From the IMG/VR virus record IMGVR_UViG_3300028595_000002, positions 1 to 50,015 of that record: a DNA stretch of 50,015 nt; one strand, written 5' to 3'. Made by a program: the position numbers and the translations under genes. Positions within the stretch are counted from its first letter, which is position 1, and each line of letters opens with the position of its first letter. This stretch comes from a virus. Shown piece by piece: positions 1-50,015 of this stretch. The notes below the pieces were generated by a model. It worked only from the letters and a program-made list of their open reading frames with translations, had not been told where the DNA came from and searched no databases.

Positions 1-52
1 GTGCCACTATCACTCCAGTCTGAACCAAGTTGAGAACCATCTAAATATGCCT
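1..52. repeat. Terminal overlap, left copy
   Basis: Bases 1-52 are identical to 49964-50015. They lie inside one open gene that keeps its frame through the joint, so they are most simply the overlap left when a circular assembly is written as a line. Confidence 0.9.
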
Positions 53-1739
53 TTACAGTCCCTGAAGATCTAGATAGTCCAATATGTTTCCAAGCTCCAG
101 TTCCAACTGTGCCAAAATCGTGCAGTGTGTCATCTATTTCTACCAACAATCCATTCCCAGAACTTAATGCAATCCTATTTGAGTTTGGGGTTGAGCTATC
201 TGAAATAACCCCGCCGGCACTAGAACTGTTTAAATAAATCCAGAAATCTATTGCAAAATCACCAGAAAGAGAGAAATCTGTTGAAGTTGGTGCGGTTAAA
301 TAATATAAGTCGGAACTCCCTCCAAAATTCATCACTTGATCAATGCTCGTTCCTGTAACTGTTTCAGTTGTTGCCGTTACGTTGCCACCAACATTTGTGA
401 TAGTGTGAGGGGAGTCCGCCCCATTATAAGAATAATCAACAAAATCATTATCGTTCAAAGCCAAAACAGTGGAGTCGTTGATTTCACCTAACCCACCCAA
501 AAAATGCCCACTTGTATCTGCAGTATCAACTACAAATTTAGTAATAGTTCCTTTCGCATCTTCGAAGTCCCATTTAGCAGAATAGGCATCTGAAATTATA
601 TCAGTTGTATCTGCATTAGATATTACCACTTTCTCATCTATAGTTATAGTCTTTGCTTCTAATTCTACTGTTCAATCATCTACTACATCTTCAAAAACTT
701 CTTGACTTACTCAGCTTCCTCAACTAGCAGTAGACGATATTTCTATCTCATTATTTACTGTTGTTGTTACCGTTATATCTGTTCAAGCTTTTATTTTTTT
801 TAGTTCTAAATCTACTCAAGTCTTTTGTAGATATACTCATTCTCAACTTGTTCAAACATTGCTAGCAGTATTACTTTCTCAACTTCATCAAGTAACCCAA
901 GCTGTTCAATTATAGCTTCTTATTGTATCATCTGTAGAATTCCAATATATATCTCATTCTTGTCAAGCTCCGTTAGCTGTTTCATAAGCATTATCGTCTG
1001 CATACACTTCTAAAGAAATAGCAGCTCCACTTCATCAAGCACCTACTTCACTTTCTGTTCAAGTAGAGTCTTTGGTATAAATCTTAGTAGTTCATCAGTC
1101 GTTTTTAGCATATATTTTTATACTATCAGCAGTTGGGTTTGCAATTACGGTTTGTTCTGATAATTGAATTTGTCCATCAATATGTTTAACTCCTTCAATG
1201 GTTACGCCTGTATCTGTGTTTTCCTCTGAAATAGTGTCGGTCTTTACGCCTGCGGAAAATGTTTTTTCGCCTGTTAATGTTTCTGCTCCTGCCAAGTGAA
1301 CAACGCTTGTATCAATGGCTTTTTCTGTGTCTAACTCATCAATAGCCCCTTGTACTGTTGTCGCTACAATATTTCCTGCTGAGATATTGCTTACTTGTGT
1401 TGCGGTTACTGAGTGCGGATTTGTTGTGCTGTCAATGTGTGTTTGTACCTCTAGTGCGGTTTTCGCATTTCCTGCTCCATCATCAATGCTTTCGGCTTTA
1501 TCAACAATATTATTCGCTGTTGTATCATAAACCGCCTTCGTCATATCTCCACTACCTGAGCCGACTTCACTTTCCGTACCAGATGAATCTTTGCTGTATA
1601 GCTTAGTAGTACCGCCATCATCTTTAGCGTATATCTTTAAGCTATTGGCTGAAGGATTACTAATCGCTGTTTGTTCAGAGACTTGTATTGCTCCGTCTTC
1701 TACGATTAGCCCCTTCTTAATCTTAAATTCATTACTCAT
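1..1739 (-). CDS. LamG fibre protein 2, N-terminal part (continues at 49963)
   Basis: First 1739 bases of a gene that continues across the joint of the circle to a TAA at 48256-48258; the whole product is about 1148 residues. The ATG at 1737-1739 follows the TAA of the preceding fibre gene by 9 bases. The first ~215 residues are a shaft-like module with the recurring motif IYAKDDGGTTKLY, a stretch also present in fibre 1. Next comes a TGA-rich segment (about 690-1094), then a LamG / concanavalin-like domain around residues 470-600 (motifs such as DFAIDFW and GAWKHIGLSR). Bases 1095-1739 and the LamG part have no TGA codons although glycine is frequent, unlike neighbouring genes. Its place between the capsid and connector genes suggests a head-attached fibre or decoration protein; a tail fibre is possible. 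Carbohydrate binding is inferred from LamG. Confidence 0.8.
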
Positions 1740-1748
1740 AGTATTAAA

Positions 1749-4700
1749 TTACATTTTATAAACTTTTATATCTTGCGTAGAGCCAGTTTTATTAGTTACT
1801 ACCCAAGTTTGTACTCAATCTTGCCATCATGTGGCAGAGATATCAAATCCGTTTACCGCCCCTGACTCGTATACATTTGTTGAGTAATTCAAAACCCCAT
1901 CATAATTAAAGGAAAGAGCGGATACTTGAGGGCTTGAGCCTTCATTTGTTGTTTTTAATGAAACTGCAATGTCAATATCATCTGCTACACTCCAAGCATC
2001 GTTCCATATTGTGTCACTAATAGCGTTAAATTGTGTTCCTGTTTGTTGGTTAGCTGTTACAGTTACGGCTTCTGAGATTGCTGCGTTTTGTTCATTTATA
2101 TTTGCGACTGTCCAAGTCTCTGCTCCGCTTGCTCCTGTATTGTAGCACCAAACTCATTCTGTCTCTCAAGTTATTGCATTGCTATTTGAGGCGATATTTC
2201 TCCAGGCTGTATCAGAAGTATCGTAAATTTGGAAAGTTACTTTGTCATCAAATGAAACTGAATAAAAAGCACTTTGACCTGCTGTTGCTTCTGTTACTGT
2301 TCCTGAGTTTAAATCATCCCAAGCAGTAGTGTTAAATTGTCCTGTTGTGCTTGTTACTGCTGTGTAAGTTTGATTTTCTGGTGATGAACCTGCTGTGTAA
2401 GACTCGGTAGGCACTGTGATTGTTGCTCCTGTCCAGCCCCTGTCTGTTCCTTTGGAAATTCTAAACTCATCTATATATCCTAAAAAATCAGAAACGTTGA
2501 CAGAAGGAGAAGTCCCAATTTGTAACGGGTCACCTGAAAAGTGAACTGGTGTTGATACACCATAATCAGTTTTGTTATATGTTCTTGTCCCATTGATATA
2601 AAAATTAATACTCCCGCCATCTCTGACTAATACTAAATGATTCCAACTGTTAGCAATAGCTGTTCCTACATCTACTGCTGCTATTACAAAAGTTCCAGAG
2701 GTAGAAGCTATCCATAATTTAATTGTTGTGCCATCGTGCATTAATATGATTCCATCAGAGTCAGTATTATTTCTAAAATTAAAAAGAGAGTGTAAGCCTG
2801 CTGGGAAACTACTGTATACCAAAAAATCAATTACAAAATCATCAGTTCCCCAGTTGTAATCCGCACTATTAGCAACGCTTAAATAATCCCCAGTCCCATC
2901 AAAATACATTGAAGTTGCACCGAAACCGAATTTTTTTTGGTCTGTTGTGTGAATCGCACCGCTTCTTGTAATTGTGTGAATTGTTCCACCAACCGAAGTA
3001 TCTTCAAAATCAGTATCACCATCAAAAGTATCTGACTGAATTAAAAGTTTTGTGTAGCTATCATTTCCTGCTGCACCATCACTTGTCAATTTAATTACAT
3101 CATCAACCATATTTGCCCCTCGTATCCAGTCAACATCATACTCACCTGTTGCTAAGGTTGCAGTAGTTCCGTCGTTGATTGAAAAAGCTACTTCATCAGT
3201 TGCTTCTCCGTCGTCGGTGATTGTGTTGATTGTGTAGGTTTTGTTGGTGTCGCCATTGATTTGGAAGTTTACATTTTCAATTACACGAGGTTCTGTGTTT
3301 CCTGAGCCGAGGGTGACTGGTGCTGTTGAGGTGTATGCTTCTGTTGGCACTGTAATGGTTGCTCCTGTCCAGCCTCTATCTGTATTTTGAGATATTCTAA
3401 ACTCATCAATATAACCATTAAAATATTGAGTATATGTTGAGACAGTATTTTTCCATGCACCAAGTGTTACCCCGTAGTCTGCTAAACCAAAAACAGTGGG
3501 GGGGGTTGAATCAACATCTATATCCCCGTCTATGTATGTTTTAAAAGTTGTGGCAGTTTTTACAATTGCGTAATGATGCCAATTGGTGTCATTTATAGAA
3601 ATGCTTCCACTATAAGAAGACCAAGAACTTGCACCTAAACCATTCCCAAAATAAACATCTATCTCATTTGATGTACTGTCTAAATATGGAGTGAATGTTT
3701 GTCCTGTGCTATATCCAATACTGAACAATTGCTCACCTACTGAGGTTCTCGTCCTTTTAAACCAAAAGTCAATTACCCATTCGCTATTAGCATTTAAATT
3801 AAAATCTGCATTTGGGCTCACTGATAAATAGTCATCTCCGTCAAACTGTATTGAAGTCGCCCCAAAGTTAGCTGTATCATGTGCATTCGTTGTTTCGTGG
3901 TGTGTGTCTGTGCCTCATGCAGAAATCCCACTTGTATGATCAGTTCCTCCAACACTGGTATCAGTAAAAGCGGTTGAACCGTCAGTCGTGTCTGACTGGA
4001 TTAAAAGCACTGTATCGCTATCATTTCCTGTCCCTATTATTGCAAAATGCCCACTTGTATCTGCAGTATCAACTACAAATTTAGTAATAGTTCCTTTCGC
4101 ATCTTCAAAGTCCCATTTAGCTTCATCTGTATCTGATATAATATCATCTGTAGATGATGAAGATTCCAAAACTTTTTTAGTTACACCTACTACAAAATTA
4201 CAAGAAACACTAACAGAATCATCATTAGCAACTGAATTAAAAGTTTCTATCCCTGATAGCCCCCCTCCTGTTGTTGAGGCGGTTATCTCTATCTCATCAC
4301 CCGTGCTAGTAACTGTTGTATTTAGTCATGCCTTGATCTTTTTGAATTCTAAGTCAACACCGTTTTTTTGTTTAAAAATTCCTTCTCCTGCTGTTCCTAT
4401 ATTAGAAACAGTGTTTGCCTCTCCAGAACCACCTCCCCCACCGTTGTCATCTACATACCCTTGAGTGGCTATTTTGTCATTATTAGAAGTTCCTGTCGCT
4501 ACACTTGAAAGTAAATCAGAAGAATTTAGTTTTATTCATGATGTAAAATCTTTTTCCCCTGCGACTGCCTCATTTCATGTTAATGCGACTGCTCCTGCCT
4601 GTGTCGCCGTTACTGAATGGGGGTTGCTAGTACTATCTAAATGCCCCCTTAAATCTGAGGCTGTCACTTCATTCGCATTTCCAGTATCTAACGCCGTATC

Positions 4701-5960
4701 ACTTCCCTGTGTGTGTTTTTTAGATATGGCGTCCGCTAAGTCTGTATCTGCCTTGATGGTTGCTAAATCTAAATGAGTCGTTGTATCTTCTAAATGTGTT
4801 TTTATCTCTAAGGCTGTTTTAGTATTACCCGCTCAATCATCTACGCTTTCTGCTTTATCTACGATGTTATTCGTATTAGTATCGTAAGTAGATTGTAGCA
4901 TATCTCCTGCCCCTCATCCTCAAGCATTGTCATCAACATATTTTTTAGTGGCTGGGTGATTATCTAGGGTTGGGGTGTATACGTCAGTATTATCTAATTC
5001 TAGTACATTTGATTTGTCTGATTTTAGATCCAATGCGTTTTGTAGGTCTGTTTGAGATGATAGCGTTCAAGTTATGCCTCCCCAAGTCCCTCAAGTTGTA
5101 CCTCAATCTTCCCCATCTATTTTTATTCTCTTTACCTTAACTGACCGATCATCACTTAAAGTAGTAGCTAATAATCTAACATTATTTGAATCTATATCTA
5201 CAGAGAACGCCAAATCGCTTGTGTCTCAAATGTCTGTAGTTAATTGTTCGTTGAATTCAACTGTATCTCATGTCCCGTCCCAAGCACTCATTATTGTACC
5301 TGTTCTTAAATTTGCCCCTTTCTTTACAACATAAAGCCAATGACAAGCCTCTACGTCAGTGTCAGCGAAAGTGTCAATTATTTCTGTTCAAGTATCTATA
5401 TCTAAGTTTTTTGCTCCTTCTAATCAAAATCATGTAATACTTACTCCTCCTCCCCCAGAACCTATCTCTGTTTCTGTTCATGTAGAGTCCTTTTGATAAA
5501 GCTTCGTAGTCCCTCAATCATCTTTAGCGTAAATTTTAATATTGTCAGCTTGGGGAGTATCAATTGTAGTTTGTTCGGTTAGTTGTATCTGTCCATCTAT
5601 AATCTTAACTCACTCTATCGCCACCCCTGAATCTGTAGTTAGCTCATTAATCGTATCTGTAGTAATCGTTTCTGTATACAATCTCCAATCAGTAGGATTT
5701 GTACTAGGCTGTGAATTTGTATTGATTGTTAGTGATAAGTAAATTTCTCAATTATAATTTACCATATCTCAAGCAGAGTAGGATTCTAAAGAATCCCAAG
5801 ATCACATTCTAGTTCAACTAACTCAAACTGCTGTTATATTTGCTATTTCATATACTCAACTAGCATTTACCTTTACGTATTTTCAAGCATCAGCCGTGGT
5901 TGGTTTAGGTGTGTCCCCCTCTCTAAGTTTTCATAGTAAAGGATCAAATTTGCTTCACAT
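1749..5960 (-). CDS. Giant LamG fibre protein 1
   Basis: A 1403-residue protein, open only if TGA is sense. Start ATG at 5958-5960, with an in-frame stop just upstream at 5964-5966. The N-terminus (MGSKFDPLLWK) leads to a small aromatic-rich module (YSAGDMVNYNGEIY) resembling chitin-binding type 5/12 modules. Then come shaft repeats sharing IYAKDDGGTTKLY and 'NTTVTSTGDEIEI'-like strands with fibre 2 and with the tail fibres at 35027-38408. Two LamG-like domains lie at about residues 700-870 and 1015-1190. A C-terminal domain is nearly identical to that of fibre 2. The part encoded by 2169-3914 has no TGA, while flanks use TGA freely, so the LamG modules look acquired. The gene lies between small capsid-associated genes and fibre 2, hence probably a head fibre; receptor or polysaccharide binding is inferred. 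Confidence 0.85.
1950..2390. repeat. Fibre C-terminal paralogous segment, copy 1
   Basis: About 440 bases closely match 48450-48895 and encode the same C-terminal fibre domain. At matching glycines the copies differ by codon: TGA here at 2154-2156 and 2166-2168 against GGG and GGA there, and GGA here at about 2037 against TGA at 48544-48546. Confidence 0.85.
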
Positions 5961-5969
5961 AATTTAAAT

Positions 5970-6215
5970 TTATGAATAAGATAAAATAGCCCTATCATCC
6001 CAAACATTATCCATGACAATATTTCAATCAGCATAATTTCATAAAGTCATATTCCCCGATATATCATAGGTAAATTTCTTAATCCTAAAAAGAGGTTCTG
6101 TCGTTTTTAAAGAATCTCAAGGCAAACACTCTCAAAAATATATAGCGTTATTGCTAGCATCATAATCGTACAATTGACAATATTTACTAGCATCTATCAT
6201 ATTATTTCAAAACAT
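5970..6215 (-). CDS. Small virion-region protein, 81 aa
   Basis: Starts MFGNNMIDASKYCQLYD and ends in a tryptophan/aspartate-rich stretch (DNVWDDRAILSYS). ATG at 6213-6215, TAA at 5970-5972, 9 bases before the fibre 1 gene. Three glycines or more are TGA. I do not recognise the family. The position directly before a giant fibre gene suggests a fibre-attachment or capsid-accessory protein, but this is only context. Confidence 0.75.
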
Positions 6216-6272
6216 ATTTAATTATTATTAATAATTTTAATGAAGCCCTCCTTAGAGGACTCTATAAAACTA
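6216..6272 (-). terminator. Possible weak terminator after capsid genes
   Basis: The minus strand reads a short C/T-rich and G/A-rich inverted repeat (TCCTC..GGAGG) followed by an A/T-rich stretch. The stem is only 4-5 bp, so this is a weak call. Such an element could lower expression of the fibres relative to capsid protein. Confidence 0.3.
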
Positions 6273-6524
6273 CTAATCAGCGTTGGTTGAAGTTACTTTA
6301 TACCAATCTGCATCTGCTCAAGCATTCGCAATCTTTTGATACATTCTATCATCTGATAAATATAAACTTCCTACTGGAACATCGTCTCATAAATCAGCTC
6401 TTACATTTGCTCTTGTATCTCTACTTCAATAGTAGATATACTTACCATCTCATAAGATGAAGTAATTTGATTTATAATCCTTAGTTCCTCAAGCATAATT
6501 AGTGGAATGATCTATTGTGTTCAT
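6273..6524 (-). CDS. Small capsid-associated protein, 83 aa
   Basis: ATG at 6522-6524, TAG at 6273-6275; overlaps the end of the preceding 63-residue gene by 13 bases, so probably translationally coupled. The C-terminus (MYQKIANAGADADWYKVTS) resembles the ends of small proteins found after capsid genes in many phages, where a short β-rich protein decorates the head. Several glycines, for example in YAGGTKDY, are TGA. Function is inferred from position only. Confidence 0.75.
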
Positions 6525-6703
6525 TTTCTCTTTTTAGTAGATATTTTCTTTTTCTTAGGCTCTTCGATAGCTTCTACATTTGGATTTCTACGTAATACCT
6601 CAATAATTTTTTCATCTTCTGTATTGAAATATCCAAACACATCAAACCTTATCATCTGACCCCTTATGTCAACTACATAAAACTCTTTAGCTTTAAACCT
6701 CAT
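6512..6703 (-). CDS. Small basic-tailed protein, 63 aa
   Basis: Starts MRFKAKEFYVVDIRGQMIRF and ends with a lysine-rich tail (EPKKKKISTKKRKGTQ). Read with the standard code it would stop at the TGA at 6521-6523; with TGA as glycine it runs three residues further to TAG at 6512-6514. It starts 2 bases after the capsid gene stop. The size, position and 'eVLRRNPNVEAIEE' pattern fit small head-completion-type proteins that follow capsid genes, but I cannot name the family. Confidence 0.75.
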
Positions 6704-6704
6704 A

Positions 6705-7838
6705 TTACATTGCTAAGTCTTTAATATAAACATGTGAATTACTAGCGTTCTTGATTTGTAGAGTATATTCTCAAAGGATTCTCTGACTCCAGTAATCTGA
6801 TCCATTAGGAGTAGCATCTTCTGATGAAAATTGTCTATTCTGTAAAGGTACTAGACTAATTTTTGTCGGATCTATTATCGATATCAAGTTCTTATCAAAG
6901 TTTCTGCTAACTACTATATTAGATAGATTACCTAAATCACTTACAAAAGAAGTTACATAAGCCCCTGCTGTTGTTTCTGATCTAGTAATTATTGGATTAT
7001 TACCACTGGTATTAAACGCACTTATTTTTCTTGCTTGTATAGGATGACAAACTATAGTAGATAAATTATCTGCTCCATTTCACATTCATAATTCTATAGC
7101 ATTGTTTATCATAGTCATAGTTAATGCTCATGATGAGCCATCTATCACATTTCAAGATCCTTGTTTCAAAAACCATAACCAACCTCACATGGTTCAAGCT
7201 GTCGTTGCATCTCTTTCAACCCTAGGCATATTCACAGTAGTGTTAACCATATCATATGCGAGATTCTGTAACTGCCTCATTATCTGATAATCCATAGCGG
7301 TATTAATACCGTATTTCTTTACTTCCAAAGAAGTTTTAGAAATCTTGGCTGTTCTGTCAAATATTTGAGTATAGTTATATTCCACACTTGGCTCATATCC
7401 ATTATCTGGGTCTGCATCAGTCGCCTCGTTCTTAGGTCTAGCCATTAAATATACCATAGTACCACTTAATAGGTTCTCATCACTTGAACCACCATAAGCA
7501 GTCACTGCGAACTTGTCATTAGTAGTTATAGCTCCAACCTTACCTATTAAGGTACTAGGTGCTCAAGTAGCCTTTTCAAATCTTACAATATCCCCTTCTT
7601 TTAATCAAGAAGTAGAAGAGATATCAATTTCTCCATCTGCTGCAGTATGGTCTTGATCCATAGTCCAGCTAGTGGGACTTACTACATCTTCTAACCATTC
7701 ATGTTTTGTGGATGTCGCTACTCATCCTGTTCCTATCAGATTTACTAGTATTGGATCATTCTTTATTACCATCTCAAAAGCATCTGATAAATCTCTTTTG
7801 ACATTAGAATAATCGTAACTTAATTGTTTACCTGCCAT
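6705..7838 (-). CDS. Major capsid protein, SU10/DUF5309 type
   Basis: A 377-residue protein. The central region has the pattern of the SU10 / DUF5309 capsid family (an HK97-fold shell protein): YTQIFDRTAKISKTSLEV, a tyrosine-glycine turn, then a glutamine/arginine-rich helix (YQIMRQLQNLAYDM) and a glycine-rich GGWLWFL segment. ATG at 7836-7838, TAA at 6705-6707. It follows the scaffold gene by 16 bases, the classical order. At least ten glycines are TGA, several in conserved turns, so a standard-code reading would destroy it. It should form the icosahedral shell; the family call rests on motif memory plus gene order. Confidence 0.88.
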
Positions 7839-7854
7839 TATTAAATTTTAAATA

Positions 7855-8400
7855 TTAATCTAATTTTTTAGCATTCGATATAAGATACATTAAATCCCCT
7901 CATTTTTTCGCCTTCTCAAAATCATCTGTTTTTATCTCCTTAGAAACCTCTTTAGTTCTAGTATCAAAATCTGGTTTCTCTATTGAAATTTTACTTAAGA
8001 ACTTAACTTGTTTCTCTAGGTTTAGATCATCGTAAATATCTCTATACTCATCTAAAGTTTTTCATAATTTACTCTCTAGTTCTTCTTTTGTCTTTTCTAG
8101 CTTCTCAGTCTTTGTTTGGATATAATTATCATATAGCTTTGCCTTTTCTGTTAATTCGTTAATTAATCATTCTTTTTCTTCTAATAACTTTTCATATTCT
8201 CATTTCTTTTTTCTTTCCTTATCTTCTAAGCCTTGTTTATACTTCCTTAATTCTTCTAATTCCTTCTGCTCTTGCTTCCTCTTATCTCTCTCTTGCTTAA
8301 TAGCAATCGTCTTATTTCTTTCTATTTCTTTTAATTTCTCATAATCCTCTTTACTAACTGTTGTTTCTTCTGCTACTTCTTCCTTTATTTTTTCATTCAT
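7855..8400 (-). CDS. Capsid scaffold protein
   Basis: A 181-residue, highly charged, mostly helical protein. Residues 1-110 are a long predicted coiled coil rich in Glu and Lys (KEDYEKLKEIERNKT and similar), and the C-terminus is a short hydrophobic-basic helix (LMYLISNAKKLD). This is the look of DUF4355-type phage scaffolds, which fill the procapsid and bind the shell through a C-terminal helix. It lies directly before the capsid gene. TGA at 8200-8202 would cut it to 66 residues in the standard code; read as glycine it is full length. Confidence 0.85.
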
Positions 8401-8461
8401 ATTATATAATTACATTGTAAATTTTACGTTCCACAACGGAAAACGTCTTAGTCCAATATAA
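8401..8461 (-). promoter_or_regulatory. Leader of the scaffold-capsid transcript
   Basis: About 60 bases between the 8462-8489 promoter and the scaffold ATG. They contain an imperfect stem (ACGTTCC near 8427 facing GGAAAACGT near 8437). A stable 5' hairpin could protect a strongly expressed capsid message; this is inference. Confidence 0.4.
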
Positions 8462-8489
8462 AATATAATAAGTCTTTAGAGGATGTCAA
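8462..8489 (-). promoter_or_regulatory. Promoter for scaffold and capsid genes
   Basis: The minus strand reads TTGACA, a 16-base spacer, then TATATT: a near-consensus sigma-70-type promoter about 60 bases upstream of the scaffold start. It lies inside the 3' end of the small membrane-protein gene. Confidence 0.65.
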
Positions 8490-8492
8490 GTT

Positions 8493-8612
8493 TTATAAGT
8501 ATCTAATTGCTATTAAAATAATCAAGAAAATATATAATACAATATTGGCAATGGAAAACAAAATAATTAAAAGATCAGTCTTAGTTTCGATTAGATTGCG
8601 GACTCTGTTCAT
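8493..8612 (-). CDS. Tiny membrane protein, 39 aa
   Basis: Sequence begins MNRVRNLIETKTDLL and continues as one strongly hydrophobic helix (IILFSIANIVLYIFLIILI), a single predicted transmembrane segment with a positive N-terminus. ATG at 8610-8612, TAA at 8493-8495; it overlaps the last 32 bases of the portal gene in another frame. Overlap with the portal and the clear membrane pattern support a real gene, but there is no family to name. Confidence 0.5.
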   Translation of the reverse strand: MNRVRNLIETKTDLLIILFSIANIVLYIFLIILIAIRYL

Positions 8613-9963
8613 CGTCCTGTCCTTGAATTGTATTTTTTGAGCCGGTTTGTTGATCTGTAATTTGTTCATTTTTTGTTATTAATTTTAAATCTTCATTAAT
8701 TCTAGATACTTCCATATCTGTATCTTGGTCTGTGAATCATAAATACCTTTGTATAGCTGTAAATCTACTTATTATCTTTGCTTCCCTTGCTGTCGCTAAC
8801 TCCTCTACTAGTTCGGTATCTGATTTAGGTATTACATCTTCAAAGAAAATCTTTAATTCAGTTTTATCTCATCTTAGGTTTAGTTGTCACTCTTCTATTA
8901 GTACTATAAGTATTTGCTCTAGGGTTTTTGTAAATCTATCTCTAATTTCTTTTATAGCCTTAATAAACGCACCTTGCAAGATACTTCTACTAGTTCAACT
9001 TATTGCTCAAGTGTCATGTTTGATACCGAAAAAATCTACAGGAATACCAGTAATTCACGCTATCTTTCTTATTTGTTTTTCCTCATATTCCAGAGCTTTT
9101 TCTATTAATTGATTTTGATTATTTACAAACTCTATCCCTCATACTTCGTCATTGGTTGCTACTATCCTTCCTACCTTATCTATATCAACCAGTCAATTAC
9201 TATCTATCGCATAATCTGGAATTGCTATATTTTTGAAAATAGTATATTGTGAAGTATGCTTTAAGAACTCCGACTCAAACATAGCTATCTTTCTATCTAC
9301 TGAATATGTTAATTGAACTATCTTCTCTAAAATAGACTGGGGGTAATGTATATTCTTAGCGGAGGTATCTTTAGTCACAAATAAGGTATTTATATCCAAA
9401 CCAGTAACCACCTTATCTTGTAGGTTCGATGTGTCTTTTAGTGTATTTAAAGGCACTCTATCTCACTTCTTGTAGTCGTATTGGTTAGGTAGTTTGTATA
9501 ACTCATTATCAATATATCATTCTCAATACACTTGCTTGAGGATATAGTAATTTTCATCCTCATTGTTCGTATCTAGATATAAAGTATATACCCTATGCTC
9601 TTGATTATAGTAAACATAATTATCAGATTGAATATATTCAACCTTTAATTCACCTTGATCTCTTATCAATACTAATAAAGAATAGCCAAAAATTACAAAA
9701 TCTTTTATGCTGTCACATAAATTAATTGAAAAATCTATTTTAGGGTCTCATACATAATTTGCTAAAGTATTAGGCACTACAGTAAAAATTCAACTTCCAA
9801 CATTCATTAATTGAGTCATTGAGTCAGTTTTGAAAAACTTATCTTTTAAATATTGGTAGTTCTCATCAGTCGTATCTTTTAGGTAATCTCAAGTATAATA
9901 ATTCCTTAACTTAGCATTGTTAGTTAGTATGTCTTGTTCATAAGAACTCATAATAGTATTCAT
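8581..9963 (-). CDS. Portal protein
   Basis: A 460-residue protein of the SPP1 gp6-like portal family: mixed α/β N-terminal half, then the pattern 'EYEEKQIRKIAGIPVDFFG' followed by GAISGTSRSIL and a long amphipathic helix (KAIKEIRDRFTKTLEQIL), as in the portal stem and wing. The dodecameric portal is the DNA gate and docking site for terminase and tail. ATG chosen at 9961-9963; an internal ATG at 9949-9951 is a second possibility and neither has a strong ribosome-binding site. TAA at 8581-8583. It follows terL by 58 bases and precedes scaffold and capsid, the normal order. Confidence 0.88.
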
Positions 9964-9984
9964 CTGCTTTGATTATTAATAATA

Positions 9985-10017
9985 TCTAATAAATAATTTA
10001 TTTTGCTGTTTTGTCAA
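9985..10017 (-). promoter_or_regulatory. Possible portal promoter
   Basis: The minus strand reads TTGACA (10012-10017), about 16 bases, then TATTTA. The -35 is perfect and the -10 is weak. It sits in the short gap between terL and portal. Confidence 0.4.
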
Positions 10018-10021
10018 GTTT

Positions 10022-12430
10022 CTAAAAGTATTTGAAGATAATCTTAGGTCTTTTTAATTCAAATAACATCCTCATAGCCATACAGTCACTAAAATCTGGG
10101 GATCTTCATAATCTCTCCTTAACTAACTCTTTCCCTTCTATAGCAAACTTTCAATCCTTGTCTAGGTCTTTTATTTTAATCTGTAATAGCTCTTGGGTTA
10201 GTTGCTCCTTAACAAATTCATCACAATTCACATGAACTATTCATAGTTTTATTTGCTCACATAACTTAAAATAACATTGAGATTTTAGATTGGCATAATT
10301 AGCCCTTTTTGCTAAGTCTTTAGTTGCTCTCCTCTCTTCTATAGCTCTAGCATTATTGATAAAACCCCTACATCCTCTAATTTGATCTATTACTCAACCT
10401 CATAATCAATCCTCATCAATTACTATATGGTTTCTTGGGATATTATTTCACATAGAAATACGTATTATTTGCTGTGCCAACTCTTGTAAATCTGTTTTCT
10501 TTTGATGAAAAACCTGTAAAACAGTTAATCATCTCCAAAGCATTATTACGGTTTTGTCATTACCCTTTCTGGCAACATCACAAGATAGATAAAACTTCTT
10601 ATCCTCATCTATAGTAGAGTCTTTCTTGAAAATACTTGAAACTGAATCTATATCCAATAACAATCAATCTTCATCTGAATATTCAAAATTACCGTATAAT
10701 AACCTCTGAACTGTTACGTGATCTCATTTCTTTAAATTATCAACGTATTCTTTCTTGATACTAGGATTATCGGTTACTAAAGCAGGTACAAACGCTTTAG
10801 TGGGTTCTAAATTGCCTTCTTTATACGGTTTGTAGTAGTCATAATAAATCCAATTCCTCGCTGGATTACAAGTAAATAACATTTTAGGTATAGTTTCCCA
10901 ACCTTCACCAGATAAAACCGAAAGTCTTCATCTCAAAACACTGATACATTTGCTGTTGATCTCTTGGGCTTCATCTAAGAATACGCCAGTAAGTCAATAA
11001 CTTCATAATCTGTCGAAGTTAGGATCAGATGGTAAATTCTGTAGGTCAGTTAAAAATATTCGTGATCAATTTTGAAATTCTATTACTCAATCCAAAGCGT
11101 TATATTTGTAAAAAGGCTTCTTTAACCCTAACATCTTTATGATATCAAATAAAGTTATCATAGTTGTTAGTTTTAACCTCTTTAGCTCACATCTTCAAAT
11201 TAACCATTGCGAACCGTTGTACTCTAAGCACTTACTAACTACCCAAAAACATCAGATATAGCTATTATGAGTTACCATGAAATCGTTAGTTATATACAAT
11301 CAATCATCTTTAGAAACTGTAATACATTGTGCTTCTTGTTTTCATATATATTTAATGTTTTTTATAACTAAACCCATTCTACTTCTACCACCTTGATATT
11401 TTGTTCATCTATCTTTTTTTCTTGTTAAATTAAACAATAAAGATCTATCAGACAATGTAACAATAACTTCGTAATATACTCACCGTCTTTTCTTTCATTT
11501 ATAAGTACAAAATTTATTAACAGTAATTAAATTAGCCCTACCTCCTATACTTCTTATTAAATATTGAAAATCTAGTGCTAATTGTTTACTTTTTGCAGTT
11601 AAAGAACATCTTCAGTTTGTTCAAACAGTTCAATCTGTATCCATTAACCCTTTTATACATTGACTCCTAGTATATAGGTCTCCTTCCATTATTTGTCTAG
11701 GTATTTTTTTCTTTTCACATCTAACGCCTTTCATTCATAACTCATTCAAAATATCATTCATTTTCGATCATAAATATCACTTAGCTTTTCTATAACTGCT
11801 AAGGATTCTATAAGCATATTTACGTCAATTGTACTTTGATATAGAAATTCATTTTGGTAACAAACGTTTAAAGCTATCTATTAATTCTTGGTCTTCAGTT
11901 GTAAAAATAACTGCTCCAGTAGTAAGTCATCAATCTCATAATAAAGCACCTACTAAATAAGGATGTAATTTTGTATAAGGTTTTCAAAAATCTAATGCCT
12001 CACATGTTGGAATCTTTATTTTTATTCATCTATCAAAAAAATCCTTTATCTCCCTAAGACTTCTATTAGCTAATGTTTTTTGTCATCTTTTAGGTTTCCA
12101 ACTTAACCATAAATGATCCAAACAACACCTAACCTTAATTCAAGTATCAAACTCAACTTCGTAAATATCTTTTTTTCATTGAGGATGTATTGCTATTACT
12201 TTTGTTGTTCATCAACTTGGACTAATTAAAGATTGTCATATCTTAATCTCTCACATCCTGATCCATCAGTCGGGCGTTAGTATTTTACTATATAAAGGTT
12301 GTGCTTTTCAACCTCTAGCCCCACCTCAATACAATACCTCATTCGTTTTATTGTCATTTAGTAATTGCAAAGCTTGGTACTGCTTAGCAAAAGGCTTAAA
12401 TTCAACGATATGGTTTTCTTGTGATTTCAT
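10022..12430 (-). CDS. terL: Terminase large subunit interrupted by an intein
   Basis: An 802-residue precursor. Residues 1-42 and 390-802 form a normal 455-residue packaging motor: Walker A GGARGGK (36-42) continued by S390, Walker B GVFLDEAQ (482-489), and a nuclease domain with acidic residues at D618, D672-E673 and a final SPDFSDC (778-784). Between K42 and S390 sits a 347-residue intein. The ATPase translocates DNA into the capsid and the nuclease cuts concatemers. ATG at 12428-12430, TAG at 10022-10024; it starts 10 bases after terS. Very many glycines are TGA, including one in the Walker A loop. Removing the intein gives a continuous GGARGGKSYIG, which strongly supports the boundaries. 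Confidence 0.95.
11264..12304 (-). other. Class 3-like intein with LAGLIDADG endonuclease
   Basis: Residues 43-389 of the TerL precursor. The N-terminal splicing block is AQPLYSKILTPDGW and the C-terminal end is MVTHN, followed by Ser+1 of the extein. Residue 1 is alanine, not Cys/Ser/Thr. A Trp in block B (W108 in DHLW), a Cys in block F (C369 in AQCITV) and a Thr before the final HN (T387) match the WCT set of class 3 inteins, in which the block F Cys starts splicing. Two LAGLIDADG motifs, LVGALLGDGGL (about 159-169) and GLMDTDG (261-267), show a homing endonuclease. TGA encodes several of the motif glycines, so the element is adapted to the recoded host. Activity is inferred. Confidence 0.9.
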
Positions 12431-12440
12431 ATTAATTAAA

Positions 12441-12896
12441 TTATTCTTCTATCTTAGCATCCTCTACATCCTCTTTCTTATCTTGAGTAGGATTAACTAT
12501 CACAATCTTAGTAGGTGATATAGGCTCTCAATCCCTTCAAGTTACCTCTGAGCGTTTGCTAAACTGATCTTTCAATACCCTTTCCAGATACCATTTGGCA
12601 GTTTCTCCATCCGATAAGTTATCGTAAATAGTCTTCAAGGCTTTCAACATCGGCTTAGCCCTTAGTTGCTCCACCCTTACAGGATCTAGGTGTCAACTCC
12701 TTAGCCAATAATAATAAGTAGTCCTATCCACTCCTATATGCTGACAAGCAGTGGTTACGTTTGCTCAAATGGATAATGCTATTTCTAATTCTGCAATCTT
12801 CCTCTCCCTTGCTTTACTATCCATCCTGAATTTCTTTTGCTTCAATTTAGATTCTCCATCTCTTGATAAATTGGTTTCTTGCTTTTTTCTCGACAT
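12441..12896 (-). CDS. terS: Terminase small subunit
   Basis: A 151-residue DNA-binding protein. After a basic N-terminus (MSRKKQETNLS) it has a helix-turn-helix around residues 50-72 (NVTTACQHIGVDRTTYYYWL) typical of phage small terminases, then a helical oligomerisation part (ALKTIYDNLSDGETAKWYL) and an acidic tail. Small terminase recognises the packaging site and loads the large subunit. ATG at 12894-12896, TAA at 12441-12443. It is the first gene of the late arm, directly below a consensus promoter. Confidence 0.88.
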
Positions 12897-12923
12897 TTTT
12901 GTGTTAAAAATAATAATATCTGT

Positions 12924-12952
12924 AATATATATAAGTTTAACTAAAATGTCAA
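12924..12952 (-). promoter_or_regulatory. Main late promoter
   Basis: The minus strand reads TTGACA, a 17-base spacer, TATATT, about 30 bases upstream of terS. This is the strongest promoter-like sequence reading into the late arm. Confidence 0.75.
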
Positions 12953-13084
12953 TTTACTTATAATGGTATGTGCAAAAAATGCACTTTCTAAACAAAAAAG
13001 TATCGATCATTTTGCCTACGCCAACAAAACGATAGAAATACCTAAAAATACACTAACCTATCAACTTGTTTTATTATAGCCTAG

Positions 13085-13118
13085 TTTTGCCTGTTCGGAA
13101 TTTTCCGCTCAGGCAAAA
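13085..13118. other. Nine-base-pair hairpin
   Basis: TTTTGCCTG (13085-13093) faces CAGGCAAAA (13110-13118), with a second small stem (CGGAA/TTCCG) inside. There is no U-tract after it on either strand, so it is a structured element of unknown role in the gene-poor region rather than a clear terminator. Confidence 0.5.
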
Positions 13119-13133
13119 AATGCCATAACAAAC

Positions 13134-13154
13134 AAAAAAACCCCTTGGTAGGGG
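13134..13154 (-). terminator. Terminator on the minus strand
   Basis: CCCC (13141-13144) faces GGGG (13151-13154), and the minus strand continues into seven T residues (13134-13140). It would stop leftward transcripts that start inside the gene-poor region before they reach the terS promoter. Confidence 0.5.
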
Positions 13155-13350
13155 AACTGGCTCAAAAAGACTTTCATTATATTAACCAGAAAACACATTT
13201 TCTATAAAAAGGTTTTACATAGCCTAAATCAACTATGTACCTTAATGATAATCTAAATAAATCAAAAATGCAAAACTTTTTACTAAATTAAAGTCAGACA
13301 TCGTCAGACAAGAAAACTACCTAGAAAATAATATAAGAACCCTTAAAAAA
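13155..13350. other. Gene-poor stretch without clear features
   Basis: Short open frames only, all under 40 codons and without recognisable products. It is A/T-rich; I see no repeat or promoter I can support. Confidence 0.4.
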
Positions 13351-13379
13351 ATTCATTCTCTACGGTGGGGAGACCTAAT
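13351..13379 (+). repeat. Hairpin repeat, copy 1
   Basis: ATTCATTCTCTACG...CCTAAT, 29 bases, repeated with four changes at 13478-13506. TCTC faces GAGA in a small hairpin that contains a GGGGAG stretch 7 bases before an ATG at 13378-13380. In this copy the hairpin could cover a ribosome-binding site. Confidence 0.55.
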
Positions 13380-13476
13380 GAAAACCTTTGTGGGAGCTAA
13401 AGTATATTTTATAAAACCTAGTAAAACCACTAGCAAAAACAAAGAATCCTTTAAAATAGCAGTTTGGCGTTTTTAG
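13378..13476 (+). CDS. Possible 32-residue peptide
   Basis: ATG at 13378-13380 to TAG at 13474-13476, starting MKTFVGAKVYFIKPS and ending in AVWRF. It is the only small frame in this region with a good ribosome-binding-like sequence (GGGGAG) in front. It lies between the two hairpin repeats. No family is recognised and it may not be translated. Confidence 0.3.
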   Translation: MKTFVGAKVYFIKPSKTTSKNKESFKIAVWRF

Positions 13477-13477
13477 A

Positions 13478-13506
13478 ATTCATTCTCTACGATGGGAGAA
13501 CCTAAT
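13478..13506 (+). repeat. Hairpin repeat, copy 2
   Basis: Second copy of the element at 13351-13379. The stem is kept and lengthened (TTCTC facing GAGAA), but the sequence after it is ATC rather than ATG, so no start codon follows. Confidence 0.55.
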
Positions 13507-13517
13507 CGATTACGAAT

Positions 13518-13590
13518 TCTAAGCGAAAGTTAAAATTACATAAGTAATCCTAATTTTAACCCCGTCGAATTCGACGGGTTTAAAAATATA
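13518..13590 (+). ncRNA. Structured RNA ending in a terminator-like palindrome
   Basis: GTTAAAATTA faces TAATTTTAAC in a 10-bp stem, directly followed by CCCGTCGAATTCGACGGG, a perfect palindrome, then TTTAAAAATATATTT. Together with the upstream hairpin repeats this looks like the 3' end of a small transcript. No promoter could be assigned, so the RNA is a prediction. Confidence 0.45.
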
Positions 13591-13656
13591 TTTGCTCTAC
13601 TAGGGACTTAGCTTATCCATGCGGTTATATGTCGGAAATGGGGAAAAAATTATAGA

Positions 13657-13712
13657 GGGGGGTATATGGATAGTTCCAGTTATTCTCAATAGGGTATACC
13701 CCCCCCCTTTTT
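13657..13712 (+). terminator. Strong G/C-run terminator
   Basis: GGGGGGTATA (13657-13666) faces TATACCCCCC (13695-13704), followed by TTTTT (13708-13712). The plus-strand orientation suggests it insulates the early promoters downstream from transcripts starting in this region. Confidence 0.6.
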
Positions 13713-14076
13713 AGCACCTTATCACGTTGGTTGCCAGAATGCCAGTTCTTTAGATTTGGAAAGTATAATATTATGTGTGGTATTCTAAAACTCATTTAAA
13801 GGTTGTTTTTAGAAGACTTATAAATATCTTGGTGTGATTATACCAGAAACTTAAAAGAACCCCCTAAAAAACGATGTCAATACCTGTCTCGTTGTTGTTG
13901 ATGGATTTTTAATGAGTCGAAATGATAATAAAATGGTTCACATAATATATGATATGTTAACCAACGACTAACAAGCCACTTAGAGCGAGGGGGAAAGTTT
14001 GACTATTGCTTATTTTATAGTGGTTGCTCCTCCGTTTTAGATTAGCACGTTGGCACCTCCGGTGATAAGGTGCTAA
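13711..14076. repeat. Long-range 15-base inverted repeat
   Basis: TTAGCACCTTATCAC (13711-13725) is the exact reverse complement of 14062-14076. The right arm also closes a local structure: TTAGCAC (14042-14048) pairs with GTGCTAA (14070-14076) and CACC with GGTG inside it. The sequence between the arms has no supported gene. It may be a large fold or a replication-related site. Confidence 0.5.
13788..13840 (+). repeat. Dispersed 53-base repeat, copy A
   Basis: Starts AAACTCATTTAAAGG and contains GTTTTTAGAAGA. By hand count it matches copy B (45164-45216) at about 46 of 53 positions and copy C (20175-20226, opposite strand) at about 44. Here it is not in a gene. Confidence 0.7.
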
Positions 14077-14140
14077 TTTGTTGACTTTATGTATTTTATG
14101 GGATAATTTAGAATAAAAAAAGTTTTTATATATGTTTGAG

Positions 14141-14340
14141 ACATCCTAAATTGTATCCTAAAGTATCCTAAATTGTATCCTAAAGTATCCTAAATTGTAT
14201 CCTAAAACCTATCCTAAAATATCCTAAAGTATCCTAAATTGTATTCTAAAGTATCCTAAGTTAACCTAAATCCTAACCTAATACATCCTAACTTCTACCC
14301 TAAAGAACCTTAATCAATATCCTAAAGTATCCTAATGTCT
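14141..14340. repeat. Iteron-like array of TATCCTAAA
   Basis: About 15 copies of TCCTAA, mostly within TATCCTAAA and spaced about 11 bases apart, alternate with TTG and G spacers. The array degenerates to the right. It lies in the divergent gene-poor region ahead of the early promoters, so binding of a replication initiator or early regulator is plausible. Confidence 0.7.
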
Positions 14341-14425
14341 ATTTTATAATACCTAATAGTTAATATAAGAAGTGTTGAAAGTATATTTATAGTTTATACC
14401 TTATTATGTAAAAAGTATTCTAAAT

Positions 14426-14453
14426 TAATACTATTAAGTACTTAATAGTATTA
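14426..14453. repeat. 28-base perfect palindrome
   Basis: TAATACTATTAAGT followed by its exact reverse complement ACTTAATAGTATTA. A palindrome this long in the presumed origin region may be a dimer-binding operator or an extruding element for replication. Confidence 0.6.
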
Positions 14454-14497
14454 TATATAATATATTATAGTTTCCTCTCCTTCCTTCTTTATGGCTG

Positions 14498-14547
14498 ACA
14501 CGGACGTTTAGTAAGTGCTAATACACGGACGTTTACTAAGTACTAAT
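14498..14547 (+). repeat. Two 25-base direct repeats
   Basis: ACACGGACGTTTAGTAAGTG... and ACACGGACGTTTACTAAGTA... lie head to tail, differing at two positions. They sit about 130 bases upstream of the first early promoter and may be operator sites. Confidence 0.6.
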
Positions 14548-14639
14548 ACAAGGAAGATTCGCTCTCTGTTCCTAATCTATGACCTTTCGGAGTTTTCCTA
14601 AACCTCAAAACTTCCTTTGTTTATGCTATACTTAAGTAA

Positions 14640-14701
14640 AACTAAAAAAACTAAAAAAAGTATAATAAAAACTTGTATTTACTAAAAAGATATATTATAA
14701 T
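14640..14701 (+). promoter_or_regulatory. Early promoter 1 with A-rich upstream element
   Basis: TTGTAT (14673-14678), 17 bases, TATAAT (14696-14701), preceded by phased A-tracts (ACTAAAAAAACTAAAAAAAG). The same module recurs at 15157-15235. Confidence 0.75.
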
Positions 14702-14751
14702 ACTTATGTATTCAAAATAAGAATACAAAATTTATATTTTAAAATTATATT

Positions 14752-15120
14752 ATGGAAGCTACAAAAATAAAAGAAGAAATTTCAAACTTAACTGTTAGAA
14801 AAAAGGAGACCCTAATGGGGCTTTTAGGATCGTATAAGATCCTAAAAAGACAAACGGGAGGGAGTAATTTTATTGTTCCCTCATTTAATGTTTGGTTATC
14901 CCAAATATATGGGATAGACCAAATAAAAACCAACACATTTAAAGGTTGGTTTAATGAAGGATATAAAGTTAAAAAAGGCGAAAAAGGGTATATGTTTTTC
15001 ACTAGACCCATAAAAGGGAAGGTGAAAGACAAAAAAGACGAAGAATACAGGTTCTTCAAAACTTGTTTTGTCTTCACGGAAAAACAAGTTGAAAAAAACT
15101 TAAAAGAAAAGAAGTCGTAA
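14752..15120 (+). CDS. ArdC N-terminal domain protein
   Basis: A 122-residue protein and the first early gene. It matches the ArdC N-terminal pattern: a helical start, a substrate-like FNVWLSQIYG segment, then GYKVKKGEKGYMFFTRP and KTCFVFTEKQVE. ArdC-type domains bind single-stranded DNA and protect incoming DNA from restriction; here the metalloprotease domain of full ArdC is absent. ATG at 14752-14754, TAA at 15118-15120, then a terminator. It has few glycines and no TGA. Expression first on entry fits anti-restriction, but a regulatory role is also possible because a 10-bp inverted repeat with the iteron core lies inside the gene. Confidence 0.7.
   Translation: MEATKIKEEISNLTVRKKETLMGLLGSYKILKRQTGGSNFIVPSFNVWLSQIYGIDQIKTNTFKGWFNEGYKVKKGEKGYMFFTRPIKGKVKDKKDEEYRFFKTCFVFTEKQVEKNLKEKKS
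14822..14847. promoter_or_regulatory. Inverted repeat with iteron core inside the ArdC-like gene
   Basis: TTTTAGGATC (14822-14831) and GATCCTAAAA (14838-14847), 6-base loop. The core ATCCTAAA equals the unit of the array at 14141-14340, so one protein may bind both places. Confidence 0.45.
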
Positions 15121-15136
15121 GGCTTCTTTTTTTTTG
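15109..15136 (+). terminator. Terminator after the ArdC-like gene
   Basis: AAGAAG faces CTTCTT across the stop codon region, followed by a run of nine or more T. It separates the first gene from the next promoter. Confidence 0.7.
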
Positions 15137-15156
15137 TCTTAAATAAGCTATCTTTT

Positions 15157-15235
15157 AAGTAAAACTAAATAAAACTAAAAAAAACTAAAAAAACTATAAA
15201 AAAAACTTGCATTTACTAAAAAGATAGATTATAAT
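15157..15235 (+). promoter_or_regulatory. Early promoter 2 with A-rich upstream element
   Basis: TTGCAT (15207-15212), 17 bases, TATAAT (15230-15235). Spacer and upstream A-tracts are nearly the same as in early promoter 1, so the two were probably duplicated or are controlled together. Confidence 0.75.
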
Positions 15236-15244
15236 TGTTTTAGA

Positions 15245-15452
15245 AAGTTAGGAATTGAGAAATTCCTGACAAACTCCCAGAGGAGGCAAACCTCTCGGAG
15301 GTGTTCCTTAAAATCTTGCCGAAACACTAAGAAGGACTTAGTCTAGCGGCAAACCAGTTACTCTCGGCGGAGGGTAACACCATCCCAACAAATCAGTTTG
15401 GGGGTCTCCTTACAAGGAGGCTCTCAAATATTATTTTAGGGGAAACCCCTTT
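15245..15452 (+). ncRNA. Seven-hairpin structured leader RNA
   Basis: About 210 bases between early promoter 2 and the next start codon are packed with stems: AGGAATT/AATTCCT; CTCC/GGAG enclosing AGAGG/CCTCT; TTGCCG/CGGCAA enclosing CTAAG/CTTAG; GTTAC/GTAAC with CTC/GAG; CCCAA/TTGGG; CTCCTT/AAGGAG; AGGGG/CCCCT followed by TTTTATATTTTT. GC content is well above the surroundings, as in a real RNA. The last hairpin with its U-tract could terminate or attenuate. I do not recognise the family; it may be a leader, a riboswitch-like element or a free ncRNA. Confidence 0.65.
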
Positions 15453-15473
15453 TATATTTTTAAATTATTTATT

Positions 15474-15722
15474 ATGAATACAGAAATAAAAAAAAACCTT
15501 TTAGAGGTAAAGAAAACAAAGATTAATAATATGAAATTCTATGGGTGCAACCTGCACTACGCAAAAACCCTTAGAGTTAAATGGATTACAGAAGACATTA
15601 GACTAATAAAACTTATAAATGACTTGTTAGGGTGAAGGAGAAAAACCAACGCTTCAAAAAAGACAATAGAGGAACTAAAAATACAAATAAAAATACAATA
15701 CCGCATTAATAGAGTTTTTTAA
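15474..15722 (+). CDS. Small early protein, 82 aa
   Basis: Begins MNTEIKKNLLEVKKTK, basic and helical, with one TGA-coded glycine (NDLLGGRRKTN). ATG at 15474-15476 and TAA at 15720-15722. The first nine codons are almost the same as those of the next gene, so the two share a duplicated start region. The upstream sequence is A/T-rich without a Shine-Dalgarno motif. Function unknown; small basic early proteins often act on host processes. Confidence 0.7.
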
Positions 15723-15751
15723 ACTTAATTTTATTATTTAATAATTATATT

Positions 15752-15904
15752 ATGAATACAGAAATAAAAAACCTTGAGTTCCTAATTGATAGTAAACTAT
15801 CAGAGTTAGAAACTTTAAAGGATTTTGACGAGACTTTTAATCTTGTCAAAGAAATAAAGAGCTTGTCTGATACCTTAGACGCTCTTTATCGTAAGTTTGC
15901 TTAA
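15752..15904 (+). CDS. Small coiled-coil protein, 50 aa
   Basis: MNTEIKNLEFLIDSKLSELE and further acidic heptad-like sequence, probably one helical hairpin. ATG at 15752-15754, TAA at 15902-15904. It shares its 5' end with the preceding gene and is followed by the conserved intercistronic linker. No function can be assigned. Confidence 0.65.
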   Translation: MNTEIKNLEFLIDSKLSELETLKDFDETFNLVKEIKSLSDTLDALYRKFA

Positions 15905-15925
15905 TTTATTATTTAATTATTTATT

Positions 15926-16582
15926 ATGAAAAATTTTAATGATATGACAGAAGACGAACAAATAAAGGAAGTTAAAAAGAATTGGTGCATCATGGAATTT
16001 ATAGCGAACCCAAGCAAAAAGGTAATTTTAGAGGCTGTAAAAAGGCACTGATACTCCATACAATGGATTCATAATCCTAGTGAAGAAGTGAAATTAGAAG
16101 CTGTAAAAAAAAATTGAGAAGCCATACAATGGATTCATAATCCTAGTGAAGAAGTGAAATTAATGGCTGTTAAAAAAAATTGATATTCCATACAATGGAT
16201 ACATAATCCTAGTGAAGAAGTGAAATTAGAAGCTGTTAAACAAATTTGATATTCCATACAATGGATTCATAATCCTAGTGAAGAAGTGAAATTAGAAGCT
16301 GTAAAACAAAATTGATGGGCTATACAACAGATACATAATCCTAGTGAAGAGTTAATGTTGGAAGCTGTAAAACAAACTTGATATTCCATACAATGGATTC
16401 ATAATCCTAGTGAAGAAGTGAAATTAATGGCTGTTAAACAAAATTGAGAAGCTATACAATATATACATAATCCTAGTGAAGAGTTAATGTTAGAGGCTGT
16501 TAAACAAAATTGAGAAGCTATACAACGGATTCATAACCCAACACAAAAAGTAAAAGATATGGCAAATTGAAAAAGTACTTAA
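15926..16582 (+). CDS. DUF4116-like tandem repeat protein
   Basis: A 218-residue protein made of eight clear 22-residue repeats and one degenerate repeat at the start. The consensus is AVKQNGxAIQWIHNPSEEVKL, close to the DUF4116 repeat, in which the lysine-x-asparagine-glycine is conserved. The glycine is TGA in every clear unit, an unusually direct proof of the code. DNA identity between units is very high, so the array expanded recently. Each unit should form a helical pair stacking into a solenoid that binds proteins. ATG at 15926-15928, TAA at 16580-16582. Role in the phage unknown; a host-factor binder is a guess. Confidence 0.75.
15992..16548 (+). repeat. 66-base coding tandem repeats
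   Basis: About eight consecutive 66-base units inside the DUF4116-like gene, each with ATTCATAATCCTAGTGAAGA or a close variant. Variation is concentrated in the two or three codons after TGA. Confidence 0.8.
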
Positions 16583-16603
16583 TTTATTATTTAAAACTAC
16601 ATT

Positions 16604-16756
16604 ATGAATTATGAATTACAAACGATCGCTGTACAGATAGAAAAAGAAATTGTACAAAAGATCAAAGAAATAAATAGAGAAAAAGGAAGAACTATTACAT
16701 GACTTATAAGGACTTTATTAATACGTGAAATAGAGGAAAACAAAAAGGATGCTTAA
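16604..16756 (+). CDS. Ribbon-helix-helix-like regulator, 50 aa
   Basis: MNYELQTIAVQIEKEIVQKI starts with a β-strand of alternating residues and is followed by two helices (INREKGRTITGLIRTLLIRE), the layout of ribbon-helix-helix DNA-binding proteins. The turn glycine is TGA. ATG at 16604-16606, TAA at 16754-16756. It may repress the early promoters; this is inferred from the fold pattern. Confidence 0.6.
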
Positions 16757-16778
16757 TTTATTATTTAACCAAAAACTT

Positions 16779-16922
16779 ATGAACTATGAAGAAATAGATG
16801 AGGTTACCTTAGACTACAAGGAAAGATACCTATTAGCTTTAGAGGATGAGGAATTCTTAAAAGAAATAGAAGACCAAAGGGAGTTGGCTTTTATATTAGA
16901 CCCTAATACTGAAATATGGTAG
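16779..16922 (+). CDS. Small acidic protein, 47 aa
   Basis: MNYEEIDEVTLDYKERYLLA, strongly acidic. Shares the MNYE start with the preceding gene and the same type of upstream linker. TAG at 16920-16922. Acidic tiny early proteins can mimic DNA or bind host enzymes, but nothing specific can be said. Confidence 0.6.
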   Translation: MNYEEIDEVTLDYKERYLLALEDEEFLKEIEDQRELAFILDPNTEIW

Positions 16923-17113
16923 AAGCTAATATTTATATATTTTCTTTCTTAGATATTGTAATTTGTTTATCATTTTACAATATCTTAATAGCTTTGCTAT
17001 TGTCAAAGTTTGGAGGTTTTAAGGCTTTCAATATATCTTTATTCTTGTTGATATATATGCTGATATTCCTTTTTCTTATCCATTGATTTTACGTTTTATT
17101 ATTAATGTATTAG
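16916..17113 (+). CDS. Membrane protein, 65 aa
   Basis: Two strongly hydrophobic segments (about residues 7-30 and 37-62; e.g. FLLIYMLIFLFLI), with a short loop containing SKFGGFKAF. ATG at 16916-16918 overlaps the preceding gene by 7 bases; TAG at 17111-17113 abuts the next ATG. First of three coupled membrane-protein genes. Confidence 0.65.
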
Positions 17114-17332
17114 ATGAAACTATTAAAACTAATAAGCTATATTGATTATGGCTTACGGATCTTGTATTTACTTGATATTGTTGATGTTTTGCAATATACA
17201 GATCCATTTGTAATAAAACTAGATTTAGTTGTTTATTGGAGCAATTGCGTATTCATTGGCGTATGAATAGGTGCTTTATTATGACAACTCCTAGTTTATT
17301 TAGAATTTAAAATAAAAACAAAAATATGATAA
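17114..17332 (+). CDS. Membrane protein, 72 aa
   Basis: MKLLKLISYIDYGLRILYLL starts one hydrophobic stretch and VFIGVGIGALLGQLLVYL a second, glycine-rich one, with TGA glycines. The ATG follows the previous stop without a gap, and the 3' end overlaps the next gene by 7 bases. The glycine-rich second helix suggests packing in a complex with the neighbouring membrane proteins. Confidence 0.65.
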
Positions 17333-17535
17333 ATACAGAAAGAGAGTTAATAATAACAATTTGAGATTTATTGATGTTTCAATTTGTAATATTATGAATA
17401 AATACATTGTTATTGTGTTTGGTAATGCATATTTACTTTGAAATAGATTTTCCCAACAGTATTGCATTATGATTTTTTGTATATGTGTTTATTACAAATT
17501 TATTATTCTACACTATACCTTATTTTAACTTATAA
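17326..17535 (+). CDS. Membrane protein, 69 aa
   Basis: MINTERELIITIGDLLMFQF with two predicted membrane helices (LLCLVMHIYF region and FFVYVFITNLLFYTIPYF). ATG at 17326-17328 overlaps the previous gene. The three membrane genes could act at the host envelope, for example in superinfection exclusion; this is inference. Confidence 0.65.
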
Positions 17536-17544
17536 AAACAAAAT

Positions 17545-17694
17545 ATGAAAACAAAAAGAGGTACTAAAAGCAGGGTAAAAACATGCCCTTATTGTGGAGG
17601 TAAAACACTTAGGGCAGGTGTTTGCTCCTTATGTTATTATAATAACAAACTAAAAGGAAATTTAACTGATCCTTTATTTAAGGATATATTATAA
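17545..17694 (+). CDS. Zinc-ribbon protein, 49 aa
   Basis: A basic start (MKTKRGTKSRVK) precedes CPYCGGKTLRAGVCSLC, a C-x2-C...C-x2-C zinc ribbon. Such small proteins bind nucleic acid or partner enzymes. ATG at 17545-17547 is preceded by an A-rich tract, TAA at 17692-17694. Confidence 0.7.
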   Translation: MKTKRGTKSRVKTCPYCGGKTLRAGVCSLCYYNNKLKGNLTDPLFKDIL

Positions 17695-17709
17695 TTTAAT
17701 AAAAACAAA

Positions 17710-17976
17710 ATGAGAACTAAAACTTTAAACAATCCTAAAAAGGATTTTCTAAATCAAAAAGAATTGGAATACTTATTTTATATGAGTTGGAGAAGTATTT
17801 GAATCCATCTACAAAAATATATTCCAAACACCATAAAAAGTCATCAAAGGCACTATAAGAAAAAAGACCTATATGAATTTATAAAGAAATACAAAGATAA
17901 ACCTAGAATTAAAGCTCTGAACTGGGAGATGTTCAATAAAGAATTTGCAGATTTCCCAAAAATAGAAAAGAGCTAG
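17710..17976 (+). CDS. Helix-turn-helix-like protein, 88 aa
   Basis: MRTKTLNNPKKDFLNQKELE, then a helical region with SIGIHLQKYIPNTIKSHQRH that could be a helix-turn-helix, and a basic C-terminus. One TGA glycine. ATG at 17710-17712, TAG at 17974-17976. DNA binding is suggested, not shown. Confidence 0.6.
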
Positions 17977-18100
17977 TACACCAACATACGTACTAGCCCT
18001 CTATAAGCATATGAACCAGATCACTGGCTCGACCAAACGTCTTGGTAAAGACAGTTCATTAAATTTGTTAATCTTTTCCTATGCGGTAATCAATTAACAA
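17972..18100 (+). ncRNA. Structured intergenic RNA
   Basis: GCTAGTAC (17972-17979) pairs with GTACTAGC (17990-17997). Next, ATGAAC (18011-18016) pairs with GTTCAT (18054-18059) around two small hairpins (CCAG/CTGG and CCAA/TTGG). This is a compact branched fold in a 212-base gap without genes. It lacks the T-loop sequence of a tRNA. Confidence 0.45.
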
Positions 18101-18188
18101 AAACAATATATCTAAGTAAGTTAAAGTAACAAGTGAATTAAATGTTTTTACCTTGCACGTTTGCTCGTTTATTTATTAATAACTAATT

Positions 18189-18287
18189 ATGAACACACTT
18201 AAAGTATTAAAAATCTTCTTACTTTGAATTTTTGGTTATTTCTTAGTTCTAACCCTAGCGTACATTATTACAGAGTTTATTTTTTAG
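18189..18287 (+). CDS. Tiny membrane peptide, 32 aa
   Basis: MNTLKVLKIFLLGIFGYFLV continues as one hydrophobic helix and ends IITEFIF. ATG at 18189-18191, TAG at 18285-18287; the middle glycine is TGA. A single-span peptide of unknown role. Confidence 0.5.
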
Positions 18288-18344
18288 TGGTTGCTCGTAG
18301 GAGGTTTTTTTAAGATCCTAACCGTAAAAAGTCAATGAAAAGTT

Positions 18345-18372
18345 TTGAATTTTTAGGAATTAATGTTATAAT
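18345..18372 (+). promoter_or_regulatory. Promoter before the crossing-helix leader
   Basis: TTGAAT (18345-18350), 16 bases, TATAAT (18367-18372). Transcription would start near 18379, at the beginning of the structured leader. Confidence 0.7.
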
Positions 18373-18376
18373 AGAG

Positions 18377-18468
18377 TTGCAAACAATTTAAAGATAAGTT
18401 AAAATATTAGAGTCTTTTGACTAGGTATTGTTTGCAAAACTTATCGCCTAGTCAGAGGACTTTTTTAT
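18377..18468 (+). promoter_or_regulatory. Leader RNA with three crossing helices and a terminator
   Basis: Three 5' arms a, b, c are followed by their complements in the same order. a = TTGCAAACAAT (18377-18387) with a' 18427-18437, 11 bp. b = GATAAGTT (18393-18400) with b' 18438-18445, 8 bp. c = 18411-18425 with c' 18447-18461, 15 bp including two G-U pairs, followed by a T-run. The order a-b-c-a'-b'-c' means every pair crosses the others, so they form pseudoknots or alternative states. c-c' is a terminator; a-a' and b-b' would compete with it. This looks like an attenuator controlling the gene at 18487. Confidence 0.75.
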
Positions 18469-18486
18469 TTGTTAATTTTGATTATT

Positions 18487-18945
18487 ATGGAAAATGAAAG
18501 GATGTTAAAGTATTACGAAAAGAAAAATTGCTTTAATGAAGTAATATCCAAAAAATATTATTTATTTAACAGGAGTTGGATTAATCCAACATTTCAAGAG
18601 TTAACAGGATTAGAGCATGTACTAAAAGAAGGTGCTAAAGTGCTACCTTGTATATATTGCTATTTAAAAAGCCTAGACATAGCAATAGAAACGAATAATG
18701 TTCCTTTTATTGAAGTGCCAAAAATATATTTGGAAAGTATGTTGGTGTATTATTATCATTTCGAAAAAAACAAGGCAAGAGTAACTTTAAAAAAATGATT
18801 AAAAATCCTAGTAGAAACAGGGTTAATAAAAACAAAAAGAATTTGGTTTGGTAAAAATATAAAAATTAAGATTTATAATGGTAAACTAAGGTCTTATATT
18901 GATAAATATCGGAAAGATGAAGAACCTATTAAATTTGATTTTTAA
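18487..18945 (+). CDS. Winged-helix-like protein, 152 aa
   Basis: Starts MENERMLKYYEKKNCF. The C-terminal part (LKILVETGLIKTKRIWFGK followed by NIKIKIYN) looks like the recognition helix and wing of a winged helix. The standard code would stop at the TGA near 18796; with glycine it reaches TAA at 18943-18945. ATG at 18487-18489 is chosen because the attenuator T-run ends just before it. A regulatory or replication role is inferred from fold and position ahead of the replication genes. Confidence 0.6.
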
Positions 18946-18964
18946 GGGGCGTTTGCTCCTTTTA
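18943..18964 (+). terminator. Weak terminator or processing hairpin
   Basis: AAGGGGC faces GCTCCTT with a GTTT loop and is followed by TTT. It overlaps the preceding stop codon. Confidence 0.4.
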
Positions 18965-18981
18965 CTCCTTAATAATGAATT

Positions 18982-20175
18982 ATGAAATCTGATAACAAAA
19001 TAAAAGGTTACTGTGTAATACCAGTTGTAATACTAAATGATGAAAACCTAAAAGCAAAAGAACGCCTTCTTTATGGCAATATTTATAGTCTATGCCGTTC
19101 TTGTTGATATTGTCGGGCAACTAATAAATATTTAGCAGATCTAATAAATGACTATTCTTGATGAAAAAAAACACACAAAGATACAGTTTCTAAATATATA
19201 GCTAGTTTACAGAAAGCTTGATATATCAAGTGTGAGTATGTATACGAATGAAAGAAGATTAAAGGTAGAAAGATCTATTTAATGGGTGTAACAGACCTTG
19301 CAACATGAATATATTATGAACTATCAGAGGAAGAAGTAATGACCAGACTAACTACTAGGTCTACAGAGCTAGGGGGGTATAGCTCTACAGATCATGAGGG
19401 TATAGCTCTACAGATCAAAGGTAACAAGATAAACAATAACAAAATAAATAATAAAAAAGAAAAAGAGGTCTCTCTTTCAAAAGAAGAAGAAAAAACACTT
19501 GCTAATATTAATTCTAACCCTAGCAAAAACTCTAAAGAATCTAAGGAATCCCCCATCTCTCTGGATGTAGCAAACGTAGAAGAAGCTCAACAGTCTGTAC
19601 AGACTACAAGTAACCCCTTACGTGTGAACAAAGAAAAGAAAAATTGCGTTAAAAGAAAAGAAATAAAGTCATTGCTACCAGTAGGCACTACAGCAGAAAA
19701 CATAAGCGATGAACAATTTCAAGAGCTTTGTAGAAAATTTAGGACTCTATCAGAATGAGATAGAAAAATTTTGCAAGAAAAACTAAAAAGTGTTAGCATT
19801 AAATTAATAGAATACTGGAACGATAAATCAGATGAGTTTATACCTTGAACCAAAATAAAATATTGAATATGAAAAGTAAGATTATCCGCACCTTGAACAC
19901 AAAAAAAAGTATATGATGGATTATATACCTTGTTAATAAAAGAGAAATTTACGCTTAAAGACCTTAAACATTGTTTAGTTGTTTATTTGTCTGAATTAGA
20001 GAAATCCCCAGATAGGTTTCGTATTTGATGACTTGTAGCATTTATAACACAAAAAAACTGAATGAAATTAAAAGTCACAGAAAGCATAACAGATAAACCA
20101 AAGCAAAAATACTCACAATTCAAACAAGACACAAAAAACGACCCATATTGACGTGCAATCAGAATAAAAGGATAA
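18982..20175 (+). CDS. Replication initiator-like winged-helix protein
   Basis: A 397-residue protein. Residues 1-110 resemble phage replication proteins with a winged helix (VIPVVILNDENLKAKERLLYG; a turn with TNKYLADLI; then DTVSKYIASLQKAGYIKCEY). A charged, probably unfolded middle (about 135-235) leads to a C-terminal domain (DEFIPGTKIKYGIGKVRL onward) with basic residues near the end. ATG at 18982-18984, TAA at 20173-20175. It precedes primase and helicase, so initiation or helicase loading is likely. A 25-base duplication at about 19372-19421 is read in two different frames. Many glycines are TGA. Confidence 0.7.
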
Positions 20176-20226
20176 ATCATACCTAAGAGTTTCTAAGTCT
20201 TCTAAAAACACCCTTTAAATGAGTTT
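20175..20226 (-). repeat. Dispersed 53-base repeat, copy C
   Basis: Reverse-strand copy of the element at 13788-13840 and 45164-45216. It fills most of the gap between the initiator-like gene and the next gene. Read on the plus strand it would encode LLKTPFKGV, like copy B, but an in-frame stop precedes it. Confidence 0.7.
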
Positions 20227-20245
20227 ATAATATAAAAAAACAAAA

Positions 20246-20500
20246 ATGAAAAATACATATGAAGATTTTACAAAATGTATAGAATGTAAGAAGAAATATT
20301 TATTTTGAGAAGTTGATAAATGTAAGAAATGTGGAAGTACTAATTTTGTAGAATTTATTTACATCTGAAAATCCAGATACAATATTTATATCAGATCTGT
20401 TAAGTTAGATAAGGGAGTTTTTATTACAAAACTAACAGCAGAGCAATTATTCCCTAATAAAACCGACTATGTTCAAGGAACAACTAAAAAAAACTGCTAG
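20246..20500 (+). CDS. Zinc-ribbon protein, 84 aa
   Basis: CIECKKKYLFGEVDKCKKC gives two CxxC pairs, a rubredoxin-like zinc ribbon, followed by a β-rich C-terminal part (YNIYIRSVKLDKGVFITK). ATG at 20246-20248, TAG at 20498-20500; it overlaps the primase gene by 32 bases. The overlap suggests it works with the primase, perhaps supplying the zinc module that many primases carry at their N-terminus. Confidence 0.65.
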
Positions 20501-21542
20501 TTTACTAGAGAACTTACAGCAAACTAGCAGTATCTGAAAAGATATAAACTCATGAAAAAACCTAGAGGTTAATAACCTCAAAAGTATTATTAAAGATCCA
20601 TTAGAGCAAATCTTAAATAATACTCACAAGGAAGATATCTATTTTCTAGCGTGAGTCAAGCCTAATTTAAACAAAAGAGCTTGTGATAATGATATTTTAT
20701 TTAAAAACTATTTTTTAATAGATATCGATATTAGAAATAATATGCAAAGTTTAGGCTTAGAATGTACAAATAATGAGATTATAGAAGAAGGGAAGGATAT
20801 TTGAAAATATTTACAAAAACTCGAACAATTCAAAGATCGGCAAGCAATAGTGTTTTCTTGAAATGGTTTACATATCTATTATGTATGAAAACCACAACGG
20901 TTAGATATAGAGATAAGATCAGTTGAATATAAGCTAGGAGTACAGCAAATATACGAAGAGATAGAAAGCTATCTTTGAAACAACCCAGCTTATAAGATAG
21001 ATTATGCTTGCTCTAATGTATGAAGAATCGCCAGACTACCTTATACTGTAAATAGTAAGAATTTAGCAGTAACTAAAATTATAGAATTTAGAGAAAATAA
21101 GAAGTCTACACTATTAGAAAAACTAGTAGCAAAATCAGAGGTTCAATTATTTCGTCAGTTCAATAAAGATGTAAATAGGAGAAAAGAGGCATGGTTAGAA
21201 TATATAGGTAAGAATAAGAAGCTAGATATTACTAATAGAGATAAAGATAATTTTAAATATATAAATGAAAATATAGAAGCTTGGAGAGTAGCAGAAAAAA
21301 TACTCCCAAATTTTAAGTTTGACTGAAAAAAGAACTTCTTAAATGAGAAGCGTTGATATACTTGATACTTTTACTCTGAAAACCTTAATGCTATTATAAA
21401 TTGATGATCTAGGCATTTTGCTTGGTGATCTGATAGTAGTTGATGGAGTCCAACAAATATAATAAGAAATCAATTTGACTATTCTTGGTGAGAGGTATTG
21501 AATTGGTTTGATAAGGAATTCAAAAATTTAAAACTAAAATAA
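20469..21542 (+). CDS. Archaeo-eukaryotic-type primase
   Basis: A 357-residue protein. It has the catalytic DxD of AEP primases (FLIDIDIR, D85 and D87) and the SGNGLHIYY motif (S130-H135) that binds nucleotide. A third region (RIARLPYTVNSKN) fits the conserved arginine/asparagine segment. The enzyme makes primers at the fork and some relatives also polymerise DNA. ATG at 20469-20471, TAA at 21540-21542, 4 bases before the helicase gene. Several motif glycines are TGA. No separate DNA polymerase was found, so a primase-polymerase role is possible. Confidence 0.8.
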
Positions 21543-21546
21543 AAAC

Positions 21547-22551
21547 ATGGAAAATATAAATCAAGACTTAAATAACCTATCTAAAAATGTAGATAGGAAT
21601 ATAGAGAATAAAAACTTTATGAGTTTAATGGATCTATTCGAGAAAACTAAACTTGAAAGAAGGTCTAGGAACATAAATAATATCATAAGGTATTGAATAG
21701 GTTTGTTAGATGATTATTTATGATGAATATTAGAAAATGAATTAGTAGTAGTAGGAGCTTGAACAGGAATTTGAAAAACAGAGATAGCAAATTCTATTGC
21801 TATCCATAACGCTAAAAGAGGGTTTAAAGTAAACCTATTGGCTCTTGAATGAGACCCTTGAGAAATCTATTATAGATATATTCAATGAGAGATAAATAAG
21901 AAGTTGGCTTGAATGAAGTATATCAAGCCACAAGAATTTAGATTAAATCTAGTGGATATAGAGGCAATAGAAGATGAAGTGGTAGCAAATACTCCACAAT
22001 CCTTAAGAGATAACTTAAAGATATATTGAAAAAAAGAAATACCTAATCAATCAAGGTTAGAAGATATTTTTACTGAATCCGTAGAAGATTGTGATTTAAT
22101 AGTTTTAGATCATCTGCATTACCTAGATTATAATTGAGAATCAGAGGCTAGAGGTATTACAGGAATTATGAAGATGGTTAAGATGGCAACAGAAATTTTA
22201 AGAGTACCAGTGGTGTTAATATCACATCTATCAAGGAACTTATCATGAAGACCTAAGATATCAGACCTTCATTGAAGCTCAAATATAGAAAAAAACGCTA
22301 ATACTGTAATTTTACTTAACCCTTGTGATTCATCTGAACTAGTCAATAATTTAGAAGATTGAAAATATTATCGATGAACTGAAATAATAGTTGCTAAGAA
22401 CAGAACAGGTGTGCCAGTACCCGCAGTTTTTGAGACTCATTTTAACTTAAAAACTAAGGAATATATGAATTGAGAAGACTTTAATTTACTATCCCCAGAT
22501 GAGACTAACAGGGTTTCTATAGATGATAAAATAGACTCTATAGTATTTTAG
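21547..22551 (+). CDS. DnaB-like replicative helicase
   Basis: A 334-residue RecA-fold ATPase. Walker A is GAGTGIGKT (70-78), with two of its glycines encoded by TGA; Walker B is LIVLDHLHYL; later come VVLISHLSRN and NTVILLNP, matching motifs of DnaB/RepA-type helicases, and KNRTG as the arginine-finger region. The usual DnaB N-terminal domain is missing, so it is a core-only helicase. ATG at 21547-21549, TAG at 22549-22551. It follows the primase by 4 bases, and the pair probably forms the primosome. Confidence 0.82.
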
Positions 22552-22611
22552 GAATAAACAAGGTATTAGTCACTTTAGTATTTTTTTAATGTTTTTTCAT
22601 TAAAAAATTTG

Positions 22612-22662
22612 CTCTAATTATAAAAGTATGAGATAATATACTTACTCAATTAGAGTTTTTTT
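22612..22662 (+). terminator. Terminator after the helicase
   Basis: CTCTAATT (22612-22619) pairs with AATTAGAG (22648-22655), with AAGTAT/ATACTT inside, followed by seven T. It ends the primase-helicase transcript. A promoter for the next genes may overlap it (TATAAA at about 22619) but is not clear. Confidence 0.65.
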
Positions 22663-22682
22663 ATTATTTTAACTAAGTAAGT

Positions 22683-22895
22683 ATGAAAAAAGATTTTGTG
22701 TTTTATAGGAAATATTTCAATCTTTTCTATCAAACAAAAAAAGAGGTTAAGGATTTGAAAAAGGAACTAGAGAAGACTAAAGCAAAATTAGAAGAGGCTA
22801 GAAAAAGCTATAGAGAGGCTTTGGCAAGCAATAAGGAATTTGCCGAAAGTATTATAAATATTTTAAATTCTAACAAAGAAAAAATATGAGTTTAA
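22683..22895 (+). CDS. Coiled-coil protein, 70 aa
   Basis: MKKDFVFYRKYFNLFYQTKK leads to a continuous charged heptad helix (VKDLKKELEKTKAKLEEARK). It ends at TAA 22893-22895 after one TGA glycine. The 3' end overlaps the next start. It may be an oligomeric accessory protein. Confidence 0.65.
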
Positions 22896-23122
22896 ATATA
22901 GGTTTTTATGGTAAGTATTTACAACAAACTTACCCATGAAGTAGTGTAAGAATATATGCTAACCATCATGAACTACAGTTACGATTAAAGTGACCAGATC
23001 AAGGATGTTATCAAATAAGATGAACAGAGGAGGCAGTAAAAGATGAGGTTTATAGGTTATTGGTTAGGAATGGTAGAGATTTTAAAGAATTTTTACCTTA
23101 TTTAAAAGAACAAAATGATTAA
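22886..23122 (+). CDS. Small protein, 78 aa
   Basis: MSLNIGFYGKYLQQTYPGSS, with several TGA glycines and a helical C-terminus (DEVYRLLVRNGRDFKEFLPY). It overlaps both neighbours by a few bases, as in a compact operon. No family recognised. Confidence 0.65.
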
Positions 23123-23348
23123 TTATAAAGATATATACTCTTTGTATATAGACCACAAAAAAGCAGATGATTTTTTTAGAACTATACAAGAAGCATATCC
23201 TTGAACTGATGTAATTTGAGATTGACCAGGAAGTTTAGCTATGAACTTAAAAATGTGAGATAAAAGATTTTTAATAACCTGAAATTACTGGAAGGTAAAG
23301 GATCAGGTTTTCCAGTTATTGAAAAACCAAAAACAATTTAAAAATTAA
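23115..23348 (+). CDS. Small protein, 77 aa
   Basis: MINYKDIYSLYIDHKKADDF followed by a region with TGA-coded glycines (VIGDGPGSLAMNLKMGDKRF). ATG overlaps the previous stop by 8 bases. Ends in a basic helix. It lies directly before the RusA-like gene. No family recognised. Confidence 0.65.
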
Positions 23349-23364
23349 ATCTTTAAAGAAAACA

Positions 23365-23781
23365 ATGAAATTACCTATAGAGATACAAATAAGTAAGAAA
23401 AAAAGAATAAATCTATCCTTAAATTGGTATAGAAATGCTTACTTTAGGATTCTTAATCAAGTTAAGAAAAACTATTGTAATTTATTAGAGGAGCAAATAT
23501 CAAAAGATGAACTAGTAAGGATAGATTGACCAGTAGAAGTAACCTATAAGGTATTTTATAACAATAAAAGAAGAAGGGATATTATGAATACTATATCAGT
23601 TATTGATAAATTCTTTTTAGATTGGTTGGTAGATAAAGAGATAATAGAAGAGGATAACTGGCAAATAGTTAAAAAGGTTTCTATTGAATTTTGATGAATT
23701 CTAGATAGAGAGCAAAAACCTTATGTAGAAGCTAATATAACTAAATATGATAATGAGGATCAGGATAATTGAGAGGCTTAG
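23365..23781 (+). CDS. rusA: RusA-like Holliday junction resolvase
   Basis: A 138-residue protein. The core RRRDIMNTISVIDKFFLDWL with DKEIIEED after it keeps the acidic set of RusA (here D72, D81 and D97, with N75 in place of the usual DN), which binds metal and cuts four-way junctions symmetrically. β-strands before it (PVEVTYKVFY) fit the fold. ATG at 23365-23367, TAG at 23779-23781. It would resolve recombination or replication intermediates before packaging. The acidic residues are not all in the canonical spacing, so the call is good but not certain. Confidence 0.75.
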
Positions 23782-23905
23782 TAAGATAGATGAATTACTA
23801 GGCAAAGACCTTAGTAAATATAAAAATGTTGGGATGATACGTATTTGACTCACTCACCTAAGGAAAAGGCTAATAACCTTATTGATTTTAATAAATAATA
23901 TTTAA
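23753..23905 (+). CDS. Small basic protein, 50 aa
   Basis: MRIRIIERLSKIDELLGKDL and a basic-hydrophobic C-terminus. It overlaps the resolvase gene by 29 bases in another frame and stops 3 bases before the SSB start. An in-frame ATG at 23747 is an alternative start. Translational coupling fits; function unknown. Confidence 0.5.
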
Positions 23906-23908
23906 AAA

Positions 23909-24460
23909 ATGGAAAAAACTAAATTTATAAATTTCTCATGAAAAACAGGTAAGTTTGACTTTTATAACTTCGATGAGAAAACAAACGAAGAATTTAACTT
24001 CGATAAAATACATATAACTTGACTAGGTTTTCAAATAAAGGGATTTACTAAACCCTTTGGCGGTACTAGTCCTAGTCGTTTCTGATGGAGTAATATCGTT
24101 AGTAGTTTCGCAGAAAAGTTTATAGTAAAAGATAAAGAATGAATAGAGTTGATGGTTTGTGAATGATCAGAAGCGAGTGAAAGAATAAAAGGTACAGGAT
24201 TCGAAATATTTCTTTGTATAGATGCTTTAGTAGATTGAGTTGAATGTTCTTTTAGGATCAAGGGAACAGGTGCTAGACAATTCTACAAAGACTTTAAATT
24301 AAACGACTGAATAGAAGAAGCAATTTGATATGAATGTGAAGTTAAAATTGAGGAGGTGAACTGACAATACCATTATTTTGTACCTAAGTTTATAAAGCTA
24401 GAAAAGAAGCCTATACCAGAAAAAGAACCAGAATTAGATATGGCGGATGTGCCTTTTTAA
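23909..24460 (+). CDS. ssb: Single-stranded DNA-binding protein
   Basis: A 183-residue protein. A β-rich body (FINFSGKTGKFDFYNFDE; YECEVKIEEVNGQYHYFVPK) ends in a proline/glutamate linker and the acidic tip DMADVPF, the standard SSB tail that recruits replication and repair proteins. ATG at 23909-23911, TAA at 24458-24460. It stands between the resolvase and the array-nuclease gene. The body is divergent, so the call rests mainly on the tail, the β pattern and the neighbours. Confidence 0.72.
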
Positions 24461-24475
24461 AAAATAAAAACTATT

Positions 24476-27400
24476 ATGGAAAATAAAATAAAATCTAAAA
24501 AACAGATACAAAACGAAAGAGACCTCTTAACAATTGGGGAGGTTTCGGAAACTACATGAGCTACCACTAAACAAATTATAAAGTGGTGTAGAGAAGGTAA
24601 AATTACTAAAAAGTTCGTTAGTCAGAAGGTTATGTTGTTACCCTCGGCGATACAAGAAGTTTGTCAACTAATAACAGAGGATTTAAATTGAATAGATAAT
24701 GAGACCAATTTTTCCTCCTATATGACATACGAAGAAACACAAAAGTTTCTAGATATATCTATTGATGAAGTTTTACTTCTAATAAATCATAAGTTTTTAA
24801 AATATCATGAAACATGATTAATATGAAAAGAGAGTGTATTAAGATTATCAGGCAAAATATATCGTAGAAGCCAATATTATGATTATTTTAATATCTCCGA
24901 AGCATCCAGACATCTTACATTAACAAAGCCAGAAATTAATGTATTATTAAAAGATAATATTATAAACAAAACAATTAAATGATATTTCTTACGAAAACAG
25001 GACGTAGTATATGAGGTATTAATATATCCAGAGGATATTGTGAAGCTAGAAACAGCAATTAAATATATAAAAAAAATTAAAGATTTTGATAAATTAACAC
25101 CTAAAGAACGATTAGATAGTATTAAAAGCTTTTACAAACAATCTTATAATAAATGAAAAGAATTACTAGAAGATTGAGAGGAGACAATAACCCAAGCGGA
25201 GGCAGCGGAACTTTGTCGAGTTTCAACGACTTTAATTTCGAGAGCGATTAAAGATAAAAAAATAAAAACAAAAAAGGTAGGTAAATGTGTAAAACCCTTA
25301 AGGAGTTCTGTTTTAGAATTTAAAAAAACTTTAAAATTTAAAAAAGATTACCCTGGTTATTTAACTCTAACAGAGGCTAGTAAAGAATTAGGTTTTAGTG
25401 ACAATTCTATAAATAGTCGAATAAAATCATGAGAAATAAAAGGAGCTATAAAAAATGCAATTCGTGATACTTGAGGTTCTTGTACCCTAATCCCCCTATC
25501 AGAAGTAGATAAACTTAAAAAGACCTTAAAATTTCAAAAAGATTACCCTGATTATTTAACTATAACAGAGGCTAGTAAAGAATTAGGTTGTAGTGACAGG
25601 GCTATAAAAACTAGAATAAAATCATGAGAAATAAAAGGAGCTATAAAAAATGTAATTTTTGATACTTGGGGTTCTTGTACCCTAATCCCAAAATCAGAAG
25701 TAGATAAGCTAAAAAAAACCTTAAAATTTCAAAAGGACTATACTAATTATTTAACTTTAAAAGAAGTTAGCAAAGAATTAGGTTGTAGTGGGTGAACTAT
25801 AAATAGGCGAATAAAATCATGAGAAATAAAAGGAGCTATAAAAAATGTAATTCGTGATACTTGAGGTTCTTGTGTTCTAATCCCCCTATCAGAAGTAGAT
25901 AAACTTAAAAAGACCTTAAAATTTCAAAAAGATTACCCTGATTATTTAACTCAAATAGAGGTTGGTGAAGAATTAGGTTGTAGTGGCTGGACTATTGGTA
26001 ATAGAATAAAATCATGAGAAATAAAAGGAGCTATAAAAAATGTAATTTTTGATACTTGAGGTTCTTGTACCCTAATCCCCAAATCAGAAGTAGAGAACCT
26101 TAAAAAACAATGGCAAAAAAATAAAACAGACCACACAAGAGACAATCAAGATAGTATTAAAAGCTTTTACAACCAATCTTATAATAAATGAAAGGGATTA
26201 CTAGAAGACACGGAAGTTACTTTGACACTGCAAGAAGCCGGGGATCTTTGTTGAGTTTCATGTACCTATATGTTTGAAGTAATTAAAAATAAAAAAATCA
26301 AAACAAAAAAGGTAGGTAGTTGTAGAAGACCCTTAAAAAGTTCTGTTTTAGAATTTAAAAAAACTTTAAAATTTCAAAAGGACTATACTAATTATTTAAC
26401 TTTAAAAGAAGTTAGTAAAGAATTAGGTTGTAGTATAGATGCTATTTCTGAGAGAATAAAATCATGAGAAATAAAAGGAGTTATAAAAAATGTCATTTCT
26501 AATAATTGAAAGTCTTGCACACTAATTCCCAAATCAGAAGTAGAAAAACTTAGAAAGACCGTAAAAACTCAAAAGGACTATACTAATTATTTAATTACAA
26601 AAGAAGTTAGTAAAGAAATAGGTTGTGGTACAACGTATATTTATAGTAGAATAAAATCATGAGAAATAAAAGGAGTTATACAAAATGTCATTTCTAATAA
26701 TTGAAAGTCTTGCACACTAATTCCCAAATCAGAAGTAGAAAAACTTAGAAAGACCGTAAAAATTCAAAAGGACTATACTAATTATTTAACTTTAAAAGAA
26801 GTTAGTAAAGAAATAGGTTGTGGTATAACGTATATTTATAGTAGAATAAAATCATGAGAAATAAAAGGAGTTATACAAAATGTCATTTCTAATTCTTGAG
26901 GTTCTTGTACCCTAATCCCCCCATTAGAAATAGAGAAGTTAAAAAAACAATGGCAAAAAAGCAAACAAAAACCTATAGAAGACAATCAAAACACTGTCAA
27001 ACCATTATTAATTGACAATGAGGAACCTAAAAAAGAAGAAGAAGAAATCAGAATACCGAAAGAAGCAACAGAAAACCAAAATAAAATACCAATTAACCAA
27101 GTAGATATGGATAAAGAAAGTAAAGAAGAACTAGAAAGTAATATAAAGTTTTTCTTCAAAGAGATCGAAGAGAAGTACCAAAATAACATATTTATACCTA
27201 ATAGTTTAGAATGAATATTTAATTTACGGAACAGTAGGCTTAAAGGTATGGGAGAGATAGACAATATAATAGACTTAGCAAATGAAAAACAAATAGAAGA
27301 AACTAGACAAGTTATTAGACCTTTTACAGACAAAGCTTTGTCTACTTGAATCACTAAATACCTTAAATGGATTAAAAATATAAAGAAGAAAGGTAGGAGT

Positions 27401-28072
27401 TTTTACATAAAGAGTCTTGTCGACTTTGTGACTTCTAGGAATGGACTGATAAAGTTTTTAAGGGGATCTGAAGGGATAGATAAGATATTTACTCCAGATT
27501 TCCAAGATAGAGAACCTTTGTATACATCAGAGCCTCAGATAGCAGGTAAGAAGATAGAGCAAATGCTTTGTGATGTCTTAGAGGGTAAACTAGATGTCGA
27601 CAACCCAAAAGACGAGTACGAGACATTAATAAAACAGGTTGTCAATAATAAACAGTTCGACAAATTGTTGACAAGAGGACTGTTTTGGAAAAGATATAAA
27701 AACATAGACAGACAAAAAGAGTATATCAATAAAGCAGGTAAGAAGTATGCGATTACTGATATAGAGCTAAAGGATACTGTAATAGATGTAAAAGCCACTA
27801 GGTCGTACACTATAGAAGAAGTAAAAGCTAAGTATTACGATCAGATGTTGAAATACTTTAATTGCTCTTGAGGTAAGAAGGTAGTGATCGTTTATATTAA
27901 TATGAGACATCCTTATTGAGTTGATATAATCGAATATGACTTTTGAATTAAGGAGCGTTTACAATATTTTTGGAACTACATTAAGTTTATTTTTTTAAGT
28001 TATTTTATTAAGAAGAACTGTAATAAGAATTGTAGGAATTGTAAAAATTACCATTGGTGTAACTCGAAATAG
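24476..28072 (+). CDS. Tandem HTH array fused to a RecB/Cas4-like nuclease
   Basis: A 1198-residue protein with no TAA or TAG in frame. About 12 helix-turn-helix units of the MerR/excisionase type fill residues 16-831. Units 5-8 (292-551) and 10-12 (637-831) are 65 residues long with a near-invariant scaffold (LTxxEASKELGC, then RIKSGEIKGAIKN and SCTLIPxSEV), while the predicted recognition helices differ, e.g. SDNSINS, SDRAIKT, SGGTINR, SIDAISE, TTYIYS. Units 4 and 9 head two larger blocks. An acidic linker (832-900) leads to a nuclease domain with VIDVKAT (D1104, K1106), QMLKY (Q1123-Y1127) and a C-x3-C-x2-C-x5-C cluster (1182-1195) like the Fe-S end of Cas4/AddB. I infer sequence-specific DNA binding plus cleavage or end processing. 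The target is unknown. Confidence 0.85.
25349..26968 (+). repeat. 195-base coding repeats with variable recognition helix
   Basis: Units begin at 25349, 25544, 25739, 25934, 26384, 26579 and 26774. Blocks such as AGAATAAAATCATGAGAAAT are almost unchanged in all. The hypervariable window is about 24 bases, just before that block. A second level of repetition, GATAGTATTAAAAGCTTTTAC at about 25117 and again at 26151, marks duplication of a larger block. Confidence 0.85.
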
Positions 28073-28074
28073 AC

Positions 28075-28178
28075 CACTCCCCTATCGAGTCCCCTGGATA
28101 GCAAAAACCTTATTTATCCACGGTTCACCACGGTTGACTTTACGAAAATAGTACTTTTTAGAACTTAGTAGGGGAGTG
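28075..28178 (+). ncRNA. Closed-stem structured RNA, about 104 nt
   Basis: CACTCCCCTA (28075-28084) pairs exactly with TAGGGGAGTG (28169-28178). Inside, TGGATA pairs with TATCCA, and CCACGGTT occurs twice (28118-28125 and 28128-28135). A second CCCCT (28091-28095) could compete for the same partner, giving two states. CTTTTAAT follows. It lies between the array-nuclease gene and the next gene. It may be a terminator-like element or a small RNA. Confidence 0.55.
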
Positions 28179-28201
28179 CTTTTAATAACTAATATAAAAT
28201 T

Positions 28202-28792
28202 ATGAATGATGAAATTAAGATACCAATAAAACTAGTCAAGCGAGACAAAAATTGACAATTTAAAGACTCTAGGGTTGTCAATGTTGACAAGCGTTGGCTT
28301 GATAGAGAAGCCCAAATACAAGGTTTTGTCGAGGAACTAAAAGATATCCAAGATTTGAGCAAATGTGGTTTGGATCTGTCCCCAACAGAGGAAAGCCATG
28401 AAGATATTCAAGATCAAGAGGAATCTCTTGATAATACCGAACAAACTAATTCTTTTTTTGATACCCATAAGAAGAGATTAGAAATTATTAGTTGAATAGG
28501 AGTATTCGCAGTACTTCTATTGTTACTAATAATACAGAAACCAAGTGAAAGCTCCAAAAGTTCTGCTATGGACTTAGAAGAATGATCTTGAGCAGGTATA
28601 AAATTTGACATTTTAAAGCAGGAATTAAACACGCTTGATGATGAGATAATTAAGGAAATAGAACTACAGAAAAAAATTAGAGAGAAGAAAAAGGAATTAA
28701 ACTTAATCATAGATGATAGCAAGAGAAGAGTCAACGATATTCAAACCAAAAAAAGAGGGGTTGAATCTAAAATTATTCTTTTATGAAATTAA
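28202..28792 (+). CDS. Membrane-anchored coiled-coil protein, 196 aa
   Basis: Polar N-terminal half (residues 1-97; charged, with acidic stretch around EDIQDQEESLD), one membrane helix at about 100-118 (GIGVFAVLLLLLII), then a long coiled coil (KQELNTLDDEIIKEIELQKK and on). ATG at 28202-28204, TAA at 28790-28792, 1 base before the lysozyme gene. The build resembles spanin or lysis-associated envelope proteins but there is no firm family match. Confidence 0.65.
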
Positions 28793-28793
28793 T

Positions 28794-29324
28794 ATGAAAA
28801 CAATTTTGATGTTGATTTGAATACTGATAGCTGTATTGATAATATCATTATTCCCTTTACAGGATAGCCAATGATCTTATAGAGAGCCTCATGATATACA
28901 AAGGGCTTTTATAATAAGAGAGACACAAGATCGGTTGGAAGTGTCTAATATGCTTACTATTTTGAATATGGAATGTGGACGTGAAGATTGATTTTGTATG
29001 TCTAAAACTAAAGATTGTTGACCTTTCCAAATTAATGTTGTCCATAAAGACTTATATAAAAGATGTCTAGTTAAAATAAAGAAATGAAAGAAAATAGAGC
29101 TTTTTAAGGAGCAATTAAAATTTGCCCTAAATTGGTATAGAAACTTAAAAAAGAAATACCCTAAAAAAAACACGAAAGAATTAGCTAAATTATTTTTTAA
29201 TAGATATAACGGTAGCTCTCGCTATGCAAAAAAAGCAATAAAGCTAAGAGAGATACACAAAAAGAACTTTAAATATCTTTATTACAATAACCAAAAACAA
29301 AAATGAATGATTTCGAAATGATAA
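28794..29324 (+). CDS. Lysozyme-like transglycosylase (SLT fold) with signal anchor
   Basis: A 176-residue protein. Residues 4-22 are a hydrophobic signal or anchor (ILMLIGILIAVLIISLF). The catalytic region has the general acid E60 in MECGRED, then GPFQIN (76-81), and a later FNRYNGSSRYAKKA, as in soluble lytic transglycosylase / lysozyme-type enzymes that cut peptidoglycan glycan strands. Four cysteines (61, 68, 75, 91) suggest disulfides outside the cytoplasm. ATG at 28794-28796; TGA codons near 29304 and 29319 are read through to TAA at 29322-29324. A signal-anchored endolysin or an entry enzyme; the holin-like gene follows. Confidence 0.75.
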
Positions 29325-29509
29325 CCTTGCTTTTCTCTTCCCTAGCATCGTTATTTGTCTATGAATGTAAAATAGATAAATCAATAACTTCTATAATTTT
29401 TATTTGAATTCTAATAATACTTTATGGTAATATGTCTATATTACCATTTAGCTTAGTAGGTTTGATATTTTTTTATACTTTAATAATTATGAAATGAATT
29501 GAGTTTTAG
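29303..29509 (+). CDS. Holin-like membrane protein, 68 aa
   Basis: MNDFEMITLLFSSLASLFVY and two further hydrophobic segments give about three membrane helices with short polar turns, the size and layout of small holins. It overlaps the lysozyme gene by 22 bases, the usual coupling of a lysis pair. TAG at 29507-29509. A role in timing lysis or in release of the lysozyme is inferred. Confidence 0.55.
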
Positions 29510-29769
29510 AGTTTACCGATTCTATTATAGAACCTTATGAGGATTATATCGCCTTTGTAAATATAGGAGAAGTAACTTTACAGTTGCCAGAAGAAAATGA
29601 ATGAGATTTTGTAACCTTAGAAACATTGTTTAAAAAAACAAAGAAAAACGTATTAAATGCTATGGCAGGTGATAAAAAAAAATTTAGAAGAGCTTTGTCT
29701 GATAATTTAGATATTAGCTCTGTCTTAGTTGATTGAAATTTATTTATTAACAAAAAAGCATGATATTAA
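29494..29769 (+). CDS. Small acidic protein, 91 aa
   Basis: MNGVLEFTDSIIEPYEDYIA, then QLPEENEGDFVTLETLFKKT and a helical basic stretch. ATG at 29494-29496; overlaps both neighbours. The frame uses TGA at the second glycine-coding codon, so it is invisible in the standard code. Not recognised. Confidence 0.6.
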
Positions 29770-30332
29770 GTGATAGAACCATAAAAAGCCTGATAATCAA
29801 TAAAGAAATTTGATTATCTTCCCCAAAATTTGATATAGATTTTAAAACACAAATCTGACCGTGTAGCTTAGATTTAAGACTAATGGATATTATAAAAATA
29901 TACAAGGTAGATAACTATGTAATAGATACTAGAGAAAAGGGAGACTATACGACGAAAACTGCCTATATAGAAAATAAGGGATTTATATTAAAGCCTTGAA
30001 GGTTTATATTGGCTTCTACAATAGAAAAAATACGAATACCTGACTTTTTATGTGCTAAGTGTGAGGGAAGATCTTCTTTATGAAGACTAGGGGTTCAAAT
30101 TCATGCAACTGCTTGATTTATAGATGCTTGATTTAAATGAAATATTACTTTAGAGATTAGCAATATTTGATGTAGACCAGTTAAGATATTTGCTTGAATG
30201 AGAATTTGCCAAATAGTATTTTCTTTATTAGATAAGCCATCAGAAGTTCCTTATGGGGATAGGGAGGGAAGTAAATACCAAAACCAAACTTTACCAACTG
30301 CTTCAAAGCTATATTTAGACAAAGATTTATAG
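29760..30332 (+). CDS. dcd: dCTP deaminase / dUTPase family
   Basis: A 190-residue protein. Family motifs are clear: PCSLDLRL (34-41), GRSSLGRLGV (103-112) and FIDAGFKGNITLEISN (120-135) with catalytic E132. It converts dCTP to dUTP, and bifunctional members go on to dUMP, feeding thymidylate synthesis or keeping uracil out of DNA. ATG at 29760-29762 overlaps the preceding gene by 10 bases; TAG at 30330-30332. At least ten glycines are TGA, including those in the active-site segments. Confidence 0.9.
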
Positions 30333-30338
30333 AAAGTC

Positions 30339-30367
30339 TTGTAGATAAAAAAAATATATGTTATAAT
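30339..30367 (+). promoter_or_regulatory. Promoter for the RecB-like gene
   Basis: TTGTAG (30339-30344), 17 bases, TATAAT (30362-30367). Confidence 0.65.
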
Positions 30368-30369
30368 TT

Positions 30370-30396
30370 AAATACCTTTCGAGGTATTTATTTTTT
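30370..30396 (+). terminator. Terminator-like hairpin at the transcription start
   Basis: AAATACC (30370-30376) pairs with GGTATTT (30383-30389), followed by ATTTTTT. It ends the dcd transcript; its 5' arm overlaps the predicted start of the new transcript. Confidence 0.55.
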
Positions 30397-30407
30397 AACT
30401 TATTAAC

Positions 30408-30629
30408 ATGGAACAGGTTGACTCAATTACAAATCTCATAAGAGTTTTAAGAAGAACAGATTACGAGCAAGAGCTAAAAAAGGAAGTTATAAGTTTGGCG
30501 TGTAAACTTCCATCACATATTAGAAAAACATACATTAATAACGTCATAGGGACTATAGAATTCCAAAATAGGATATATCAATCCCTAGAAAACTTACTAG
30601 GTCTAAAACAGCCTAAAAATATACTTTAA
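30408..30629 (+). CDS. Small helical protein, 73 aa
   Basis: MEQVDSITNLIRVLRRTDYE, all helical, with no glycine TGA codons. ATG at 30408-30410 and TAA at 30627-30629, 9 bases before the RecB-like gene. A partner of that nuclease is possible from context only. Confidence 0.65.
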   Translation: MEQVDSITNLIRVLRRTDYEQELKKEVISLACKLPSHIRKTYINNVIGTIEFQNRIYQSLENLLGLKQPKNIL

Positions 30630-30638
30630 AACCAAATT

Positions 30639-31448
30639 ATGAACACAAATACAAATAAATACCCTATAGAACATTTAAGCCCTAGTTCTTTTAGATTGTT
30701 TTTAAATAATAGATTCGAGTTCTATAAAGCTTATATAAAAGGCGTGAAAAACTTTAAAACCTCTGAAGCTATGTTTACTTGAACTGTTTATCATAGTATA
30801 TTAGAGATGTTTTATAACCAAGAAAAAAGGGATAGTGCTTTTTTTGATATGGAAGAAGAACAAATTTTGTCTATAGCAAACGCAATAGAAGAAGAAAGAG
30901 AAAACAATATAGATAAAAAAGATGAAAAACGGATAGATAGGGTTGTTGCTAGTGTAAAAAAACTATTAACTTTTTATCAATCAGAGCTTCCAGACTATAA
31001 AGAGATATTAGGTATAGAATTGCTATTAAAAAATACCCCCAAGGGTATAACTATACCTTTTAAGGGTTTCGTGGATCTAGTAGTTAAGGAATGAGATGAA
31101 ATAATTTTAGTAGATCATAAAACAGTATCTAGATTTTCAAATAAAATCTCACCTTGATATATGATACAGGCTAATATGTACTATTTACTATACGTAACAG
31201 AATACAAACAAGCACCTAAATATATGTATTTCGATGAAATAAAGAAGTCTAAAAACAGAGACGGATCTCCTCAATTGAGAACTGTAAAATATAAATATAA
31301 TCAAAAAGATATGGTCTGATTTGCTAGGTTATTAGTATGAACCCTAAGGCAATTAGAGGTCTTTGGAGATAATCAAGATTTTTATTTACCTAACCCTTTT
31401 GATATGTTAAATGGAGAGCAATCGTTTCTTGAATATATAGAAATATAA
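30639..31448 (+). CDS. RecB-like PD-(D/E)XK exonuclease
   Basis: A 269-residue protein of the PDDEXK_1 / RecB-nuclease family. It opens with HLSPSSFRLFLNNRFEFYKA, followed by FTGTVYHSILE (motif with His), GFVDLVVKEGDEIILVDHKT (catalytic D, then DHK), and the helix MIQANMYYLLY (Q-x3-Y). ATG at 30639-30641, TAA at 31446-31448. A λ-exonuclease-like role in recombination, or DNA end processing, is likely. It is a second nuclease of this superfamily in the genome besides the array fusion. Confidence 0.82.
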
Positions 31449-31480
31449 AAAAAGGAGACTATTCCAAGTCTTCCTTTTTT
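31449..31480. terminator. Convergent terminator between the two arms
   Basis: AAGGAGACT pairs with AGTCTTCCTT and is flanked by A7 and T6, so it can stop transcription from both sides. It overlaps the end of the minus-strand gene at 31459. Confidence 0.65.
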
Positions 31481-31611
31481 ATTTTGTAATTCTTTCTAGA
31501 ATAGAATTCAGATTTTTTTCATTCGTTATAATAATCAACTGGTCTATAATATCACATTACCCTAGAGTAAACCTCGCATCTTTGCCTTTTAGGTGCTTCT
31601 TTACTATTCAT
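31459..31611 (-). CDS. NrdD C-terminal-like fragment, 50 aa
   Basis: MNSKEAPKRQRCEVYSRVMG continues with YYRPVDYYNEGKKSEF, the C-terminal signature of anaerobic ribonucleotide reductase (EVYSRxxGYYRPVxxWNxGKxxEF), but the other ~650 residues are missing. ATG at 31609-31611 overlaps the DUF1599 gene by 8 bases; TAG at 31459-31461. Either a remnant or a stand-alone domain; an unbroken frame and operon position favour a kept function. Confidence 0.65.
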
Positions 31612-31909
31612 CCTTGTTTAGATAAGTAAATAAAATAATAGAATAACAAGCTAGGTCTTTTAATGTATCCCCTACCTTTTCATTTTTTATTTCAGGATTT
31701 TTATTAATAAGATTACTGATCCTAGAAACCTTATCTAATAACCTTACCAAGATTCATTTCTCAGTTTTACAGATCCCTAGTTTTTCAGATAATTTAAAGT
31801 TACCAAAGACATCTTTACTTCAAGAATAGTCATGAGACTTTCAAGAAACTGTTTTATACATATCCTCTAAGGCTTTTCTAAACTCAATTAGAAATTTCTT
31901 TTTTTCCAT
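31604..31909 (-). CDS. DUF1599 (nucleotide-modification-associated) protein
   Basis: A 101-residue MazG-like helical protein: KSHDYSGSKDVFGNFKLSEK near the start, then ILVRLLDKVSRISNLI and KVGDTLKDLACYSIILFTY. These match the DUF1599 / nucleotide-modification-associated domain 1 pattern (DxxG..., R-x2-DK, D-x2-DLA-x-Y), which is common in phages near nucleotide metabolism genes. ATG at 31907-31909, TAG at 31604-31606. Confidence 0.72.
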
Positions 31910-31910
31910 A

Positions 31911-31963
31911 AAAAAATATAGGTTATTTTATAAAAGACTTATAAAGTATAACCTATATTTTTT
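31911..31963. terminator. Bidirectional terminator
   Basis: AATATAGGTTA (31915-31925) pairs with TAACCTATATT (31949-31959), flanked by A6 and T-runs. It separates the amidase gene from the DUF1599 gene. Confidence 0.6.
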
Positions 31964-31977
31964 ACAAAAGCAAATAT

Positions 31978-32571
31978 TTATTTTTCTAACTTAGTCCCTT
32001 GTTTATTTAATAATTTAACCAATCTTCCCATCATTATAGCAACTTCTTTTCTTGAAATTGGTTCATCTGCTCTTTCTCAATTCCGTAATCCTAGATCAAA
32101 CGCCAATTTATCACTTCATTTTTTTACCATCTCTTTTTTATTAAGATATATTTTAAAGTCCTCTACATTAAAGTTCTTTCAAGGACAACTCTTATAACTA
32201 GCAAATTTATTATGTCATTCTATTATTAATTTTCAAAACTGCTTTTGTAACTCTAAACAAATCCCTTTTAAGGACTGTAATTGCTCTTGTGAAGGTTCTT
32301 GTATATCTAGGTTACCACAAAGACAAATTCAAACTGATTCAGTATTGATCCTCCGATTACTAGCATGATAACCTATTTCATTTAGGCTTCTTGTATGTAG
32401 TATTTTTCAGTTTCTTCATATTATATAATGGTAAGCACAGTAGTTTCCCAAAACATTAGCTTTTTCATGTAGTCGTTTTCGATGAGATACATTACAAGAT
32501 TTTAATAACAGATCTGCGTTATCTTGAACGACTGCGGCGTGATGGATAACTACGTATTTAATGCTTCTCAT
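31978..32571 (-). CDS. N-acetylmuramoyl-L-alanine amidase (endolysin)
   Basis: A 197-residue protein of the amidase_2 / PGRP family. Motifs: KYVVIHHAAV with the first zinc histidine (H10 or H11), CAYHYIIGRNGKI, SLNEIGYHA, VGICLCGNLD, and GHNKFASYKSCPGKNF with H120, C129 and K132 as zinc ligands and catalytic lysine. It cuts the amide link between muramic acid and the peptide. A C-terminal helix (ISRKEVAIMMGRLVKLLNK) resembles small wall-binding tails. ATG at 32569-32571 overlaps the holin gene by 22 bases. TAA at 31978-31980. Confidence 0.88.
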
Positions 32572-32756
32572 TCTTTTTTATTAGATATTAAACTATCTTG
32601 AGTCCCTATTTTATTTCAATAGTAGAAAGCTATTACTATATTTACTATAGATACGAATTCACTACCCTTAACGACTCCTGTAAAGGTAAACACCAACAAT
32701 CACAAAACCAATAAAAGTAAAGACAGTTTCGTAACTGAATACATTACTCCTTTCAT
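32550..32756 (-). CDS. Holin, two membrane helices, 68 aa
   Basis: MKGVMYSVTKLSLLLLVLGL, then VFTFTGVV, a short loop, and SIVNIVIAFYYGNKIG: two membrane helices with the IVIAFYYG pattern seen in many phage holins. It overlaps the amidase start, as holin-endolysin pairs do. ATG at 32754-32756, TAG at 32550-32552. It should open the membrane so that the amidase reaches the wall. Confidence 0.72.
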
Positions 32757-32772
32757 AATATAATATTAAAAA

Positions 32773-33078
32773 TTATTTTATAATCAAAATTAAAAGTCCA
32801 CTCATTACAGCAGTAACTATTATCCAAGCAACCCTTGATATAACCTTCTCTGTTTTTAGGATTCTATCACGCAAACGTCATTCTATTTGTCATATTTGCT
32901 CTTTCGTTACGAATTTATCCATAAACATATCAATCTTTTGATTTAGTTTATCAAATTCTATTCTGTGGTTTTCTTTTAATTCCTTTATTTCTTGTGCCAC
33001 ATTAATTTGGTTAGCTTCTAAAACAGCTATTTCACGTTCCTTATAGCATCTTATATGCTCTTTAACATCTCTATTCAT
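32773..33078 (-). CDS. XhlA-like lysis protein, 101 aa
   Basis: Soluble coiled-coil N-terminal part (KEHIRCYKEREIAVLEANQI, then LKENHRIEFDKLNQKIDMF) and one C-terminal membrane helix (VAGIIVTAVMSGLLILII-like). This is the layout of XhlA, which assists holins. TGA codons at about 32890 and 32878 are read as glycine. ATG at 33076-33078, TAA at 32773-32775. Confidence 0.65.
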
Positions 33079-33433
33079 AATTCATAAAATTTTTTAAATT
33101 TATTTTTATTCTTTTCATAATCATATAGATTCAACAAATTATTAAATATCATTCCATTGTATCTTGTATTAACCGTCCTTTGTCTATAGGTCATACTATA
33201 TTGGACATATTATCTTTAATCCGAAAGTACTCTAAACCCACATACAAACTAGACGTAAACAAAAACCCTACTAATAAAAATGAACAAAATTCTAATAATA
33301 TTATAAAATCATGCAAAAATTCATCTTTATTTTTTATATTAGAAACAGTCCTTAAAGACATTCTGGTATAAATTAATATTACAATGCCATAAAATAAAAC
33401 TACAGTATGTATATAACCAGGAAAAAACTTCAT
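33071..33433 (-). CDS. Membrane protein of the lysis cassette, 120 aa
   Basis: MKFFPGYIHTVVLFYGIVIL and FIILLEFCSFLLVGFLF are two clear membrane segments. A polar C-terminus follows a TGA-coded glycine (33191-33193) and reaches TAG at 33071-33073, overlapping the XhlA-like start by 8 bases. First gene of the cassette, directly under its own promoter. Function unknown. Confidence 0.65.
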
Positions 33434-33447
33434 TTTTAAAACTAAAA

Positions 33448-33492
33448 AAATACTATCGATACTATATATACCGATAGTATTTAATATGTCAA
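33448..33492 (-). promoter_or_regulatory. Lysis promoter overlapping an 11-bp inverted repeat
   Basis: The minus strand reads TTGACA (33487-33492), 16 bases, TATATA (33465-33470). AAATACTATCG (33448-33458) and CGATAGTATTT (33472-33482) form a perfect inverted repeat around the -10, followed on the minus strand by seven T. The same sequence can end the tail transcript and act as an operator for the lysis genes. Confidence 0.6.
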
Positions 33493-33502
33493 GGGCATAA
33501 AA

Positions 33503-35008
33503 TTAAGCTGATATATCTGAATATTTTAAATTAATTTTTTCTCAATCTGTTCAAGAAGCTCCATTGGTAGATACTGGAGTTCCACCTCATCATCAAGTTC
33601 ATCAACTTCCTCAAGTACTAGTTAAAGTTCAAGAAAAATTATTAGTATAACCAACTAATATAATTGCTCCTCAACTTCCACCTCATCATCAACCACCTCA
33701 TCATCAAGAAGCCCCTCAATTAGCACCAGTTCATCAATCACCACCATCTCATCAGTCTTCTCAAACGGTAGTTAAGTTTCCAGTTCAAGCGAAAGTATTT
33801 GCTAATATAACAATCCCAGCTCATGCTCTTCAAGGTACTCATCATCAACCACCTCATCATCAAGCTACTCAAGTATCGACATAGGATCAATTAGTTCAAT
33901 TAGCACCCAAAAGTCATCAAGATCCTCAATTAGCCGAGTCTCATGTAGCGGTTCTAGTAGCACCACCACCTCAACCTCATCAGAATATTCATGGCATTCA
34001 ACACCTAAATAATCAAGAAGCACCGTTGGTTATATCTTGAACAGTACCTCAATCCCCACCTTGAGAAATATTGATAGTTCAAGCGTTTCATCATCTTCAT
34101 CAATCCGCTATTCAAGTACCTGCTCCACTACCTCATCATCAATATCAATAGGTGCTACCAGTTCATCAAGTGGAATTTCATCATCAATTACCTCAAGTTC
34201 CTACATTATTACAACTAGCTTCTATTCAGAGTAGATTAGAAGTGATGTAGCTTTTATCTAAATAAGCACCTGTTAAATCTATATCTCAATCAATAGTACA
34301 AGTTCAAGAACATTTTAATCTTAAAACTCCAGTAGTGTCAGTAGTAGATAAAACCGCACCTGCAGATATATTAATAGATGAATAATTATAATCAGTATCC
34401 AAACTTAGATTAGTCGTTCAAGAAGTTATATTTAAGACTCCATCACTACCATCTCAAAATAATGCAGGGGTAGAAGAAACAGATGTTAATCAACTTCAAT
34501 CTCAAGTAAAAGAATTTCCTATAAAGTCAGTTTGTCAAGCTGTTCAAATTGTATGAGAAGAGGTTGAATCAGTCGCTATATCTATATCTCATTTAATTTT
34601 TACAAATTCCCTTTCATCTGTAATAGATCAAGAACTAATACTAGCAAGTGGTATATAGTTACTGCTAGGGTAACTTGTATCTGTTTGTATAGTCCCTATT
34701 CAAGTTCAATCTGCATTATTTCAAGATCCATCATTTATATTAGCTTGAGTAACTTTTATAAACACTTTCTTAGTTCAAGAGGTATCGATAGTGACAGATG
34801 AAGTATTTTCATAGGTTACTAAAAAACTTTCTTCTGGACTAGTATTAGTTCTAGTGACTTCTATTATAGCTTTTCAAGCTGATACAGAGTTTGTCGTAAC
34901 TTCTAATCAAGTTATTACTCATTCTTTTATTACGGAACTTCAGGGAAAACTAAAATGTTTATCTTGATTAATATTCGTTCCGTTTAGTAGTCATATTATT
35001 TCTGTCAT
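33503..35008 (-). CDS. Glycine-rich tail adhesin
   Basis: A 501-residue protein. The N-terminal half is β-rich fibre sequence (e.g. TEIIGLLNGTNINQDKHFSF). From about residue 275 it turns into poly-glycine runs of up to about 10 residues, broken by variable loops (such as IADGGRGGNAGTINISQ). This resembles the poly-glycine sandwich of T4-like gp38 adhesins, in which the loops contact the receptor. Most of these glycines are TGA, so the gene cannot be read in other codes. ATG at 35006-35008, TAA at 33503-33505. Last structural gene before lysis; the most probable host-range determinant, by analogy. Confidence 0.8.
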
Positions 35009-35026
35009 ATTTGTTAATTAGTTTTA

Positions 35027-36844
35027 TTAAGATTGATACCGCTCTAACTTATGATAACCCGTATTTTCCCATTTTATATAAAAATTAGTTTGTCCTCCAA
35101 TAGAGATGAAACCATACTTTATTATCTCTAAATCAATTGTTCTATCAAGATTAGGTGTTGCATATACTCTACTAATTAATAGATCTGTATTGTAAGTGCG
35201 AATAACATCAAAATCTAAATAAAAATTATATAAATTACCATTTAATCAATTTACTTTTACTAGTTGCGTATTTGTTGCAGAGGATACCGTACTAGTTGCT
35301 GTACAATCATTAGCTTTATCTCTATGCCGTTCATGTATTGTTCAATCTGTCCAATCAGAACTTATTGATAATGTTACACTCCTTGTTCAATAAATACTAC
35401 CATACAATCTTACCCTAGTTCTTGAATGTTCTGCATAGCCTATAGGAATGGCACTACTAACGTAATCAGTCCCATAAGTGGCAGCTATACTACCACTATT
35501 AGTCCACATATTGACTCAAGAATAATCTATCTCAATATCACTTGCATTATTAGTAACCGTAATATTACTTCAAGCTTTGATAGTTTTTAATTCTAAATCA
35601 GTTCAAGTTTTTTGTTTGAACACATCTCAATCTCAAGTTCATACATTACTAGCAGTATTTACTTCTCAACTAGTCAATCAAGTGGTTGCTATCTCAATAT
35701 CACTTGCATTATTAGTAACCGTAATATTACTTCAAGCCTTGATAGTTTTATATTCAAAATCAATTCAAGCCTTTTGCTTAAAAACTTCTCAATCGCCAGT
35801 ACCTACATTTGAACCAGTATTAGCTTCTCATACAGAACTAGCAGCTGATATTTCAATATCACTTGCATTATTAGTAACCGTAATATTAGTTCAAGCTTTG
35901 ATGGTTTTTAATTCAAGATCAATTCAAGTTTTTTGCTTAAAAACCTCTCAATCTCAAGTTCATACATTACTAGCAGTATTAACTTCTCAACTACCACCTC
36001 AAGCTGAAATCCTATCATCTATTTCATCGGCACTTAATAAGTCAGTAGTTCATGTCCCAGAGTCATTCAAAGCTATTCAAGAGTCTTGTATATCTCATCA
36101 AGCATCTCTAGTTACAAAATTTCAGTTAGTTCATCATGTTATTATATTCGCTTTATCTGCAATTGTAGCAACTAGATTTTTATCACTAGTAGTATAGTCA
36201 TTAGTGGTTTTTACGTAAGTTGTACCATCGTCCATATTATCCATATCAAAAGCAGATACATTTTTACTCGTAGGATCATAGACTGATTTATCCATTTTCC
36301 CCCCTATTGTAGCAACTAAATTTTTATCACTAGTAGTATAATCGTTAGTAGTTTTTACATAAGTAGATCAATTTTCCATATTATCCATATCATAAACGTC
36401 TACCTGTTTATTTGCAGTATCGTAAGTAGTTTTAGTCATTTTTCATGAAATTGTCGCTACACTGCTTTTTTCTGAGTCTGTATAATTATTTTCTGTTTTT
36501 ACGTAAGTAGATCAATTTGTCATATTATCCATATCAAAAGCAGATACATTTTTACTGGTAGGATCATAGACTGATTTATCCATTTTGTCAGATATAGAAG
36601 CTATGGCATTTTTATCAGATGTAGTATAGTCGTTAGTAGTTTTTACGTAAGTTGTACCATCGTCCATATTATCCATATTATAAACATCTACCTCTTTAGA
36701 AGATGGATCATAGGTAGATTGCTCCATTTTATCATTATTTAGATTATCGAGATTTGTATTTATTTTTTGTCATCCCTCATATACTGTATCTCAACTTGCA
36801 GTATTAGGTCAACTTCCAAAATCTAAAGGTGTAATTGTAGTCAT
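35027..36844 (-). CDS. Tail fibre with two kinds of repeats, 605 aa
   Basis: Residues ~45-240 contain four repeats with VYDPTSKNVSAFDMDNM and TYVKTTNDYTTSDKN. Residues ~300-425 contain three repeats with TASNVGTGDGEVFKQKTG and TIKAGSNITVTNNASDIEI, typical of β-helical or trimeric fibre shafts. The C-terminal ~180 residues are a unique β-rich domain ending ENTGYHKLERYQS. TGA codes most shaft glycines. ATG at 36842-36844, TAA at 35027-35029. The shaft repeats are shared with the next fibre, so the two genes can recombine. Confidence 0.8.
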
Positions 36845-36866
36845 AAGATATTTTTATAATTATTTA

Positions 36867-38408
36867 TTATTGCCACCGAGTATATTTATGATATCAATCA
36901 CTTATCCAATGAATATAAAACTCACTAGATACAGAAGCTCAAAAATTTGCATAATGTAATATATAAGCGAATGTATTTTTAGCAACACCATGTACAAAAC
37001 TAACAAAGGCATGGTTAGCATCTATTTTCATCACTTCTATCTCTATTAATACGTCCCATAAACTTCATCATTGGGTAAATAATTTAGTATATGTTTGAGA
37101 AGCACCATAAGTTATATCCCTATCAGATAATCTTTCTAGTTTATAATCGTGGTCTGTGCTGTCAGTTCCTCAAGAAGCAAAAGAAAGTCTTAGTTCTGTT
37201 ATACCATCTCAATAAATTGAAACCCTAGTAGGTACATAACTAGCTAGAGGTATAGCAGATGAAGTATAACTGGTAGAGTGATAAGTTCTTGAAACAGATC
37301 CAGTAGAACTCCAACGAGAAGCGGAACTGCCTAGTCTTTGATCTATTCAATATAAATGAGATGTTAATTGGTCGGTTCAATCTACCTCTGTCGGAGTAGA
37401 AGCTGGTGTATAATTTGTTGGAGACCAAGTTATATTTAATTTATCTCAATCTATTTCATCAGTTCATCAATCTATATGAGAGCTACTATGAGTAGTAGGA
37501 GTTCTAGAATCTGATAATCTGGAATCATTTCATTGACAGATAGTTCAGGAACTAGTTCAGAAGTTTTTATTAAAAGCTGTATTAGGGGTAACTGCTTGTA
37601 TAGTTTTAGAATTAACTCAATCAAATACTGCTATATCGTTATTGGCGTTTGTAGTAGGTCAAAGAATATCTCATGCTCAAGTAGTAGAAATTTCAATATC
37701 ACTTGCATTATTAGTGATAGTAATATTACTTCAAGCTTTTATTGTTTTTAGTTCAAGATCAATTCAAGTTTTTTGTTTAAAAACTTCTCAATCTCAAGTT
37801 CATATATTACTAGCTGTATTGCTTTCTCATACAGATCAAGTCGCAGATATTTCAATATCACTTGCATTATTAGTGATAGTAATATTACTTCAAGCTTTAA
37901 TTGTTTTTAGTTCAAGATCCACTCAAGTTTTTTGTTTAAAAACCTCTCAATCTCAAGTTCATACATTACTAGCTGTATTATCTTCTCAACCTGCACTAGC
38001 AGATATCCTCGAGTCTATTTCATTAGAACTTAATAATTGAATGTTTGAACTGCCTGAATCATTAATAGAGTATAAAGAGTCCTGAATATCTCCACCACTT
38101 CAAATAGATACCAAATTTCACGAAATACCACCACTTATTTTATTTGCCTTATTATCTATGGTATCCACTAGGTTTTTATCTGTATCAGTATAATTATTAG
38201 CTGTTTTTACATAACTAACTCAATTATCCATATTATCCATATTGAAACAGTCAACAGATTTATTTCATGGATCATATACTAACTTTTCCATTTTGTCATC
38301 ATTGATAGCTTCAAAGTTATCATTAATTTTTTGTCATCAATCTCTTAATGGATCTCAAGTATTGGTATCTGGTCAGGTTCAAAGGTCTAAGTATTTTATT
38401 GTACTCAT
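36867..38408 (-). CDS. Tail fibre paralogue, 513 aa
   Basis: Same plan as the fibre at 35027-36844: an N-terminal anchoring part (DPLRDGGQKINDNFEAINDD), one copy of the DNMDNGVSYVKT unit, and two shaft units with ASNVGTGDGEVFKQKTG and TIKAGSNITITNNASDIEI. The C-terminal receptor domain differs. ATG at 38406-38408, TAA at 36867-36869. Conserved N-terminus with distinct tip is what is expected of fibres that attach to the same baseplate but bind different targets. Confidence 0.8.
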
Positions 38409-38415
38409 AGTTTAA

Positions 38416-39768
38416 TTAAAATTCTAATTTCTTAATTCTATCCAAAGCATCCGATATTATATTTTGTGTATCTACTCTTTTTACGACTGTTTCTGCTATC
38501 TCTATATCGTTTATAATTTTTTGTTGGTCTTCTATAGTAATTTTTTGCTTTAATACAAATGTTTCTGTTTCAGTATTTAGATAATCATTAACTTCTTCTA
38601 TTCTCAAAGCCACTTTATCTCAAATATCTATATTTTGTATATTAGGATCTGTATAGTCTAATTTTAGATTTATAGTTTTTTGTGGATTTTTATATATATC
38701 TATATAAGCATCTGTGTTCGCTTGTAATCAAGTGGTTCTAAATCTTTTACCTTCTTGTAATAATCAATATTCTAATTGAGAAGCTGTATCTTGTGATATA
38801 TCGGTATAGTAATCATCTTTTCAAAAAACATAATTAGTAATAGATCAAAAGTTATTATTAGATATATCGATAATATTATTACTTTCAGGAGCTTTTTGAT
38901 TATATACTAATTCAATATAATTAGTTCCGCTTGTTTTGTCAAGTCATAGTATTTCATCGGCAACTAAAACTCAATTATTATTAACTTTCCAATAATAAGA
39001 AATTCATCAAAACAACTCCTCAAAAACTCAATAAACCGAGTCTCAAGGTTCACTTTGTAAATCAGTGGTGTTTGCTCCTAAACTACCTATTTCTAAACTC
39101 CAAGATTCAAGAAAATCTCATAAAGAAGATGTTCAAGAATTGATGGTAGCTAATATATTATTAGCGATTGTTTCTATCGCAGTACTGGAATAATTAAGTG
39201 TGATTGTGGTTTTTCTCTTAAAATAAGCCTTATAGCAACGACCTATAATTCTTATTGCGTTCTGGTTAGGTATTAATTCGTGGATATATCAACTGAACAA
39301 TATAGTATCTTCTCATTCTTCTGTTTCAACTAATTCGATCCTCCTGTATTCCTTTAATCAAGAGTAATTCTCATAGTTTATAGAGCCAAAATTATAAGTT
39401 TCAGTAGAAGTAAAAGAACTAGTACTCCATCTAATAAAAGAATCTGGATCACTATATCAACTTAGATATCAGTTATAATAAGAATTGTCATTATTATAAT
39501 ATAGTGTATCATTATTGGCTAAAATTGTATTAGAATAGACACTAGAATTATCTAAGTAAATCTTAGTGCTATCAAATAAGGCACTTGCTCATCAACTCGC
39601 TGTTTCTTGCCGATTATCATTAACATATTTGCTATAAGGTATATCGACTGTTAAAACAGAGAAATTTACTAAATCCTTCTGTATTTCTGCAAAACTTATT
39701 TCGGAACTTTGAAATATACAAGAAGAATTAAAATGTCATCAATATACCTTTACTATAAATTCACTCAT
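38416..39768 (-). CDS. Tail hub / tail-associated protein
   Basis: A 450-residue protein following Dit. β-rich N-terminal part with SEISFAEIQKDLVNFSVLTV, then a hub-like region (SVYGVFEELFGGISYYWKVN, with Gly from TGA) and a helical C-terminal tail (ETVVKRVDTQNIISDALDRI). Position and pattern fit the baseplate hub (Tal or gp27-like) of siphoviruses, which closes the tail tube and carries the fibres. ATG at 39766-39768 overlaps the Dit stop; TAA at 38416-38418. Confidence 0.65.
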
Positions 39769-40616
39769 TAGAAGTATTGATATCTATATAAAATATCTAT
39801 AGTAACTGTTCAAGATGAGTCATAATCATCTCATAAAAGTACTAAAGTATTTGCTCAAGGATCTAAGTATACAAAATTACTTCAACTAGTCCTATAAGAC
39901 ATTACATTTATTCATTCATCAGTTACTATAAAAGGTCTTTCTCTGTTATCTATTATTAGATTTGTGGTAGTTTTAGTTACTCAAAAGAATCTTCAATTAA
40001 CAGTATTTAATACTTTAGGATTAGTAATAGAACCAACTACATTTATTAAACAAGGACTTTTAAAATTTCAAGAATTAGTTATTTCTATCTCTCATATTAA
40101 ATCATTTAGAATAGTGCCTAATCTAGTACCTAAAGTTGTTCATCAAAAATAGCCTTGTAATCCATTAGAATATAATAGAGCTTGTCATGAATAACTTGAT
40201 TCTTCTGAATATAATTCAAACTTAAAATCTATTACATCATCTGATCTGGTATCTACTTGTAAAGGAGTATAAACCTTAGCCATACATCTAACATCTCTAC
40301 CACCTTCATCTGTCCAAAGTAACTCATAAAATCATCTATTGTCTAAAGTTGGTGTACCTTCTGGCTTTATTAGATTAGATAATTCGATATACGCCGTTTG
40401 TCTTTCTGCTTGAGTATCTCAAAATATACTTCAATTAAATGTAAATAATCTTCAAGAAGCTACAGTATTTCCAATATAAGATCAATGGTAGTTAACCCTA
40501 TCTGAAACGTTGCTTTTTAGTGTTGCGTTATATACAACAGTTGTGGCTGTGAGCTGAACAGTAACACTATCACTAGATAAATACGTTCAATTGTAGCTCC
40601 AATTTTGTGTTCTCAT
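39768..40616 (-). CDS. Distal tail protein (Dit)
   Basis: A 282-residue protein. Features of Dit: an N-terminal β-rich ring domain, a conserved 'ITNPKVLNTVNG' strand-turn, and SNFVYLDPGANTLVL near the C-terminus. Dit forms a hexamer that links the tail tube to the baseplate. ATG at 40614-40616 overlaps the tape measure stop; TAA at 39768-39770 overlaps the hub start codon. Gene order tape measure-Dit-hub is standard. Confidence 0.75.
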
Positions 40617-43600
40617 TATATAATATTAGTAATAGATCTATTAAAACCTTCCATATCAGCTATATTATTGATATTGTTATTTAATGAAACATTTTTTGTA
40701 CTATTATTGAAATTAGATATAGAACCTTGTCATGATTTTAGTGCTTGTTCCCTTGTTTTAGCTCATAGCTTTTGTAACTTAGTACCTAAACTTTCTACTA
40801 GATCTTGTTGAAATTTTATCTTTTCCTTAAATTCTTCTAAATATTTATTATCTAATTCTGATTTAGCATTTATATAATTCTCGTACAATTCTTTTTGCTT
40901 GTCTAAATTGTTTTTTGAAAGTTCTATCTCTAGTTGTAGCTTAGTATTCTTGTTATTTAGATCTCTAGCGTATTCTTGATTGTTAAAATCCGTTAGCTCA
41001 TCTAAGTTTACTTGTTCTCATTTTAAGGCTTTTCTTTGTATATTTAAACGCTCTCTCAAAGTTTGTTCCCTTTTAGCAAATTCTTCTTCTTTTTTACTGG
41101 CTTCTTCTTCCAATATTCTTGCTTTTTCTTTTTGTTCTAGTTCTATCTTTCTACTTTGGGTTAGTTCTCAATAAGATCTAGCATTTTTTATAATAGCATT
41201 ATCAACCTTTGCCTTTATCCTTTCCCCTTCTTGATCTAATCATATTTGCTTCTTTGAGAGTTCTTGTATTTCCTCAAAGGTTTGTATAGCACTAGAAAGA
41301 TCATCAGCTGAAATACCTTTAATACTAGATCATTTTAGTTTTTTTAAGGTTTCTATATCAATGGATCTAGCGAGTTTTATATCTACTCATTTGTTTTGTA
41401 ATTCATTTAATTGAGCTTCTAGTTCTATCTTTCTTTTTGCTATTTCTTCTTTTTCTTTTTCTATTTCTAAAAACCTACCTGCTAATCTATCAGAAGTTTC
41501 GGCTTCTATATCTTTTTTAGCTTGTCTTTGTCATTCTCTAAAATCATCTATTTCTTTGTTTAATTCTTTTAAAGAATTTTTATTAGCTCTTACTCATTTT
41601 TGTAATGTAGCTTGAAAGTCCTTACTGGCTTGAGTAGCCTTTTCAAGTGCTTTGGTTTCCTTATCAATAGCCTTTTTGGTTTCGTCTACATATTTAGAGG
41701 CTGTTTTGTATACATCTTTAAATATTTTTTTCTTGTTTTCTAGTCTTTGTTGTTCCTTTTTAGCATCTTCTTCGATAGCTTTTTCTAGTTCTTTTTCTAA
41801 TTTCAAGAAAAGCTTTTGTGCTTCTATTTTTGTTTTTTGTCTTTCTTCTTCCCTTTTTTTTAGTTTTTTATATTTTTTTTCTTCTATTTTTAATTGTTCA
41901 TCATTTAGATCTTTTAAAATTTCAAAGGTGTCTTTGCTTAATTTGCTTACATCTTTATCATATCTAGCGTAAGCCTCTTCTCTTGCTTGTAGTTTTTGAT
42001 AATAAGTTTTATCACTTTTGTCTATTGTTGATAACTCTCTTGCCAATTTTTCTTTTAGATTTTTGGTTATGAATTTTAATTGCTTTTCATCTAACTTTTT
42101 AAAGTTTTCCCTTTGTTTCTCGTAAGACTTCCTTTGTTTTTCAAGATTACTTAACCTTAGATCTGTCTTTTTTTCTTCTGCTTCATCGATTATATTTAAT
42201 ACCTTTTTATTAAGCTCTTTTTCGTTTTTTATAGTTTCCTCTGCTTGTTTTATTTTTAATAAAGCCTCTTTATCAATAGCTTCTTCTTTAGCTTTTAGTT
42301 CTTCCTCTATTAATTTTTTTGCTGATGTTCAACCTCCAGCTCATCCTCAACCGACTTCTCATCATCCTTTGTTTCACCAACTTCTTTTACCTGCTTCAGT
42401 TTTTCATTTTATTTCATCTATAATACCTTGTATAGTGTCATTCTTAGCTAATCTATCAACATCTGATATCTCTTTTCTTATTGCTTCTAACTGTGCTTTT
42501 TCTTTTCAATAAACTTCATTGTTTTTTCTTAATAAAGCATCTTTAGAGTTTATGATGTTATTAGTTTCCTTATCTACTGCTTCAAAAGATGTAACCGCAT
42601 TTTCTGTTAATGATTTTATATCATCTCATAATCAAGTAAAAACATCTGAAAATCCTTTTTGTTCATCTAATCATTGAGTTAGATTACCTAATATACTCCC
42701 AAATCTTCAGGTTATAGGGGTATAATCAAAATATTCTGGTATAAAGGTTTCTAGTGTTGGTGCTTTAAAATTAGTTCAAGCTACTTGATTTATACCTTGT
42801 ACCAGCTTCTTAACTGGGTTAGCAAAGCTTTCTAATACCCTAACATATTTTCTTAAAGCCCATAAAGCACCATTAGCTAGTGCTAATCATAAATTCTTTC
42901 AGGCATCAAAAAATAAGCCAACTCAATCACTAAATATAGTTCAAGCATTTTGAAAAGTATTCGCTATTATCTTTACAAAATTACCCATACCAGTGGCAAC
43001 GTAATCTACAAACCCACCTATCGCCTTTGCTCATATATGGAATACCCCCACCAGTATAGTAGCAAATATATTTAAGGTGTTTTTAACGTTTCCTATAGTT
43101 CAAGCCCATTCAACCGCAAAGTCTTTTAAATATTTCTTTACGTCTATATACATACTAAATACAGATATAGCCATTCAAGCTACTAGATCAACAAAAACCT
43201 TAGTGGTTTTAACTACTGTCGGCAAAAACCCTCTTCAAATAGCTTCCTGTAATCTCTGCCATCTATTTCTTTGTAGTTTTAATTTTGATTCAGTAGTATT
43301 AAATCTTTTTTCTGCTTCTTTTTGTAATGCATTATTATCTTTAAAGGCTTTATTAGCTCTTTCGATTTGTGTTCTTAATATATCTCCTGCTCAAGCCGCT
43401 TTTTGTAAGGCTTCTGTTAATCTTACATTTTTAGATATTAAATCCTCTATTACTATAGTTCATTCTTTCCCATATTCTCATACTCATTCTATAAATCTTG
43501 TAAAAGCTTCTGCGGCGTTTGTTTCCCACGCCTCTACGAACTGTTCAGAGGTCATATTAGCTACCTCTGCTATTTGTTCAAGGTTTTCTCATCAAGTTAA

Positions 43601-44872
43601 AACTTCTTTATTAATAACCTTGAAAGTTTTTCTAATAGCTGTACCTCAAGCCTCCGCCTCAACTCATAAAGAACTAAAAGCTGTTGCTATTCATAAAATA
43701 TCTTGTGTTGATACTCCTGCTATTTGTGATATAGCCGAGGTTCTATTGGCAAACTCTAGTATCTTAGATTCTGTAGTCGCCGAATTATTTCATAAGTCAA
43801 TTAAAGCCGCACCTAAGCGATCAAATTGATTTTTGGGTAGTTGTGTTACATTAGCTAATTTTGCGAATCATTCTGCGGCTTCTTCAGTAGTTAATCTAGT
43901 ACTAGCACCTACTTGTGCGATAACTCTAGTAAATTCTTTTAGATTTTCTATAGGAATATTTAATTGTCATCCCACTTCTGCGATACCTGCAATCTCTTCA
44001 AAAGTTAAAGGTATTTCTTTTGTAAGATCCTTTAGTTGTGATTTTAGTATTCCTAATTGTTCATTTGTAGCGTTTACTGTTTTCTCTACTCAAGCAAACG
44101 CCGACTCAAAAGATATAGCGGTAGTAATAGTTCAAGTAAAGAATTCTTTTATTTTTTGTAATCAAGTTGCAACTGCCACGAATGCCACGAATCTTTTTGT
44201 TGCCAGTCAAAGAGAACGTGAGAATTCTCTAATATTTACCTCTACTCATCAAAATAACTTACCTAAAACTGAAAGATCCTTTTTTCATGTCCTTAAAAAA
44301 TTTCTAAGCTCTCTTTTTGCTTTGGTAAGATCTTGCTTCAATAGGTTTATATCTGCCTTTATTTGTAGTTTTTTATCTTCTGATAATGTTTTGTCTTTTA
44401 ACAATTTCTTAGCTCGTTTTATTTTATCTTCTACATCTACTATATTTAATGATAACTTAATAGCTTGTGGGTCTTTTATCCTAGAAGTAAAACCCTCTAT
44501 ATCATCAGTGATTCTTTTTAAATCATCACTAGCTTTTTTGGTATCAAATCTAACCTTACTAGGTTCTCAAATTTTAGATTTTAATTTGCTTACCTGTTCC
44601 TCTAATTTTTCAAATTTTAGATTTAACTCTTCTGCTCCTCTATTTCTACCTAATCTAAGTAAGGTAGATTCTAGTTTACTAACTTCTTTATTGATTTTCT
44701 TAAACTGATCTTTTCCTAAAGTAACCCCTAAAGAGTTCAGTTTCTTAAAGGTTCATATTAGTTTCTCTAGTTTCTTTTTAAAAACTGATATTTGTTTATC
44801 TGCCTGATCTATTGAGTTGTTGAAGCTTTGGGTTTCAACCTCAAGTTTTATCTCAATCTTTTCCTCCTGCAT
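40616..44872 (-). CDS. Tail tape measure protein
   Basis: A 1418-residue protein and the longest single gene. Residues ~240-560 match the TP901 family core (NEQLGILKSQLKDLTKEIPL, TTEEAAEGFAKLANVTQLPK, GVSTQDILGIATAFSSLGVE, AGGTAIRKTFKVINKEVL). Hydrophobic stretches follow (VAVATGLQ, LVAGMAISVFSMYI regions), then more than 600 residues of charged coiled coil. Its length sets tail length; 1418 residues would predict roughly 200 nm by the usual rule. ATG at 44870-44872, TAA at 40616-40618. Confidence 0.92.
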
Positions 44873-45422
44873 TTTTCTTATGATAATTGCTAAGTTTACT
44901 TACAATATCATTTATAGAGGTTTTGTCAATAGACTTGATCTTTTCTTTGTTTATCATATCAAGATTTCTAGCCTTTCAATCTTTGGTTTCTAAATTTGCA
45001 TTATATATCAATCATTTCATATAGATTTCTAACATACAAAAAGTATAGTTATTTAAAATATATAAAGGTTCTGCATTGATTTTTCAAGCAATATGACAAA
45101 TATAAGATGATAATTCTATGGCTTCTAACTTCTTCCCTTCCTTATTATCTCAATCTCACCCAAAAACTCATTTAAAGTGCGTTTTTAGAAGAGTTTTATA
45201 TATCTTGGTATGATTAGTCCTAATCAATGTTTTAGGCGGCTTATTCGTTGAATTAGAGTATATAAAATTTTCCAACCATTCTAATAAATTAAAATCTTCT
45301 TTTTCTAGCAAAATTAAAAACTCTATCACCTCGCAAACTGTGGCTTCTTTATATTTTACTAGAAACTTTTTAGATTTTAAGGATAATGTCAAACTATAGT
45401 CTTTTCTTATAAATCTTTCCAT
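44796..45422 (-). CDS. Tail assembly chaperone
   Basis: A 208-residue protein between the major tail and tape measure genes, the place of gpG/gpGT-type chaperones. Starts MERFIRKDYSLTLSLKSKKF; helical body (CEVIEFLILLEKEDFNLLEW; AIELSSYICHIAGKI). Standard reading would stop at TGA 45168-45170 after 84 residues; with glycine it runs on and overlaps the tape measure gene by 77 bases. No programmed frameshift is needed to make the long form. Stop TAA at 44796-44798. The dispersed repeat copy B lies inside it. Confidence 0.65.
45164..45216 (+). repeat. Dispersed 53-base repeat, copy B
   Basis: Matches 13788-13840 at about 46 of 53 positions. On the minus strand it is coding and gives NHTKIYKTLLKTHFKGVF within the chaperone. 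Confidence 0.7.
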
Positions 45423-45430
45423 ATAATAAA

Positions 45431-45464
45431 AATTAAGGATAATACCTAGATATTATCCTTAATT
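45431..45464 (-). terminator. Terminator after the major tail gene
   Basis: AATTAAGGATAATA pairs perfectly with TATTATCCTTAATT (14 bp, 6-base loop), and the minus strand continues AATTTTTATT. It would reduce read-through, so that tail tube protein is made in excess over the chaperone and tape measure. Confidence 0.8.
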
Positions 45465-45482
45465 CAATTTATAGTCAAATTC

Positions 45483-46322
45483 CTATAGATCATCTGTATA
45501 ATAAATAACCGATCAGTTATTATTACATAAGATGTTTAAAGGAGAGTTAGGAAGATCACTTGCTCTATTTACATCTAAGAATCAAGTTATCAATTCTCAT
45601 TCAAATCAACAATCTATAAAGTAATATACCTTTACCTTGCTAGTTGCACTATCTATAGAAGTAATTCTTACCACTAGTCTTGGTATTTCTCTAGATTTTA
45701 CATTTACTCCGATGTAAGATGAAGCAGTTGGAACATAATCATAATCTGCATCTAATACTCAAGCCTGTGCGGTTATAGGAACGATATAAGTATATCCTAA
45801 TTCTCCATTTACTCAATTACCTACATAAGTAGCGTAATCAGTTCAAGAAACAAGAGCTACTGTATCGGCATCTATTACTATATTTGTTACTATAGTATCT
45901 GCTCCATTTTTATTTAATAGTTTTATTGGCTGTCATACTGTCCATCCAGTTCAAAGAGCCTCTCAAGTAACATTTACAGTTCATCAAGCTACTTGTAGAA
46001 TATTTTTACCTGTTAGCTTATTTATTGCATCTAATTCTAGTACTTCATACCGAGTTCATGAGATAGTCATCTCTGGTTTAGTGCTTGAATATATTACTCA
46101 ATTATCATCTGCCTCTATCTTTACAACATTAGCTCAATAATTTTCACTTACCTGTAAATCTATAATAGAAGCCAATCTCTCATAAGAAAGAGCGTCTAAT
46201 TCAGATCTAACAGTATCTGCATTAGTCATGTCATCTGCTAAAGTGGTTATGGAAGAAGAATAACTTGCTACTTCTATAATTCAAGGATTGACACTCAATG
46301 CTTTTGAATTTGTTGCTGTCAT
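45483..46322 (-). CDS. Major tail protein
   Basis: A 279-residue protein. Helical and β pattern with MTISGTRYEVLELDAINKLT, VNVTGEALGTGWTVGQPIK, and VPRLVVRITSIDSATSKVKVYY-like strands, typical of tube proteins with an added immunoglobulin-like β domain. Context is decisive: between the tail terminator genes and chaperone/tape measure, followed by a strong terminator. ATG at 46320-46322, TAG at 45483-45485. About fifteen glycines are TGA. Confidence 0.78.
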
Positions 46323-46396
46323 TTTTAATTATTTAATAAATATTATTAATTACAACTTACTTTTCTAATTGGACTAAGACTAGAAAATAAGAGGTA

Positions 46397-46558
46397 CTAA
46401 GTAACTATATTAAAACTAACTATTAGCTTTTCTTTTAATTGTTTTTGTATATAAGAGTTTGGTAGCTCGTAAATCTGTCACTTCTTATACAATATAGATC
46501 AAATTCTAGTATTGTTCTTAAACATTACCTTAGATCTTTGTGTATTCTTTCTTGCCAT
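46397..46558 (-). CDS. Small protein, 53 aa
   Basis: MARKNTQRSKVMFKNNTRIG, basic, with an aromatic middle (LYKKGQIYELPNSYI). ATG at 46556-46558 overlaps the preceding stop; TAG at 46397-46399. The pattern resembles short proteins that sit between connector and tail tube genes and contain a small SH3-like fold. Not assigned. Confidence 0.55.
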
Positions 46559-46559
46559 C

Positions 46560-46943
46560 TTAATTTAAATAATATATATAATAATTCTTATCTATTAATG
46601 GACGATTTAAGGTGTCATAAGTATTAGCCACACTACCAGTAGAAAGTATTTTTATGACGTTGAATTCTCACCTAGCCTCTATCGTTAAAATATCGTTCAA
46701 TGTATTACTTATCTCGTCAAGATCAGCATAAGTAATTCAAGTCTCATGTCAAATTATTTTTACTGACACTATGTCATAACTATACACCTCTCTTATTTTT
46801 TGCCATTCACGCTCCATTACTATAAACACCCCTGATTGTTGTTCTGTAGGATATCAATAGTAAATTCTATTTCAAACCAAATCAGTTAATGTTGTCTTTG
46901 TATTTAAGTAGGTTATCAATGTACCTATATTTAAATAATTCAT
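46560..46943 (-). CDS. Tail terminator-like protein, 127 aa
   Basis: MNYLNIGTLITYLNTKTTLT followed by VGNRIYYGYPTEQQSGVFIV and a β-rich second half (YSYDIVSVKIIGHETGITY). The α/β pattern and the position right before the tail tube gene fit tail terminators (gpU/gp11-like), which cap the tube and join it to the head. ATG at 46941-46943, TAA at 46560-46562. Confidence 0.65.
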
Positions 46944-47302
46944 TTTTTTATTATATTATAGACATTATTAATGTTTTCCTTTACGGTTTTTCAATAAGTG
47001 TTACTTCAAATTCATTTATAGAAAACAGTGCTATCATCGGTAGGCGGTCATTTATGGTACTTAAAAGGTTTTGTTTGTCATTTATATCATTCTTCTAGTG
47101 TTTTAGCATAATCAACATCATTGCTAAGTGTACCTATTAATTTTCAATCCCTATATTCTATAGATTCTATCTTATGTTTTTTTATAAAGGTATGAGTATC
47201 TGTTGGAGATAGTTTTTCCGCTGTTTGCTTTAATAATAACAAAGCCTCTATGGTTCTGTCTTCTAAATTATCCCTAACTATTTTTTTATATTTACTAAGC
47301 AT
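46931..47302 (-). CDS. HK97 gp10-like protein, 123 aa
   Basis: MLSKYKKIVRDNLEDRTIEA, then LLLLKQTAEKLSPTDTHTFI and GTLSNDVDYAKTLEEG: the helix plus 'sP.dTG.L..s' plus 'YA..vE.G' pattern of HK97 gp10-like head-tail proteins. TGA codes several glycines in the C-terminal part. ATG at 47300-47302 overlaps the previous gene by 8 bases; TAA at 46931-46933. Confidence 0.7.
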
Positions 47303-47669
47303 CCTTTTCAAAAATTAATTCTAATTCTATAGAATCGTTAGTATTCCCACTCATCCTATTCATTCTAACTGATTGTATTTTGTATACTCATCAATTACTT
47401 AGGTCTGGATCGGATAATACAAATCTCATTCATTTAGTCACTAATGTTTTTTCTGGTTGTATTAAGGCAGTAATCCTTTCTTGTTGTTGTTCATCAAATC
47501 AACTTCTATCCCAATATAACTCTTGATATCAAGTGATCTTTTTATGGTAGAAGTGACAAGGGATACCTGCATATACATCTACATATGTTTTTTGCTCCAC
47601 CCCTGCTACTACCGTTATTGTTTTATTTTGTATAGTACAAGAATGGTCTAAATAATCTAATAAAGCCAT
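47295..47669 (-). CDS. Head-tail joining protein (stopper-like), 124 aa
   Basis: MALLDYLDHSCTIQNKTITV and β-rich sequence with YAGIPCHFYHKK and FVLSDPDLSNGGVYKIQSVR, the pattern of head-closure proteins (SPP1 gp16-like) that plug the portal after packaging. ATG at 47667-47669, TAG at 47295-47297; overlaps the next gene by 8 bases. Confidence 0.68.
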
Positions 47670-47670
47670 A

Positions 47671-48117
47671 TTAAGTCTTTTGTCTGTAAAATATATTCCT
47701 ATAAGGTTCTAAGTATATTTTAGCTTTATCTGGTATCGTTTTTAAGACGTTCCTAGTTCATGAGGTATATTTTATCCTTCTATCACCAGCGACCTCTTCA
47801 GTGACCTCTCAGTAGGTACTAGATACAGTATCTCAAGATTCAAATATTTGCTCGCACACATAGACGGTAGCAATTTTTATATCATTTGGGATAACCTCAA
47901 TATTTCAATCCTCATCTTGAGTGGGGAAGATAAAACTCTGGGATTCACTATATTTAGTTCAGTAATGTAGTATATAGTCATCTATCGCAAATTGTGCCTC
48001 ATAAATTAGTCTTTTTATTTGGTTATCCGTAAGGGAAGCTATTCAAGTTTTATTAGTGGAGTCCTTGAGATCCTGTATAGTTATATATATAGGATCTTCT
48101 ATGAATAGATTATTCAT
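47671..48117 (-). CDS. Head-tail connector (adaptor-like), 148 aa
   Basis: YITIQDLKDSTNKTGIASLT, then QIKRLIYEAQFAIDDYI and later KIATVYVCEQIFES: the helical build of gp6/gp15-like adaptors that bind under the portal. C-terminus KAKIYLEPYRNIFYRQKT. ATG at 48115-48117, TAA at 47671-47673. It begins the connector block, after the two giant fibres. Confidence 0.72.
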
Positions 48118-48253
48118 TTTTCAAATTTTTTAATATAGCCTTAAGTTCTGTTATTTTATTTTCTATTCTAATGCTTATAGAATTAGGTTCTTTAAGTAAC
48201 CCTTGTAAGGTAGCGATCTTATGTTCTATCTTATCTATAGTGTTATTATACAT
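48110..48253 (-). CDS. Small coiled-coil protein, 47 aa
   Basis: MYNNTIDKIEHKIATLQGLL and a second charged helix. ATG at 48251-48253 lies 2 bases after the fibre 2 stop; TAA at 48110-48112 overlaps the adaptor start. Reminiscent of tiny helical proteins that help assembly. Not assigned. Confidence 0.6.
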   Translation of the reverse strand: MYNNTIDKIEHKIATLQGLLKEPNSISIRIENKITELKAILKNLKNE

Positions 48254-48255
48254 AA

Positions 48256-50015
48256 TTAAAATTTATTAACAATAAAACTTTTAGTCTCTCAAGAGACATT
48301 TTTAACTGTCCAGGTCTTCGTCCCTATTCAAAATCAACTAGTGGTAGCTTCAAAACTTCAAGTAGCAATTCAATCATTGAAAGTAGCCGTTCTACCTAGT
48401 ACTCAATCGTAATTAAATACCAAAGATGAAGTTTGAGGATTTGAACTTGCACTTGTTGTTTTTAGTGAAACTGCAATGTCAATATCATCTGCTACACTCC
48501 AAGCATCGTTCCATATTGTATCGCTAATAGCGTTAAATTGTGTTCAAGTTTGCTGGTTGGCTGTTACGGTTACGGCTTCTGAAATCGCTGCGTTTTGTTC
48601 ATTTATATTTGCAACTGTCCAAGTCTCCGCACCGCTTGCCCCTGTGTTGTAGCACCAAATCCCCTCTGTCTCTCCTGTTATTGCGTTGCTATTTGAAGCG
48701 ATATTTCTCCAAGCTACGGCGGTTGTGTCGTAAATTTGGAAAGTTACTTTGTCATCAAATGAAACTGAATAAAAAGCACTTTGCCCTGCTGTTGACTCTG
48801 TTACTGTTCCTGAATTTAAATCATCCCAGGCAGTAGTGTTAAATTGTCCTGTTGTGCTTGTTACTGCTGTGTAAGTTTGATTTTCTGGTGATGAACCTGC
48901 TCCGTAAGCTGATGTGGGGGGGGTGAAATTAGACGTCCATCTAGCAGTCTTAGAAATGCGTATTTCATCCAGATAACCATTATATGCACCAACATCAGAT
49001 GCTGTCTTGTAGAATCGTCCTATTGTAAGCCCGTGGTTACCATCGTTAATTGTTACGTTTCCACTACTCCAATTAGTAATTTGACCATCTATAAATATTC
49101 CTAAATCAGATACTCCTGTTCCTTTTCTTACTATTGCAACGTGAGCCCATGTATTAACAGATAAATTAGTGTCTGAGGTTGCTATTGTTGACCCTGTTCT
49201 ATCCATTGTTAAACCAACAGTCCCAGAACTATTCGCATAAATAATCCAATTGCCATCATCATTGTCAGATGTTGACAAAAATCCGTTCAGTGAATTTAAT
49301 GCTGAAGGTCTTACCCAGAAATCAATAGTAAAATTACCAGTTCCAAAATCAAAATCAGTTGAGTTAGGAGCTGTTAAATAATCCCCAGTCCCGTCAAAAT
49401 ACATTGAAGTTGTACCTAATTGTTGTTGTGCAGTTGTGTGAATCGCACCGCTTCTTGTAATTGTGTGAGTTTCACTTTTACCAACCGAAGTATCAATAAA
49501 ATTTGTATCTCCATCAAAAGTATTCGATTGAATTAAAAGCACTGTATCGCTATCATTTCCAATCCTAACACCATCACTTGTTAATTTAATCACATCATCA
49601 ACCATATTTGCCCCTCGTATCCAGTCAACATCATACTCGCCTGTTGCCAAGGTTGCAGTAGTTCCGTCATTGATTGAAAAAGCTACTTCATCAGTTGCTT
49701 CTCCGTCGTCTGTGATTGTGTTGATTGTGTAAATATTTGTGTCGCCGTTGAGTTGGAAGTTTACGTTTTCAATTACACGTGGTTCGTCGTTTCCTGTTCC
49801 GATGGTGATTGGTGCTGTTGATGTGTATGCTTCTGTTGGTTTCCCAACAACTGAAAAATCAATTGCTTCGCCTTTTTGGATGCGTAGATTAGCAATTTTC
49901 CCATCAAGATAATAATATGCATTAGAATACATCCTACCAATATTTATATTGCCAAAATCTAATGTGCCACTATCACTCCAGTCTGAACCAAGTTGAGAAC
50001 CATCTAAATATGCCT
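48256..50015 (-). CDS. LamG fibre protein 2, C-terminal part (joined to 1-1739)
   Basis: Continuation of the gene starting at 1739; position 49964 equals position 1. It holds the end of the first LamG region (GKIANLRIQKGEAIDFSVVG), a second LamG domain at about residues 770-915 of the whole protein (YLTAPNSTDFDFGTGNFTID; TWAHVAIVRKGT; GYLDEIRISKTARW) and a C-terminal domain nearly identical to fibre 1 (TTGQFNTTAWDDLNSGTV). It ends in a short tail with TGA glycines and TAA at 48256-48258. From 49963 down to 48547 there is no TGA, although glycine is common. Laminin-G-like domains usually bind sugars, so adhesion to host surface glycans is inferred. Confidence 0.82.
48450..48895. repeat. Fibre C-terminal paralogous segment, copy 2
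   Basis: Partner of 1950-2390. The high identity between two neighbouring genes allows recombination that swaps or deletes the LamG modules. Confidence 0.85.
49964..50015. repeat. Terminal overlap, right copy
   Basis: Exact copy of bases 1-52; see the left copy. Confidence 0.9.

Follow-up and report, generated by a model that had tools for sequence, protein, structure and literature searches.

What could a phage achieve by joining about a dozen DNA-binding modules on one polypeptide and attaching to them a region that resembles a nuclease, and which DNA might such a protein read? The question is raised by a single gene, hereafter P0001, which occupies positions 24476-28072 (+) of the window, i.e. 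of the entire 50,015-bp virus record that was analysed, and encodes 1198 aa with an HTH_17 array followed by a C-terminal nuclease-like region. Its reading frame is uninterrupted under NCBI table 25 (TGA = glycine) and broken by 28 in-frame TGA codons under table 11; in the core units of the array the "SGE" motif of HTH_17 has TGA at its conserved glycine, and for this reason the codon is taken here as glycine, not tryptophan. Code 25 is used by Gracilibacteria, Absconditabacteria and some of their phages (PMC10746230). Genes for portal, terminase, major head, tape-measure and endolysin proteins of tailed phages are recognised in the window, and since the record carries a 52-bp direct terminal repeat, it probably represents a complete tailed-phage genome.

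Profile searches place the array among excisionase-like helix-turn-helix (HTH) proteins: HTH_17 (PF12728) matched P0001 with E=1.1e-50 over eight stretches, and excise (TIGR01764) with E=3.2e-39. Together with the intact frame, both agree with the preliminary description of one 1198-residue protein bearing some 12 such units, and our own count from the sequence, seven core plus five degenerate units, likewise gives about 12. The core units are 65 aa each and split into two blocks, one of four (residues 286-350, 351-415, 416-480 and 481-545, encoded on the plus strand at 25331-25525, 25526-25720, 25721-25915 and 25916-26110, the block covering residues 286-545) and one of three (residues 631-695, 696-760 and 761-825, at 26366-26560, 26561-26755 and 26756-26950 (+), the block covering residues 631-825); tandem repeats with a period of 195 nt were accordingly detected at 25320-26107 and 26367-26893. 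Boundaries of the degenerate units were drawn by inspection. The first of them (residues ~17-62; 24524..24661, +) is matched by MerR at residues 19-43 and by phrog_6401 at residues 11-44, while two putative ones are weaker, namely the second (residues ~82-124; 24719..24847, +), recognised by inspection and by phrog_668 over residues 60-114 with E=0.0015, and the third (residues ~138-202; 24887..25081, +), which the core-unit HMM matched weakly over residues 133-168 (138-173 in ORF numbering). The remaining two (residues ~232-283 and ~577-628) belong to longer cap units. Cap A (residues 214-285; 25115..25330, +) consists of the leader DSIKSFYKQSYNKGK and an HTH matched by HTH_17 at 25190-25327, and its paralogue cap B (residues 559-630; 26150..26365, +) shares 71% identity with it. 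A leader of the form DSIKSFY.QSYNKGK opens both caps, at residues 214 and 559, each time ahead of a core block; with a paralogous cap before each set of core units, the layout suggests that a [cap + units] block was duplicated. Its net charge is +36, and a charged linker, delimited by inspection (residues 826-885; 26951..27130, +), separates it from the C-terminal region. Matches of the HTH part to sigma factors, aspartyl protease, AbiEi and similar families were judged spurious, and a PADLOC match to mad1 reflects the HTH_17 fold only.

The HTH character claimed for these units in the preliminary description was borne out by structure prediction. Three core units modelled by AF2, with an alignment composed of P0001's own units alone, reached a pLDDT of 84.4, and each adopted the order helix, recognition helix, wing hairpin, helix; the pTM of the same model is 0.54, and the placement of units relative to one another is predicted without confidence. 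Searched one by one against the PDB with Foldseek, the units matched BldC (6ama) with rmsd 1.8 A over 55 residues, target TM 0.75 and prob 1.00, further matches being Pukovnik Xis, RdfS and RacA. Profile matches and predicted models concur in showing the units to be winged HTHs (wHTHs) of BldC/Xis type. Against predicted viral structures the best Foldseek matches were proteins of ~117-188 aa, and no long array joined to a nuclease was found among the matches listed.

What distinguishes this array is the way in which its units differ. The five most variable of the 65 columns in the seven core units, i.e. 24, 25, 26, 28 and 29, all fall in the recognition helix, where 93 of 105 pairwise comparisons differ; the other columns average 4.9 of 21 each, and 0 of 200,000 random five-column picks matched this variability. 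The earlier view of seven near-identical 65-residue units diverging in the predicted recognition helix therefore stands, with the nuance that identity to the first unit ranges from 60 to 82%. At columns 24-26 and 28-29 the units read DNS-NS, DRA-KT, GGT-NR, GWT-GN, IDA-SE, TTY-YS and ITY-YS, respectively, around an invariant buried Ile27; milder variation is seen at columns 9, 13-14, 45-49 and 56. At the nucleotide level core units 5 and 6 differ at 9 of 177 positions outside the helix (5%) versus 10 of 18 inside (56%), columns 30-38 show almost no difference, synonymous sites included, and pN/pS (uncorrected, from pairs that are not independent) is ~2.4 at the five helix columns versus ~0.56 at the other sixty. 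The caps repeat the pattern, as their helices differ at 6 of 7 residues versus 18 of 77 elsewhere (Fisher p=0.0019, the helix window being set by register, not by search). Alignment of a unit to BldC by hhalign is gap-free from column 6 to column 37 and assigns hypervariable columns 25 and 29 to Lys26 and Arg30, the residues of the BldC recognition helix that touch bases (PMC5859096). Columns 26 and 28 correspond to the phosphate-contacting Thr27 and Thr29 and vary in P0001, and column 32 corresponds to Lys33, another phosphate contact, and is invariant. The proposal of a conserved scaffold with variable base-reading residues is upheld by this register, and the comparison of units within this one protein shows that their diversification is concentrated on base-reading positions.

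The same variation might be regarded as decay: the units are recent copies, gene conversion could homogenise everything except the helices, and synonymous differences are slightly raised in the helix as well. Relaxation after recent unit duplication would nevertheless have to leave the reading frame intact, keep Ile27 and the core Gly34, steer around the buried Ile27 and settle on the same helix in two classes of units, core and cap, and we consider it improbable that the variation lacks functional specificity. Diversity-generating retroelements, whose marks are adenine-templated variation and a reverse transcriptase, were considered as a source and rejected: the variable codons are without adenine bias, and no reverse transcriptase was found among the ORFs scanned.

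The reading that we prefer, to which we give slightly less than an even chance, is that P0001 forms a covalent wHTH filament of BldC/Xis type, which reads a long defined site in double-stranded DNA and holds a nuclease-like domain of RecE/RecB type there. BldC monomers assemble head-to-tail on direct repeats with 9 bp per protomer, the recognition helix lying in the major groove and the wing in the minor groove (PMC5859096), and RdfS forms superhelical filaments on DNA (PMC11963761). By analogy with both, the units of P0001 would lie head-to-tail in successive major grooves, each covering ~9-10 bp; on the BldC model this would give a footprint of ~60-70 bp for the core units and of ~110 bp for the whole set of twelve, and the specificity of each unit would be set by columns 24, 25, 26, 28 and 29. 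The whole string, rather than a repeated monomer, would then define a long unique site, its units being individually tuned, and the putative C-terminal nuclease might conceivably nick, cut or start resection beside the bound site. Sequence and predicted fold, as far as they reach, give good support to the array as a reader, whereas sequence-specific cutting is what we infer beyond that. P0001 is a single example with no homologue in the collections scanned, which counts against the preferred reading.

As the preliminary description held, the gene belongs to a replication operon, with recombination genes in it as well: genes for a replication initiator (18982), a weakly recognised primase-like protein (20469), a DnaB-type helicase (21547) and RusA (23365) lie upstream on the same strand (18982..23781, +). 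The adjoining upstream gene (23909..24460, +) gave no profile match and is SSB-like solely by an acidic ...DMADVPF tail noticed on inspection; a dCTP deaminase gene lies downstream of P0001. This setting would also suit an array that binds the phage's own DNA, with the nuclease nicking or resecting it to start replication or recombination, and a candidate target is at hand, since 14 exact copies of ATCCTAA occur within 14143-14335, between divergent gene blocks and at a local minimum of cumulative GC skew. The first nine copies are spaced by 10 or 12 bp, which is about one turn of the helix and not far from the 9-bp register of BldC. The GC-skew minimum coincides, however, with a change of coding strand, and the initiator and a small putative HTH protein (17710) are simpler candidates for work at an origin. 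Moreover, a target made of one repeated word would call for recognition helices that are all alike, and the opposite is seen; the spacing of the ATCCTAA copies makes them attractive as a target, but the logic does not, since identical DNA words need no different helices. Service at the phage's own origin is therefore an unlikely role for P0001 in our estimation.

Whether the proposed filament carries an active enzyme depends on its C-terminal region (residues 886-1198; 27131..28069, +), putatively a PD-(D/E)XK nuclease of RecE/RecB type. Searching the array and this region separately, as had been suggested, gave answers of unequal weight: beside the HTH_17 match of the array, the C-terminal region is matched by phrog_434, "RecE-like recombination exonuclease", at E=7.6e-4 among 38,880 families, and no Pfam nuclease matches residues 886-1198. 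When the window was scanned with phrog_434, P0001 was its sole match (E=1.3e-4). By inspection, putative catalytic motifs extend over 27557..27793 (+) and comprise E1028 (within G1024xxxE), D1095 (27758-27760) and D1104-V-K1106 (27785-27793), followed by a QxxxY motif, Q1123-Y1127 (27842..27856, +); this is the order D ... DxK, then QxxxY, of the RecB/RecE/lambda-exonuclease superfamily of PD-(D/E)XK enzymes, the motif being weak evidence when taken alone. A scan for the pattern VIDVK[AT]TR retrieved RecE/DUF3799-like exonucleases, and against a RecE-like set (six loci preselected on the motif DVK[AT]T) P0001 scored a marginal 22.3 versus 21.1 for the best of 60 shuffles. We consider a catalytically competent PD-(D/E)XK nuclease moderately probable.

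Its likeness to RecB/Cas4 nucleases, drawn in the preliminary description, is plausible but is the weakest part of that description. The cysteine cluster C1182-x3-C1186-x2-C1189-x5-C1195 (28019..28060, +) does contain the CxxCx5C triad, the motifs and the phrog_434 match speak weakly for the likeness, and the complete Cas4 arrangement is absent, as is a Pfam match. The AddB/Cas4 staple places one cysteine N-terminal to the nuclease core and three after it, and the C-terminal triad of this type is also found in one DUF3799 structure (PMC3466216). No cysteine occurs between residues 886 and 1031 of P0001, i.e. the N-terminal fourth staple cysteine is missing; a fourth cysteine is offered either by C1182, which adjoins the triad, or by C1032, which lies within the core, and C1182 may locally replace the upstream one. 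On this count P0001 was not placed in the Cas4/AddB family, possessing the C-terminal CxxCx5C without the N-terminal staple cysteine. It may alternatively be proposed that the protein is a DNA-binding scaffold or regulator, with a C-terminal region that is inactive or not a nuclease and cysteines that bind zinc for structure or for contacts with proteins. The missing Pfam match and homologues would fit this, as would the marginal similarity to RecE and the AF2 model of the region predicted alone from its single sequence (pLDDT 34.5); the phrog_434 match among so many families and the preserved order of D, DxK and QxxxY speak against it, and we rate the proposal as fairly unlikely.

If the nuclease is active, the filament-bound enzyme of the preferred reading must be set against an ordinary recombination function. 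Relatives of RecE and lambda exonuclease are end-dependent exonucleases, not site-specific endonucleases, which counts against our reading and invites the alternative that P0001 is a RecE-like recombination exonuclease acting at DNA ends, which would use its array to clamp DNA broadly and not to read sequence. The RecE-like profile match, the neighbouring RusA and SSB-like genes and the high positive charge of the array would suit such a clamp. The window, however, contains a separate PDDEXK_1 exonuclease (30639..31448, +; PF12705 E=2.9e-16; phrog_1218/69), and by BLAST and hhalign the nuclease region of P0001 matched neither this protein nor the exonuclease of the one code-25 relative retrieved by a scan with a DnaB motif, phage L024 (DnaB E ~1e-64), which is without a P0001-type array. 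In the latter phage an SSB-like gene is followed by an HNH endonuclease with HTH-like repeats and then by a DUF3799 exonuclease. The location of this exonuclease two genes after the SSB-like gene would again favour the clamp; its PHROG matches (1227 and 1706), however, are shared with the 30639 gene of the window, and phrog_434 is absent from it. The role of the phage's recombination exonuclease thus looks to be filled by the gene at 30639-31448, and since the L024 exonuclease shares PHROG matches with that gene and not with P0001, the comparison argues for P0001 as an extra enzyme beyond the phage's own exonuclease. Besides, variation so focused on base-reading residues is unexpected for a non-specific clamp, and this explanation appears quite unlikely to us.

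The position of P0001 is occupied in L024 by the HNH endonuclease, which is compatible with, and no proof of, a slot for mobile or selfish endonucleases at this place. Because a separate PDDEXK_1 exonuclease is present, site-directed cleavage is favoured over housekeeping recombination, and the purpose that we favour, as the least certain part of the preferred reading, is an attack on competitors' or mobile DNA, which would be cleaved or resected at a defined site in the fashion of a homing or exclusion endonuclease.

Relatives of P0001 were sought in several collections. No homologue was found in IMG/VR viral contigs, whether the query was the complete protein, its nuclease region, the array or the caps, in GTDB genome contigs (whole protein and array), by tblastn in GenBank phages (whole protein and nuclease) or by tblastn of the nuclease in PLSDB plasmids; the contig scans were pattern-seeded and could overlook glycines encoded by TGA, and a scan for the IKSGEIK motif that took TGA into account gave 17 loci, 0 of 17 with an array. 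Nor did we find a description of an HTH_17 array joined to a nuclease in the open literature searched, in agreement with the preliminary description, and P0001, real and striking as it is, is assigned to no known family.

A broader proposition, which we hold only tentatively and as clearly less than probable, is that P0001 represents a natural, evolvable modular reader, in which each wHTH unit reads its own word of ~9-10 bp through five helix residues and the string targets the nuclease to a site of tens to ~100 bp. To our knowledge, hardly any modular DNA readers exist in which the specificity residues can be exchanged, the examples being TALE-like repeats and zinc-finger arrays, and BldC-like winged HTHs are known head-to-tail on DNA only as identical, non-covalent monomers. 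Should the proposition be true, unit duplication and subsequent replacement of recognition helices would let the phage retarget the protein, the near-clone covalent units would show how BldC-like filaments become sequence-programmable, and a possible new scaffold with a directly measurable relation of unit to word would be at hand; being joined to a nuclease, it would hint at an undescribed type of weapon or selfish element in a phage of little-known code-25 bacteria.

Known systems share separate features of this plan. BldC of Streptomyces (PDB 6ama/6amk) has the same wHTH fold, and its base-contact positions correspond to variable columns of P0001; it is, however, a 68-aa protein with identical units assembling non-covalently and no enzyme fused, in contrast to the non-identical, covalently linked units described here, so that P0001 is no member of the BldC family even if BldC-like working is possible. 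RdfS, lambda Xis and Pukovnik Xis share the HTH_17/excise families and the fold, but are single units acting as recombination directionality factors, with no nuclease. Homing endonucleases of the HNH and GIY-YIG types with NUMOD1/HTH modules, common in phages, combine a nuclease with HTH readers and gave weak matches through their HTHs; they differ in having one or two modules and other nuclease folds, and P0001, in which no HNH, GIY-YIG, LAGLIDADG or His-Cys domain is present and HNH-family PHROG matches align to the HTH part only, was not counted among homing endonucleases of these types. PD-(D/E)XK homing enzymes exist, are rare and would be compatible with it. RecE, DUF3799 and Cas4-AddB nucleases resemble its C-terminal region in the order G..E, D, DxK, QxxxY and in the CxxCx5C triad, yet neither pairwise nor Pfam comparison gave a significant match, and P0001 also lacks the N-terminal staple cysteine and the motif I histidine. 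In TALE, BurrH and MOrTL proteins a repeated scaffold likewise bears its specificity residues, which vary, at the same positions of each repeat (PMC3978159), and the earlier likening of P0001 to TALE proteins holds for this logic. It fails for the fold and for the reading unit: their repeats of 33-35 aa, unrelated in fold, recognise one base each, whereas a 65-aa wHTH unit should cover ~9-10 bp, as in BldC, and membership in the TALE-like group was rejected for this reason. A likeness in overall plan comes from two plasmid-encoded proteins, WP_063477672.1 (835 aa, Paenibacillus) and WP_253697285.1 (1127 aa, from a record labelled Campylobacter jejuni), for which we found no published description. 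HTH_17 units follow one another in both, with 5 stretches recognised by Pfam in the former and 4 in the latter, where more are visible by eye, and precede a recombinase-like region homologous between the two. We infer this region to be a tyrosine recombinase from inspection, without a Pfam match, and from the phage-integrase-family genes that flank it, WP_063477672.1 lying between two of these. As independent examples of HTH_17 arrays on a putative DNA enzyme, they speak for the preferred reading of P0001. Unlike in P0001, their units are diverged and without focused helix variation, the relation being through HTH_17 alone; still, these recombinase arrays suggest that the plan of an array plus an enzyme may recur.

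Since the contig carries a 52-bp direct terminal repeat (positions 1-52 and 49964-50015), it probably represents a complete, circularly assembled genome. Between its divergent blocks of structural and early genes lies an intergenic repeat array (14143-14335) in which ATCCTAA recurs 14 times without a mismatch, the first nine copies spaced by 10 or 12 bp; CCTAA occurs 18 times within 14100-14400. This array is a candidate either for origin iterons or for the binding site of the filament, i.e. the proposed head-to-tail row of HTH units on DNA. A possible binder is a small putative excisionase-like protein of 88 aa (17710-17976, plus strand; LNQKELEYLFYMSWRSIGIHL...), for which the Pfam search returned no match.

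A second repeat protein of this phage is encoded at 15926-16582 (plus strand) and matches DUF4116 (PF13475, E=1e-36) over seven stretches, its near-identical units of about 25 aa (NPSEEVKLEAVKQNGYSIQWIH) differing at a few variable positions. On the minus strand, the large terminase ORF (10022-12430, 802 aa) appears from its sequence to contain an intein splitting the Walker A region, with putative junctions placed by inspection between GGARGGK and AQPLYSKILTPDGWIRMGEI and between MVTHN and S. The Gly-rich, tail-fibre-like protein (33503-35008, minus strand) uses TGA for 82 of its 501 codons. The membrane-anchored protein at 28713-29321 (plus strand) gave no match in either Pfam or PHROG; its stretch CGREDGFCMSKTKDCGPFQIN is lysozyme-like.

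Tandem HTH_17 arrays are also joined to a recombinase-like region in plasmid proteins from Paenibacillus (locus L083, 3878-6385; WP_063477672.1, 835 aa) and a source labelled Campylobacter jejuni (locus L099, 1612-4995; WP_253697285.1, 1127 aa), which share this region and differ in array length. In the Paenibacillus locus two phage-integrase genes adjoin the array gene, and the three together resemble a recombinase trio.
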